Assembly (NCBI GenBank): GCA_903926075.1
Contig: CAIYHQ010000095.1
Coordinates: 1 to 40,561, forward strand
DNA from: an uncultured Methanomicrobiales archaeon
Lineage (GTDB): Archaea; Halobacteriota; Methanomicrobia; Methanomicrobiales; Methanospirillaceae
Direction of reading: 5' to 3'
DNA length: 40,561 nt
In this document: one piece after another, positions 1-40,561 of the stretch
How the letters are laid out: every line of letters starts with the position of its first letter
Position numbering within the stretch: position 1 is the first letter of the stretch
Translations under genes and position numbers: made by a program
Notes under the pieces: model-generated
Databases searched by the model: none
What the model saw: only the letters and a program-made list of their open reading frames with translations
Told to the model about the DNA's origin: nothing

Positions 1-141
1 ATGACGATAAAAAGAAACATGACAAAAAGCATGAGAAATATAAAGAAGACAAGAGGGTGCCTTCATCGGTAGGTGGACAATCTAAAGAAGGTAGGAAGAA
101 GGCTGAGATTGAATACCTAAAATCTAAGGGTAAAAAACTTA
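1..141. repeat. Terminal direct repeat, left copy (circular-contig overlap)
   Basis: These 141 bases are identical to 40421-40561. The repeat lies inside a coding region, and joining the ends restores one uninterrupted reading frame with a good start at 40405. A length of exactly 141 is a common largest k-mer in short-read assemblers, so this looks like the overlap left when a circular (or circularly permuted) genome is written linearly, not a biological terminal repeat. Unit length is 40,420 bp. Confidence 0.95.
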
Positions 142-1226
142 GCCATGGTCAAAAGAAATATGTAAAGGAAGAGAAGAAAAAGGCTAAGAAAGAATTGGCT
201 TCTGATACCTCTTCAATGAAGATCGAATCTGGGAAGAAATACACTCGCCTTCAGAGATTTCCAACCCTCAGCCCTCAGCAGAAGGGGATTTTGCATGAAT
301 GGGGAAAGCCTCAGGAGGTAGAGAAGTTTCATGAGCCTAAGATGATGAAGCAAGGGTTGGAAGCGTTACAGGAAGGGATTAAGCATGGGCCTCCAACATC
401 TCCAATAGAAGGCGAGGCTCAGGGAATGATTCAACAGGGGATGAGACAAGGTCCTGAAGTCTCTCCTGTTGAACAATCTGGAAGTGGATTTTTACAGAGA
501 TTGCTAGGCGAGCCTGCGCAGAATATGACCAAAGATTTCGAAGCTCCCTACATGCGACAGTTTTATGAAGAAACGATGCCTAATCTTGCTGAGCGATTTG
601 CTGGAAAGGATGCATTAAGCTCTTCAGGGTTTCAGACGACGATGGCCAATGCAGGCAAGGGACTGGAAGAAAGTCTAGGGTCAATCAAGGCTAATCTCAT
701 CAATCAAATTCTTGGACAGCAAATTCAAGGAGCTAATGTTGGATTGGGATATGCACAGATGCCTGGGCAAAGATTTGGGGAAAAATTACAGGCAGGAAAC
801 TTAGGGCTGGGGTATGCACAACTTCCTGGGCAGAGATGGCAGCAGAGGATGGGATTGGCTCCTACGGGGATACAGGCTTCGATGATACCTCAGCAGCAAC
901 AGCAGGAAATGAATCGATATGCTACCAATGCAGATTTCCAGCGTCAACAGCAGATAATGGGAACTCCACCATGGGGATATATGGGGGTTCCTCCGAGGGG
1001 TAAGTCTCCAGGATTTTGGCAACAAGCCTTGCCTAGGGTTGGGGGAGCGATCCAAGGGGGATTGGCAGGAGGGATGATGGCGGGTCCTTGGGGAGCAGCA
1101 GCAGGAGCATTGGCAGGGGGATTAGGGGCTGCACCTCCTCCAATTAGTGTAAGTATGGGGGCTTCGCCTGTAGGGATGCCACAAAGACAAGTTGGGGCGC
1201 CTATTAATAATTTAGGAGGTGTATAA
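1..1226 (+). CDS. Putative virion-internal/structural protein (3' part of gene starting at 40405)
   Basis: The frame is open from the left edge; an internal GTG at 57 has no role because, in the circular genome, translation starts at the ATG at 40405 behind a GAGGT ribosome site. The complete protein is about 412 residues: a very basic His/Lys-rich N-terminus, a Gln/Gly/Met-rich middle with two near-copies of the motif LGYAQ-PGQR (around 750-840), and a Gly/Ala-rich hydrophobic stretch (about 1035-1130) that could insert in membranes. It is first in a cluster with two other large proteins (1-nt stop/start overlap with the next gene) immediately after the tail genes. That position and composition are typical of podovirus ejection proteins, but I do not recognise the family. 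Function is inferred. Confidence 0.8.
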   Translation, partial: DDKKKHDKKHEKYKEDKRVPSSVGGQSKEGRKKAEIEYLKSKGKKLSHGQKKYVKEEKKKAKKELASDTSSMKIESGKKYTRLQRFPTLSPQQKGILHEWGKPQEVEKFHEPKMMKQGLEALQEGIKHGPPTSPIEGEAQGMIQQGMRQGPEVSPVEQSGSGFLQRLLGEPAQNMTKDFEAPYMRQFYEETMPNLAERFAGKDALSSSGFQTTMANAGKGLEESLGSIKANLINQILGQQIQGANVGLGYAQMPGQRFGEKLQAGNLGLGYAQLPGQRWQQRMGLAPTGIQASMIPQQQQQEMNRYATNADFQRQQQIMGTPPWGYMGVPPRGKSPGFWQQALPRVGGAIQGGLAGGMMAGPWGAAAGALAGGLGAAPPPISVSMGASPVGMPQRQVGAPINNLGGV

Positions 1227-2560
1227 TGACTACAAACATTAATTGGATGCCTTCAAATTATATGCAACGAGGGCCAAGTAGAAGTGAAGCGTTATTCGAA
1301 GGGTTGAAGCCTCTAGGTCAAACTGCTGGTTCATATCTTAATAGTAAAATTGATGCTATGCATGAGCAAAAGAAGATAGATCTACAAAATCTAGAGCAGC
1401 AAAAATCTGGAAATGCTTTAGCTCAAATGCTCGGTACTCCTGAGAAGGCAAAATGGTTGAGTCAGATGCCTATTGAAATGCAGAAATCATTTATAGGGCA
1501 GGGGATAAAAGGGGCTGGGCAGGGTCCAGACTACACCTCTACTTTTTCAAGCCTTAACAAAAATCCTCAAGAAAAAAAGATTGAGACAACATCGAATATT
1601 CCAGGGGTGCCAAGAGAGCGACAGGCAAGAACAAATCAAAATCTAGACTATCAATCTGAAAATGAAGCTTTGAATCCTCCAGGAAATCAACCTCCAGAAG
1701 CCAATCAAGAGCAAGAGCCGAGGACGATTGAACAGCAATTGAATGAAAAGTGGCAAAATAAACAAAATGAAATAGACGATTTAAAAAATCAATTATTGCA
1801 ACAAAGTCCTCAAAATGCTGAACAAATAAATAAAGCATACGATTACGAGACAAAGCGAAATAAAGATAGTATTGATCAATTAACGAAGTTAAGCAAGGCT
1901 CAAAGCGATAGAGAACAAGCGGCATTGATGGCTAGCGATGAATCAACGAGAAAAGATTTAGAAAATACTTTTTTCAAAGCTGAAGCGTCTGATAAATTGA
2001 TGAATTTGCTTGATAAAATGGAGGAAGTTGTTAATGAGGGATTTGTAGGGCCATTTGGAGCAGTAGGAGCTCTATTTGGATTTAATCCTGAAAAAAGAAT
2101 TGAAGCAGGCGAAACTCTTAAAAATCTAGGAATGGCAATGATGGAATTGCATTCGGAAGCGCAGGGAAGAGGTATAGCGCAAAATGAATTTCCATACTAT
2201 GAAAAATTGATCCCAAATGTATCAGATTTTGAAGCAGCAGCTAGAGCAAAGATTAAGGCATATAAGGCTCAACTTGAATATAACATCAAAAAAAGAGATG
2301 TGTATAATTCAATAACAAATCCTGATGGTACATTGCCCCGAGGGGCTAGGCAAAAAGTAAATAAATTGATGTCTGAGGGCAAAAAAGAAGCCAATAAAAT
2401 GGCAAAAAATGCAGAAAAAACTCAAAAGTCAATTTTAGATTTTAAGATTGACGAAAAAGTTGATTCACTACCTTCTGATGCTCGTGAGGGTGATAGATTT
2501 AAGACTAGATCTGGAAAAATAGTAAGAATGACTAATGGAAATTGGAAGGTTGTAGGTTAA
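1226..2560 (+). CDS. Putative virion-internal protein, 444 aa, coiled-coil rich
   Basis: The start ATG overlaps the stop of the upstream gene by one base and has a strong AGGAGGT site, so the two are translationally coupled. The N-terminus resembles phage scaffold-on-DNA/ejection proteins (short Gln-rich segment with LFEGLKPLGQTAG), followed by a long Gln/Glu/Lys/Asn-rich helical middle and a globular C-terminal half containing a GFVGPFGAVGALFGF glycine-hydrophobic patch. The last 40 residues form a small domain (GDRFKTRSGKIVRMTNGNW) like the short SH3-type end modules common in such phage proteins. No catalytic motif is seen. Role in DNA ejection is inferred from neighbours and composition. 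Confidence 0.8.
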   Translation: MTTNINWMPSNYMQRGPSRSEALFEGLKPLGQTAGSYLNSKIDAMHEQKKIDLQNLEQQKSGNALAQMLGTPEKAKWLSQMPIEMQKSFIGQGIKGAGQGPDYTSTFSSLNKNPQEKKIETTSNIPGVPRERQARTNQNLDYQSENEALNPPGNQPPEANQEQEPRTIEQQLNEKWQNKQNEIDDLKNQLLQQSPQNAEQINKAYDYETKRNKDSIDQLTKLSKAQSDREQAALMASDESTRKDLENTFFKAEASDKLMNLLDKMEEVVNEGFVGPFGAVGALFGFNPEKRIEAGETLKNLGMAMMELHSEAQGRGIAQNEFPYYEKLIPNVSDFEAAARAKIKAYKAQLEYNIKKRDVYNSITNPDGTLPRGARQKVNKLMSEGKKEANKMAKNAEKTQKSILDFKIDEKVDSLPSDAREGDRFKTRSGKIVRMTNGNWKVVG

Positions 2561-2562
2561 TT

Positions 2563-5541
2563 ATGTCTTTTACTTATTTAGGTAATGATCTTGATAATAA
2601 TGAAAAATTTGGGAAAGGAAATATTGACTTAACTAATAGGCCAAAAGTTGTAAATAATGGCGGGACTTCGACAGTCGCTTCTATGTCATTTAATATGGAT
2701 GGGAAAGAAGTTTTGATTCCGACAGTGGGAGATGAAGGAAAAATGCTTTCTCCTGACGAGGCAATTCAACGATATTTACAAACTGGAAAGTATTTAGGAA
2801 AGTTCGACACTCCAGAAGAAGCAACAAAATATGCACAACAACTTCATCTTGATCAAGAAAAACTTTTAAATAATCAGAAAGAAAAACCTGAAGCTAACTT
2901 TACTTTTTTAGGAAACGATTTGGAAAACCCTCCAGAATTAGAAACTAATGAAAAAGAAAAAGAGGGTGCGGGTAAATCCCGGTGGAGATGGCTTATTCAA
3001 GCAGGCAAGGGATTACCATATCTAAATAAAATGGCGTTGTTTTGGAGCACAATATCAAGTGTTATGGCGCAAGAGGGGAAAGCTGAGGCATTAGATGATA
3101 TTGAAGATTGGAAAAATAAAGGATATATAAATGACGAAGAATACCAGAATTATAAACAAGGCGTTCAAAATGAATTAACTCCTACATTAGGGGGGATGTA
3201 TCAAGGTGTTGAAGAAGCGACTGGAGCACCATTAACAGCACAGACTCCAGGACAAAAAGATCTCGAACAGGCTTCTGAAATGTTTTTTGGAGGTAGCGGA
3301 GGATTTGGAAAGAGAGTGGCTGGTGCTATAGCGGCCCCGACAACATCTGAATATTTAATGAATAAAGGTGTTCCAGAACCCATTGCTCGAATTGGTGGAT
3401 ATTCTGCTGGAGGATTTGTGAATAAGATTTGGGGAGCTAAAATGCCACAGATGCCAGGCGCTCCTTCTCAACCCGTCCCATTGATCGGAGGTCCGACACA
3501 GGGGCAGGCCCAGGGAGTTCCTCCAACATCAAATATTCCACCTGCATCTCCTATAATCACTCCTCCTACAGTAAGAATGCAAGGTGTTGTAGAACCTATA
3601 TCATCTGGGGAAATGGGGGCGATCACAAGAAAATATCTTCCAGAGTTAAAACGGCCCACAACAGAAATCTCTGAACCTATTCCGATGGAGGAGGTAGCAG
3701 AAATACCTCAAACGTCACAGATTGAACAGCCTAAATTTGAAGAACTACCAGAAATCACTCCTCCAAAAGAGGTGATTACAAAAGAAATCAAAGAAGCAAC
3801 ATTTCCTACATATCATGAACCCGTGACATTGAATAAAACTGTTGGCAATTTATTTTCTCCCATTGATGCTAAAAGTCCTACTGAAGGTGGAAAACTTGTC
3901 GTTGATACAACAGATTATGGTGCTAAACAAATTTGGAAAGAAGTAAAAGATAAATACGATGAATCGAGATATTTGTTTAAAAATGTAACTGATCGATATC
4001 CAGAATTGATAAAATATTTAAACGATACAATCAATAAATTAAACGAAAGAGATCCTGGAACTCTTTCAACGACAAACAAATTGTTGTTAAAAAAATCAGA
4101 GTCATTATTGAAAGATTTAGCTGTAATTGCCCCAAAGGGATATAATGGATATACTGTTAATGGGTTTATTCCAAAAAAATACAAAACATCTAATTTAATT
4201 GATTCACAGAAAGATATAAGAGAAGATATTAATTATGCTTTTAATCAGGGTGGAGATACAAAGCTTCTAATACCATTGACCGAAGCTATAGATTTAGCTG
4301 TAGATACTACTCATGGAGCTGATGCAGCCAAAACGAGTTATAGGGATGCACAAAAATTTTATGCAACAAGATGGGCAGATGTTTATTTAAACAATAAAAT
4401 CGAACCTTTTAGAAATAAAGAAAAGAATATAAATACAACTTCTCTTTTTGACAAAGCTACCTCAGATATTGATACGTTTCTTGCATTGAAAAAAGTATTG
4501 ACTGCTCCAGAAAACGCTCAAGGTCCCATTGTGCTACAGGTTGTAAAGAGACATTTAGTACAAAATGTATTAAAAGATGTTGTAAAAGATCCTAATAAAA
4601 TAAACTCATTAGATTTTAACAATCATATTAGATTACTTGATCCAGTTCTTTCTGAGCAGGAGAAAGAAAATATAACAAATCTTTTTAGTAAAATAGAAAA
4701 TGAAAGAAGATCAGAACTTCAGAGAGTAGAAACTGAAAAGCAATATGCTGCTAAAGAAATTGAAAAGGGCAAGTTTGATAAAAAAGAATATGAGGAAAAA
4801 GTTAAAGAAAGAAATGCCATAATTAAATCTCGAGAAGCTATTCAAAAGGAATTGGCAGAAAAGGAAGTTGTGCGTGTTAAGACTCAAGAGAAGCATAAAG
4901 AGGCAAGATCTAAAGAAATACAGCGTCGTGGAGAAGAATGGGAAAAAGAAAAGAAAAAAAGAATAGATGTTGTGCAGCAACAAATGAAAAACTGGGAGAT
5001 ATCACATAAGCGAGAATTAGAATTGCATAACATGACCGATGATCAGCTTTCTGACTTGATGAATACACAGGAAGGTCGAGAAGAAATTGGCGCTATTATG
5101 AAGAGGCAAAAAAATGGAGTTGAGGATTTTGAGAAGTTAAAAAAAGCAAAGGCAGCTCAAATATTATACAGTGGAAAGGAAAATGCAGATCCTGAAGACA
5201 TGCTAAAAATTCTTGAAAATATTGACAAAAGAAGAAACTTGGCTCAATTGATAGGCCCTGAGGAGGTAGCTAGGATTCAAAAAGAGGCAAAACTTGTAAT
5301 TGACATTCAAAAGTTATTGAAGGCTCGAAAAATGAAGCTCGATGAGTTTAAAATGCCTATTTCTTGGAAAGAAAAGTTTAAAAATCCCATTGAGTTATGG
5401 AGGTTTTGTCATAATCTTTTGTCTAAAAAACGATTTTTAAAAACTGTGTCAGATAGCATAAAGAGTGAGATAAATAATCAAGACGTACTTGATGGACTTA
5501 AAGATATCGATGATCAACTAAAATCATTATCAAAGAAATGA
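2563..5541 (+). CDS. Large virion-associated protein, 992 aa, probable ejection protein
   Basis: I chose ATG 2563 (3 nt after the previous stop, AGG upstream) over an upstream TTG. Residues about 18-95 carry a module I recognise from many podovirus virion proteins: a GNIDLTNRP opening, then EVLIPTVGDEGK, and a TGKYLGKFDTPEEATKYA close. A proline-rich linker (about residues 300-410) follows, then a helical region and a long highly charged coiled coil (about 720-870, Lys/Glu-rich). A weak hydrophobic patch sits near residues 155-175. No lysozyme, transglycosylase or peptidase active-site signature was seen, although proteins in this position often carry one. Likely an internal protein delivered with the DNA. 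Confidence 0.8.
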   Translation: MSFTYLGNDLDNNEKFGKGNIDLTNRPKVVNNGGTSTVASMSFNMDGKEVLIPTVGDEGKMLSPDEAIQRYLQTGKYLGKFDTPEEATKYAQQLHLDQEKLLNNQKEKPEANFTFLGNDLENPPELETNEKEKEGAGKSRWRWLIQAGKGLPYLNKMALFWSTISSVMAQEGKAEALDDIEDWKNKGYINDEEYQNYKQGVQNELTPTLGGMYQGVEEATGAPLTAQTPGQKDLEQASEMFFGGSGGFGKRVAGAIAAPTTSEYLMNKGVPEPIARIGGYSAGGFVNKIWGAKMPQMPGAPSQPVPLIGGPTQGQAQGVPPTSNIPPASPIITPPTVRMQGVVEPISSGEMGAITRKYLPELKRPTTEISEPIPMEEVAEIPQTSQIEQPKFEELPEITPPKEVITKEIKEATFPTYHEPVTLNKTVGNLFSPIDAKSPTEGGKLVVDTTDYGAKQIWKEVKDKYDESRYLFKNVTDRYPELIKYLNDTINKLNERDPGTLSTTNKLLLKKSESLLKDLAVIAPKGYNGYTVNGFIPKKYKTSNLIDSQKDIREDINYAFNQGGDTKLLIPLTEAIDLAVDTTHGADAAKTSYRDAQKFYATRWADVYLNNKIEPFRNKEKNINTTSLFDKATSDIDTFLALKKVLTAPENAQGPIVLQVVKRHLVQNVLKDVVKDPNKINSLDFNNHIRLLDPVLSEQEKENITNLFSKIENERRSELQRVETEKQYAAKEIEKGKFDKKEYEEKVKERNAIIKSREAIQKELAEKEVVRVKTQEKHKEARSKEIQRRGEEWEKEKKKRIDVVQQQMKNWEISHKRELELHNMTDDQLSDLMNTQEGREEIGAIMKRQKNGVEDFEKLKKAKAAQILYSGKENADPEDMLKILENIDKRRNLAQLIGPEEVARIQKEAKLVIDIQKLLKARKMKLDEFKMPISWKEKFKNPIELWRFCHNLLSKKRFLKTVSDSIKSEINNQDVLDGLKDIDDQLKSLSKK

Positions 5542-5646
5542 TTATTCAGTTAGCGAATTGATGATTTGATTTGCAAGAATCAAAACGTTCATTATGAAAG
5601 GGAAAAGCAAATATATTGCTATTCCAATCAAAATTATGGTGCACAT
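5542..5646 (-). CDS. Tiny membrane peptide, 34 aa
   Basis: It begins MCTIILIGIAIYLLFPFI, one hydrophobic segment covering most of the peptide, and ends NQIINSLTE. The start has a TAGGA-type ribosome site. It follows the 27-residue peptide with its start inside the neighbouring stop region, and ends one base from the convergent end of the large virion gene. A string of overlapping single-span membrane peptides suggests a holin- or accessory-type lysis role, but this is only inference. Confidence 0.5.
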   Translation of the reverse strand: MCTIILIGIAIYLLFPFIMNVLILANQIINSLTE

Positions 5647-5649
5647 ATC

Positions 5650-5733
5650 CTATTCCTTCTTTCTCATCGAACACCATAGCATCCCTATCCAAATTACCAC
5701 AACAAAAATCTCACCTAGAATGACCAGGCCCAT
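5650..5733 (-). CDS. Tiny membrane peptide, 27 aa
   Basis: The peptide starts MGLVILGEIFVVVIWIGMLW and ends with a basic tail (CSMRKKE), a classic single-span layout with positive-inside charge. Its ATG lies within the last codons of the upstream 63-residue gene and has an AAGGA site seven bases upstream, so translation is probably coupled. It is too short for homology claims. Confidence 0.5.
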   Translation of the reverse strand: MGLVILGEIFVVVIWIGMLWCSMRKKE

Positions 5734-5902
5734 ACAATCCTTCAACCTTTTTGTTTAATAATTCAATCTCTAAATCTGTCATCTTCTGGTGCTGACAAAT
5801 CTCATGTCGCTCCTCCACCCACCCTTTTCTGTAATTGTAAAACCCTCCAATCAAGCACACAATATTGATTACTGACAAGATAATTTCTACTTCCTCATTC
5901 AT
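5711..5902 (-). CDS. Small membrane protein, 63 aa
   Basis: Residues about 5-24 (VEIILSVINIVCLIGGFYNY) form a single membrane span, followed by a charged, probably helical tail of about 35 residues. The start has a strong AGGAG site. It is the first of three overlapping minus-strand membrane ORFs lying between virion genes and the tail-fibre promoter. The layout (short N-terminal span plus helical tail) resembles inner-membrane spanins or small holin accessories, but no partner with a lipobox is embedded here. Function is not established. Confidence 0.65.
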   Translation of the reverse strand: MNEEVEIILSVINIVCLIGGFYNYRKGWVEERHEICQHQKMTDLEIELLNKKVEGLYGPGHSR

Positions 5903-5951
5903 TTTTGCATCTCCTATTGGCTAATCCTTAGCCTAATCTTATAAATTATTT

Positions 5952-5980
5952 TTGACACCTTCCATCATCCATGGTAAAGT
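5952..5980 (+). promoter_or_regulatory. Promoter for the tail-fibre block
   Basis: TTGACA (5952-5957) is followed by a 17-base spacer and TAAAGT (5975-5980), about 40 bases before the ATG at 6016. This is a near-consensus sigma70-type promoter. The -10 box is also one of four copies of a GTAAAGNAAA motif placed before structural genes in this genome. Confidence 0.75.
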
Positions 5981-6015
5981 AAAGAAAAAAGTTTAACTTA
6001 ATCATAGGAGTTTTT

Positions 6016-6837
6016 ATGGTAAAGCATCTTCAGGGACAAGCACAGGGCCTTTATGGAACGCCCCAACCCATTACAAATCAATTTCCAACCCCCATCGTAG
6101 CGAGGAGAAGTCCAGTCGCTGCTGACACTGGGTATATGATTGGTCAAGTTTGGGTAAATAGATTGGCAGGAACAGTTTTTGCCCTATCCTCAAATACAGC
6201 TGGAGTAGCTACGTGGTTGAGTCTTGGGGGTAGTTTTACGCCCACTGTGGCAGCCGTAACTGTCACGGGGATTGCTACAGCCCTGACATTTCTCACGTCA
6301 ACAGCAGCGACCTCAACTCAACTTACCTCAAATATTTGGAGTGCAGTTGGAACGAATGGAGCTATTTCTCTTCTTCTTACTCCTAAGGGAGCTGGGGGAG
6401 TAGAGATAACGACAGGAGATCTTTTGATAGATGCAGGGAATATAACCTCCACTGCCGGAGATCTAACCTTAACTCTTGGAGATGTCACGTTAACTGCTGG
6501 AGATGTTGACCTAACCCTAGGAAATGTCAATATCACTGATGGAATTATCAATCTTCTGACTGCTGGAAACGGAATTGAAATAAAGGAAGGGGCTAACGCT
6601 ACCCTAGGAACCTCGACTCTCGTTGCAGGGACGAAATCTATCGCCCTGGCAGGAGTTGATGCTGCCTCTCGTATATTTCTCTCTCGATGCGATTTGAATG
6701 CCTCCCCTGTGTTGGGATTTTTGATTGCCGACACATCTGTCCCAGGCACCCTGACGGTGACATCCTACGATGCTACTGGCGTGTTGGCTGCCACTGACAT
6801 TTCTAAATTTAACTATCTTCTTGTCGAAGCTCTCTAA
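6016..6837 (+). CDS. Tail fibre / adhesin protein, 273 aa
   Basis: The start has a TAGGAG site. The N-terminal third (QGLYGTPQPITNQF, GQVWVNRLAGTVFAL, TWLSLGG) looks like the base used by phage fibres to wrap a trimer, followed by beta-repeats of the type GDLTLTLGDVTLTAGDVDLT (about residues 135-180) that are characteristic of beta-helical shafts. It is the first gene of a same-strand tail-fibre block and follows a strong promoter. Receptor recognition is the likely role. The exact attachment point is unknown. Confidence 0.75.
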   Translation: MVKHLQGQAQGLYGTPQPITNQFPTPIVARRSPVAADTGYMIGQVWVNRLAGTVFALSSNTAGVATWLSLGGSFTPTVAAVTVTGIATALTFLTSTAATSTQLTSNIWSAVGTNGAISLLLTPKGAGGVEITTGDLLIDAGNITSTAGDLTLTLGDVTLTAGDVDLTLGNVNITDGIINLLTAGNGIEIKEGANATLGTSTLVAGTKSIALAGVDAASRIFLSRCDLNASPVLGFLIADTSVPGTLTVTSYDATGVLAATDISKFNYLLVEAL

Positions 6838-6851
6838 CCTTGAGGTAAAAT

Positions 6852-7184
6852 ATGTCTTCATTAGGAAAAAGAGTTGATTGGGAACCTCTTCGAAGCAGAA
6901 ATGGTGCGACATTTAACGCGGCCTACCAAACGTTGGGTGGGCCTCTAGAGCACGAGTGTTTCCTTGTAAAGATTGTCAATCAGTCTGGGGTTGATATTTT
7001 TATATCAATTGATGGGGTGACAGATATCGATGTATGCCCTGCTGGTAGTTTCTTCCTCTACGATGAGACAACAAATTCGTCTAGAGAGGCTGGGATGGTA
7101 GTGCATAGAGGCACTCAGTTCTGGGTCAAGGGAACTGTCACAGTTGGTCTTGTCTACTTAGTAACTCAATTCGCAGCAACATAG
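6852..7184 (+). CDS. Small conserved phage structural protein, 110 aa
   Basis: The start has a GAGGT site and lies 14 bases after the preceding stop. The pattern (AYQTLGGPLEHECFLVKIVNQSG, then SIDGVTDIDVCPAG and a YDETTN/GTQFWVKG end; longer runs abbreviated) is a beta-sandwich type I associate with small conserved proteins found beside phage tail fibres. It may be a hub, collar or fibre-tip component. No enzymatic residues are evident. Confidence 0.7.
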   Translation: MSSLGKRVDWEPLRSRNGATFNAAYQTLGGPLEHECFLVKIVNQSGVDIFISIDGVTDIDVCPAGSFFLYDETTNSSREAGMVVHRGTQFWVKGTVTVGLVYLVTQFAAT

Positions 7185-7192
7185 GATCCAAA

Positions 7193-8365
7193 ATGTCACA
7201 AGCAGGAACAGTTTTACCTCCTGGTGGGGGTGCTGGCGGGGTGTTAAAAGTTGATGGGGATGTGGGGCAGGCTGTGCCAACGGTCCTAGGAGAGATGATT
7301 GTTGATGGGGGCACGTCAGTAGGGGGAGTAGCGACAAACATCAACACGATAGCTGGCGTCAACACGGTTGAGGTTTGCCTAAACAATTCAATCTCCCAGC
7401 CAGATACAAACGCAGCAGGAACGACAGGTATGTACTCTCTAGGAGGGAATACATTTTTACATAACTATGGAGCCAACAACACCTTTCTAGGCGAATTGGC
7501 TGGGAATCTCACATTGACCACTGGAGGCATGCATCCATGCGAGGGTAATGTAGGCCTTGGCGCTAATTCCCTCGGTTTAGTTGGTCATTCTCGATACACC
7601 GTGTCTATTGGATGTAACGCTGGCGCAAATTTGGATGGTGGTGACAGTAATATTTTAATTGGAGCGTTTGCAGGCGAAAATCTAGTATTCGTAGACTCAA
7701 ATATTGCCTTGGGTACCAATGCTTTAAAGGGCATAGCTGCATCAACAACAGCGAGATGCATATCTATCGGACACGGGTCATTGATTGACGTCACTGACGG
7801 GCAAGATATTATCGCGATTGGCACAGATGCTGGATCTGCATATGTTGGGGCAGAGGCAAATAACATTTGCATAGGCGATGCTGGGGTAGTAGGCGAGAGC
7901 ACTACTATACGCCTAGGAGGATTGGGGACACATACAGCATGCTACATCCAAGGAATTGCCTCTGTTAGTGTATCTAATACAGAGCAAGTCTTTATCGATA
8001 CAACCACAGGACAAGTTGGCAGTCAGCCTATCCAAGCGATAACAAACTGGCAAGTGATTGGCGCATCAGGGCCATTGGCAGTCAACAATGGATATGTATG
8101 TACCTCTGGCGCAGCCCTATCCTTTTCGCTCCCCGCCACTTCTGCTGTAGGAGAAATGATTTCCCTGTCTCTTGACGGATCAACTTCATGGACCATCACA
8201 CAAGGAGCTGGGCAATCCATTCGCATAGGAGCATCGGCAACTACTCCAGGGGTTGGCGGAAGTCTAGCATCAGCAGCACAAGGCGATACAGTAACGATGG
8301 TTTGTAGCATAGCTGACACTCGCTGGGTAGTTGTTTCAGAAATTGGGACAATAACGGTGGTGTAG
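7193..8365 (+). CDS. Tail fibre with YadA-head-like repeats, 390 aa
   Basis: Residues about 85-230 are built from short repeats of the form NTFLGxxAG / SNILIGAFAGEN / NIALGTNAL, the left-handed beta-roll repeat seen in trimeric autotransporter heads and many phage fibres. These are followed by a conserved IQGIASVSV...FIDTTTGQVG segment often found after such repeats. The C-terminal 105 residues form a separate domain (NNGY, sLPA, GAGQ, GGSLAS, WVVVSEIGTITV) repeated in the next two genes. The start lies 8 bases after the previous stop with only a weak ribosome site. Probable adhesin. Confidence 0.8.
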   Translation: MSQAGTVLPPGGGAGGVLKVDGDVGQAVPTVLGEMIVDGGTSVGGVATNINTIAGVNTVEVCLNNSISQPDTNAAGTTGMYSLGGNTFLHNYGANNTFLGELAGNLTLTTGGMHPCEGNVGLGANSLGLVGHSRYTVSIGCNAGANLDGGDSNILIGAFAGENLVFVDSNIALGTNALKGIAASTTARCISIGHGSLIDVTDGQDIIAIGTDAGSAYVGAEANNICIGDAGVVGESTTIRLGGLGTHTACYIQGIASVSVSNTEQVFIDTTTGQVGSQPIQAITNWQVIGASGPLAVNNGYVCTSGAALSFSLPATSAVGEMISLSLDGSTSWTITQGAGQSIRIGASATTPGVGGSLASAAQGDTVTMVCSIADTRWVVVSEIGTITVV

Positions 8366-8366
8366 G

Positions 8367-8828
8367 GTGGTAACTAAGCTACTCGTACAGGATACGGTTG
8401 CCCCTCACGTCAAGGCCGATACATTGGTAGCTGGGGCAGGAGTGGTGATCACCTACGGGGTAGGGACCATCACCATATCTGGAGGTGGAGGTGGAGGGTT
8501 TTCTTGGAATAATGTAACATCACTCCTCAACCCTGTTCTCCTCGCTCCTGCCAATGGATATGTGGCATCAGGGGCTGGGGTGGTGCAATTCACGCTTCCA
8601 GCAGCCGCAGCATTTGGTGATACCTACAGCATCATAGGGAATGGGAATTTGTGGACCTTGGCACAGAATGCAGGCCAAGAAATTGTTTTTGGGAATCAGT
8701 CTACGACTGCAGGGGTACTGGGAAGTATGGCTGCCTCGATGATTAGTGATTGTGTAGAGATAGTTTGTATTGTGGCGAATTCGAAGTTTCAGATAGTTGA
8801 TTCAGTTGGGAATTTAATATTAAATTAA
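8367..8828 (+). CDS. Short tail fibre subunit, 153 aa
   Basis: It starts at GTG one base after the previous stop (start MVTK, matching the MVTN/MPTN starts of its neighbours). An N-terminal AGAGVVITYG-type repeat and a poly-glycine hinge (about residues 39-45) lead into the same C-terminal domain as the genes on either side (ANGYVASG, FTLPAAAAFGD, NAGQEIVFGN, GSMAAS, VGNLILN). It appears to be a partial duplicate of its neighbours lacking the beta-roll head, perhaps an alternative tip or a subunit of a hetero-trimer. Confidence 0.7.
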   Translation: MVTKLLVQDTVAPHVKADTLVAGAGVVITYGVGTITISGGGGGGFSWNNVTSLLNPVLLAPANGYVASGAGVVQFTLPAAAAFGDTYSIIGNGNLWTLAQNAGQEIVFGNQSTTAGVLGSMAASMISDCVEIVCIVANSKFQIVDSVGNLILN

Positions 8829-8837
8829 TGGAAAAGT

Positions 8838-9428
8838 ATGGTAACTAATAACGCGATTGATCTATCAGGCGCAGGGATATGTAAATATGACGGTGCGGGC
8901 TCGTTTAGCGCCACCACCACGACAAATCACGCTGTGCTTATTGGAGCTGCTGCCAATGCCATCAACAACGTAGGGCCATTGACAGATGGGCAATTGGTGA
9001 TAGGCAGTACAGGAAACGACCCTGTAGCAGCGAGTTTGAGTGCTGGGGCTGGGATCACCATTACTCCAGGCGCTGGGACCATCTCCATAGCAACATCAGG
9101 AGGAGGATTAACCTGGTCTGTTGTCGCTGCTCCTACTACCATCGCTGTTAACAATGGATATGGGGCCAATTCTGGGGGGGCGACAGCCTTCACTCTTCCT
9201 GCCGTAGCTGCCCTTGGATCTGTAGTTTCGATTGTTGGAATGGCAATTGGCTGGACTATTGCGCAAGGAGCTGGACAAGAAATCTTTTTTGGGAATACAC
9301 ATACGACAGTTGGAGCTGGCGGGTCGCTAGCCTCAACCAATGCTGGAGATTGCATTACCATGGTATGCCTCATCGCTAATACCACCTGGTTTGTGTTTTC
9401 TGCTATTGGAAACATTACTGTCGCATAA
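8838..9428 (+). CDS. Tail fibre subunit, 196 aa
   Basis: The start (MVTNNAIDLSG) has a GGAAAA site. The N-terminal half contains fibre-shaft phrases (ICKYDGAGSFSA, NNVGPLTDGQLVIGSTG, SLSAGAGITITPGAGTISI); the C-terminal 105 residues are the third consecutive copy of the NNGY/FTLPA/GAGQEIFFGN/GGSLAS domain. The high similarity of adjacent copies suggests recent tandem duplication with divergence, a common way to diversify receptor binding. Confidence 0.75.
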   Translation: MVTNNAIDLSGAGICKYDGAGSFSATTTTNHAVLIGAAANAINNVGPLTDGQLVIGSTGNDPVAASLSAGAGITITPGAGTISIATSGGGLTWSVVAAPTTIAVNNGYGANSGGATAFTLPAVAALGSVVSIVGMAIGWTIAQGAGQEIFFGNTHTTVGAGGSLASTNAGDCITMVCLIANTTWFVFSAIGNITVA

Positions 9429-9437
9429 GGATAAGAG

Positions 9438-11189
9438 ATGCCCACTAACAACGCGATCAACACTGAATATCTAGCTTCCTCTACTGATGTAAAACTTGGC
9501 ACTAACACCCTCGAATTGCTATCTCCCTCGACGTTTAGCACGTACATGACTGACATGGATATGACAGGTTTTTTCTCCTGGGGTGGAGCTGGGGCATATT
9601 TTGACGATACGACGCTCGGGACGTTTCAGCTATTAAGAGGCGGGAATGGATATGTAAAAGGCAAGTTGGTTACATGGGTTGCGCAAAACATTGCAGGATT
9701 GACGGCTGGCAATTGTTATTGGATTTACATTGACTCATCAGGGACAATTGGGAAGGCAACGGCAAGAACTGACGCGCTTTATAGAGATAACATAATTTTA
9801 TTTGAATGCCTTAGAGACTCCACTCCAGTTACTAACAACCAAGTGACAGTTAAGGAAAACCACCCATACGCCTTCTCTGCCAGAGTAGAAACCTACCTCC
9901 ATGACATCATCGGCACGGTGATTGAAAACTCAGCTAATGGGGCAAACATCGCCATCAATGGGACACAGGGGATACAAATCAATGGAGCTGACGAACTTGA
10001 GGACGAGGGATTAGATACAAATATCCCAGATTCAGGAGGGGTTGGCGTCACTTGGATTAAAATGTACACCAATGCAGGCGGAAAATGGGCAAGACAAAAT
10101 GCAACAACGACATTCACAGGATATTACAATGCAGCTGGCACTCCAACGGCGCTAGGTGCAAATAAATATGGGGTTTATACTCTCTATGCGAGTAAAGACA
10201 ATCTCAATGCCACCACCCCGACATATTTCGCCGTATTGGACACCACGCAATATAACAATCTGACAGCAGCAAACAACGCCATAGGAGCAGGAACGACGGC
10301 AAAGGCATCAAATGAGCTGTTTTCGTTAGAGTTATGCCAGTTAGGGTATATAATCTATAATAAGGCAGCCAATGCCATCACCTCAATTTTGATAGCTAAA
10401 ACTACTGCTCGATCGTCAACATCTACCAGCGGAGCAAATCAAGCATCGTTGATTAACGTTACGACAACGGGGTTTACAGGATGGCTAGGAGCAGGCGATA
10501 CAACTGTACAGCAATCGCTAGCTGACCTAGACCAGGTTTTGATAGGGGGAACGGCAAATTATCCTGTGGTGTCAAATGGAGCAGGAGCAAAGCCCACATT
10601 TCAAAAGCTCGATCTCACAGCTGGAGTGACGGGAGTTTTGCCAATTGCCAATGGCGGGACTAATGCCTCAAGTTTTTCAACGAGCACAGGATTGGTAAAA
10701 TATGACGGTACGAGTTTAGTTACGTCATCAGCAGCTAAAATGGATTCAACAAGTAGAATAACTAATTCAGCTCAACCATGTTTTTCCGCATACAAATCAG
10801 CTGCGTTGTATAACGTTACTGGAAACGGAGCTGAATATAAAGTTATTTTCAATTCAACTACAGTAAATCAAGGTACATATTACGATACAGGAACTGGCGA
10901 GTTTACGGCACCTGTAGCAGGAAACTATATTTTTGCTGCTGGAGTTGGTTGCGTTGGTCAATCAGGCTGTACAGAGGTATTAATGAATATAAAAACATCA
11001 GCAGGAAGATCTGCTGCTTTTTATGCCCATTATACTGGTGCTTATGGATCATTTGGATCTATAATTTTACCTTTATCTGCAAGTACCACTGTTTACGTAA
11101 CACTTATTATTTCAGGATTGGCAGGGAATACAGCTGGTCCGCAGGGTGGATCACCATATACTTTTTTTTCTGGGTGTCTATTATGTTAA
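9438..11189 (+). CDS. Long tail fibre with C1q-like C-terminal domain, 583 aa
   Basis: The start MPTNNAINTEYL has an AAGGATAAGAG site. A long beta-rich body includes phrases typical of phage fibres (GNGYVKGKLVTW; VLPIANGGTNASSFSTSTG near residue 400). The last 140 residues (from about 445) look like a C1q/TNF-type jelly roll: PCFSAYKSA, GTYYDTGTGEFTAPVAGNY, then FAAGVG and a hydrophobic C-terminal strand. C1q-like trimer heads act as binding tips. The neighbour 11202-12638 ends in the same kind of domain. Receptor binding is inferred. Confidence 0.8.
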   Translation: MPTNNAINTEYLASSTDVKLGTNTLELLSPSTFSTYMTDMDMTGFFSWGGAGAYFDDTTLGTFQLLRGGNGYVKGKLVTWVAQNIAGLTAGNCYWIYIDSSGTIGKATARTDALYRDNIILFECLRDSTPVTNNQVTVKENHPYAFSARVETYLHDIIGTVIENSANGANIAINGTQGIQINGADELEDEGLDTNIPDSGGVGVTWIKMYTNAGGKWARQNATTTFTGYYNAAGTPTALGANKYGVYTLYASKDNLNATTPTYFAVLDTTQYNNLTAANNAIGAGTTAKASNELFSLELCQLGYIIYNKAANAITSILIAKTTARSSTSTSGANQASLINVTTTGFTGWLGAGDTTVQQSLADLDQVLIGGTANYPVVSNGAGAKPTFQKLDLTAGVTGVLPIANGGTNASSFSTSTGLVKYDGTSLVTSSAAKMDSTSRITNSAQPCFSAYKSAALYNVTGNGAEYKVIFNSTTVNQGTYYDTGTGEFTAPVAGNYIFAAGVGCVGQSGCTEVLMNIKTSAGRSAAFYAHYTGAYGSFGSIILPLSASTTVYVTLIISGLAGNTAGPQGGSPYTFFSGCLLC

Positions 11190-11201
11190 TAAGGTCAAAA
11201 T

Positions 11202-12638
11202 ATGTCTAGTCAACTTCCATCAAAAAACCCCACAGCCTACGTTGGAGTCTATCCTCTCAACCCAGGGAATATAGTTTTTCATCATCGAGATCCTGACAAT
11301 CTCCTCGATGTCAACAACTACAATCCTGGCGATACATGGATGAATCCGAAAAACAACAATATCTTTATGCTCATGCGCGACTTCAACCTCGCTGGAGGAG
11401 GAAAGCAAGCGGTATGGGTATCGATTACAGGAGGAGGCGGTGGCGGAGGGATACAAAACCTTCAGGGTGACTATGGAGTAGTGATTGCCCCAAGTGGCGG
11501 ATTATGTTCCATAAATGGATCACAAGCTACGAGGGGAATATTCACCACAGGAATCCTTCCTAGCCAATTGACGATTAGCTGCGACTATGCTACAGCAGGG
11601 TTGGTAGGGGTAGCTCATACAGGGGTGTGTTCCTTCAACAGCGCGAACTTTACAGTGGTTAATGGGTTTGTGTCAGCGATTGCAGCTGCAGCAGGATTGC
11701 AGACTTTGACAACAGATGACGGGCATGTAGTGACCTATACGGGGGCAGGGAATATTACAGTCAATGGGACAGCTGCTCAGGGGATATCTACAACAGGGAA
11801 TATAGCAGGGAATGAAATAGCCATCACGGCTGCCAATGCTACAGCTGGGGCTAACGTTGGGTTGACACAGAAGGGAGTCTGTAGCTTTAACTCAGCAAAT
11901 TTCGCAGTGGTCAATGGGTTTGTGTCAGCCATCCCTGTCCCTGTAGTTGTCAACATCCAAACCGTAACGACTGATGACGGTCATGTTGTTTCGCCTACAG
12001 CTGGGGGTAATTTGACGGTCAATGGATCAGCTGGGCAGGGGATATCAACGACAGGGAATATAGCTGGAAATGAGATCGCTGTCACAGCTGCCAACGCTAC
12101 CAACGCTGGGGGCAAGGGCGTTTCGACATATACCGCATCACAATTCAACGTAGCTGCTGGATTGGTATCTCTGACAGGCAAGAACCCAACTCTTCCTGCA
12201 TTTAAGGCAATTTTGTCAGCGTCCATTCTCAACTGCACAGGTGATAATACTGTTGTCGGTCCTATAAAATACAATTCTGTATTATACGATCAAACAGGAA
12301 GTTATAATCCTGTAACAGGGATATATACAGTTCCAGTAACGGGGATTTATCTTATACAATCCTTAATCATGATTAACGGATTACTTCCAGGACATTTCCT
12401 TGCTGGAGCTTATTTTACATTAAATGGGGCTGGATTGTTAATGATACAAAATAACCCTTATGCAAATGCCTATATTCTTGGAGCTCAAAAGAGCACAACA
12501 TATTTGTTAAGTACATGCCATAAATGCACCGCTGGTAATACTCTGAATGTGAATATTAATGTCGCTGGAGCTACAAAGGTAGTTTCTATTATGTCTACGG
12601 TGCAAAATTCGTTTTTTTCTGCCAGCCTAATTGCTTAG
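11202..12638 (+). CDS. Tail fibre with internal repeats and C1q-like tip, 478 aa
   Basis: The start has a TAAGG site. After an N-terminal module (PGNIVFHHRDPDN, GDTWMNPKNN, a GGGGGG hinge near residue 80), the shaft carries repeated segments containing TTDDGHVV, a NITVNGTA/NLTVNGSA strand, AQGISTTGNIAGNEIA and GVCSFNSANF, with near-identical copies at about 11630-11900 and 11870-12090. The C-terminal 145 residues resemble a C1q-type jelly roll (SYNPVTGIYTVPVTGIY). The repeat similarity at DNA level suggests recent internal duplication. Confidence 0.8.
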   Translation: MSSQLPSKNPTAYVGVYPLNPGNIVFHHRDPDNLLDVNNYNPGDTWMNPKNNNIFMLMRDFNLAGGGKQAVWVSITGGGGGGGIQNLQGDYGVVIAPSGGLCSINGSQATRGIFTTGILPSQLTISCDYATAGLVGVAHTGVCSFNSANFTVVNGFVSAIAAAAGLQTLTTDDGHVVTYTGAGNITVNGTAAQGISTTGNIAGNEIAITAANATAGANVGLTQKGVCSFNSANFAVVNGFVSAIPVPVVVNIQTVTTDDGHVVSPTAGGNLTVNGSAGQGISTTGNIAGNEIAVTAANATNAGGKGVSTYTASQFNVAAGLVSLTGKNPTLPAFKAILSASILNCTGDNTVVGPIKYNSVLYDQTGSYNPVTGIYTVPVTGIYLIQSLIMINGLLPGHFLAGAYFTLNGAGLLMIQNNPYANAYILGAQKSTTYLLSTCHKCTAGNTLNVNINVAGATKVVSIMSTVQNSFFSASLIA

Positions 12639-12654
12639 TTTATTTTTCAAACAA

Positions 12655-12870
12655 ATGAGATCAAAATTGAATAAAATGATTATTGCAGCAAGTATCGTCG
12701 TCATCGCTAGCATAGCAGGAATCCTCTCCATTTACTTTTTGGGCAAGGACAACCCTGTAGAAGAAGCTTGCGAGGAGATCATCAAGGATGAGACTGGGCA
12801 AGAAGTAGATTTGAGCCCTGAGGTAAAGATCCCTTCAACAGATTCGACAGGAAATAAAGCTGCCTCATAA
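12655..12870 (+). CDS. Small membrane protein with NPVEE...VDLSPE tail, 71 aa
   Basis: I chose the ATG at 12655; the upstream TTG (12631) and a later ATG are alternatives and none has a clear ribosome site. Residues about 9-31 form one membrane span, followed by a soluble acidic tail with NPVEEACEEIIKDETG and VDLSPE. A tail of this kind (NP-EE...ETG-xVDL-P) occurs on small membrane proteins that sit next to lysis genes in many phages. It is therefore probably part of the lysis cassette. Its 3' half overlaps the convergent gene 12732-13076 by 139 bases. Confidence 0.6.
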   Translation: MRSKLNKMIIAASIVVIASIAGILSIYFLGKDNPVEEACEEIIKDETGQEVDLSPEVKIPSTDSTGNKAAS

Positions 12871-13076
12871 TGTTTCATGCGCTCTGTCATCAGATTGAGC
12901 GCATCCTCTAACTTGTCTGCCCTCAATTTTTCTTTCTGTACTGCATCTACCACATCTTCCTGCCTGGCAAACAATCCTCTTCTCACATTGGATATAGATT
13001 TCTTCAGTTCGCCAACCTCTTCTCTTAGCATTTCTACCTCTGTCCTTTCGAACATCTCTAGTTGATACGCTACCAT
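12732..13076 (-). CDS. Coiled-coil phage protein, 114 aa
   Basis: The start has a very good TAGGAGAGAG site. Residues 5-70 (FERTEVEMLREEVGELKK, then VRRGLFARQEDVVDAV, then a Lys/Glu/Leu helix) form a coiled coil of a type seen in small phage proteins that begin with xLFExTExExLRxE. The last 45 residues are encoded antisense to the membrane-protein gene 12655-12870, so that tail may be less constrained. Function is unknown. Both convergent genes have independent support, and I keep both. Confidence 0.65.
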   Translation of the reverse strand: MVAYQLEMFERTEVEMLREEVGELKKSISNVRRGLFARQEDVVDAVQKEKLRADKLEDALNLMTERMKHYEAALFPVESVEGIFTSGLKSTSCPVSSLMISSQASSTGLSLPKK

Positions 13077-13177
13077 ATCTCTCTCCTAGTCTTTCGCAAT
13101 TTTTATTATGAAAGTATGATAGGACTATTTGACTATTTTAAGCAAAGTATATATGAGGGGGGAAAGGTGAGGTGTCA

Positions 13178-13360
13178 ATGAGAATTTTTACTATTATTTT
13201 ATGTCTTTTCTTTCTTTTCATTTCAGGATGTACCCTATCCATTATCCAAACGGATACTCATGGCGTGTCGAGCGATGTGGTGGATGATACCAATCAGACT
13301 GAGGCTGACGCAGATGTTGATGTACCTATAAGTGCGATAAAATACTCAACAATTATCTAG
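13178..13360 (+). CDS. Small lipoprotein, 60 aa
   Basis: ATG 13178 has a GAGGTG site and is preferred over the GTG at 13172. Residues 1-16 are a signal peptide ending in a lipobox (FISGC), so the mature form begins with the lipidated Cys. The short mature part reads TLSIIQTDTHGVSSDVVDD and ends in an acidic, proline-containing tail. Small lipoproteins of this kind occur in phage late regions. An outer-membrane spanin role is possible given the nearby membrane genes, but it lacks the proline-rich rod expected of many o-spanins. Confidence 0.7.
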   Translation: MRIFTIILCLFFLFISGCTLSIIQTDTHGVSSDVVDDTNQTEADADVDVPISAIKYSTII

Positions 13361-13370
13361 AGGGGGAATT

Positions 13371-13475
13371 ATGCCTATTCCAACGGTGGCGAAGTTTTGG
13401 ACCGCTGTCCTTTTTTCTTTGTTTCTTTTGATGGGGTCAGGGTTGGTGTATATCTTTACTCTAAGAGTTACATAA
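13371..13475 (+). CDS. Tiny membrane peptide, 34 aa
   Basis: It starts MPIPTVAKFWTAVLFSLFLL and ends RVT, with one membrane span at about residues 9-31. A strong AGAGGGGG site lies just upstream and the start is 10 bases after the lipoprotein stop. Its last 8 bases overlap the convergent terminase gene. Together with the lipoprotein and the 71-residue membrane protein it could form a holin/spanin-type group. This is inferred from location only. Confidence 0.6.
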   Translation: MPIPTVAKFWTAVLFSLFLLMGSGLVYIFTLRVT

Positions 13476-14760
13476 ACCTACTATCCATTCCTGGAACGTC
13501 TCTGAAGGGGGCAGGAAGATCACTGCCTCCCATGGCATCTCTATAGAGTTTGTCTAGATCTTGGGCAGTCATTCTATTCTGCTCCTTCCCAAAAAAGTGT
13601 GTGTAGATGGCATAGCGAAGGGCATCGCAGGCATGGTCCATCTCCTTGCTTGGTTTGTCCTGCCCTGTCTTTGTACTTTTGATATCCCATACATACCCCT
13701 GAATCTCTCTGATGAGGGGTTCGCACTTCCTACAGATCTTCATCGTCCCATTGCTTAGAAATTTACTTACCATCCTAATCCCATCTAGGACTTCATTTTC
13801 TGCATCATAGAGGTTTTGTATACCCCCCTTGCTCAACTCGAGCTTGAAAGAAGCTGCTGACGGATCGATATATATTGCCTTTATCACTCGTCCTTCGATA
13901 AACTTCTTCAGGTCGTCCCCATACTCTGAGTCAGTTTTCTGCCTTTGTTTCACCTTACTATTCCAATAGTAGACATCCTCCACCCATATATTTGGATATC
14001 TGGATCTGTTTATCCCTATTAGAACAAATGAGCAAGGATTAGTAGTTCCATAATCCACCCCAACAATGTAAAACTCTGCCTGCCCAGGAGGAAAGTCAAT
14101 GACATGCAAAGATGTGTCGAAAAAGTCGTAGATGGCTCCCTCGGCCTGCACCCACCTTCCTTCAATAAACCTCTGAAACCAAATCCCCTTATACTGCCTC
14201 TTGAGATAGTCTCTCTCGTCTTCAGTCAGTTCGGGGTTGTCATCGAGGGTGAACTTCCAACTCTTGACGTCAGGGTTATCTGTGAGAAAATCTCTCTTTA
14301 GCCAATGGTAGGGGCTGTCAGGATTGGTAGTAACGAATATCTTAGCCCCTCGCATCGCGCATCTACTGATGAGCATTCTAAATACACTCTCAGGAATGAT
14401 GGTAGCCTCATCCACATAAGCCCCAGAGAAGGTTGGGCCTCGAATTTTTGCCTCACTTCTCTCATCGTCCGCGCCCACAATGTGAATTGTTTTATTGAAA
14501 ACAACCATCTCCCTCTTACCGCTATAATACTTGACATCACTTCCTATCATATTGGTAAGCTGGGGGAGGAGATTTCGTTTAAAACTATCGTAGGTCCTTG
14601 TGATGATGCAATACTCCCCTGGAGGCCCAAAGGACAATTCTTTTAACCATCTCCATAGGCTAACATAGGTTTTTCCTGAGCGAACAGCTCCCTCCCAAAT
14701 GTTGATCCTAGCGTCAGACTCGTGAAGTGACAGGAGCTGTTTATCCGATAGTGAACTCAT
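13468..14760 (-). CDS. terL: Terminase large subunit (PBSX-like), 430 aa
   Basis: This is the DNA-packaging motor and headful/site nuclease that docks on the portal. Walker A is GAVRSGKT at residues 24-31, Walker B ends in D117-E118 (GAYVDEATI), and the coupling motif TTN lies at 144-146. The C-terminal RNase H-like nuclease has D236 (VGVDYGTTNP), D299 (IYIDPSAAS) and D375/D379 (MDHACDALRYA). Length fits the family. The start ATG overlaps the stop of the upstream gene by 4 bases. Unusually, it is the last gene of the minus-strand recombination operon, far from the portal (25907) and from the candidate small subunit (23802). Confidence 0.95.
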   Translation of the reverse strand: MSSLSDKQLLSLHESDARINIWEGAVRSGKTYVSLWRWLKELSFGPPGEYCIITRTYDSFKRNLLPQLTNMIGSDVKYYSGKREMVVFNKTIHIVGADDERSEAKIRGPTFSGAYVDEATIIPESVFRMLISRCAMRGAKIFVTTNPDSPYHWLKRDFLTDNPDVKSWKFTLDDNPELTEDERDYLKRQYKGIWFQRFIEGRWVQAEGAIYDFFDTSLHVIDFPPGQAEFYIVGVDYGTTNPCSFVLIGINRSRYPNIWVEDVYYWNSKVKQRQKTDSEYGDDLKKFIEGRVIKAIYIDPSAASFKLELSKGGIQNLYDAENEVLDGIRMVSKFLSNGTMKICRKCEPLIREIQGYVWDIKSTKTGQDKPSKEMDHACDALRYAIYTHFFGKEQNRMTAQDLDKLYRDAMGGSDLPAPFRDVPGMDSRFM

Positions 14761-15254
14761 AGGAAGAAATCATCATTGAAAACTCTGATCCCAAATCCTC
14801 GATATATTGTCTTCTTTCCATTATCTGGATCGCGAATTGAAGAATATTTTTTCTTTGCTACATGTCTTAACTCAGCTCCAAACGATTGTGTTGATTTGCA
14901 ATAATTCAAACCGTTCTTCTGGGCCCAATCCACATAATCTTCAAAAACCTCCTCATTCCCAATTTCCACTCCCTCATCGAAATAGCATCGATCTTTGAGA
15001 TATTTGGCGACATTACCTTGGAAATGCGACCTTTTTTCTTGTATTTTCCTCTGCTTCTTCTGCTTTCTTTGTTCCCTTTGATTTTCTTGATCTCGTTCAA
15101 CATACATGTCAGGATAGTGATGAAATCGGATGGGAATCTCCAAACCCTCTTCCATGCTAGCTCTTAGCTTTTCAATATTTTGAATCGCAATATCAACAAT
15201 TCGCTTTTCATCTCTTTTCTGTTTTCTTTTCAAAAGCCAACTAAAAAAACCCAT
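14757..15254 (-). CDS. Putative DNA-binding protein with primase-C-terminal-like domain, 165 aa
   Basis: The start MGFFSWLLKRKQ was chosen because it has an AAGGAG site and avoids overlapping the upstream gene; a longer frame begins at 15323. The N-terminal half is highly basic and helical (Lys/Arg/Gln-rich to about residue 85). The C-terminal 80 residues (YLKDRCYFDEGVEIGNEEVF, YVDWAQKNGLNYC, FGAELRHV, YRGFGIRV) resemble the winged-helix domain at the C-terminus of D5/P4-type primases. No helicase domain is present. Its position directly before terL would also suit a DNA-recognition (small-terminase-like) role. Either function is inference. Confidence 0.7.
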   Translation of the reverse strand: MGFFSWLLKRKQKRDEKRIVDIAIQNIEKLRASMEEGLEIPIRFHHYPDMYVERDQENQREQRKQKKQRKIQEKRSHFQGNVAKYLKDRCYFDEGVEIGNEEVFEDYVDWAQKNGLNYCKSTQSFGAELRHVAKKKYSSIRDPDNGKKTIYRGFGIRVFNDDFFL

Positions 15255-15274
15255 AAATATTCTCCTTACCCAAT

Positions 15275-15478
15275 CTAGAAAGGGATTGTGTCTTTTTCTT
15301 GTTGTTTCGACTCTTTCATGCACGGGACATTGGCAATCTTCTTCAAGGTTTCGTCGATGGACTTCGCTACCATGGCAATCATCTTCAAGCTCTCACTTAT
15401 CTCCTTGATATTCCAAGCCATGTATTTTTGACTTACCTCTACTGCGGGAATGGGCCTCTTGTCATCAGATGGGGTCAT
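15275..15478 (-). CDS. Small phage protein, 67 aa
   Basis: The start overlaps the upstream stop as ATGA, with a GAGA ribosome site. The sequence is helical (residues about 17-50: VSQKYMAWNIKEISESL, then MIAMVAKSIDETLKKI) with no recognised motif. It is in the middle of the RusA-to-terminase operon. Function unknown. Confidence 0.65.
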   Translation of the reverse strand: MTPSDDKRPIPAVEVSQKYMAWNIKEISESLKMIAMVAKSIDETLKKIANVPCMKESKQQEKDTIPF

Positions 15479-15714
15479 TTTTTTCTCTTTATTTTTTTAA
15501 GTTTGTTTTCTTCTTTCTTGACGATCTTCTTTCTTTTTTTCGCAAACTGAAACGCTACCTTCGCCTCTGCCTTGCTATCTTTAGCCATCTCTGGGGCATG
15601 TTCTTTCTCCTCTTCCTTTTCCTTCTTGAGGGCATAATCCCCCTCATGTCGAGCTAGGGTTGAGTACATCTTTTGTCTTTTAATCACCCCTTTTATGTCT
15701 GACGTTCGTTTCAC
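15475..15714 (-). CDS. Lysine-rich small protein, 79 aa
   Basis: It starts at a GTG that overlaps the upstream TGA (GTGA). It is exceptionally basic, with Lys/Glu blocks in the middle and a C-terminus made almost only of Lys, Arg and Ile. This may be a nucleic-acid-binding protein, or a disordered tail. The tight overlaps on both sides (4 bases each) support it as a real operon member. The family is not recognised. Confidence 0.6.
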   Translation of the reverse strand: MKRTSDIKGVIKRQKMYSTLARHEGDYALKKEKEEEKEHAPEMAKDSKAEAKVAFQFAKKRKKIVKKEENKLKKIKRKK

Positions 15715-15851
15715 TTCTTTTTTCCTTTTTTGCTTTTTCCTGCGACATTGAGAGCTATGGCAACCGCTTGCTTCTGAGGCTTACCTGCAGAAATTTCAGT
15801 TTTTATATTACTCTCAACTGCCTTCTTGCTTTTACTTTTGATTAGTGGCAT
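15711..15851 (-). CDS. Conserved tiny phage protein (GKPQKQAVAIAL), 46 aa
   Basis: The peptide reads MPLIKSKSKKAVESNI..., then SAGKPQKQAVAIALNVAG and a basic tail. The pattern 'basic N-terminus, K-AV-xNI--E---GKPQKQA-AIAL' is familiar from very small proteins in many phage genomes. A GAGGGGAAG site precedes the ATG. Its start overlaps the 61-residue gene by 20 bases and its stop overlaps the next start. Function unknown. Confidence 0.75.
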   Translation of the reverse strand: MPLIKSKSKKAVESNIKTEISAGKPQKQAVAIALNVAGKSKKGKKK

Positions 15852-16017
15852 TTTCTTCCCCTCTAATTGCTAATCTAATTCCAATGTTATATATGTCGTC
15901 ATTCATCTCGAACAGGCTGGTGACTATTTTTTTGTCCGCCAAAGAGATCAATTCTTTTTTCGCCAGAATTACTTCTATGTAATTCTCTCCGTCCATCTTC
16001 TCTTGAATTACCTTCAT
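15832..16017 (-). CDS. Small hypothetical protein, 61 aa
   Basis: It starts MKVIQEKMDGENYIEVIL within the 3' end of the RusA-like gene, with a GGAAGAAG sequence as ribosome site. The pattern LISLADKKIVTSLFEM...IYNIGIRLAI looks like a folded, helical phage protein rather than noise. The 119-base overlap with the RusA frame means that segment is read in two frames. Function unknown. Confidence 0.55.
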   Translation of the reverse strand: MKVIQEKMDGENYIEVILAKKELISLADKKIVTSLFEMNDDIYNIGIRLAIRGEENATNQK

Positions 16018-16483
16018 CTTCTTCCATCTCTTTTCTTTTATCTATTTCATCTTGATAAATATTTTTTGTATAAGGTCGAATTCTAATAAGAGTTGAGGGG
16101 TAAGATGAATAGACTTTTCGAGCGTAGAGAGTGCAAATCTGAGCGTCATCTGCAAACACCAACTCGTTCATGCAGTCAAGATAAAATTTTGAAAGATTGT
16201 CGATGTCAGGGCGTCGGAAATGATGAACTTCCCCCTGCTTCATCTGCTCCCTAACCTTCTTCGATGTTGCTTGCGGAATGGGCATCCTAAAGGTCAAGTC
16301 GATGAGAAGAGGGACGGTCAAGATTTCTTCTTTCATTTGCCCCTTCATCTGCCACCTAACCATTTCCTTATCATTCTTTTGCTTGTCATAGACTACAGTT
16401 ATATTTTTGTCATTACTCCTGAAGCTTCTGTGAGCAGGTCTTTGCCATGATATTGGCTCTCCATCGATCTCAATTTCAATCAT
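15899..16483 (-). CDS. rusA: RusA-like Holliday junction resolvase, 194 aa
   Basis: RusA-family enzymes cut four-way DNA junctions during recombination or before packaging. I chose the Met at 16483 (MIEIEIDGEPISWQR) because a TGAGGA site precedes it; a GTG nine codons upstream lacks one. The family signature is visible: RRPDIDNLSKFYLDCMNEL followed by VFADDAQICTL, with the conserved Asp residues and Lys. The core ends at about residue 140. The remaining C-terminus is a charged, low-complexity tail that overlaps the next gene. It heads the minus-strand operon ending in terL, suggesting junction removal linked to packaging. Confidence 0.85.
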   Translation of the reverse strand: MIEIEIDGEPISWQRPAHRSFRSNDKNITVVYDKQKNDKEMVRWQMKGQMKEEILTVPLLIDLTFRMPIPQATSKKVREQMKQGEVHHFRRPDIDNLSKFYLDCMNELVFADDAQICTLYARKVYSSYPSTLIRIRPYTKNIYQDEIDKRKEMEEDEGNSREDGRRELHRSNSGEKRIDLFGGQKNSHQPVRDE

Positions 16484-16509
16484 CCCATCCTCAATTATTG
16501 TTTTGCTCA

Positions 16510-16538
16510 CACATAGGATATGATGATTTATTTAACAA
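16510..16538 (-). promoter_or_regulatory. Probable promoter of the RusA-terL operon
   Basis: On the minus strand TTGTTA (16533-16538) and TATGTG (16510-16515) are separated by 17 bases, just upstream of the RusA start. The match to consensus is moderate. The 94-base gap is shared with the divergent plus-strand nuclease gene. Confidence 0.45.
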
Positions 16539-16604
16539 CCCTTTTTTGTTTTTTTATGTATATACTCTGCGAAATCATCTCAACGAAATAACCAAGAGGA
16601 AGGA

Positions 16605-17177
16605 ATGGAAGATATAATTAAGGAAGGGTATGCGAGAGTTTCTGACATAATGAGACCATGGGAAGATTTTAGTATGATTCCACAAGATATCCTTGAAAGA
16701 AAAACAAGGATTGGAAGCGACGTACATGAAGCTATCTATCTGCATAACGAATGCATCCCATCAATAGCGCTTCGAGAAGAGGCTGGCGGGTACTTTCTTT
16801 CGTTTTTGAGATGGACTAAATTTACAGGGGCTAGAATTCCTTTTTCTGAAATTCGCCTGTACGACGAGGTGTTTAAACTAACAGGGAAGTATGATGCTCT
16901 CGTAAGAATGCCCAATGAAGATGGGTTGATTTTAGTTGACTGGAAGACCGTAGCGACATGCACAAAGGAGATGAATAGAAATTGGGCATTGAGAGGGGGA
17001 TTGTATCACTATCTTATGAGGCAAAATGACCTTCCCAACATTTCTGAAAGGTTTATGTACATTCAACTTGACCCTCATGGAGAATTGCCTAAGGTTAGAG
17101 AATATCATTTCTCTTCTGAGCTCATGAGCGACTGTCTCGCTCACATCCAATCCTATCGATATCATAACCCTATATAA
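16605..17177 (+). CDS. PD-(D/E)XK nuclease, RecB/Cas4-like, 190 aa
   Basis: The start has an AGGAAGGA site. The fold signature is clear: a helix with SDVHEAI (His41), a glutamate in the EIRLYDEV strand, GKYDAL with Asp97, and ILVDWKT with Asp112 and Lys114, followed by an N-x-x-ALRGGLYHYL helix. This is the catalytic core of RecB-like exonucleases without a helicase. Paired with the ERF annealing protein downstream it forms a phage two-component recombination system (end resection plus annealing). It ends just before a strong terminator. Confidence 0.85.
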   Translation: MEDIIKEGYARVSDIMRPWEDFSMIPQDILERKTRIGSDVHEAIYLHNECIPSIALREEAGGYFLSFLRWTKFTGARIPFSEIRLYDEVFKLTGKYDALVRMPNEDGLILVDWKTVATCTKEMNRNWALRGGLYHYLMRQNDLPNISERFMYIQLDPHGELPKVREYHFSSELMSDCLAHIQSYRYHNPI

Positions 17178-17194
17178 ATATAGTCTGTAGGGTA

Positions 17195-17232
17195 GTCCTC
17201 AAGCACATTTGTGTGTTTGGGGACTTTTTTTT
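17195..17232 (+). terminator. Rho-independent terminator after the nuclease gene
   Basis: A 13-bp stem (17195-17207 with 17212-17224, including three G-T pairs) has a TTTG loop and is followed by eight Ts (17225-17232). Confidence 0.9.
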
Positions 17233-17308
17233 GCTCTTTCCTATTGCATTAATCTCATGCTATGCATTAATCTCATACCACATCACAAACGAAAGCTTAG
17301 GAGGATTT

Positions 17309-17500
17309 ATGGAAGTTGTTATCAGGGAGAGTCGAGCTAAAGGGCACGCAGTTTATTGGCCCGTGAATGAGTTGGCAGTTTTACTGACAAAGATTGTAGA
17401 TAAGCCATACGTATCGTTGACGATGATCGAAAGGGCTGAAGAGGCTGGAGTGACGATTACGAAGATTCCGATGGAAAAGAAGAAGAAGATAGAAAAATAA
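17309..17500 (+). CDS. Small hypothetical protein, 63 aa
   Basis: ATG 17309 has a very strong TTAGGAGG site, so the upstream extension that overlaps the terminator is rejected. The sequence (MEVVIRESRAKGHAVYWPV, then a helical segment LAVLLTKIVDKPYVSLTMIE) ends in a Lys-rich tail. No domain is recognised. It probably belongs to the early replication/recombination operon. Confidence 0.65.
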   Translation: MEVVIRESRAKGHAVYWPVNELAVLLTKIVDKPYVSLTMIERAEEAGVTITKIPMEKKKKIEK

Positions 17501-17504
17501 AAAA

Positions 17505-17539
17505 CCCCACACTTCTGATAGCGAGTCGTTAGTGTGGGG
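17505..17539. terminator. Inverted repeat, possible minus-strand terminator
   Basis: CCCCACACT (17505-17513) pairs perfectly with AGTGTGGGG (17531-17539). Read on the minus strand the stem is followed by a T-rich run, on the plus strand it is not. It may stop antisense transcription into the nuclease gene, or act as a leader hairpin for the gene at 17579. Confidence 0.5.
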
Positions 17540-17578
17540 AACTCTCAACAAAAACCAATTTTCCATAGGAGTGAAAAA

Positions 17579-17764
17579 ATGGCTTCAGACATGATTCTAG
17601 ATGATTTTGATTTTCAAAGCAACTTCCAATTAATCAATCAAATTTTTGACTTGAGGCATGAAAAGTTTATGCTGCAACTTGAGGTTGACAAATTAAAACT
17701 TTTTATCCAGATAGAAGAAGAATTGAAAGAAGTTGACGAAATAATTGAAAATTGGAGTTTGTAA
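17579..17764 (+). CDS. Small helical protein, 61 aa
   Basis: ATG 17579 has a TAGGAG site; the upstream extension overlaps the hairpin and is rejected. The protein is acidic and helical (FELM-free N-terminus MASDMILDDFDFQ, then LQLEVDKLKLFIQIEEELK), consistent with a short coiled coil. Its TAA overlaps the next ATG by one base, so it is co-translated with the recombination genes. Function unknown. Confidence 0.65.
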   Translation: MASDMILDDFDFQSNFQLINQIFDLRHEKFMLQLEVDKLKLFIQIEEELKEVDEIIENWSL

Positions 17765-18279
17765 TGAATAACGAAATGATCTCTCATGATGTGAAATATC
17801 AGATTGAGCAATACAAAAATGAAGTAGAGAAGGCTGTGGAATATGTCACAGACCTAGAGATAACATCAAGAACAGAGGCAGAAAATGCCCTTGACATAGC
17901 CTGTGAGGCCATTAATCTTTTCGAAAGAATCGAATCTACTAGGAAGGAAATAACAGAGCCTAGCCGAAAATTTCAAGCAGAGATCAACAGATTGGCGAAG
18001 CAGTTTACGCAAAACCTTGATCGCGTGAAGGATGTAGTAGTTGACAAGGTAGAAGATTGGAAGTTAGGAAGTTGGGAAGTTGGGGAGTTAGCAACTTCCA
18101 AAGTCATGACTGTTGACCTCCCTGATTTTTCTTTTGAGGTGTCAAATATCCAAGATGTCCCAAGGGAGTATTTGACAGTAGACGAGGCAAGAGTTAAGTT
18201 GGCAATGAAGCAAGGATTGAGGATCATCCCCGGGCTAAATCTTAAGAAGTCAACGAAATTATCTATAAGGAGAAAGTAA
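17764..18279 (+). CDS. ERF-operon partner protein, 171 aa
   Basis: ATG 17764 overlaps the previous stop and has a GGAG site. The protein is a long helix (ITSRTEAENALDIACEAIN, then EITEPSRKFQAEINRLAKQF) followed by a C-terminal module VPREYLTVDEARVKLAMKQG with GLRIIPGL. I recognise this layout from proteins encoded immediately upstream of RecT/ERF-type annealing proteins. It may bind or regulate them. Odd point: the segment WKLGSWEVGELATSKV is encoded by a low-complexity repeat of GGAAGTTG-like units (18057-18100) that recurs in the next gene. Confidence 0.7.
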   Translation: MNNEMISHDVKYQIEQYKNEVEKAVEYVTDLEITSRTEAENALDIACEAINLFERIESTRKEITEPSRKFQAEINRLAKQFTQNLDRVKDVVVDKVEDWKLGSWEVGELATSKVMTVDLPDFSFEVSNIQDVPREYLTVDEARVKLAMKQGLRIIPGLNLKKSTKLSIRRK

Positions 18280-18280
18280 A

Positions 18281-18925
18281 ATGAAGGAACTGTGCAAGGC
18301 GATGGCTGATGCCTTCCCGATGATTGAAGGGGTAGTTAGAGATAAACAAGCCCATAAATACAAGTACGCTGATCTGAGTGCTGTGATAGCGTCTATTAAG
18401 CCAGCTTTGGCAGCACATGGACTTTGGTTTGTACAAAATATCCATAGCTCTCCCGGATTTGCTGGAGTTGAGACCGTTATTATGCATTCATCAGGAGAGA
18501 GTTTGTCGTGTGGGATTACGTCTCTACCTGTGAAGAACGATGATGCTCAGGGGTATGGATCTGCCATTACCTACGCCAGGAGATATAGTCTCTCTGCTGC
18601 ATTTGGGATTGCCCAAGAGGATGATGATGGAAAAGGATCTTGCCAAACCTTGGTTAAAGAAACCAATCCTCAGAATTTTGATCCCTATCCTGAGCCAGCA
18701 GATCCAACTCCTAAAGTTAAGAAGTTAGGAAGTAAGGAAGTTGAGAAGTTAGCGAGTAAGGTAGTTGTGACATTAGGGATTGACGAAGAGGAAGGTATGG
18801 TAAAATATCTGAATCATTGCCAAAATAAAGGATCAGATTTGGCCAATCTTGAAGCCTTACTGACCTCCAACAAGTCAATTCTGCTCGACCATTTCACCAA
18901 TTGGAAAATGAAGCAGACCGACTAG
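18281..18925 (+). CDS. erf: ERF-family single-strand annealing protein, 214 aa
   Basis: ERF proteins anneal complementary single strands in phage recombination and in genome circularisation. The N-terminal 120 residues fit the family: KYKYADLSAVIASIKPALAA, GLWFVQNI, then YGSAITYARRYSLSAAFGIA followed by the acidic QEDDDGK. The C-terminal third is a variable linker plus a small helical domain. A TAAGGAGA site precedes the ATG. The linker contains KKLGSKEVEKLASKVV, encoded by the same kind of short DNA repeat as in the upstream gene. It works with the nuclease at 16605. Confidence 0.85.
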   Translation: MKELCKAMADAFPMIEGVVRDKQAHKYKYADLSAVIASIKPALAAHGLWFVQNIHSSPGFAGVETVIMHSSGESLSCGITSLPVKNDDAQGYGSAITYARRYSLSAAFGIAQEDDDGKGSCQTLVKETNPQNFDPYPEPADPTPKVKKLGSKEVEKLASKVVVTLGIDEEEGMVKYLNHCQNKGSDLANLEALLTSNKSILLDHFTNWKMKQTD

Positions 18926-18931
18926 ACATCT

Positions 18932-18999
18932 GCCCCTTTTCTCTGCCTAATGAGGGTACACTATTTCTGTGAAAATAGGAGGGAGAGAGGAGGGGCTTT
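18932..18999 (+). terminator. Terminator-like structure after the ERF gene
   Basis: GCCCCTTTTCTCT (18932-18944) pairs over 13 bases with AGAGAGGAGGGGC (18984-18996), allowing two G-T pairs. An inner CTATTT/AAATAG hairpin sits in the loop. TTTCTTT follows. Confidence 0.6.
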
Positions 19000-19231
19000 C
19001 TTTATGCTTAAATTTGCCCTACAATCAATTATCTTATCTAGATGCCCAACTACACCACCACACCCACGATCGTTGAACCTATGCCCAAAAGAATGCGAAT
19101 TAGAGGGTGTTTAGATGAAGAATTAGATGGAAGACAAAAAAAAGGAGGTAGAATCTCTTCTACCCCCCCTCTATCCTCCTTGACCATAACGGGTCGAAAT
19201 GGTACAAGTAGGACAAATCTTTAAAATACAG

Positions 19232-19269
19232 AGATAGAAGACGAAGCTGCCACGCGGACTCTTCTATCT
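19232..19269 (+). promoter_or_regulatory. Leader hairpin before the replication-protein gene
   Basis: AGATAGAAGA (19232-19241) pairs perfectly with TCTTCTATCT (19260-19269), with an 18-base GC-richer loop. The stem ends 18 bases before the ATG and just before the AAAGGAC ribosome site, so it may control translation. Confidence 0.5.
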
Positions 19270-19287
19270 TGCAAAAGGACAAACGCT

Positions 19288-20181
19288 ATGTCAGGATACT
19301 ATCGCATACTCCCAGAATATATAGCAACTCATCCTTCCCTGCTCGCTGAAGAAAAAATCTTCTACTCTCTCCTATCCTCTCTCATCTCCAAGTATGGATT
19401 CTGCTGGGCGTCAAACAAATATCTCGCCAGCCAATCATCAGTATCGCTTAGCACAGTCAAACGCTACATACGGAAACTTGTGACGCACAACTTAATCATC
19501 GTTGAGGTCGAATACAAAAACGACCGAAAGATCTGGACTCCTGAGACATGGGGGAATAGAGACAATCTTCTCAAAGCCTACGGGCAAGAGATCATCAATT
19601 CCCAAAATAATTTAAATCAAAGATTTGATAGGTGGGTCACCGATGACCTGGGGGGTGGGTCATCCATGAACCAGGTCCCCAATCCCCTATATAAGGATGA
19701 TAAGAAGAGTAAGAATATAAAACACATAGAGGCGTGGCCCAAGAAATCGACGGCACGGACTTCCACATCGGCCCCCGCCTCGGAAGCTTCATTTTTAGCT
19801 CAAAAGGACAAGGGCAAGCAACAGCTCCAGAAGAAAGGGGACCATCCTCGAGCTCCCCCTAATCCATTCCCTGACGATCTTCCTCGAGAAGCTCCAACCT
19901 ACATGCAGCTGTCTAGCCAAATGGAAGGCCCACCACCCACTCCTGGAAGTGATGAGATGGCTAGAGAGACGACTGAGCTTTTACAATTACCTTTCAAAGT
20001 TGGGTCGAGCAAAGTCAAGATGAACCCAAGGGACATAAAGCATTTCTTGGGGTTTAGCCCAACTATCATCACCGAGGCGATGGAAATCATGTCGAAGGAG
20101 AGTTGGCAGGGAAAAAATATTAAACAATTTATCCCCTATCTCTTTACAATCTGTGGCAAACTAAGAAAATCTCGAGGGTGA
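19288..20181 (+). CDS. Helix-turn-helix replication protein (O-like), 297 aa
   Basis: The N-terminal 100 residues (YYRILPEYIATHPSLLAEEK, YGFCWASNKYLASQS, SVSLSTVKRYIRKLVTHNLI) form a winged helix-turn-helix of the HTH_36 type found in replication initiators and phage O-like proteins. A long low-complexity Pro/Ser/Lys linker follows (about 115-230). The C-terminal ~60 residues (KMNPRDIKHFLGFSPTIITE, GKNIKQFIPYLFTIC) may contact a host helicase loader. No primase or helicase is encoded here. Binding to an origin is expected, but none is identified. Confidence 0.7.
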   Translation: MSGYYRILPEYIATHPSLLAEEKIFYSLLSSLISKYGFCWASNKYLASQSSVSLSTVKRYIRKLVTHNLIIVEVEYKNDRKIWTPETWGNRDNLLKAYGQEIINSQNNLNQRFDRWVTDDLGGGSSMNQVPNPLYKDDKKSKNIKHIEAWPKKSTARTSTSAPASEASFLAQKDKGKQQLQKKGDHPRAPPNPFPDDLPREAPTYMQLSSQMEGPPPTPGSDEMARETTELLQLPFKVGSSKVKMNPRDIKHFLGFSPTIITEAMEIMSKESWQGKNIKQFIPYLFTICGKLRKSRG

Positions 20182-20324
20182 TGATGGATAAGTTGGATAG
20201 AGTTGAAGAAATGATTATGAGAATTGTCAAGGCAAAGCTCATGCGGAAGATTGTTCGATGGAGATGTTGCTATCTCTCATCTTTGAGCGAAAAAAAGATT
20301 GCGAAAAATCCCCCTCTTACATAA
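20181..20324 (+). CDS. Small basic protein, 47 aa
   Basis: The ATG overlaps the previous TGA (TGATG) and has a GAGGG site, so translation is coupled. The product (MMDKLDRVEEMIMRIVKAKL..., then a basic RKIVRWR segment) is short, helical and positively charged. No family is recognised. The support is the overlap and ribosome site. Confidence 0.45.
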   Translation: MMDKLDRVEEMIMRIVKAKLMRKIVRWRCCYLSSLSEKKIAKNPPLT

Positions 20325-20351
20325 ATTTCTGCCAAGAATAAAGGAGAAAGT

Positions 20352-20927
20352 ATGTTTCGACTCATTTGCTTATTTTTAGCCCTCTCTACTTATCTCATCT
20401 CAGGAGCAAAAGGAGAAAGGGAAGAGATACCCCCCCTTAAGTTCCGCCATCACCCACCCGTGACTTGCAAAGTAGATGTTGAAAAGGGAAAGAAAAAACA
20501 TATTAAGAGACATTATGTCGATGTGTTAGATCCTCTTCAATTTGAAAATGGGGTGTTTCAAGTATATTTTTATACTAGAACAGACTTCCCTGTAGGCACA
20601 TATGTGGAAATTAACAAGGTAAGGGCAAATCGTCGTGGGATATATTTTTTGGACAGGGATATTATTCGCGTTGTGCGTATGCCTAATGGGGGAGTCATGC
20701 TGCCTCCATCGTATAATGAGGGCAATGAAGATCCTTTTTATCCATCTGATTCTAGCGATCTTCACGATCCTCGCCCGTCTCTTCCTACGCATGATCATTA
20801 TGATTATTGGGAAGAATCCGACAAAATAGCAGATGCAGGCGACACTCCATCAAGTGATGATTTTTTTGACGCACCCGTAGAATTTGCGAATAACCTAGAG
20901 GCTAAAAATGAAACTCCTGTTTCTTAG
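20352..20927 (+). CDS. Exported protein of unknown function, 191 aa
   Basis: A clear signal peptide (MFRLICLFLALSTYLISGAKG, cleavage near residue 18-20) has no lipobox, so the protein should reach the periplasm. The mature part has a beta-rich core (residues about 35-105) ending VRANRRGIYFLDRDIIRVV, then an acidic, low-complexity Asp/Pro/Ser-rich tail. The RANxxGxYF-like phrase is also present in the next gene. The start has an AAAGGAGAAAG site. An exported protein in an early region is unusual; superinfection exclusion or envelope modification are possible roles. Confidence 0.7.
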   Translation: MFRLICLFLALSTYLISGAKGEREEIPPLKFRHHPPVTCKVDVEKGKKKHIKRHYVDVLDPLQFENGVFQVYFYTRTDFPVGTYVEINKVRANRRGIYFLDRDIIRVVRMPNGGVMLPPSYNEGNEDPFYPSDSSDLHDPRPSLPTHDHYDYWEESDKIADAGDTPSSDDFFDAPVEFANNLEAKNETPVS

Positions 20928-21177
20928 TCTTTTTCTTTCGGCGTCTCTGTCAGCGCAGCAGATCGATCTTCGCTGTCATAGGCATATTATCAAAAATTAT
21001 ATCCTCATGAGGGATGTGGTTTTTTGCGATGGGCATTTTAAATTTAGAAAGGATGGGAAGGTGATAAAATTGAGATGCATCAGGGCCAATAACGCAGGCC
21101 CCTATTATGTCCCTAAGGATGTCTGCACTCGAAAATATCTGCACCAAACGCATGAAGATAACAAGCATATGCCATAG
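20908..21177 (+). CDS. Exported cysteine-containing protein, 89 aa
   Basis: Signal peptide MKLLFLSLFLSASLSA is followed by a mature domain with four cysteines (RCHRHI, VVFCDGHF, KLRCIRANNAG, DVCTRKY), suited to two disulfides in the periplasm. It overlaps the previous gene by 20 bases and has an AGAGG site. The phrase IRANNAGPYYVPKDV aligns with VRANRRGIYFLDRDI of the upstream protein, suggesting a shared ancestor. Family not recognised. Confidence 0.7.
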   Translation: MKLLFLSLFLSASLSAQQIDLRCHRHIIKNYILMRDVVFCDGHFKFRKDGKVIKLRCIRANNAGPYYVPKDVCTRKYLHQTHEDNKHMP

Positions 21178-21193
21178 GACAAGGAGGAGAGAG

Positions 21194-21397
21194 ATGGATA
21201 AGAAAAATCGAGATGAGCTCGATAAGTTTTTCTTGAAAATGCATGAAACTTTAATGGAAGCAAAAAAAAATGCCATCGCTTCCCAACGCCAGGAGCAACA
21301 AAAAGAAGAAGATGAAAAAACTTATTTCCTTGAGACTCGCAGGGAGTACTATCCTGTGTCTTTTCTTGACCAGCTTCATAATGGCAAAACACCATGA
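21194..21397 (+). CDS. Small charged helical protein, 67 aa
   Basis: ATG 21194 has an AAGGAGGAG site; longer in-frame extensions to 21107 are rejected. The product is helical and charged (MDKKNRDELDKFFLKMHETL, then a Gln/Glu/Lys stretch) without a signal peptide. The start of the next exported protein lies inside it in another frame. Confidence 0.65.
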   Translation: MDKKNRDELDKFFLKMHETLMEAKKNAIASQRQEQQKEEDEKTYFLETRREYYPVSFLDQLHNGKTP

Positions 21398-21596
21398 TCG
21401 ACATGACCGGCCAGCTACGACGAACGGACATCCGAATGATGTGAGGGATAGAGATCGTCATCGCCCTGAGCCTGGAGGAAATGGGTTAGCACATCGGTTA
21501 GTATGCTACAATGACGATACTCCAGGGCCATCACAGCCTGAGGACTATTCTCACCCTATCATAGAGATCTACGGGCCTTCAGAATTGGGTAAATGA
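21312..21596 (+). CDS. Exported small protein, 94 aa
   Basis: The Met at 21312 gives a textbook signal peptide (MKKLISLRLAGSTILCLFL..., cleaved near SFIMA) with an AGAAGAAG ribosome site, so the frame extension to 21270 is rejected. The mature part is hydrophilic and His/Asp/Arg/Pro-rich (HHDRHDRPATTNGHPND, then LVCYNDDTPGPSQPEDY). It overlaps the 67-residue gene by 86 bases in a different frame. Third exported protein in a row; function unknown. The embedded arrangement recalls spanin pairs, but the partner has no membrane span. Confidence 0.6.
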   Translation: MKKLISLRLAGSTILCLFLTSFIMAKHHDRHDRPATTNGHPNDVRDRDRHRPEPGGNGLAHRLVCYNDDTPGPSQPEDYSHPIIEIYGPSELGK

Positions 21597-21599
21597 CTA

Positions 21600-21620
21600 T
21601 AGGGGGCTAGCCACCCCCTA
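21600..21620. terminator. Hairpin between convergent transcription units
   Basis: TAGGGGG (21600-21606) pairs with CCCCCTA (21614-21620) across a 7-base loop. It lies in the 35 bases between the convergent genes ending at 21596 and 21632. No T-run follows on either strand, so it may be a bidirectional pause or RNA-end stabiliser. Confidence 0.5.
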
Positions 21621-21631
21621 AATCTGCTATC

Positions 21632-21853
21632 CTAAGCCCTCTGCGATTTTTCGTACCCTCTCTTCTGTACCACCGTTACATCATGGCCCAACTTCTCCAA
21701 CCATCCAAAAACCCTCTCTGCTCTATCCTCATTGAGATAGTGGCTCTGCTGTGGATCTATAAACTCCATCAGCTCATAAGCCTCGTGGTTGATCGGCTCA
21801 TAGTACATCATTCCTGTAGGGGTATATTCTTGCGAAAATTTAATTGAATCCAT
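21632..21853 (-). CDS. Small hypothetical protein, 73 aa
   Basis: The start MDSIKFSQEYTPTGMM has a TAGGAG site and is preferred to a basic upstream extension to 21904. The acidic middle (YEPINHEAYELMEFI) and the region RAERVFGWLEKLGHDVTVVQ suggest a small folded alpha/beta protein. It is the last gene of the minus-strand cluster with the ParB-like protein. No family recognised. Confidence 0.6.
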   Translation of the reverse strand: MDSIKFSQEYTPTGMMYYEPINHEAYELMEFIDPQQSHYLNEDRAERVFGWLEKLGHDVTVVQKRGYEKSQRA

Positions 21854-21939
21854 GATTTTTCTCCTATGTCGTTTCTTCATATCTTTTTTGAGAGTTTTTG
21901 CCAAGCCCCTTCATGGTTGCTATCCTAAAGGGGAAGAGA

Positions 21940-22716
21940 TTATTTTAGGCAATTTTTATTTGGTAATCTAAAGTTATAAATGCTTAATAAAAGTTGATAG
22001 TATTGATCTCGAGTTGATTTTGCAACTATGGATTGTGTATTTTCGCTGACGTGTTTAAAAAAAACGGGCCATCTGATTTTTTCCCAAAATGTTTCACAAA
22101 ATAGGAAAAATGCGCGTGCTATTCCAGAAGATTTTAAAAAAATACATTCACCTCTTTTCGCCATTGAATATTTAAGAAATTCTTTTTTAAATTCAAGAAA
22201 TTTATCTATATATTGTCCTAGCTGTTGATAATCTGTTTTTGCGACGAAAAAACCATTTCGAAAATTTGTGTTAATTCGCGCCATTCTTATTCGTTCTTCG
22301 GCTGAACATGATTCTATTCCCAAGGTTAAAACCATAAATATATGCTGCAAATCTATTTTATGATTTTCTAAAAACTCCTTTAACTTGATATACTCAGGAT
22401 ATCCTTGCTTGGCGTACATATTGAGATAATCCGACATTATCCAGTTACGCTGATTGGAGTTCAGCAAAGCAACCTCTTGGTGACCCGCCCCTTTTACAAT
22501 GTAGTAAAAAATAGGCACCTCTAATAGTTTTGCAGCCTCCAAACGATGCTGGCCGTCAATAACCATCATTTCCTCGTTTACAATGATCGGGCGTACATTG
22601 AGGAGATTATTTCTATCGATGGCCCCTGTCAGCATCTCGACATGTTTTTTTTCGACCTTTCGATTGCCTACAATTCCTTTGAAAATATCATAGTCTGTCG
22701 TTTCGATGACGTCCAT
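21940..22716 (-). CDS. ParB/Srx-like nuclease-domain protein, 258 aa
   Basis: The N-terminal 100 residues match the ParB N-terminal (ParB/sulfiredoxin) fold: VEMLTGAIDRNNLLNVRPII, VNEEMMVIDGQHRLEAAKLL with the GQHRxEA motif (nucleotide-binding box), then VPIFYYIVKG. The rest is a helical domain, not a canonical partition HTH. Phage members of this family act in replication or gene regulation, and some are CTP- or ATP-dependent. The ATG overlaps the upstream gene's stop (TAATG) with an AAGGA site. No ParA partner is present. Confidence 0.75.
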   Translation of the reverse strand: MDVIETTDYDIFKGIVGNRKVEKKHVEMLTGAIDRNNLLNVRPIIVNEEMMVIDGQHRLEAAKLLEVPIFYYIVKGAGHQEVALLNSNQRNWIMSDYLNMYAKQGYPEYIKLKEFLENHKIDLQHIFMVLTLGIESCSAEERIRMARINTNFRNGFFVAKTDYQQLGQYIDKFLEFKKEFLKYSMAKRGECIFLKSSGIARAFFLFCETFWEKIRWPVFFKHVSENTQSIVAKSTRDQYYQLLLSIYNFRLPNKNCLK

Positions 22717-23000
22717 TAATTTTTTCCTTTTTTCATTTCATTGATAGCATCTTTCAATCTTTTTATAAGTTCGTTAGACTTTTTCCCCTCGATGTCATCT
22801 AGCCCGCGTATAGTCAAACACCGGACGAGCGCCTCATCGATATTTTCTAGAAATTCTCTATCAACCATCCATGCTAAATATTTCAAATCTCCCTTGCACA
22901 AAAACTTATTTCCCTCTTGATTAACTTTCCATTTTTCTTTTTCTAGAAGTTTCAACAAAGATTTGTGCTTCAGACGATTGTTACCACGATTTCTCTTCAT
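22716..23000 (-). CDS. Small basic protein, 94 aa
   Basis: Lys/Arg-rich N-terminus (MKRNRGNNRLKHKSLLKLLE) and a helical C-terminus (LIKRLKDAINEMKKGKN). The central phrase KGDLKYLAWMVDREFLENI looks folded. The start has only a TGGA-type site. It is co-transcribed and overlapping with the ParB-like gene. Function unknown; nucleic acid binding is plausible from charge. Confidence 0.6.
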   Translation of the reverse strand: MKRNRGNNRLKHKSLLKLLEKEKWKVNQEGNKFLCKGDLKYLAWMVDREFLENIDEALVRCLTIRGLDDIEGKKSNELIKRLKDAINEMKKGKN

Positions 23001-23020
23001 TTTTCCATTACTTTTTGTTG

Positions 23021-23386
23021 CTAATTTTTAGCTTGATTTTTTCTCGCGTTGATATTCTCCTCGACCGTACATGAGCACATTCCGCATTTTTCTTGCCCAC
23101 ATGAGGAGCATGTATGATACATCTCCAGTCGTTTTTTATACATTCCCAACTTCTGTCCTTTTTTATTTTTCACAAATAGCTTACCTGTGTGCCAACATTG
23201 GCAAATGTACAGACCATCGTTAGAAAATTCTCTAGGAATCCTCATCTTAGCGATCTCACAGAGTATATCAATCATTTGATCGAGCTCTTTTTCATCAAGT
23301 TTCGCGCTATTTGTGAGTATGCCAATCATTTGATCGAGATTCTTTGCGCTAAAATCGTTTAGATTTTCTGTTAATGTTCTATACAT
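23021..23386 (-). CDS. Zinc-ribbon-like small protein, 121 aa
   Basis: The start MYRTLTENLNDFSAK has a GGAAAG site and is preferred to a TTG-started extension to 23413. Two near-repeat helices (LDQMIGILTNSAKLDEKE / LDQMIDILCEIAK) form the N-terminal half. The C-terminal half has YICQCWHTGKLFVKNKKG and a cysteine cluster CSSCGQEKCGMCSC, which could bind zinc. Function unknown. Confidence 0.6.
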   Translation of the reverse strand: MYRTLTENLNDFSAKNLDQMIGILTNSAKLDEKELDQMIDILCEIAKMRIPREFSNDGLYICQCWHTGKLFVKNKKGQKLGMYKKRLEMYHTCSSCGQEKCGMCSCTVEENINARKNQAKN

Positions 23387-23582
23387 TTTCTTTCCATTTT
23401 TTAGCGTCATCAACTGAAATTTTATAAATGTCCCTTGTCATTCCGCTTGATAAAGAGGGGGAATCAATTGTTAAAATAAATTCACCCGACTTGGACTCGC
23501 GCAATGTTTCGAGAGCATACAATTCGTTTTCGCTGTCGAGCAAAAAACTTCTATGCATAACTTTTTCGAATTTATTTTCCAT
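23379..23582 (-). CDS. Small hypothetical protein, 67 aa
   Basis: Met at 23582 has a GAGGAA site; the upstream extension to 23636 is rejected. The sequence (MENKFEKVMHRSFLLDSENE, then SGEFILTIDSPSLSSG and DAKKWKENV) looks like a small alpha/beta domain. It overlaps the zinc-ribbon gene by 8 bases and heads the minus-strand cluster running to 21632. Confidence 0.6.
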   Translation of the reverse strand: MENKFEKVMHRSFLLDSENELYALETLRESKSGEFILTIDSPSLSSGMTRDIYKISVDDAKKWKENV

Positions 23583-23739
23583 TTTATTCCTCATCTTTTT
23601 CAGCGTGACACTCATCACAGAATGACTTGTCATCATTTAGTTTTTCCCCTTTTTTGGTTTTTGCTGATGCATCCACTATATTACATGCATTGGATTTATC
23701 GCAAGCATTTCGATCAAAATAAAGAATAAAAAGAAAGTC

Positions 23740-23767
23740 TTGACATAATCACATCCTAGCGTATGAT
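23740..23767 (+). promoter_or_regulatory. Consensus promoter before the small-terminase-like gene
   Basis: TTGACA (23740-23745), a 16-base spacer and TATGAT (23762-23767). The -10 box overlaps the first two in-frame ATGs (23763, 23766), so transcripts from it would start around 23774 and use the ATG at 23802. Confidence 0.7.
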
Positions 23768-23801
23768 GAAGAAAAACCATCCACACGATAGGTACAACGA
23801 T

Positions 23802-24203
23802 ATGCCAGCTGGACGCCCAAGAAAAGAACTTGATGAAGAGCAAATTAAAGAGCTCGCGTCTATTCAATGCACAGATACAGAGATTGCTGCCGTCATGCGC
23901 TGTAGTGTCGATACCCTTAGCAGAAATTACGCGGACTTGATAAAAGAGGGTCGTGAGCATGGTAAGAGCAGCCTTCGGCGAGCTCAATTTAAAAAAGCCC
24001 TCGAGGGTAACCCTGCAATGCTCATCTGGTTGGGTAAGTTTTATCTAGGGCAGAAAGAAGAAATCACATTTACCTCTTCTGAGCCTGAGGTTAGGCAGCT
24101 TTTGGAACGATGGGAAGTGACCGCGAAAAAGAAAGCAGATTTTTCAAAATTAGGGAAGGCTGAAAAGCCCACTGAAGCTACAGCTAGCGAGCTTGCCGCT
24201 TAA
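23802..24203 (+). CDS. HTH protein, candidate terminase small subunit, 133 aa
   Basis: The start MPAGRPRKELDEEQIK was chosen because the promoter's -10 box covers the earlier ATGs and an AGG lies upstream. After GRPRK comes a helix-turn-helix (ELASIQCTDTEIAAVMRC, SVDTLSRNY) and then GKSSLRRAQFKKALEGNPAM with LIWLGKFYLGQKE. This pattern is common to small phage proteins annotated as small terminase or DNA-binding proteins. It would recognise the packaging site. It stands alone on the plus strand between two minus-strand clusters, 9 kb from terL. Confidence 0.75.
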   Translation: MPAGRPRKELDEEQIKELASIQCTDTEIAAVMRCSVDTLSRNYADLIKEGREHGKSSLRRAQFKKALEGNPAMLIWLGKFYLGQKEEITFTSSEPEVRQLLERWEVTAKKKADFSKLGKAEKPTEATASELAA

Positions 24204-24405
24204 AATACTTGCTGTAGAACTCTTGTGAGGGCATCCATCGCAACATGCCCCCAGAGCCCTCTCCAGACCTCATCCTTTTTACAAAGAATGTGCCGAGTTT
24301 ACAGCCTTGCATTTCGACAATGATCTCCTCACCTACTGGTGGAGGGTCTTTTTGCATGTCTCTCCATCCATCCATTTCATTGGTGATTGTTTCGGGTAGA
24401 ATCAT
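24184..24405 (-). CDS. Small DUF551-like protein, 73 aa
   Basis: The start MILPETITNEMDGWRDM has an AGGTG site and is preferred to 24435. The layout 'W-xx-M...PPPVGEEIIVEMQGCK...LRWMPSQEF' resembles DUF551-type phage proteins, a family also seen at 29986. It overlaps the convergent HTH gene by 20 bases and the upstream gene by 4. Function unknown. Confidence 0.6.
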   Translation of the reverse strand: MILPETITNEMDGWRDMQKDPPPVGEEIIVEMQGCKLGTFFVKRMRSGEGSGGMLRWMPSQEFYSKYFKRQAR

Positions 24406-24614
24406 ATGCACCTGTTGATTATTGATTCGACGCATTCGAGAGCTTCGTCTTCAGATGGAAACATGTCATAATCATGGTGTTCGCGAAAATCGTCAATAAT
24501 ATATACTCTATAAAAAATCACTTCTCCGTCTAAAAATCTTGCTATATGAATGCGTCTAATCGAATCGCTATTTATCCATCGATCGCCTATTGCTCTAATA
24601 AACGCCATCATCAT
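24402..24614 (-). CDS. Small protein, 70 aa, paralogue of the next upstream gene
   Basis: The pattern FIRAIGDRWINSDSIRRIHI ... VYIIDDFREHH ... SEDEALECVESIIN aligns along its length with the 75-residue product of 24595-24822. The start is the first of three ATGs overlapping the upstream stop region. A small beta-sheet plus helix fold is likely. Function unknown. Confidence 0.6.
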   Translation of the reverse strand: MMMAFIRAIGDRWINSDSIRRIHIARFLDGEVIFYRVYIIDDFREHHDYDMFPSEDEALECVESIINRCI

Positions 24615-24822
24615 TCTCGTTGAGGTTGGTTACCAAACTGTTTAGCCATGATTGTGCATCCGCAAACGATTTACACGCTACTAGGCTGTGGTCCATCTCT
24701 ACATCATCCTGTGCTCTAACGATATAAACGCCCTCTAGCTCTAGTGTGGAGTCTATATATAATCTTCTTATCATGTGCGAATTTAAATAATCATTTTGCA
24801 TTGTTGCAATGAAAACCATCAT
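24595..24822 (-). CDS. Small protein, 75 aa, paralogue of 24402-24614
   Basis: It shares the pattern FIATMQNDYLNSHMIRRLYI ... VYIVRAQDD ... SFADAQSWLNSLV with the downstream gene. The start ATG abuts the 3' end of the tRNA-Asn, whose acceptor bases (AGGGGGA) provide the only ribosome site. tRNA maturation would therefore cut off this site, making tRNA processing and translation mutually exclusive on one transcript. Confidence 0.6.
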   Translation of the reverse strand: MMVFIATMQNDYLNSHMIRRLYIDSTLELEGVYIVRAQDDVEMDHSLVACKSFADAQSWLNSLVTNLNENDDGVY

Positions 24823-24894
24823 CTCCCCCTACAGGATTCGAACCTATGACCAATTGATTAACAGTCAATTGCTCTACCACTGAGCTAAGGGGGA
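24823..24894 (-). tRNA. tRNA-Asn (anticodon GTT)
   Basis: A complete cloverleaf is visible on the minus strand: acceptor TCCCCCT/AGGGGGA with discriminator G, D-arm AGCTCAGTGGTAGAGC, anticodon stem ATTGA/TCAAT around CTGTTAA, and T-arm with GGTTCGAATCC. CCA is not encoded. It lies exactly between two protein genes, 0 bases from each. Confidence 0.95.
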
Positions 24895-25194
24895 TTATGC
24901 CAGATCCGACATATACATCGCCAGCTCTCGCTGTACGGCCTTCGCAAACGCTTGCCATAGACTAGGAGCGTTAAAACCCCTGCTAGTCATTATCCCCATG
25001 TATTCCGTGGTAATGGCGACTAAAAATCTAAGGCGAGCTATGTCTTCTAGCTCGTCTTTGAGTCTATGTCCAGAGCAGGAGGCTAGATTCCAGTCATCGC
25101 ACATCGCCCTAACTCTATCATCTACAATATCATTGATGCTAGGATCGTTGGGATCATGGCTGAGTCTAAAGCAAGCGTAGTCGTCGAACTTCAT
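24895..25194 (-). CDS. Hypothetical protein, 99 aa
   Basis: It starts MKFDDYACFRLSHDPNDPSI with an AAGAAG site, and its TAA touches the first base of the tRNA. The middle (VRAMCDDWNLASCSGHRLK) and helical end (LWQAFAKAVQRELAMYM) are not from a family I know. It is in the minus-strand small-gene operon. Confidence 0.6.
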   Translation of the reverse strand: MKFDDYACFRLSHDPNDPSINDIVDDRVRAMCDDWNLASCSGHRLKDELEDIARLRFLVAITTEYMGIMTSRGFNAPSLWQAFAKAVQRELAMYMSDLA

Positions 25195-25213
25195 TACTTC
25201 TTGACTTCCTAAG

Positions 25214-25624
25214 TTAGGGAGTTGGCAAGTTAAGATCTTCTTGACTTTCTACCTTAAGATCATCAGGAATTAAGGACTTGATAATATCATTACAAGCTAA
25301 TCTAGTAGCCTCGTCGTCAATAGCCTTATACGAGTTTTGATCAATCTTTTCGATCATTTCGATGGACTTTTGCAACGCATCGATATGTTGCTTGAGTAGA
25401 CAGACTAGATCGTCTTTTTGACCAGCTACAAGCGAGGACATCACGGCCAAGGTAGACCCAATCATTGAATTGAGGATAGCGGTACCCTCAATTAGCTCTT
25501 CATCAGACGACCAAGTTTTTTTTCGTACTTCTTGGTTGTAGGCATCGACGATCACTCCGACATACTCTGCTGCTCGTGTTTTAGCCAGAGTAACTTGTTC
25601 TTCCGTCAGTTGACGCACTTCCAT
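25214..25624 (-). CDS. Hypothetical helical protein, 136 aa
   Basis: It starts MEVRQLTEEQVTLAKTRAAE with an AAGGAA site and is the first gene of the minus-strand operon. Predicted all-helical, including a hydrophobic helix (LNSMIGSTLAVMSSLVAG) and an acidic C-terminus. The region just after its stop contains the same AAGTTAGGGAGTTGGCAAGTT-like low-complexity repeat that occurs in the ERF operon. No function assigned. Confidence 0.6.
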   Translation of the reverse strand: MEVRQLTEEQVTLAKTRAAEYVGVIVDAYNQEVRKKTWSSDEELIEGTAILNSMIGSTLAVMSSLVAGQKDDLVCLLKQHIDALQKSIEMIEKIDQNSYKAIDDEATRLACNDIIKSLIPDDLKVESQEDLNLPTP

Positions 25625-25734
25625 ATCTTTTCCTTGTTTTGGTTGTTGTAATGGTTATCATAATCTATCGACAAGGTTATGCACCTCAATTTTCTGAGAC
25701 AATCCCTTGACTTACGAACACTTCCACAGCCTCT

Positions 25735-25765
25735 GAGGAAGAAGAGAGTATATATATACTTCCTC
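25735..25765. repeat. Inverted repeat with alternating TA core
   Basis: GAGGAAG (25735-25741) pairs with CTTCCTC (25759-25765). The loop contains a TATATATATA run that is itself palindromic. It could be an operator, an easily melted site or a leader hairpin. Confidence 0.4.
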
Positions 25766-25875
25766 ATCTTTAGGAGATGTGGGAGTTGTTCATGCTTTTC
25801 TACATCTGAGACATTGGATAATTTATTTCAAGGCTAAACTCACCTATCTTTCAAAAAATCACCCTATCCTTGTAT

Positions 25876-25890
25876 TGTAAAGAAAATAAT
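25876..25890 (+). promoter_or_regulatory. Recurrent TGTAAAGNAAA motif, copy before the portal gene
   Basis: TGTAAAGAAAATAAT lies 17 bases before the portal ATG. Sister copies occur at 5972, 28245 and 35297, each before a structural gene. No good -35 is visible at this copy. Confidence 0.45.
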
Positions 25891-25906
25891 ATAACAAGTA
25901 GGGCGT

Positions 25907-28069
25907 ATGACACTTTTCCCGCAACTATCAGATACATACTACGTAGACAATGACCATAACATCCTCAAGATGATGGATAACACCTACGCAAAGTACATCA
26001 CCATCAATCAAAGTTTTTGGAGCGAGGCGGATATAGACCATCGATTCGTCGCTGGAGACCAGACGATTATGAACGATATCTACGGCCAGGTTCCAGCTTT
26101 TCGAAGACGACAATATAATTTCAATAGGATGAGACGAATCATCAACATGATCTCAGGGTATCAAAGGCAGCATCGGAAAAGCACCATGGTAACCCCCGTC
26201 GAGAGTGGAGCCCAGAAGACCGCTGATCAGTTTACGAAGCTACTCTACCACGTCAACCAAAATGGACAGGTGCTAGAAACCATTTCAGAAGCATTTGAGG
26301 GGGCGACTATAGGGGGGATGAACCTTCTCTCAACTTATATTGACTACACTCGCGACCCTGTCAATGGCGATATTAAAGTAGACAATGTAGGATATAATGG
26401 ATATTTGATTGATCCATACTTCAAAAAGAAAGATTTGTCAGATTGTAACTCACTCTGGACTAGAAAATACTTGACAAGAAATCAGGTAATGAGCCTTCTT
26501 CCAGGTCGTGAGGACGAAATCAAAGGGATAGCTGGATATGGAAATCGCGATGGAAAATTTATGTTCCTACCTCAAAGCTATGCCTACGGCCAGCAGGATT
26601 TAATTATTTATGATGAGTTTTGGTATCTATCTACTCGTAGTCAGCAGGTCATCATTGACACTGAGACGGGGGAGACGATTGAGTGGAAGGGCGATGAAGA
26701 AGATCTTCGGGATTTTCTCCACATGTACCCTCAAACCATAGTAATAAAAAATGAAATCCCCTCAGTTAAGCTCGCGATTACAGTCCAGGGCAAGGTAATG
26801 TATCATGGTCCAAACCCCATGGGCATAGACTCCTACCCCTTTGTCCCTGTGTGGGCCTATTACCTGCAAGAAATTCCTTACTACCCTTGGCGAGTGCAGG
26901 GGGTGGCCAGAGGCATAAGGGACGCTCAATACCTCTACAACAGGAAGATGCTCATAAATCTTGACATTCTCGAGAGCCAAATCACCTCAGGATTCAAATA
27001 TAAAGAGAATGCTCTAGTCAATCCTAAAGATGTGTTTTTGCAAGGGCAGGGTAGAGGATTAGCCCTCAAAGCTGAAGCTCAAATGACAGATGTCGAGCAG
27101 ATATTGCCCCCCCAAATCCCCCCAAGCATGATTCAAATGTCGGAGATGCTAGCGAATGAAATTCAGCAGATTAGCGGGGTGTCTGAAGAACTTTTAGGGG
27201 CTGCCACAGACGAAAAAGCTGGAATATTGTCTATCTTAAGGCAAGGAGCTGGATTAGTCACCCTACAGGGTTTGTTCGACAACCTAGACCAATCGCAACG
27301 ATTATTAGGTAGGTTGCATCTAGAGATGATACAAGCCAATTGGACTCCAGGTAAGGTTTCGAGGATCATCAATGAAGAGCCCTCACAAGAGTTTTATAAC
27401 AGGGCATTCTCAAAGTATGACGCCATTGTTGAGGAAGCTCCTCTCACCTCGACCCAAAAGCAATTAGCCCTTCAGCAGGCCCTCTACCTCAAAGAAATGG
27501 GAATTCCAATTCCAACCTCATACATCCTCGAAAATATGCAGCTTCCTAAGAAAGATGAGCTAATGCAACAGATTGAGGCCTCAGAGCAAGCACAACAGCA
27601 GCAAGAGCAACAGATGGCTCAGATGCAGATGCAGAATATGCAAGTTGATAACGAAACCAAGATGGGTTTTGCAGATGCCCAACATGCGCAAGCTCAAGAG
27701 CGACTGGCGAAAATAAGACTGGACTCAGCAGCAGCTATCGAGAAGATTGAGTCTGCCGACCTCACTAAGATGGATAGTTTCCTCAAGTTAGTCATGGCAG
27801 CTAAAGAGATACAAGGCACAGATATCAACCAAATCATGCAAATTATGGGCATGATGCACACCCAACAGATGGCCCAAACACAAAATGACCTTCAGGAGCA
27901 AGACATGCAGATGAAGGGAGAGGCGCATCAACAGCAACAAACGCAACAGCAACAACAGATGCAGCAGTCTCAAGAGCAGCACCAACAGCAAATGCAGATG
28001 GCTCAGCAAGGCCCTCAGCAGGGGCAAGGACAGGCGATCGGGGAGGGGGCAGGCCAGGGACAGGGGTAA
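25907..28069 (+). CDS. Portal protein (P22-like), 720 aa
   Basis: The portal dodecamer sits at one capsid vertex and passes DNA during packaging and ejection. The N-terminal 540 residues follow the P22-type portal pattern: FRRRQYNFNRMRRIINMISG near residue 65, TIGGMNLLSTYIDYTRDP, YDEFWYLSTRSQQVI, then YYPWRVQGVARGIRDAQYL and QISGVSEELLGA. The C-terminal 160 residues are very rich in Gln and Met and probably form the barrel or disordered tail. The start has an AGTAGGG site and a recurrent promoter-like motif upstream. Confidence 0.9.
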   Translation: MTLFPQLSDTYYVDNDHNILKMMDNTYAKYITINQSFWSEADIDHRFVAGDQTIMNDIYGQVPAFRRRQYNFNRMRRIINMISGYQRQHRKSTMVTPVESGAQKTADQFTKLLYHVNQNGQVLETISEAFEGATIGGMNLLSTYIDYTRDPVNGDIKVDNVGYNGYLIDPYFKKKDLSDCNSLWTRKYLTRNQVMSLLPGREDEIKGIAGYGNRDGKFMFLPQSYAYGQQDLIIYDEFWYLSTRSQQVIIDTETGETIEWKGDEEDLRDFLHMYPQTIVIKNEIPSVKLAITVQGKVMYHGPNPMGIDSYPFVPVWAYYLQEIPYYPWRVQGVARGIRDAQYLYNRKMLINLDILESQITSGFKYKENALVNPKDVFLQGQGRGLALKAEAQMTDVEQILPPQIPPSMIQMSEMLANEIQQISGVSEELLGAATDEKAGILSILRQGAGLVTLQGLFDNLDQSQRLLGRLHLEMIQANWTPGKVSRIINEEPSQEFYNRAFSKYDAIVEEAPLTSTQKQLALQQALYLKEMGIPIPTSYILENMQLPKKDELMQQIEASEQAQQQQEQQMAQMQMQNMQVDNETKMGFADAQHAQAQERLAKIRLDSAAAIEKIESADLTKMDSFLKLVMAAKEIQGTDINQIMQIMGMMHTQQMAQTQNDLQEQDMQMKGEAHQQQQTQQQQQMQQSQEQHQQQMQMAQQGPQQGQGQAIGEGAGQGQG

Positions 28070-28075
28070 AGAAAA

Positions 28076-28149
28076 CCTGGGCCTGTAAGGAAGACCCAGG
28101 AAGGAATTTGACTATGAAAAAAAAACACACATCAGGCATTGCACCTGAT
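28076..28149 (+). terminator. Two hairpins after the portal gene
   Basis: CCTGGG (28076-28081) pairs with CCCAGG (28095-28100), and ATCAGG (28131-28136) pairs with CCTGAT (28144-28149). The second is followed by a moderately T-rich stretch, so partial termination is plausible. No strong T-run is present. Confidence 0.4.
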
Positions 28150-28244
28150 ATCTTGATTTTATCTCACATAAGAATTTCTTTGTCAACATCTCGATAAAGA
28201 AATTGTCTATATGCAAAAAAATCTTTATTTTATAGACTTACGAA

Positions 28245-28259
28245 TGTAAAGCAAAAATA
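28245..28259 (+). promoter_or_regulatory. Recurrent TGTAAAGNAAA motif, copy before 28275
   Basis: TGTAAAGCAAAAATA lies 16 bases before the ATG at 28275 and matches the copies at 5972, 25876 and 35297. Confidence 0.45.
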
Positions 28260-28274
28260 TTCCTTGGAGGAATT

Positions 28275-28466
28275 ATGTCAAAGTCAATGAAAGAGTTTGG
28301 AAAAGATAAGTCTTCGTTCGCAAATATGCCCCAAGACGTGCATATGACCCAATATCCCAAGCAAGCAGGGCTGTCACAAGAGCAAGATGACACCATGACA
28401 GGGATTGACGAAACTGTTGCACATTCAAAAGGTAAAGCGAAGAAATACTCAAGTAACCAAAAGTAA
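28275..28466 (+). CDS. Small hydrophilic protein, 63 aa
   Basis: The start has a TTGGAGGA site. The sequence is polar and probably disordered (MSKSMKEFGKDKSSFANMPQ, then QYPKQAGLSQEQDDTMTGID). It is the first of four tiny genes between portal and methyltransferase. Similar short proteins in phage head regions can be minor virion components, but no family is recognised. Confidence 0.65.
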   Translation: MSKSMKEFGKDKSSFANMPQDVHMTQYPKQAGLSQEQDDTMTGIDETVAHSKGKAKKYSSNQK

Positions 28467-28471
28467 AATTT

Positions 28472-28603
28472 ATGGTAATGCTTCGACCTGGTGGGAAAGC
28501 TCAAAAGGTTGCAGAAAAAGTGATGAAGAGTAAGGGCGTCAAGATTCCTAAGAAGAAAAAGATGGATAAGACAGCCCTTACAGGACCTTACCTACAACAT
28601 TAA
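28472..28603 (+). CDS. Tiny basic protein, 43 aa
   Basis: MVMLRPGGKAQKVAEKVMKS, a KKKK stretch and an end TALTGPYLQH. It follows the previous gene by 5 bases. The strongly basic middle is shared with the following two peptides. Ribosome site is weak. Function unknown. Confidence 0.5.
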   Translation: MVMLRPGGKAQKVAEKVMKSKGVKIPKKKKMDKTALTGPYLQH

Positions 28604-28612
28604 GGATAAACC

Positions 28613-28786
28613 ATGCGCGGACATGATGACGCATCAGCTGACAAAAAGATGTTTGGCAAGATGCTGAAGAAAGCTGTCACAGGAAGGGTGTCGAACCATC
28701 TCAAGGCAGACATCAAAGAGCAGAAGACAGGGATTAAGAAAGACAAAGGCCTTATTAACTCCATCAAAGGCAAGAGGGGGTGCTAA
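28613..28786 (+). CDS. Tiny basic protein, 57 aa
   Basis: MRGHDDASADKKMFGKMLKK, then a Lys-rich helix and a final GKRGC. An AAGGATAA site precedes the ATG. Its stop overlaps the next start (TAATG). Positive charge suggests DNA or capsid-interior binding, which is inference. Confidence 0.55.
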   Translation: MRGHDDASADKKMFGKMLKKAVTGRVSNHLKADIKEQKTGIKKDKGLINSIKGKRGC

Positions 28787-28914
28787 TGGCTAAGTCCAAA
28801 TCACTCCCAGCTCACATGCGGGTGAAGACTGCTAAGATGCCCACAATGAAGAAATTCAAACCTGTCAGCAACAAGATGCCAATCTCTGCAACAAAACTTG
28901 CTAAAAGCAAATAA
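28786..28914 (+). CDS. Tiny basic protein, 42 aa
   Basis: MAKSKSLPAHMRVKTAKMPT followed by more Lys/Met/Pro-rich sequence. Start overlaps the previous stop, with AGAGGGGG as ribosome site. No recognised family. Confidence 0.55.
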   Translation: MAKSKSLPAHMRVKTAKMPTMKKFKPVSNKMPISATKLAKSK

Positions 28915-28915
28915 A

Positions 28916-29506
28916 ATGATTTTGTCATCATTTGATGAGATTCCAAAAAAAACATATCAAATTATTTATGCTGATCCCCCATGGGAGGTAAAAAAAGGAC
29001 CTCCCTGGCGATCGAGCGGGAAGTCTCTTTCTCTTGATTATCCAACTTTATCAATTGATGATATCTGTAATTTGAAAGTCAATGACATAGTAGATTATAA
29101 TTCATGTTTATATTTATGGGTGATAAATAAATATATTGAACAGGCTTATTATGTCTCAAGATCTTGGGGGTTTAAACCTATTTGTTTATTAACATGGTGT
29201 AAATCGAAACACGGCCTTGGATTGGGTGGTACATATGTTCAAACATCAGAACATTTGTTATATTGTCGTAAAAATCAAGTTCAAACAATGAAAAGAATAG
29301 ATACAACATGGTTTCAGTATAAAAGGCAAAAATTACATTCTCAAAAACCTACTGAAATTCGAGACATGATTGTCGATGTACATGGTGATCTTCCAAGAAT
29401 CGAATTATTTGCCCGTCAAAAAATATCTGGATGGGATATATGGGGAAATGAATTAGAAAATTCTTTTGAATATAAATTTAAAGGATCAAATGAGTGTAGA
29501 TCTTAA
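28916..29506 (+). CDS. MT-A70-family adenine methyltransferase, 196 aa
   Basis: These enzymes transfer a methyl group from S-adenosylmethionine to N6 of adenine, in phages usually on DNA. The catalytic DPPW lies at residues 20-23 (YQIIYADPPWEVK), followed by a LSIDDICNLKV segment, YLWVINKYIEQAYYVSRSWG, and the FxG-like SAM-site region with HLLYCRK and KPTEIRDMI. Length is normal. ATG 28916 is chosen; a TTG at 28898 is possible, and neither has a good ribosome site. Its base composition is distinctly more AT-rich than its neighbours, hinting at separate acquisition. Likely protects phage DNA from host restriction. Confidence 0.85.
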   Translation: MILSSFDEIPKKTYQIIYADPPWEVKKGPPWRSSGKSLSLDYPTLSIDDICNLKVNDIVDYNSCLYLWVINKYIEQAYYVSRSWGFKPICLLTWCKSKHGLGLGGTYVQTSEHLLYCRKNQVQTMKRIDTTWFQYKRQKLHSQKPTEIRDMIVDVHGDLPRIELFARQKISGWDIWGNELENSFEYKFKGSNECRS

Positions 29507-29993
29507 TAAATACGACTACAATCGTTTTGGGGCGAAGGGTCAGAGAGTTGGGCAGGCCGTGTTTGATATCATCTCTCGATACCAGCCTATGCAGACTGTA
29601 GGGGAGACTCTCGATGCTTTTGGCCCTGACTATGCCAAGCAGATGGAAGAGTGTATCGATGACAACGAAAAGAAATACACCAACCCTTTTTACATTTTTG
29701 TCCTTACCAAAAAAGAGTTTTGGGCTAATAATGTCCTCAGAAACTACTTCATAGCTCGTCAAACCCCTCCCCATGCCTTTGACATGATGGAGCAGTATTC
29801 AAACTACACCAAGACCCTCTACCTCGTGGATAGCAATAGGGGGAATATAAAGTGTATTTGGACGCTCCCAGGGTTTGATGACTGCATCGTTATCGCTCGA
29901 TGCCCTGAAAACTATGATCCACAATTGGTGAAGTGGGTTGAAGAGTGTTTTACGAGGAAGTTGGATAAGGATAGTTATGGATTTGATGACTAA
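29490..29993 (+). CDS. Conserved hypothetical phage protein, 167 aa
   Basis: ATG 29490 has an AAAGGAT site and overlaps the methyltransferase end by 17 bases. Segments such as RYQPMQTVGETLDAFGPDYA, KYTNPFYIFVLTKKEFWANN and QTPPHAFDMMEQYSNY give a compact alpha/beta protein. I do not recognise the family. The position between portal and scaffold genes suggests a head-related or accessory role. Confidence 0.65.
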   Translation: MSVDLNKYDYNRFGAKGQRVGQAVFDIISRYQPMQTVGETLDAFGPDYAKQMEECIDDNEKKYTNPFYIFVLTKKEFWANNVLRNYFIARQTPPHAFDMMEQYSNYTKTLYLVDSNRGNIKCIWTLPGFDDCIVIARCPENYDPQLVKWVEECFTRKLDKDSYGFDD

Positions 29994-30198
29994 TTGGATT
30001 AGTGTTAAAGATAGATTGCCAGATAATGAAGTATTGGTATTAGGTTATAGAAAAGATAGGTTTGAAGAATGCTTTTTTACTGGTTATTGGGACAAAGGCA
30101 ATTGGTCAATACATCCATCTGGATGGAATTCAGAAGATGATCATATCCGTAATGTAACCCATTGGATGCCCCTTCCCCCACCTCCTGTCATTGAATAG
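29986..30198 (+). CDS. DUF551-family protein, 70 aa
   Basis: MTNWISVKDRLPDNEVLVLG at the start and VTHWMPLPPPP at the end are the hallmarks of DUF551, a small family widespread in phages with unknown function. It overlaps the preceding gene by 8 bases. The last base of its stop codon begins the first of three hairpins. Confidence 0.8.
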   Translation: MTNWISVKDRLPDNEVLVLGYRKDRFEECFFTGYWDKGNWSIHPSGWNSEDDHIRNVTHWMPLPPPPVIE

Positions 30199-30267
30199 TG
30201 CCACCGGCAGTGGCACAAATAGGATTGTCTAACAGCTGTTAGACAATTGTCGCGCAGGCTGTGCGAC
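30198..30267. terminator. Array of three adjacent hairpins
   Basis: Hairpin 1 (30198-30216) is GTGCCAC/GTGGCAC with a 5-base loop. Hairpin 2 (30224-30247) is a perfect 24-base palindrome. Hairpin 3 (30249-30267) is an 8-bp stem (one G-T) with loop GGC. They occupy the space between convergent genes. No T-runs follow, so ordinary rho-independent termination is not certain. Confidence 0.65.
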
Positions 30268-30305
30268 TATTCATCATCTTGCCTCATACACACAAATCCT
30301 CTATG

Positions 30306-30719
30306 TTATTTGTTCAGTCTTTGAGCTTCTAAGATAGGTAGATTTGCTTCTGTAGGAACGTAAATTACCTCTTTTTTATTAGTTTTCAAACTTTGAATCC
30401 ATAAATATCTAAGATATCCCTCATTACCTTCAAGCGAATTGCCAATTATTTTATTTGCCTCTGCAACTCCTTTTGCACGAGTGATTTCAGCGTCTGCCAG
30501 CGATTTAGATGCTTCATTTTCAGCTTGAGCTTCCAATACTTGAATTTTTCGATTGGCGTCAGCTCTTGCTAATTCAGCTTCGCCACGTAGTCGTTCACTC
30601 CATACATTGTATTGTGGGCCAAAAAAAAGCCATCCGCCAATCAATATGAACAAACAAAAACCAATGAATTTTAACAATATTTGCGCCCCTCGAAATGTTT
30701 TTTCATCTTCAGCATCCAT
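30306..30719 (-). CDS. SPFH/prohibitin-like membrane protein, 137 aa
   Basis: ATG 30719 (MDAEDEKTFRGAQ) is preferred over a TTG two codons upstream; a GAGGA lies 14 bases before it. One membrane span at about residues 13-34 (LLKFIGFCLFILIGGWLFFG) is followed by a YNVWSERLRGEAELARADAN coiled coil rich in Glu/Ala, and the end VIYVPTEANLPILEA. This is the coiled-coil half of SPFH/band-7 proteins found in many phages, lacking the globular SPFH domain. It may organise membrane patches or protect phage proteins from FtsH-type proteolysis; that is family inference. Confidence 0.8.
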   Translation of the reverse strand: MDAEDEKTFRGAQILLKFIGFCLFILIGGWLFFGPQYNVWSERLRGEAELARADANRKIQVLEAQAENEASKSLADAEITRAKGVAEANKIIGNSLEGNEGYLRYLWIQSLKTNKKEVIYVPTEANLPILEAQRLNK

Positions 30720-31015
30720 ACACAAAAATCCTCATTTTTTGTGCATGACAATACTCTCACATCCAATTTTTGTGCAGAAGGAAATGAACATTTTACACAT
30801 GCTTTTTTATGCAATTAACAGTTCATTGCCTACGATGCATTCACAAGGGTGATTATGATAAATGATATTTAACAATGGTCTTAAGATGAAATAAAAACGC
30901 CCCGGCCGTGCGACCAACACGAGCGAGGCGCGTAAGATATCCAGTCGGTCGACTGCTTGTCTTTATTCTACACAACTTCTTGATTTTTTCTACACATTTC
31001 TTTGTAAACAATTAT

Positions 31016-31044
31016 TTGACAATATTCCCTACTTCATCTATCAA
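31016..31044 (+). promoter_or_regulatory. Promoter of the scaffold-major capsid operon
   Basis: TTGACA (31016-31021), a 17-base spacer, then TATCAA (31039-31044). Initiation would fall near 31051, inside the left arm of the inverted repeat. Confidence 0.7.
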
Positions 31045-31046
31045 CA

Positions 31047-31100
31047 AAATTGTTGAGTTAAAATATTTCGTTGACCTCGTAAGGTCTAGCTCAACAATTT
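31047..31100 (+). promoter_or_regulatory. Long inverted repeat at the start of the capsid operon leader
   Basis: AAATTGTTGAG (31047-31057) is perfectly complementary to CTCAACAATTT (31090-31100), with a GACC/GGTC mini-hairpin in the 32-base loop. It may be a repressor site or an RNA-end structure that stabilises or regulates the capsid mRNA. Confidence 0.55.
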
Positions 31101-31141
31101 ATCAATAGGTGTAACGGAGGTTCACGACCTCAAGGAATGCA

Positions 31142-31849
31142 ATGTCTGAAGAAGAAAAACCAGGCGTAGAGGAACTCGCCCCCCCATCCCAATCAGAACA
31201 GCAGGACGTCCCGCAAGCAGATGTCCAGCCAACTCCTGATCGTACTATAGACGACCAAGAGCGAAATTGGAGAGAAGCTCGCAGGAAAATGCAAGACCTC
31301 GAGAGACGGTCGGAAGAGCAGCAGGAATTGATTTATAGATTACAGAGTCAAAATCAGCCTATCGAAGAGGATGATCTAGCAAAGCTGGCGGATGACGATA
31401 TTGTCACAGCAAAGCAGGCGAGAAGCCTAGCGCAAAAAATGGCCAGAGAAGTTGCAGATGAAGCCATTCGAGAAAGAGAGGCCTCGACAGTTGACGAAAG
31501 ACTAAAAAATCGATTCAGCGACTTTGATGATGTCGTTACTCGAGATAATATAGAAACATTGAAATCACAAGACCCTGAACTAGCAATGTCTTTATATGCT
31601 TTGGCGCATGACCCATACGCTCAAGCCGTTGCAGCCTATAAATTGCTCAAAAAACAAGGGATAGGAGATATGGCAAAACAAATGCCTCAAAAGGCTAAGG
31701 CCTTGGAAAACTCCCGCAAACCTGTTTCAGTCCAATCGGTGACGAAATCAAGCGCAATAGGAGAGGTGCACAAGTTTGAGAATGGATTAACTCCAGAACT
31801 TCGTAAGGAGCTTTGGAAGGAAATGCAACAAGCTATCAAGAGTGCATAA
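31142..31849 (+). CDS. Scaffold / capsid assembly protein, 235 aa
   Basis: Scaffolding proteins guide procapsid assembly and leave before maturation. The protein is acidic, helical and without cysteine: a disordered N-terminus (MSEEEKPGVEELAPPSQSEQ), a coiled coil (WREARRKMQDLERRSEEQQE), a helical middle with REVADEAIREREAS and RFSDFDDVV, and a charged C-terminus (LTPELRKELWKEMQQAIKSA). Its position directly before the major capsid gene, with 33 bases between, is typical. The start has an AAGGA site. Confidence 0.8.
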   Translation: MSEEEKPGVEELAPPSQSEQQDVPQADVQPTPDRTIDDQERNWREARRKMQDLERRSEEQQELIYRLQSQNQPIEEDDLAKLADDDIVTAKQARSLAQKMAREVADEAIREREASTVDERLKNRFSDFDDVVTRDNIETLKSQDPELAMSLYALAHDPYAQAVAAYKLLKKQGIGDMAKQMPQKAKALENSRKPVSVQSVTKSSAIGEVHKFENGLTPELRKELWKEMQQAIKSA

Positions 31850-31882
31850 TTTTTGGTCTTTTTTTTATAGAAGATTAAAAAA

Positions 31883-34037
31883 ATGAGTATAACAACGACT
31901 GCGACTCTGCCATCGCCCGTGCAGCAGACTTTCAGTTTCAAGTTGCTTTCAGTCCCTGTCCCATACATGATTCACAAGATCGCGGCAGATTTGAAAGCAA
32001 TGCCACGTAATGGTGGTACGACCCTTAACATCTAGGGGTCGCTAAATCTTCTCTGATTGACTTGAAAACCTTACCAGGTGATGCTGGAGGCAACAAGGGG
32101 CAAGATATGACAATTACGAATACAAATTTTTTTGATAACATTTTGACAGTAAATAAGATTTGCAAAGGTGTGCATGACCAAAATTCTGTCATTGTATGTA
32201 TTCATAATGAAGTAGACGAAATATTGATTTTATATGAAAAAATCAAAATAAAAAAATCTTTTTGGGTAAAAGAAAGACAAGTAAATTTTTGTCCATTTTG
32301 TGGATTTTCATATCAGCCTGAACGAAGCAAGCGAGAAGACTCTATAACAAACAAAACTATTATAGGAAATTTGTGAAACATATATGTGTACAAAATGGCG
32401 CAATCTGTACTGGTAATGAACATATGTATTTAAGGGCATATTCAATTGACATATGTAATGAGGAAGAAATAAATGATTCAGAATTGTGGAGAGTGACAAA
32501 AGTAAATTTTTGTCCATTTTGTGGCATTAAATCACAAATTGAACTTAGTAAAAATAAAGATTTGGTAAATAGAGATGCGGTGCTCTGAACATTGCAGAAA
32601 TGCAGTGAATGACGTGCAACAGGCGTCATCCTCTAGTGATAGAGAGTAACAAAATTGTAGAATGCGACGGTATAACCCCCTCGCAACAGCTCCTGTGCCT
32701 CTTGGAAATACAGGTGTGACTCCAGCGCCTCAAAATTTAACTGCGCTGAATATTGATGCAAAGATGGATTTTTACGGTACCTATGTATTGCTCAACGAGC
32801 AGGTTACCTTACAGAATCAGGATCCTGTATTAAACGAAGCTGCACAAAGATTAGGCGTGTCGCTTAAAAGTCTAGGCGACAATAAATTTTCTCTAATTGA
32901 CTTGGAACTCCTCGCAGCGTAGGTTGCAGGAAAACAAGGGGCAAGCGAAAGCAGCCTGAACGACTTAACGAGAAAACCTCTTCGGAGGATGCGAAAGTCT
33001 GAACAATATAGTAATATATTGAGGGGATGTCGAAGAACTCCCCCGCCTAGAGATAGGTCAGAAAAGTAACAGATAAAAAAATTGTAGACAAACCGAAGAC
33101 CAGCTGATGCGCGACATGCTCGCCAGTACAGCGACCTTCGTAAACTGTGTTGGTGGTGCTGACGGGGATAACCCAACAGAAATCACCCGCACTGACGTAG
33201 ATTTTGTTGTAAGGACGTTGAGAGGTAATAATGCCTACAGCTTCCTTACAGGCGTAGAGGGCGAAAATCGATTTGGGACCGCCCCAGTACGTGATGCGTA
33301 TTTTGGATTAGGGCATACAAACCTAATCGGACAGTTAGACAATGTTAATGGGTTTATACAGAAATGGAATTACCCAAATCAACAGTCTACATTAGATGCA
33401 GAATGGGGAACTGTAGCCAACATTAGATTTCTTTTATCTAGTATCGGTTCTGTAACTCCCAATGCGTCGATGATAGGGAATGATGTCTATAATTGTTTCT
33501 GCGTTGGAAGAGAAAGTTTCGCAGCAATTGAACAAGATGGGTATTCGGCCCAGTTCATAGAATATGTGAACTTTAAACTTTTGGTAATTGACTTGGAGTG
33601 CCTTGAGGCTGCATAGTCCGAGGTTAACAAGGGGCAAGATATATGAATGAGTTGGAAGCGCATCTTTATGATGTTGATGGAAAAGAAGTAATAATCCCAT
33701 CTGGGTATAACATAGTAATGGGAATAGATTCTTATTGCTTTGTAAAAGCTCCAGTTTTTGACTCAGAATTAGTATATCAGCCTGAACGACTAAACCCAAA
33801 AGGCACTGACAACAGTGCGTGCGATAGTCTGAACAACGCGAATACATAAAGGCGTTGAGGATGGGTCGAAGAACCTATCCCGCCTAGAAATAGGTCAAGA
33901 AAGTAACAGAATGATACCGACCACCCATTTACGATGGGCCACTAGCCCTCAACGCAAGTGTGGGTTATAAATTTGCAGAATGCCCAAAAGTGCTCTGCGA
34001 TCCCTGGCTTCTAAACCTTCGATGCACATTGGCATAA
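31883..34037 (+). CDS. Major capsid protein, N4-gp56 family, split by three group I introns
   Basis: The exons are 31883-32025, 32661-32864, 33088-33558 and 33914-34037; joined they give 942 bases, 313 residues and one open frame. Junction codons read L (GGTTL|MRRYNP), L (RLGVSL|QTEDQL) and I (AQFI|YRPPIYDG). The product follows the N4-gp56 capsid pattern: RRYNPLATAPVPLGNTGVTP, KMDFYGTYVLLNE, QDPVLNEAAQRLGVSL, LMRDMLASTATFV and a C-terminal PPIYDGPLALN / GYKFAECPKVLCDPWLLNLR. Unspliced reading ends quickly after each exon (stops at 32033, 32920 and 33614), so splicing is essential for the capsid. The ribosome site of exon 1 is weak (AGAAG). Family assignment is from memory of the pattern. Confidence 0.88.
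32107..32376 (+). CDS. Intron-encoded CPFCG small protein 1, 89 aa
   Basis: Translation likely starts at ATG 32107, directly after the intron core AAGGGGCAAG, which doubles as its ribosome site. The product (MTITNTNFFDNILTVNK..., VIVCIHNEVDEILILYE, VNFCPFCGFSYQPERSK) has a CxxC motif like one half of a zinc ribbon, plus Cys residues upstream. No LAGLIDADG, GIY-YIG, HNH or PD-(D/E)XK signature is seen. The C-terminal 20 codons run through the intron's P7 strand. It is paralogous to the next ORF. Confidence 0.55.
   Translation: MTITNTNFFDNILTVNKICKGVHDQNSVIVCIHNEVDEILILYEKIKIKKSFWVKERQVNFCPFCGFSYQPERSKREDSITNKTIIGNL
32279..32524 (+). repeat. 25-bp direct repeat marking the duplicated intron ORF
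   Basis: Identical 25-base segments lie at 32279-32303 and 32500-32524. Both encode the VNFCPFCG motif in frame, which indicates that the two intron ORFs arose by duplication. Confidence 0.85.
32373..32588 (+). CDS. Intron-encoded CPFCG small protein 2, 71 aa
   Basis: It starts at a GTG overlapping the stop of the first intron ORF (GTGA), with a TAGGA site, so the two are translationally coupled. The pattern ICVQNGAICTGNEHM ... ELWRVTKVNFCPFCGIKSQ repeats the CxxC module of ORF 1, and here it has two extra Cys in the N-terminal part. It sits wholly in the P8 loop apart from its last codons. The C-terminal end reads through the P8/P7 strands. Function unknown. Confidence 0.5.
   Translation: MKHICVQNGAICTGNEHMYLRAYSIDICNEEEINDSELWRVTKVNFCPFCGIKSQIELSKNKDLVNRDAVL
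32865..33087 (+). ncRNA. Group I intron 2 in the capsid gene, 223 nt, no ORF
   Basis: P1 pairs exon TGTCGCT (32858-32864) with guide GGCGACA (32875-32881), U-G at the splice site; the intron ends in G at 33087. Core AACAAGGGGCAAG is at 32933-32945, with a minimal GC-GAAA-GC hairpin where intron 1 carries an ORF. P7 is GACTT (32962-32966) with AAGTC (32995-32999). P8 is CCTC-TTCG-GAGG (32977-32988). P9 follows, then P9.1 (GGGGA/TCCCC) and P9.2 CCTA-GAGA-TAGG. This is the compact, ORF-free version of the family. Confidence 0.9.
33559..33913 (+). ncRNA. Group I intron 3 in the capsid gene, 355 nt, with one ORF
   Basis: P1 pairs exon GTTCAT (33553-33558) with guide GTGAAC (33566-33571), U-G at the splice site; the intron ends in G at 33913. 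The core AACAAGGGGCAAG is at 33626-33638. P7 is GACTA (33788-33792) with TAGTC (33825-33829). P8 is GCACTG-ACAA-CAGTGC (33803-33818). P9 is CAACGC/GCGTTG, P9.1 is GGATGGGT/ACCTATCC, and P9.2 is CCTA-GAAA-TAGG. An ORF fills the P5/P6 region. Confidence 0.9.
33643..33849 (+). CDS. Intron-encoded ORF, 68 aa, uncertain
   Basis: The ATG follows the core AAGGGGCAAG in the same way as the intron 1 ORF. The product (MNELEAHLYDVDGKEVIIPS, then YCFVKAPVFDSELVYQPERL) has no CPFCG motif and no endonuclease signature. Its last 23 codons are the intron's own P7-P9 sequence. It may be a worn or truncated relative of the intron 1 ORFs, or only the N-terminal 45 residues matter. Confidence 0.35.
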   Translation: MNELEAHLYDVDGKEVIIPSGYNIVMGIDSYCFVKAPVFDSELVYQPERLNPKGTDNSACDSLNNANT

Positions 34038-34050
34038 GGAGAAAAATAAT

Positions 34051-35007
34051 ATGAGTTCACCTATCAATGCGCAAATCAATGGAGAATTTGATACTAATGC
34101 GGTCCCATCGATGGTATCGATTAGTCTTCCTCCAGGTTTCACTTCGATCAAAATCTACAATGAAACTGACATCGCTGCCGCTGGTGCAGGGATCAACATT
34201 GTAGAAGGAAAGGCAACCTTTAATCCTAACACCTGCATCACCTACACTGGTGCTGCTCCTGTTGTTCAGGCCATCAATGCTGTTGCTGGACTGACCTTTA
34301 TTGCTGATAGTGCAGGATTGCCTCCAGGCCCTCCTGTTGTCAATATCACATCGATTACCGCTGCCAACCCTGCTGTTGCTGCTACCATCACTCCTGCTGC
34401 CGTTGGGCAAATCGTGAGAGTATACAGTACGACAGGGATGTTGCAAATTGGAGGCTGGGACTTTACTGTCACTGCTGTCACTCCTGCAACAGACATGACT
34501 TTTGGATACCTGCCAGCTGGGGCTTTTGCAGCTCCCGCTACTGCCGGTTCATTCAGAGTCATTCCATTCGATGCACGGTACTATCCTGTCAATCGTAGGA
34601 TCACTGCTATTTCCCAAGCTGCTGCTGGCGTTATCACAATGTCAGTAACGCATGGGTTTACAGTTGGTCAGTTGGTCAGGATCATTGTTCCTCCAAATTA
34701 TGGGATGATTGAGTTAAACAATCAGTTGGTGACTATTACAGCCATCGATCTGGTCAATAACAGAATCACCATCAACGTGAACACGGCTGGATTTACACCA
34801 TTTGTATTCCCATCAAGTGCAATGGCAGCTGTTGGCCAATTGGTGCCTCAAGTCGTTCCAGTTGGGGAAGCAGCTACGGCGCCTTATCAAAATCTTCTTG
34901 ATGATGCCACCCGTAACACCTCCTTTACTGGAGTAGTGATTGACCCAGCAGTTTTGATTGCAAGCAAACATTATTCTTGGGTTGCTTATCGAGGGACTAC
35001 TATCTAG
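34051..35007 (+). CDS. Capsid-associated structural protein, 318 aa
   Basis: The start has a TAAGGAGA site 13 bases after the capsid stop. The protein is beta-rich with little charge: SMVSISLPPGFTSIKIYNET at the start, an Ala/Pro/Val-rich middle, and a C-terminal domain ITMSVTHGFTVGQLVRIIVP ... NQLVTITAIDLVNNRITI ... FTPFVFPSS ... GQLVPQVVPVGEA that resembles the FCCH-like beta domain also present in 35946-36377 and 37574-39880. It may decorate the capsid or form part of a fibre or collar. It is followed by a strong terminator. Confidence 0.7.
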   Translation: MSSPINAQINGEFDTNAVPSMVSISLPPGFTSIKIYNETDIAAAGAGINIVEGKATFNPNTCITYTGAAPVVQAINAVAGLTFIADSAGLPPGPPVVNITSITAANPAVAATITPAAVGQIVRVYSTTGMLQIGGWDFTVTAVTPATDMTFGYLPAGAFAAPATAGSFRVIPFDARYYPVNRRITAISQAAAGVITMSVTHGFTVGQLVRIIVPPNYGMIELNNQLVTITAIDLVNNRITINVNTAGFTPFVFPSSAMAAVGQLVPQVVPVGEAATAPYQNLLDDATRNTSFTGVVIDPAVLIASKHYSWVAYRGTTI

Positions 35008-35029
35008 TAGATAGTCAAGTTTCCATTCT

Positions 35030-35056
35030 GGGCTCCTCATTCTGAGGGGCCCTTTT
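35030..35056 (+). terminator. Rho-independent terminator after the capsid operon
   Basis: GGGCTCCTCA (35030-35039) pairs with TGAGGGGCCC (35043-35052) over 10 bp (one G-T), loop TTC, followed by TTTTCTCTC. Confidence 0.9.
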
Positions 35057-35066
35057 CTCTCTAAAA

Positions 35067-35119
35067 ACCCTAACTTAAACCCCGGCGAACCCTAACTTAA
35101 ACCCCGGCGAACCCTAACT
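35067..35119. repeat. 22-bp tandem repeat, 2.4 copies
   Basis: The unit ACCCTAACTTAAACCCCGGCGA... (first 20 bases: ACCCTAACTTAAACCCCGGC) occurs at 35067-35088 and 35089-35110, with a partial third copy to 35119. Copies are identical. It lies just after the terminator. It may be a protein-binding iteron or a packaging-related site, but this is unproven. Confidence 0.85.
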
Positions 35120-35296
35120 CGTTGCCCTAAGTAAACTTTCCTTAATCTTCCTAAATATTTTTTATATAAGTCATTGACCATCAATGTCTTACGTAAATTT
35201 TGTACTTAAAAACCCCGATCATATTTTTTCCAAATTACATGCATCTCACTTTCATCGAAATATGAGACGGTAGAAGATTTGCGTCCCATATTGATT

Positions 35297-35309
35297 TGTA
35301 AAGTAAAAT
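35297..35309 (+). promoter_or_regulatory. Recurrent TGTAAAGNAAA motif, copy before 35373
   Basis: TGTAAAGTAAAAT, 64 bases before the ATG at 35373 and after the terminator, so a new transcript for the tail genes probably begins here. It matches copies at 5972, 25876 and 28245. Confidence 0.5.
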
Positions 35310-35372
35310 TTTTCTTTTACTAATAATCCTTATTTGAAATAGTGCGCTTGAAACCTAAACAAGGAGAGTTTC

Positions 35373-35942
35373 ATGGCGCGTCCAAAGAAAGTATTAGAAG
35401 TAAAAGACAAAGAAATTGAAAAACCAAGTCTACAACATATTGAAGAGCCAGAAGTAAAAGAGGAGCCTTTATTTTCAAAAGAAAAAAAAGAAGTAAAGGA
35501 AATAAAACAAGAGATCGTCGTCCTTAGCGTCCCAAGCGAAAAACAACTAAATAAGCAAAAGTTGGCCAAATTCATTGAAGAAGAGACGAAAATGGTTAAG
35601 GGGAGGTTTAGGAATTACGAAATGCCAGGGGGGAGTCTGAGGGTACAGATAAGAAAATACCCAGGAATCCCAGCATTTGATAAAATAATGATTGATAACG
35701 AAATGTACGAGATACCTTTATATGCTGCAAGACATCTCAATGGCATTGACGCGACTGCGGGTGGCTGTTCAAAGAAAATTAATACATGTTCTTGGCCTAC
35801 TCATGGTTTCAAATGGGATAATGATAAGCCTATGCCTAAATCTTTTGAGGGCGACGCTGGTATCCCTGTCCCTATTATTGGGGTTAGCAAGTGGAATCGT
35901 AGATTTGGTTTCGAAAGTTTACAGTTCGATATGGAAGTGTAG
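35373..35942 (+). CDS. Conserved phage structural/assembly protein, 189 aa
   Basis: The start has an AAGGAGAG site. The N-terminal 60 residues are Lys/Glu-rich and probably disordered or coiled (MARPKKVLEVKDKEIEKPSL). The C-terminal domain has MVKGRFRNYEMPGGSLRVQI, KIMIDNEMYEIPLYAARHLN and a GVSKWNRRFGFESLQF end. This resembles small head-completion proteins located between capsid and connector genes in N4-gp56-type phages, but I cannot name the family. Confidence 0.7.
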   Translation: MARPKKVLEVKDKEIEKPSLQHIEEPEVKEEPLFSKEKKEVKEIKQEIVVLSVPSEKQLNKQKLAKFIEEETKMVKGRFRNYEMPGGSLRVQIRKYPGIPAFDKIMIDNEMYEIPLYAARHLNGIDATAGGCSKKINTCSWPTHGFKWDNDKPMPKSFEGDAGIPVPIIGVSKWNRRFGFESLQFDMEV

Positions 35943-35945
35943 AAT

Positions 35946-36377
35946 ATGACATCCCCTGACTATTTTTCCCCAAGCCAAAAGTCTATCGCATCAATCTCCC
36001 AGGGTAGACGAGTTGTGATCACCACCTTCACAGATCATAACTTCCTTGATGGATTGATAGTCAGAGTGGTAATTCCTGGGGTGAATGCAAATCACCCCTT
36101 TGTTGGAATTGTCAATTCATTGGGAATGCCACAAATGAATGGATTGGAAGGAAAAATAACAGTATTGACACCCACATCCTTCTCTCTACCCATCGATTCC
36201 ACATTTTTTGACCCTTATGTGATGTCAGCTTTTCCCTCTGACGAGCAATTCGTAGGGCAAGTTATTCCAATTGCTGAAAACGCTTTCACCCTCACAAGCG
36301 CAACTAAAAATAATAATAATATTATCCCCGAAATATATGGAACGTCCCCCAGTCCATATTCAAATTATACCCCCTAG
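35946..36377 (+). CDS. FCCH-like beta-domain structural protein, 143 aa
   Basis: Essentially one beta domain: RRVVITTFTDHNFLDGLIVR, NGLEGKITVLTPTSFSLPID, then FVGQVIPIAENAF. The layout matches the C-terminal domain of 34051-35007 and part of 37574-39880, and such domains have been annotated in phages as E1-FCCH-like. It ends in a short disordered tail. It is 3 bases after the previous stop. Probable minor capsid, collar or tail component. Confidence 0.7.
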   Translation: MTSPDYFSPSQKSIASISQGRRVVITTFTDHNFLDGLIVRVVIPGVNANHPFVGIVNSLGMPQMNGLEGKITVLTPTSFSLPIDSTFFDPYVMSAFPSDEQFVGQVIPIAENAFTLTSATKNNNNIIPEIYGTSPSPYSNYTP

Positions 36378-36382
36378 GAAAT

Positions 36383-37510
36383 ATGTCAGTCCCATTTACC
36401 CTTGCAGATATCAGAAATAAGGTTAGGAGAATAACAGGAAGGCCTAACACAGCGCAGATTACAGATGAGCAGATTGATCAATATGTAAATACATATTACA
36501 TGTTTGACTTAAATGAGCAATTACGACTGGAGAGTTTTCGATATAACTATCAGTTTGTCACGAATGCCAACACCCCAGTCTATGACTTTCCAAAAGAATT
36601 GTATTTGACAAACATGCCTCCATTCTATTGTGGAGGATATCAGGGGTATATGACCCAATCTCGATCAAATTTCTTTCGAATCAATCCACAACTCAACCTC
36701 CTTCAGCAGAGCGTAGCGACAGGGAATGGGACGGTCGGACCCTACACCTTTACCCTGACTAATAGACCTATCATCCCAGGGTTTAAGAGAAATCCTCCAG
36801 GAGCCTATACCCCCTCAGTAGCGTATGTCATCGGTACTCCCCAAACCGATATCCCTGCTTCTGACATCAATTGGAATGTACTCATAAGTGGGAAGGATGT
36901 CAACGGCACGAGTATTAGTTTAGTTGATGATGGGGGGTGCGATGTCACAGGACACTCTAACCTAGGATTGCTATTCGATCCTAGAGATGCATCAACCTTG
37001 CCAGCCAATGCCCGAGGGACAATCAACTATCTCACAGGACAAGTAAACATCAATGCAGCCCCAGGATTTGATGTTGCCATAGCTGTAGGTCAGCAAATCA
37101 ACTGCCAATACATCCCATACGTCGCCAGTCGCCCTCAGCAGGTCGTTTTCTTTCAAGACCAGTTTATACTCTACCCCATCCCTGATCAGGCCTACACGGT
37201 CAGTTTTGAGGCCTATAAATATCCTACAGCATTTTTAGCCCATGCTCCAGCAACAGCAGCAGATCCAAAAGAGGTTCCTCAACTTCGAGAGCTATGGCAA
37301 CTCCTCGCCTATGGAGCAGCAGACAAGATTTTTGCAGATGCAGGGGATATAGATAGTATGATGAAATTTCGACCATTACTTGAAGAGCAACTCAAATTAT
37401 GCCAAAGAAGAACAATCGTGCAACAAACGAGTGAAAGGACCTCAACTATCTATACTGAGCAGATGGGAGGAGGACAATTCCCCTTTGGAAATCTATTTGG
37501 TGGTTTCTAG
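36383..37510 (+). CDS. Putative head-tail connector (adaptor) protein, 375 aa
   Basis: The N-terminal 60 residues (FTLADIRNKVRRITGRPN, ITDEQIDQYVNTYYMFDLNE) resemble gp6/gp24-like phage adaptors that bind the portal. The middle has the GTINYLTGQVNINAAPG strand-turn motif, also found in the next gene (GTINYITGDLTLTF). The C-terminal helical end (LRELWQLLAYGAADKIF, then CQRRTIVQQTSERTSTIYTE) is typical of connector proteins in podovirus-like genomes. A TAGGAAA site precedes the ATG. Probable head-completion ring. Confidence 0.75.
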   Translation: MSVPFTLADIRNKVRRITGRPNTAQITDEQIDQYVNTYYMFDLNEQLRLESFRYNYQFVTNANTPVYDFPKELYLTNMPPFYCGGYQGYMTQSRSNFFRINPQLNLLQQSVATGNGTVGPYTFTLTNRPIIPGFKRNPPGAYTPSVAYVIGTPQTDIPASDINWNVLISGKDVNGTSISLVDDGGCDVTGHSNLGLLFDPRDASTLPANARGTINYLTGQVNINAAPGFDVAIAVGQQINCQYIPYVASRPQQVVFFQDQFILYPIPDQAYTVSFEAYKYPTAFLAHAPATAADPKEVPQLRELWQLLAYGAADKIFADAGDIDSMMKFRPLLEEQLKLCQRRTIVQQTSERTSTIYTEQMGGGQFPFGNLFGGF

Positions 37511-37573
37511 TCTTTATTTGAATTCCTAGAGCATTTATATTGCAGATAAGTAAATAAATCTCTAGGATTCGAC

Positions 37574-39880
37574 ATGTCATACCAACCTTTTTACATCACC
37601 CAGTACGAACAAGATGCAGGGCAAGAAAACTACTTCCAAAACTTCCTTCTCCCTGAAAAAGCCTTTCCTACCCTTCAAGATGCCTTTTGTTGGAGAGGGA
37701 GAGTGCAGAGGAGACAGGGATTTTACAATCTAGGAAGATTGAGAAGGGCAATTGCTGGAAAAACCTTAACAAATAAGGCGAATGGAGGGGCATACGCAGT
37801 TGCTGATCTCCTTGCAGATGCAGCTATTGACGTTCGCTCTCCTGCTGCCCCTGCCATCAAAGAGACGTATGCAGAGATTGAGCCTGGATCTGTAGTCATC
37901 ACTGTAGGGGCCTTGACATTTTTAGATACAGGGCTGGGAGTTCTTCTGGGTGGTGGGGCAAACGTTGGGACAATCAACTACATCACAGGAGATCTCACCC
38001 TCACTTTTGTCCCTGCCTTGGGAGTCGCTACCAACGTCGTTGTTACCTTCACCTACTTCCCTGCCCTCCCTGTCATGGGCCTCAGAAGCTACAAACTCCC
38101 CCAATTTGACTATGACTTTCTCGTGCCTTTTGATCAAAAATACGCCTACCAATACATCTACCTAACCAATCAATTTCTCGAGTTGACCGCCACCGTACCA
38201 ACAACTTGGACTGGGGATGATCAACATCTTTTTTGGACCTTTAATTACATCTCACCTACCCAACTCCCTCTCTTTTGGGTGACTAATTTTAATTGGTCGA
38301 CGGCCAACGTTGGCGATCCCATTCGATATTACACCTACTCAACAGGAGTGTGGACAGATTTCAAGCCAAATATTGACATTTTAGGGAAGATGGTCTTAGG
38401 ATGCGAGTGTATCCTAGCCTTCAAAAGTCGATTGTTATTTTTTAATACTTGGGAGGGTGATGGCGCTGCTGCTGCTATAAACTATCCAGGAAGAGTGAGA
38501 TGGAGTCAGGTGGGGAATGTCATCGATCAGGCTAATGGGTGGATGACCATTCCAGGGAGGGGAGGGTTTTTAGATGCTACGACAAGCGAAAAAATTGTTT
38601 CTGTAGCATATCTCAAAGATACGATTATTGTTAAATTTGAATGGTCAAGTTGGAAGTTAGTATATACAGGAGATGAAATCCTCCCATTTACATTTCAAAA
38701 GATCAACGACTTCTTTGGATCTTCATCTACATTTAGCTTAGTAGACTTCGATGAGGGGGTATATGCAGTTGGGGACAACGCCATTACCACGGATGACACC
38801 ACGGCAGTTGAAAGAATTGACGTTAAGATTCCTGACAAGGTTTTTGACATCCAACCCTCATCTCAAAGGACATATGGGATAAGGGATTTTTCTAACGAAT
38901 TGGTATATTGGGCCTATTCTGATATAAAATATCATTTTTCATGGGCAGGAACTCCTTCTTACTTCAACAATCAAACTCTAGTCTATAACTATCGAAATCA
39001 ATCCTGGGCTACCTTCAACGATAGCTGGACGTGTTTTGGGACGTTTGAAATCCCCATCGTCCCTGCCTTCTTCCCTCCCATCCTTCCTAACATCCCGCAG
39101 ATTGTAGCTGGCAATCAGCAAGGGTTTGTAGAGATGTTAAACTCCAAGGTCACCAATAGCCCCTCCCTAGCCATAACTACTATCACCCCTGGAACTCCTG
39201 TCACCCTTACTGTAATTAACCATAACTTCGCTACCCCCATTGCTGACTATTGGGTAAGAATAGACGGGATAATAGGAGGTGGGGCAGGGGTTACCAACCC
39301 TTCTAGGATGAACTACTCTACCTCTGGATTGGTTTTTCACCTCACGGGAGCCACTACGCCAAATATCTTCCAACTCCAGACTTGGGATCCTACTACCAAC
39401 GCATTCGTAAACTATGCTTTAGCAGCAGGAGGAACATACTATGGAGGTGGAACCATAACTGTAGTGCAAAATTTTAACATTCAGACTAAGGTGTTTGCCC
39501 CATTTTATGAGCAAGGGATGCAAAATCTCGTCCCATATATCGATATTTTGACAGATACAACGACGGCGGGGCAATACGCTTGCAACATCTATCTCAACGA
39601 ATACCCCATCTCCTTCAATGACCCTACGGTAGTAGCCAATCAAGGAATGTTGGGCTCAAACATCGTCCTTACCACAGCAGAAAATACTGCTTTGATCCCT
39701 ATGCAGCAAAACCAAGCTAAAATCTGGCATAGGTTTTTCTCTCCTTACATTTCGCAAAATTTTCAGTTGCAGTTGAGGATGAGTAATGCGCAGATGTCTT
39801 CATTCACAATCAACAATAATGACTTTGTGATGCATGCTATGACCCTCTACCTATCTCCACAAGCGAGGATGACACAGTAA
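37574..39880 (+). CDS. Putative tail nozzle/tubular protein, 768 aa
   Basis: Size, position after the adaptor, and the all-beta pattern with repeated aromatic blades (WRGRVQRRQGFYNLGRL, RVRWSQVGNV, AYLKDTIIVKFEWSSWKLVY, NYRNQSWATFNDSWTCFGTF) suit the beta-propeller tail nozzle of short-tailed phages (T7 gp12 / P22 gp10 type). Residues about 90-160 contain the GTINYITGDLTLTF module shared with the adaptor. Residues about 530-635 contain an FCCH-like domain (INHNFATPIADYWVRIDGI). The stop overlaps the next start. Function inferred from pattern. Confidence 0.75.
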   Translation: MSYQPFYITQYEQDAGQENYFQNFLLPEKAFPTLQDAFCWRGRVQRRQGFYNLGRLRRAIAGKTLTNKANGGAYAVADLLADAAIDVRSPAAPAIKETYAEIEPGSVVITVGALTFLDTGLGVLLGGGANVGTINYITGDLTLTFVPALGVATNVVVTFTYFPALPVMGLRSYKLPQFDYDFLVPFDQKYAYQYIYLTNQFLELTATVPTTWTGDDQHLFWTFNYISPTQLPLFWVTNFNWSTANVGDPIRYYTYSTGVWTDFKPNIDILGKMVLGCECILAFKSRLLFFNTWEGDGAAAAINYPGRVRWSQVGNVIDQANGWMTIPGRGGFLDATTSEKIVSVAYLKDTIIVKFEWSSWKLVYTGDEILPFTFQKINDFFGSSSTFSLVDFDEGVYAVGDNAITTDDTTAVERIDVKIPDKVFDIQPSSQRTYGIRDFSNELVYWAYSDIKYHFSWAGTPSYFNNQTLVYNYRNQSWATFNDSWTCFGTFEIPIVPAFFPPILPNIPQIVAGNQQGFVEMLNSKVTNSPSLAITTITPGTPVTLTVINHNFATPIADYWVRIDGIIGGGAGVTNPSRMNYSTSGLVFHLTGATTPNIFQLQTWDPTTNAFVNYALAAGGTYYGGGTITVVQNFNIQTKVFAPFYEQGMQNLVPYIDILTDTTTAGQYACNIYLNEYPISFNDPTVVANQGMLGSNIVLTTAENTALIPMQQNQAKIWHRFFSPYISQNFQLQLRMSNAQMSSFTINNNDFVMHAMTLYLSPQARMTQ

Positions 39881-40362
39881 TGTCTTCCAACTACCTCAAC
39901 ACCTATCGATTATTTCCTGTAGCAAAGCCCCCTGAACTTGAAAGAGTTTTGATACAAACCTACACAGATATCGCCCACGCTGCAAATCTCAAGGAAAACG
40001 CTCAATATGAACTTATCGAAACCCAAAATAGCCAACAGTTCTACCACGACCCTGCCACTGCCACAGCTGATGTCATACAAAACAAACGATTTGTTTTTCG
40101 AAAGTGCATTGAGTTAGGTCCAATTGCTACAGGAGCTGTCGTTGACATTCCCCATAACATCCCTCTCCTTGTCGATACCACTCGGATATATGGAACTGTA
40201 AAGACCGATGCGCCAGACTGGAGAGCAGTGCCGAGTGTAGGCCCTTGGGGAACTGACCTCCTCTCTGTCTTCGTCACTTCTACCAATATCCATATCGAAT
40301 CTGGGATGACATTTCCTAATATTCTTTCAGGAAGGGTGATTGTAGAATATTTCAAGAATTAA
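39880..40362 (+). CDS. Tail structural protein, 160 aa
   Basis: The ATG overlaps the previous TAA by one base. A helical N-terminus (YRLFPVAKPPELERVLIQTY) leads into a beta domain (RFVFRKCIELGPIATGAVVD, IPHNIPLLVDTTRIYGTVKT, ILSGRVIVEYFKN). This layout recurs in small podovirus tail proteins encoded after the nozzle gene. It may be a fibre-attachment or tail-completion protein. Confidence 0.7.
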   Translation: MSSNYLNTYRLFPVAKPPELERVLIQTYTDIAHAANLKENAQYELIETQNSQQFYHDPATATADVIQNKRFVFRKCIELGPIATGAVVDIPHNIPLLVDTTRIYGTVKTDAPDWRAVPSVGPWGTDLLSVFVTSTNIHIESGMTFPNILSGRVIVEYFKN

Positions 40363-40404
40363 AAAATTTCCTTTCTGTTAGCATACAGAAAAATTGAGGT
40401 AAAG

Positions 40405-40561
40405 ATGGGCAAACATAAGCATGACGATAAAAAGAAACATGACAAAAAGCATGAGAAATATAAAGAAGACAAGAGGGTGCCTTCATCGGTAGGTGGACAA
40501 TCTAAAGAAGGTAGGAAGAAGGCTGAGATTGAATACCTAAAATCTAAGGGTAAAAAACTTA
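40405..40561 (+). CDS. 5' end of the first virion-internal gene (continues at base 1)
   Basis: ATG 40405 with GAGGT upstream begins MGKHKHDDKKKHDKKHEKYK, a strikingly His/Lys-rich N-terminus. The frame runs to the window edge and continues at positions 1-1226 once the 141-base duplicate is collapsed. Start chosen because the internal GTG has no ribosome site. Confidence 0.9.
   Translation, partial: MGKHKHDDKKKHDKKHEKYKEDKRVPSSVGGQSKEGRKKAEIEYLKSKGKKL
40421..40561. repeat. Terminal direct repeat, right copy
   Basis: Exact duplicate of 1-141; see the left copy. It should be removed once when the genome is circularised. Confidence 0.95.

Follow-up and report, generated by a model that had tools for sequence, protein, structure and literature searches.

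Three group I introns in a phage N4-gp56-type capsid gene and the putative degron tails that such introns may encode

The window analysed here, the whole stretch of 40,561 nucleotides, carries at 31883-34037 on its plus strand an N4-gp56-type capsid gene whose frame is broken three times, by three group I introns. The first and last 141 bases of the contig are identical; this terminal direct repeat suggests a circular assembly, and the contig probably represents the whole genome, of ~40.4 kb. A nucleotide comparison for the nearest named phages found none. This gene, split into four pieces, is the only capsid gene on the contig, so that capsid production would depend on splicing, as had been pointed out in an initial annotation of this DNA. 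The exons, the introns with their pairings to the exons, and the open reading frames (ORFs) inside the introns are as follows:

31883..32025, plus strand: capsid exon 1, 143 nt (from splice-aware alignment with intronless homologues)
32026-32657, plus strand: group I intron 1, 632 nt, at CDS position 143 (spliced alignment, covariance model)
32019-32025 with 32035-32041, plus strand: P1 of intron 1, CGACCCU/GGGGUCG, U.G at the cut; P10 TCTA/TAGA
32107..32376, plus strand: 89-aa ORF within the P6 loop of intron 1, with a CPFCG zinc-ribbon-like motif
32658..32864, plus strand: capsid exon 2, 207 nt (from splice-aware alignment with intronless homologues)
32865-33084, plus strand: group I intron 2, 220 nt, at CDS position 350; an ORF-less minimal ribozyme
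32858-32864 with 32875-32881, plus strand: P1 of intron 2, UGUCGCU/GGCGACA, U.G at the cut; P10 GTCTA/TAGAC
33085..33558, plus strand: capsid exon 3, 474 nt (from splice-aware alignment with intronless homologues)
33559-33913, plus strand: group I intron 3, 355 nt, at CDS position 824, with a small ORF in the P6 loop
33553-33558 with 33566-33571, plus strand: P1 of intron 3, GUUCAU/GUGAAC, U.G at the cut; P10 TAT/ATA
33643..33849, plus strand: 68-aa ORF within the P6 loop of intron 3 that extends into the core (...YQPERLNP...CDSLN)
33914..34037, plus strand: capsid exon 4, 124 nt including the stop (from splice-aware alignment with intronless homologues)

Is the bin also the host of the phage? 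To look for a chlamydial host, G000 was searched with PF01308 and PF03219, which returned nothing, though neither Pfam search matched any control genome. A 16S signature pattern likewise gave nothing in G000. No 16S was found in the bin, and no tmRNA in the bin scored above the cut-off. The bin does carry an archaeal-type EF-1A; together with the lack of a tmRNA above the cut-off, this suggests that the bin is probably not the phage host.

Intron sites were placed by splice-aware alignment to intronless homologues, and a second, protein-profile aligner returned identical sites. Removal of the introns restores the frame exactly, and the joined exons encode 315 amino acids, the typical length in intronless relatives. 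The alignment of the joined product with capsid homologues, which the initial annotation had proposed as a check, bears this out: 45 intronless capsid genes from IMG/VR, with 67-90% protein identity, run uninterrupted over the full length. The spliced product scores 127.6 bits against the TIGR04387 profile (curated cut-off 60), which confirms the earlier assignment to the N4-gp56 family of major capsid proteins, and it also matches phrog_1357, a major head protein.

The earlier exon boundaries need a small revision. All of the 5' sites and the third 3' site had been placed correctly, as had the exon sizes of 143 and 124 nt, while the first two 3' sites lie 3 nt further upstream, and by homologue alignment exons 2 and 3 grow from 204 to 207 nt and from 471 to 474 nt. 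The arithmetic of the 313-residue frame proposed at the time can be reproduced. Intronless relatives, however, read GGTTLRMRRYN and GVSLRQTED at the first two junctions, so that the earlier product is short of one Arg at each of them, and the true product has 315 residues. At their 3' ends, introns 1 and 2 close with ...AAATTG before TAGA, and intron 3 with ...AACAGAATG before ATAC; the final G was a criterion of the site caller, and P10 played no part in the calling.

What identifies the inserts as group I introns? The U-G P1 splice sites described in the initial annotation are present in all three, and their pairing is backed by a control with mismatched partners. In 28 introns that had been mapped without P1, the helix has a mean of 6.75 bp and reaches at least 6 bp in 26 of the 28; when exons were paired with introns from other sites, the mean was 3.35 bp and 7.8% reached at least 6 bp. 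P10, which joins the bases just 5' of the guide to the 3' exon, has a mean of 3.08 bp against 1.47 +/- 0.08 in shuffled pairs. It falls back to background when the 3' site is moved upstream by at least 1 nt or downstream by at least 2 nt.

The conserved core was aligned across 12 introns, with their ORFs removed, over P3, P4, P5, P6, P7, P8, P9, P9.1 and P9.2. In this alignment 94% of cells are paired and 30 of the 47 pairs show changes on both sides. The covariation score is 0.542, compared with 0.189 +/- 0.017 after shuffling and 0.06-0.12 in slid versions; the matching P7, P8, P9, P9.1 and P9.2 helices noticed earlier are thus part of a P3-P9.2 core that covaries. The P3/P7 pseudoknot and the G-C guanosine site in P7 are present in the 12 introns, and P7 is canonical, with a bulged base beside an invariant G-C, and an outer pair that varies among A-U, C-G, G-C and U-A. 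Only a few bases separate P7 from the 3' strand of P3 in all 12, which lack P7.1/P7.2 stems. This spacing makes membership of subgroup IA unlikely.

A covariance model built without any sequence from the window finds intron 2 with 172.2 bits (E 4.9e-51). Introns 1 and 3 are each matched in two halves, with 44.6 + 38.8 and 79.6 + 34.6 bits, respectively, and ORF inserts lie between the halves. Intron 2 also has a fold z of -3.6. Intron 1 carries ORF-bearing inserts in both its P6 loop and its P8 loop (the P8 helices were read by eye). The last residues of its 89-aa ORF (QPERSKRED...) are encoded by the ribozyme core, and against Pfam this ORF gives only weak zinc-ribbon matches with E about 0.04. 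A Pfam search with the 68-aa ORF of intron 3 gave no match. Judged from this architecture, the three introns are almost certainly real and spliced, and the central claim of the initial annotation, that one short N4-gp56 capsid gene contains three group I introns, is supported by P1, P10, the covarying core and the independent covariance model.

One check points the other way if it is taken literally. The initial annotation had proposed a search with the Rfam group I models and had named the lack of a hit as grounds for abandoning the claim; with the E limit raised to 10, Rfam RF00028 still has no match in the window, and it has none in G000 and none at the gathering threshold in seven intron-rich relatives. 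The miss is a blind spot of the Rfam model and not evidence against the introns. Rfam-based annotation misses these introns and would report broken capsid genes.

Might the gene be just that, a pseudogene in decay whose inserts are junk or errors of assembly? Its frame does open only once the three inserts are removed, as such decay would have it. Against this, the dN/dS of the exons is 0.047 relative to the homologue L001 (at a dS of 2.3, which is near saturation), and by this measure the exons are under purifying selection. The gene is also the only capsid gene on a contig with a 141-bp terminal repeat, many independent contigs have the same architecture, and the helices covary. Decay is therefore hardly credible.

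Across IMG/VR, 193 capsid loci were surveyed and 245 introns mapped, in a sample that is enriched for introns and gives no estimate of prevalence. Introns were taken as well supported if P1 reached at least 5 bp and the 3' signature AGTAAYA was present (205 introns, 167 of them unique). Full-length genes in this intron-enriched sample carry zero, one, two, three, four or five introns in 46, 36, 39, 11, 9 and 3 cases, respectively. For example, locus L208, on a contig in a Parachlamydia MAG, has five introns, at CDS positions 38, 143, 432, 502 and 831, all with model matches. Among close relatives there are 38 distinct intron positions in the 948-nt frame, and the number rises to 69 when distant relatives, whose positions are less certain, are counted.

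Is the concentration on this gene a product of searching with it? A scan of IMG/VR for the intron core that made no use of the capsid returned at least 120 loci, most of which have an intron in or beside this capsid gene. Among those listed, 13 loci lack a capsid match; genes for portal, terminase and tape-measure proteins and for other capsids are among their hosts, identified by eye from the translations. Of 26 long records found via the capsid, 13 have no model match and the other 13 match at the capsid position; in G000 the intron model matches only the three capsid introns. There is thus very little doubt that this intron family has repeatedly invaded many sites of one capsid gene. With many related introns at many sites of a single gene, the family is a natural laboratory for changes of target by group I introns.

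How did the introns reach so many sites? In a tree of the short cores, introns at the same site are seldom nearest relatives, in 9 of 50 cases, where shuffling of labels expects 1.8, with a maximum of 7; the nearest relative mostly sits at another site. Introns at different sites may be closely related: L166@552 and L185@543 share 87% identity over 328 of about 348 nt, starting just past the guide, and their guides fit different exons. The family would therefore appear to move between sites, with a guide that is altered or already suited to the new target. The capsid gene may alternatively have been occupied mainly through homing endonuclease targeting and not by spread at the RNA level, a possibility that seems somewhat doubtful. 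Some introns do encode LAGLIDADG proteins (PF00961, E 4.4e-10), many of them antisense, and some have HNH-like ORFs, identified by eye, a representative of which has no Pfam match. However, an ORF of at least 90 aa is found in only 66 of the 167 introns, and not all of these are endonucleases; other introns carry small phage genes in the P6 loop, such as DUF551 or CPFCG zinc-ribbon-like ORFs. Moreover, L090@264 and L204@543 have both guide and target (TTCGGT/ACTG) in common across two sites, as reverse splicing predicts. In the reading preferred here, some copies would have spread by LAGLIDADG/HNH homing and others probably by reverse splicing or recombination.

The initial annotation called the arrangement remarkable, a judgement that needs context, since a split capsid gene in a crAss-like phage (PMC7886860) and single capsid introns (PMC3706429) precede it. 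In the crAss-like zeta group phage assembled as cMAG OLRF01000054, the MCP gene is broken into five fragments, and three of the four gaps contain domains of the group I intron type (PMC7886860). In contrast to the case described here, those phages are large (145-192 kb), many of their genes are invaded and the introns were found via endonuclease domains; neither dozens of sites in one gene nor in-frame tails are described in the passages concerned (PMC7886860). Mycobacteriophage LittleE has a probable group I intron in its capsid gene, with splicing shown by RT-PCR and N-terminal sequencing, but it is a single intron of 819 bp in an HK97-type capsid gene (PMC3706429). Jug phages also carry many short group I introns per genome, some of which cut terL into two or three pieces, and their splicing is backed by metatranscriptomes; their genomes are much larger (360-402 kb) and the introns are spread across many genes (PMC12363816). 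The td, nrdB and nrdD genes of T4 are further examples of phage group I introns in protein genes, and T4 likewise has a peripheral-loop ORF that extends into the core (I-TevI, PMC3073962). The T4 introns carry a group IA annotation; in the capsid introns, by contrast, only a few bases separate P7 from the 3' strand of P3.

A phage needs its capsid protein in hundreds of copies, and assembly can be poisoned by truncated subunits. A capsid gene is thus a poor place for an intron, yet in one phage lineage introns occupy dozens of sites in it. What would happen to a ribosome that reaches an intron on unspliced RNA? With intron 1 retained, the exon frame stops at 32033-32035 and the 50-aa product ends in ...TTLNI, without Ala-Ala. 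In introns 2 and 3 the frame continues further (here and below, tails are written up to the stop codon):

32865..32922, plus strand: in-frame tail of intron 2; 135-aa product ending in ...LKSLGDNKFSLIDLELLAA, stop TAG at 32920-32922
33559..33616, plus strand: in-frame tail of intron 3; 293-aa product ending in ...IEYVNFKLLVIDLECLEAA, stop TAG at 33614-33616

In the window, the endings on the retained introns are SLIDLELLAA for intron 2 and VIDLECLEAA for intron 3, so that the truncated products of introns 2 and 3 carry a C-terminal Ala-Ala and that of intron 1 does not. The same tendency is found in the wider family. Of 167 introns, 79 give an exon-frame peptide that closes with Ala-Ala and 106 one that closes with Ala, compared with 0 and 1 cases of Ala-Ala in the other two frames. 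Among tails of at least 4 aa, Ala-Ala closes 79 of 136 in frame and 1 of 246 in the other frames. As background, 3.3% of predicted ORFs of at least 200 aa on the same contigs end in AA, a figure that includes some ORFs reading through from exon into intron. The commonest tail is (S)SLIDLE(L/C)LAA, and about 17% of tails of at least 10 aa lack a final Ala (e.g., VAIS).

The result recurs in a replicate set of introns found through other P6 variants. There, 67 of 73 capsid introns are in frame, and their tails end in AA in 42 of 73 and in A in 59 of 73, compared with 0 of 146 and 7 of 146 in the other frames. In 19 replicate introns set apart by the lack of a match to this capsid alone, the counts for AA are 8 of 19 against 2 of 38.

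The reading frame of the intron core follows that of the exon. Of 124 introns, 95 have the core motif ATT GAC TTG in register with the exon, where 60.2 +/- 4.3 would be expected if it were independent of phase, and none of 20,000 frame shuffles gave more than 79. With one representative per 80% cluster, 40 of 55 are in frame against 23.9 +/- 3.2. The median in-frame stop comes 54 nt into the intron, compared with 16 and 18 nt for the other two frames. Selection for the earliest possible in-frame stop was also considered, and was rejected on this timing, the exon-frame stops being later than those of the other frames.

Do the tails merely follow from the fold of the ribozyme? The conserved P5 hairpin (CTN GCN GCG TAA) reads LAA and then stop, the P5 region is where 64 of the 79 Ala-Ala tails have their stop codon, and the sequence there is also constrained by pairing; the frame match could then reflect descent. 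With most Ala-Ala tails in one conserved hairpin, their count overstates the number of independent origins. However, descent alone leaves it unexplained that the distance to the core shifts with the insertion phase. Ala-Ala also occurs outside P5: in 5' extensions at site 264 (EGHQLLAA, KKLFECAA, WAKMQEAA and WGKEIYIAA; FKEAA is a further tail at this site), at early stops (KQKYALAA in L136@543, and VGRNSLAA), in long tails (QAEQYALAA and, in L148@232, ...GQAEHYALAA), and at other loci in tails that are out of frame with the core (SALAA, ALLAA, PSLAA and KIVAA). Several of these stops are non-homologous and give tails resembling ssrA, among them ...NEAQAEQYALAA (L171@639 and L172@223), and some end exactly in YALAA. 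As the other two frames stop even earlier, blocking of ribosomes alone would favour those frames, and introns at early sites lack Ala-Ala tails. A by-product of the hairpin is thus an unlikely account of the tails.

Alternatively, the tails may be there to halt translation at a set point in P5 and leave the core free to fold, the peptide sequence being irrelevant. The stops do cluster about 54 nt into the intron, and a review states that most group I introns have a stop just past the 5' splice site, which excludes ribosomes (PMC3073962). By contrast, stops in the other frames, with medians of 16 and 18 nt, would shield the core better, and such blocking would leave the last residues undictated. 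This makes a role in stopping ribosomes alone very unlikely. Selection of the tails as degrons seems likely from the sequences compared here.

The tails differ with the position of the intron in the gene. None of the 25 introns before CDS nt 160 ends in AA, compared with 79 of the 142 after it (Fisher P 1.7e-8), and 20 of the 25 stop within five codons. This effect was spotted post hoc, after the tails, and may be explained in part by intron lineages tied to sites; it survives clustering at 80% (0 of 16 versus 32 of 71, P 3e-4).

How would the introns and their tails work together? In each intron the guide forms P1 with the 5' exon, the U.G pair lying at the cut, and P10 with the 3' exon; two GTP-initiated transesterifications would then remove each intron and yield the 315-aa N4-gp56-type capsid protein. 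On unspliced mRNA, ribosomes would pass from exon into intron. Introns near the start of the gene would halt them almost immediately, while those further in would hold the exon frame and add an ssrA-like tail, typically ...LAA. The long truncated capsid would then be directed to ClpXP-type proteolysis, by a protease that the host is assumed to have, rather than poison assembly. ClpX reads a C-terminal Ala-Ala as the main determinant (PMC7652416), and the chlamydial tag, which ends in VAA, is recognised by chlamydial ClpX (PMC9601184).

As an overall explanation, it is likely that the invading introns are spliced out and that, when retained, those deeper in the gene end the truncated capsid with a degron tail. 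It is probable, in addition, that the arrangement amounts to a built-in quality control, in which the 5' segment of the intron is kept in the frame of the invaded exon and appends a degron mimicking ssrA, while introns close to the start stop translation at once. If this is true, a ribozyme parasite cuts its cost to the host gene at the level of protein, and one gene could tolerate many introns. The frame relations between introns and exons, which are usually ignored, would then carry information.

Multi-intron phage capsid genes have precedent, and it is the putative intron-encoded degron that is the novel case; a search of the open-access literature for group I introns with ssrA-like tags found none. 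In T4 td, nrdB and nrdD, by contrast with the capsid introns, the exon frame stops at or beside the start of the intron, without an Ala-Ala tail. The closest likeness is the tmRNA/ssrA tag (AANDENYALAA), where a C-terminal Ala-Ala marks incomplete proteins (PMC7652416). The difference is that in the capsid genes the intron itself would encode the putative tag in cis, and ordinary translation would append it, with no trans-translation.

The intron core of the capsid gene is not confined to that gene. Genes for portal, terminase and tape-measure proteins, and for other capsids, contain the same core (loci L096, L196, L133, L088, L154, L186, L191, L104, L107, L108, and L151); the interrupted genes were named by eye. 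In two of these introns, the exon frame that continues into the retained intron terminates in ...ASVMAA* (L186) or ...ASVMVA* (L191).

What is carried by these introns? Two of those in the window hold an ORF in the P6 loop of the ribozyme:

32107-32376, P6-loop ORF of intron 1, C-terminal tail of the QPER(L/S)(N/K)... type
33643-33849, P6-loop ORF of intron 3, C-terminal tail of the same type

This tail is common to otherwise unrelated small P6-loop ORFs in the window introns and their relatives, because the ribozyme core encodes the 3' ends of the ORFs. DUF551 proteins and CPFCG zinc-ribbon-like proteins are among the cargo. DUF551, which some introns in relatives encode, also occurs in the window as a stand-alone gene upstream of the capsid gene (29938-30198). 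Other introns, including that at capsid CDS position 350 in L148, encode LAGLIDADG endonucleases antisense to the capsid gene.

The long introns at positions 36 of L138 and 38 of L185 share 74.5% identity and are inserted 2 nt apart in the capsid gene, with differing guides; the pair looks as if one intron had slid along the gene.

Which organisms might the related phages infect? A related capsid gene is present in four GTDB genomes, three of which are MAGs of Chlamydiota (L206, Simkaniaceae; L207, Parachlamydiaceae; L208, Parachlamydia) and one a Methylococcaceae MAG. Although binning errors are possible, the chlamydial majority is a hint that environmental chlamydiae have tailed phages of this kind.

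The window contig itself has probably been misbinned. Its bin, G000, contains an EF-1A of archaeal type, and no tmRNA scored above the cut-off there. Since positions 1-141 are repeated directly at 40421-40561 (141 bp), the assembly is probably circular and complete, at about 40.4 kb. The contig carries a sole tRNA gene:

24823-24894, minus strand, tRNA-Asn (GTT)
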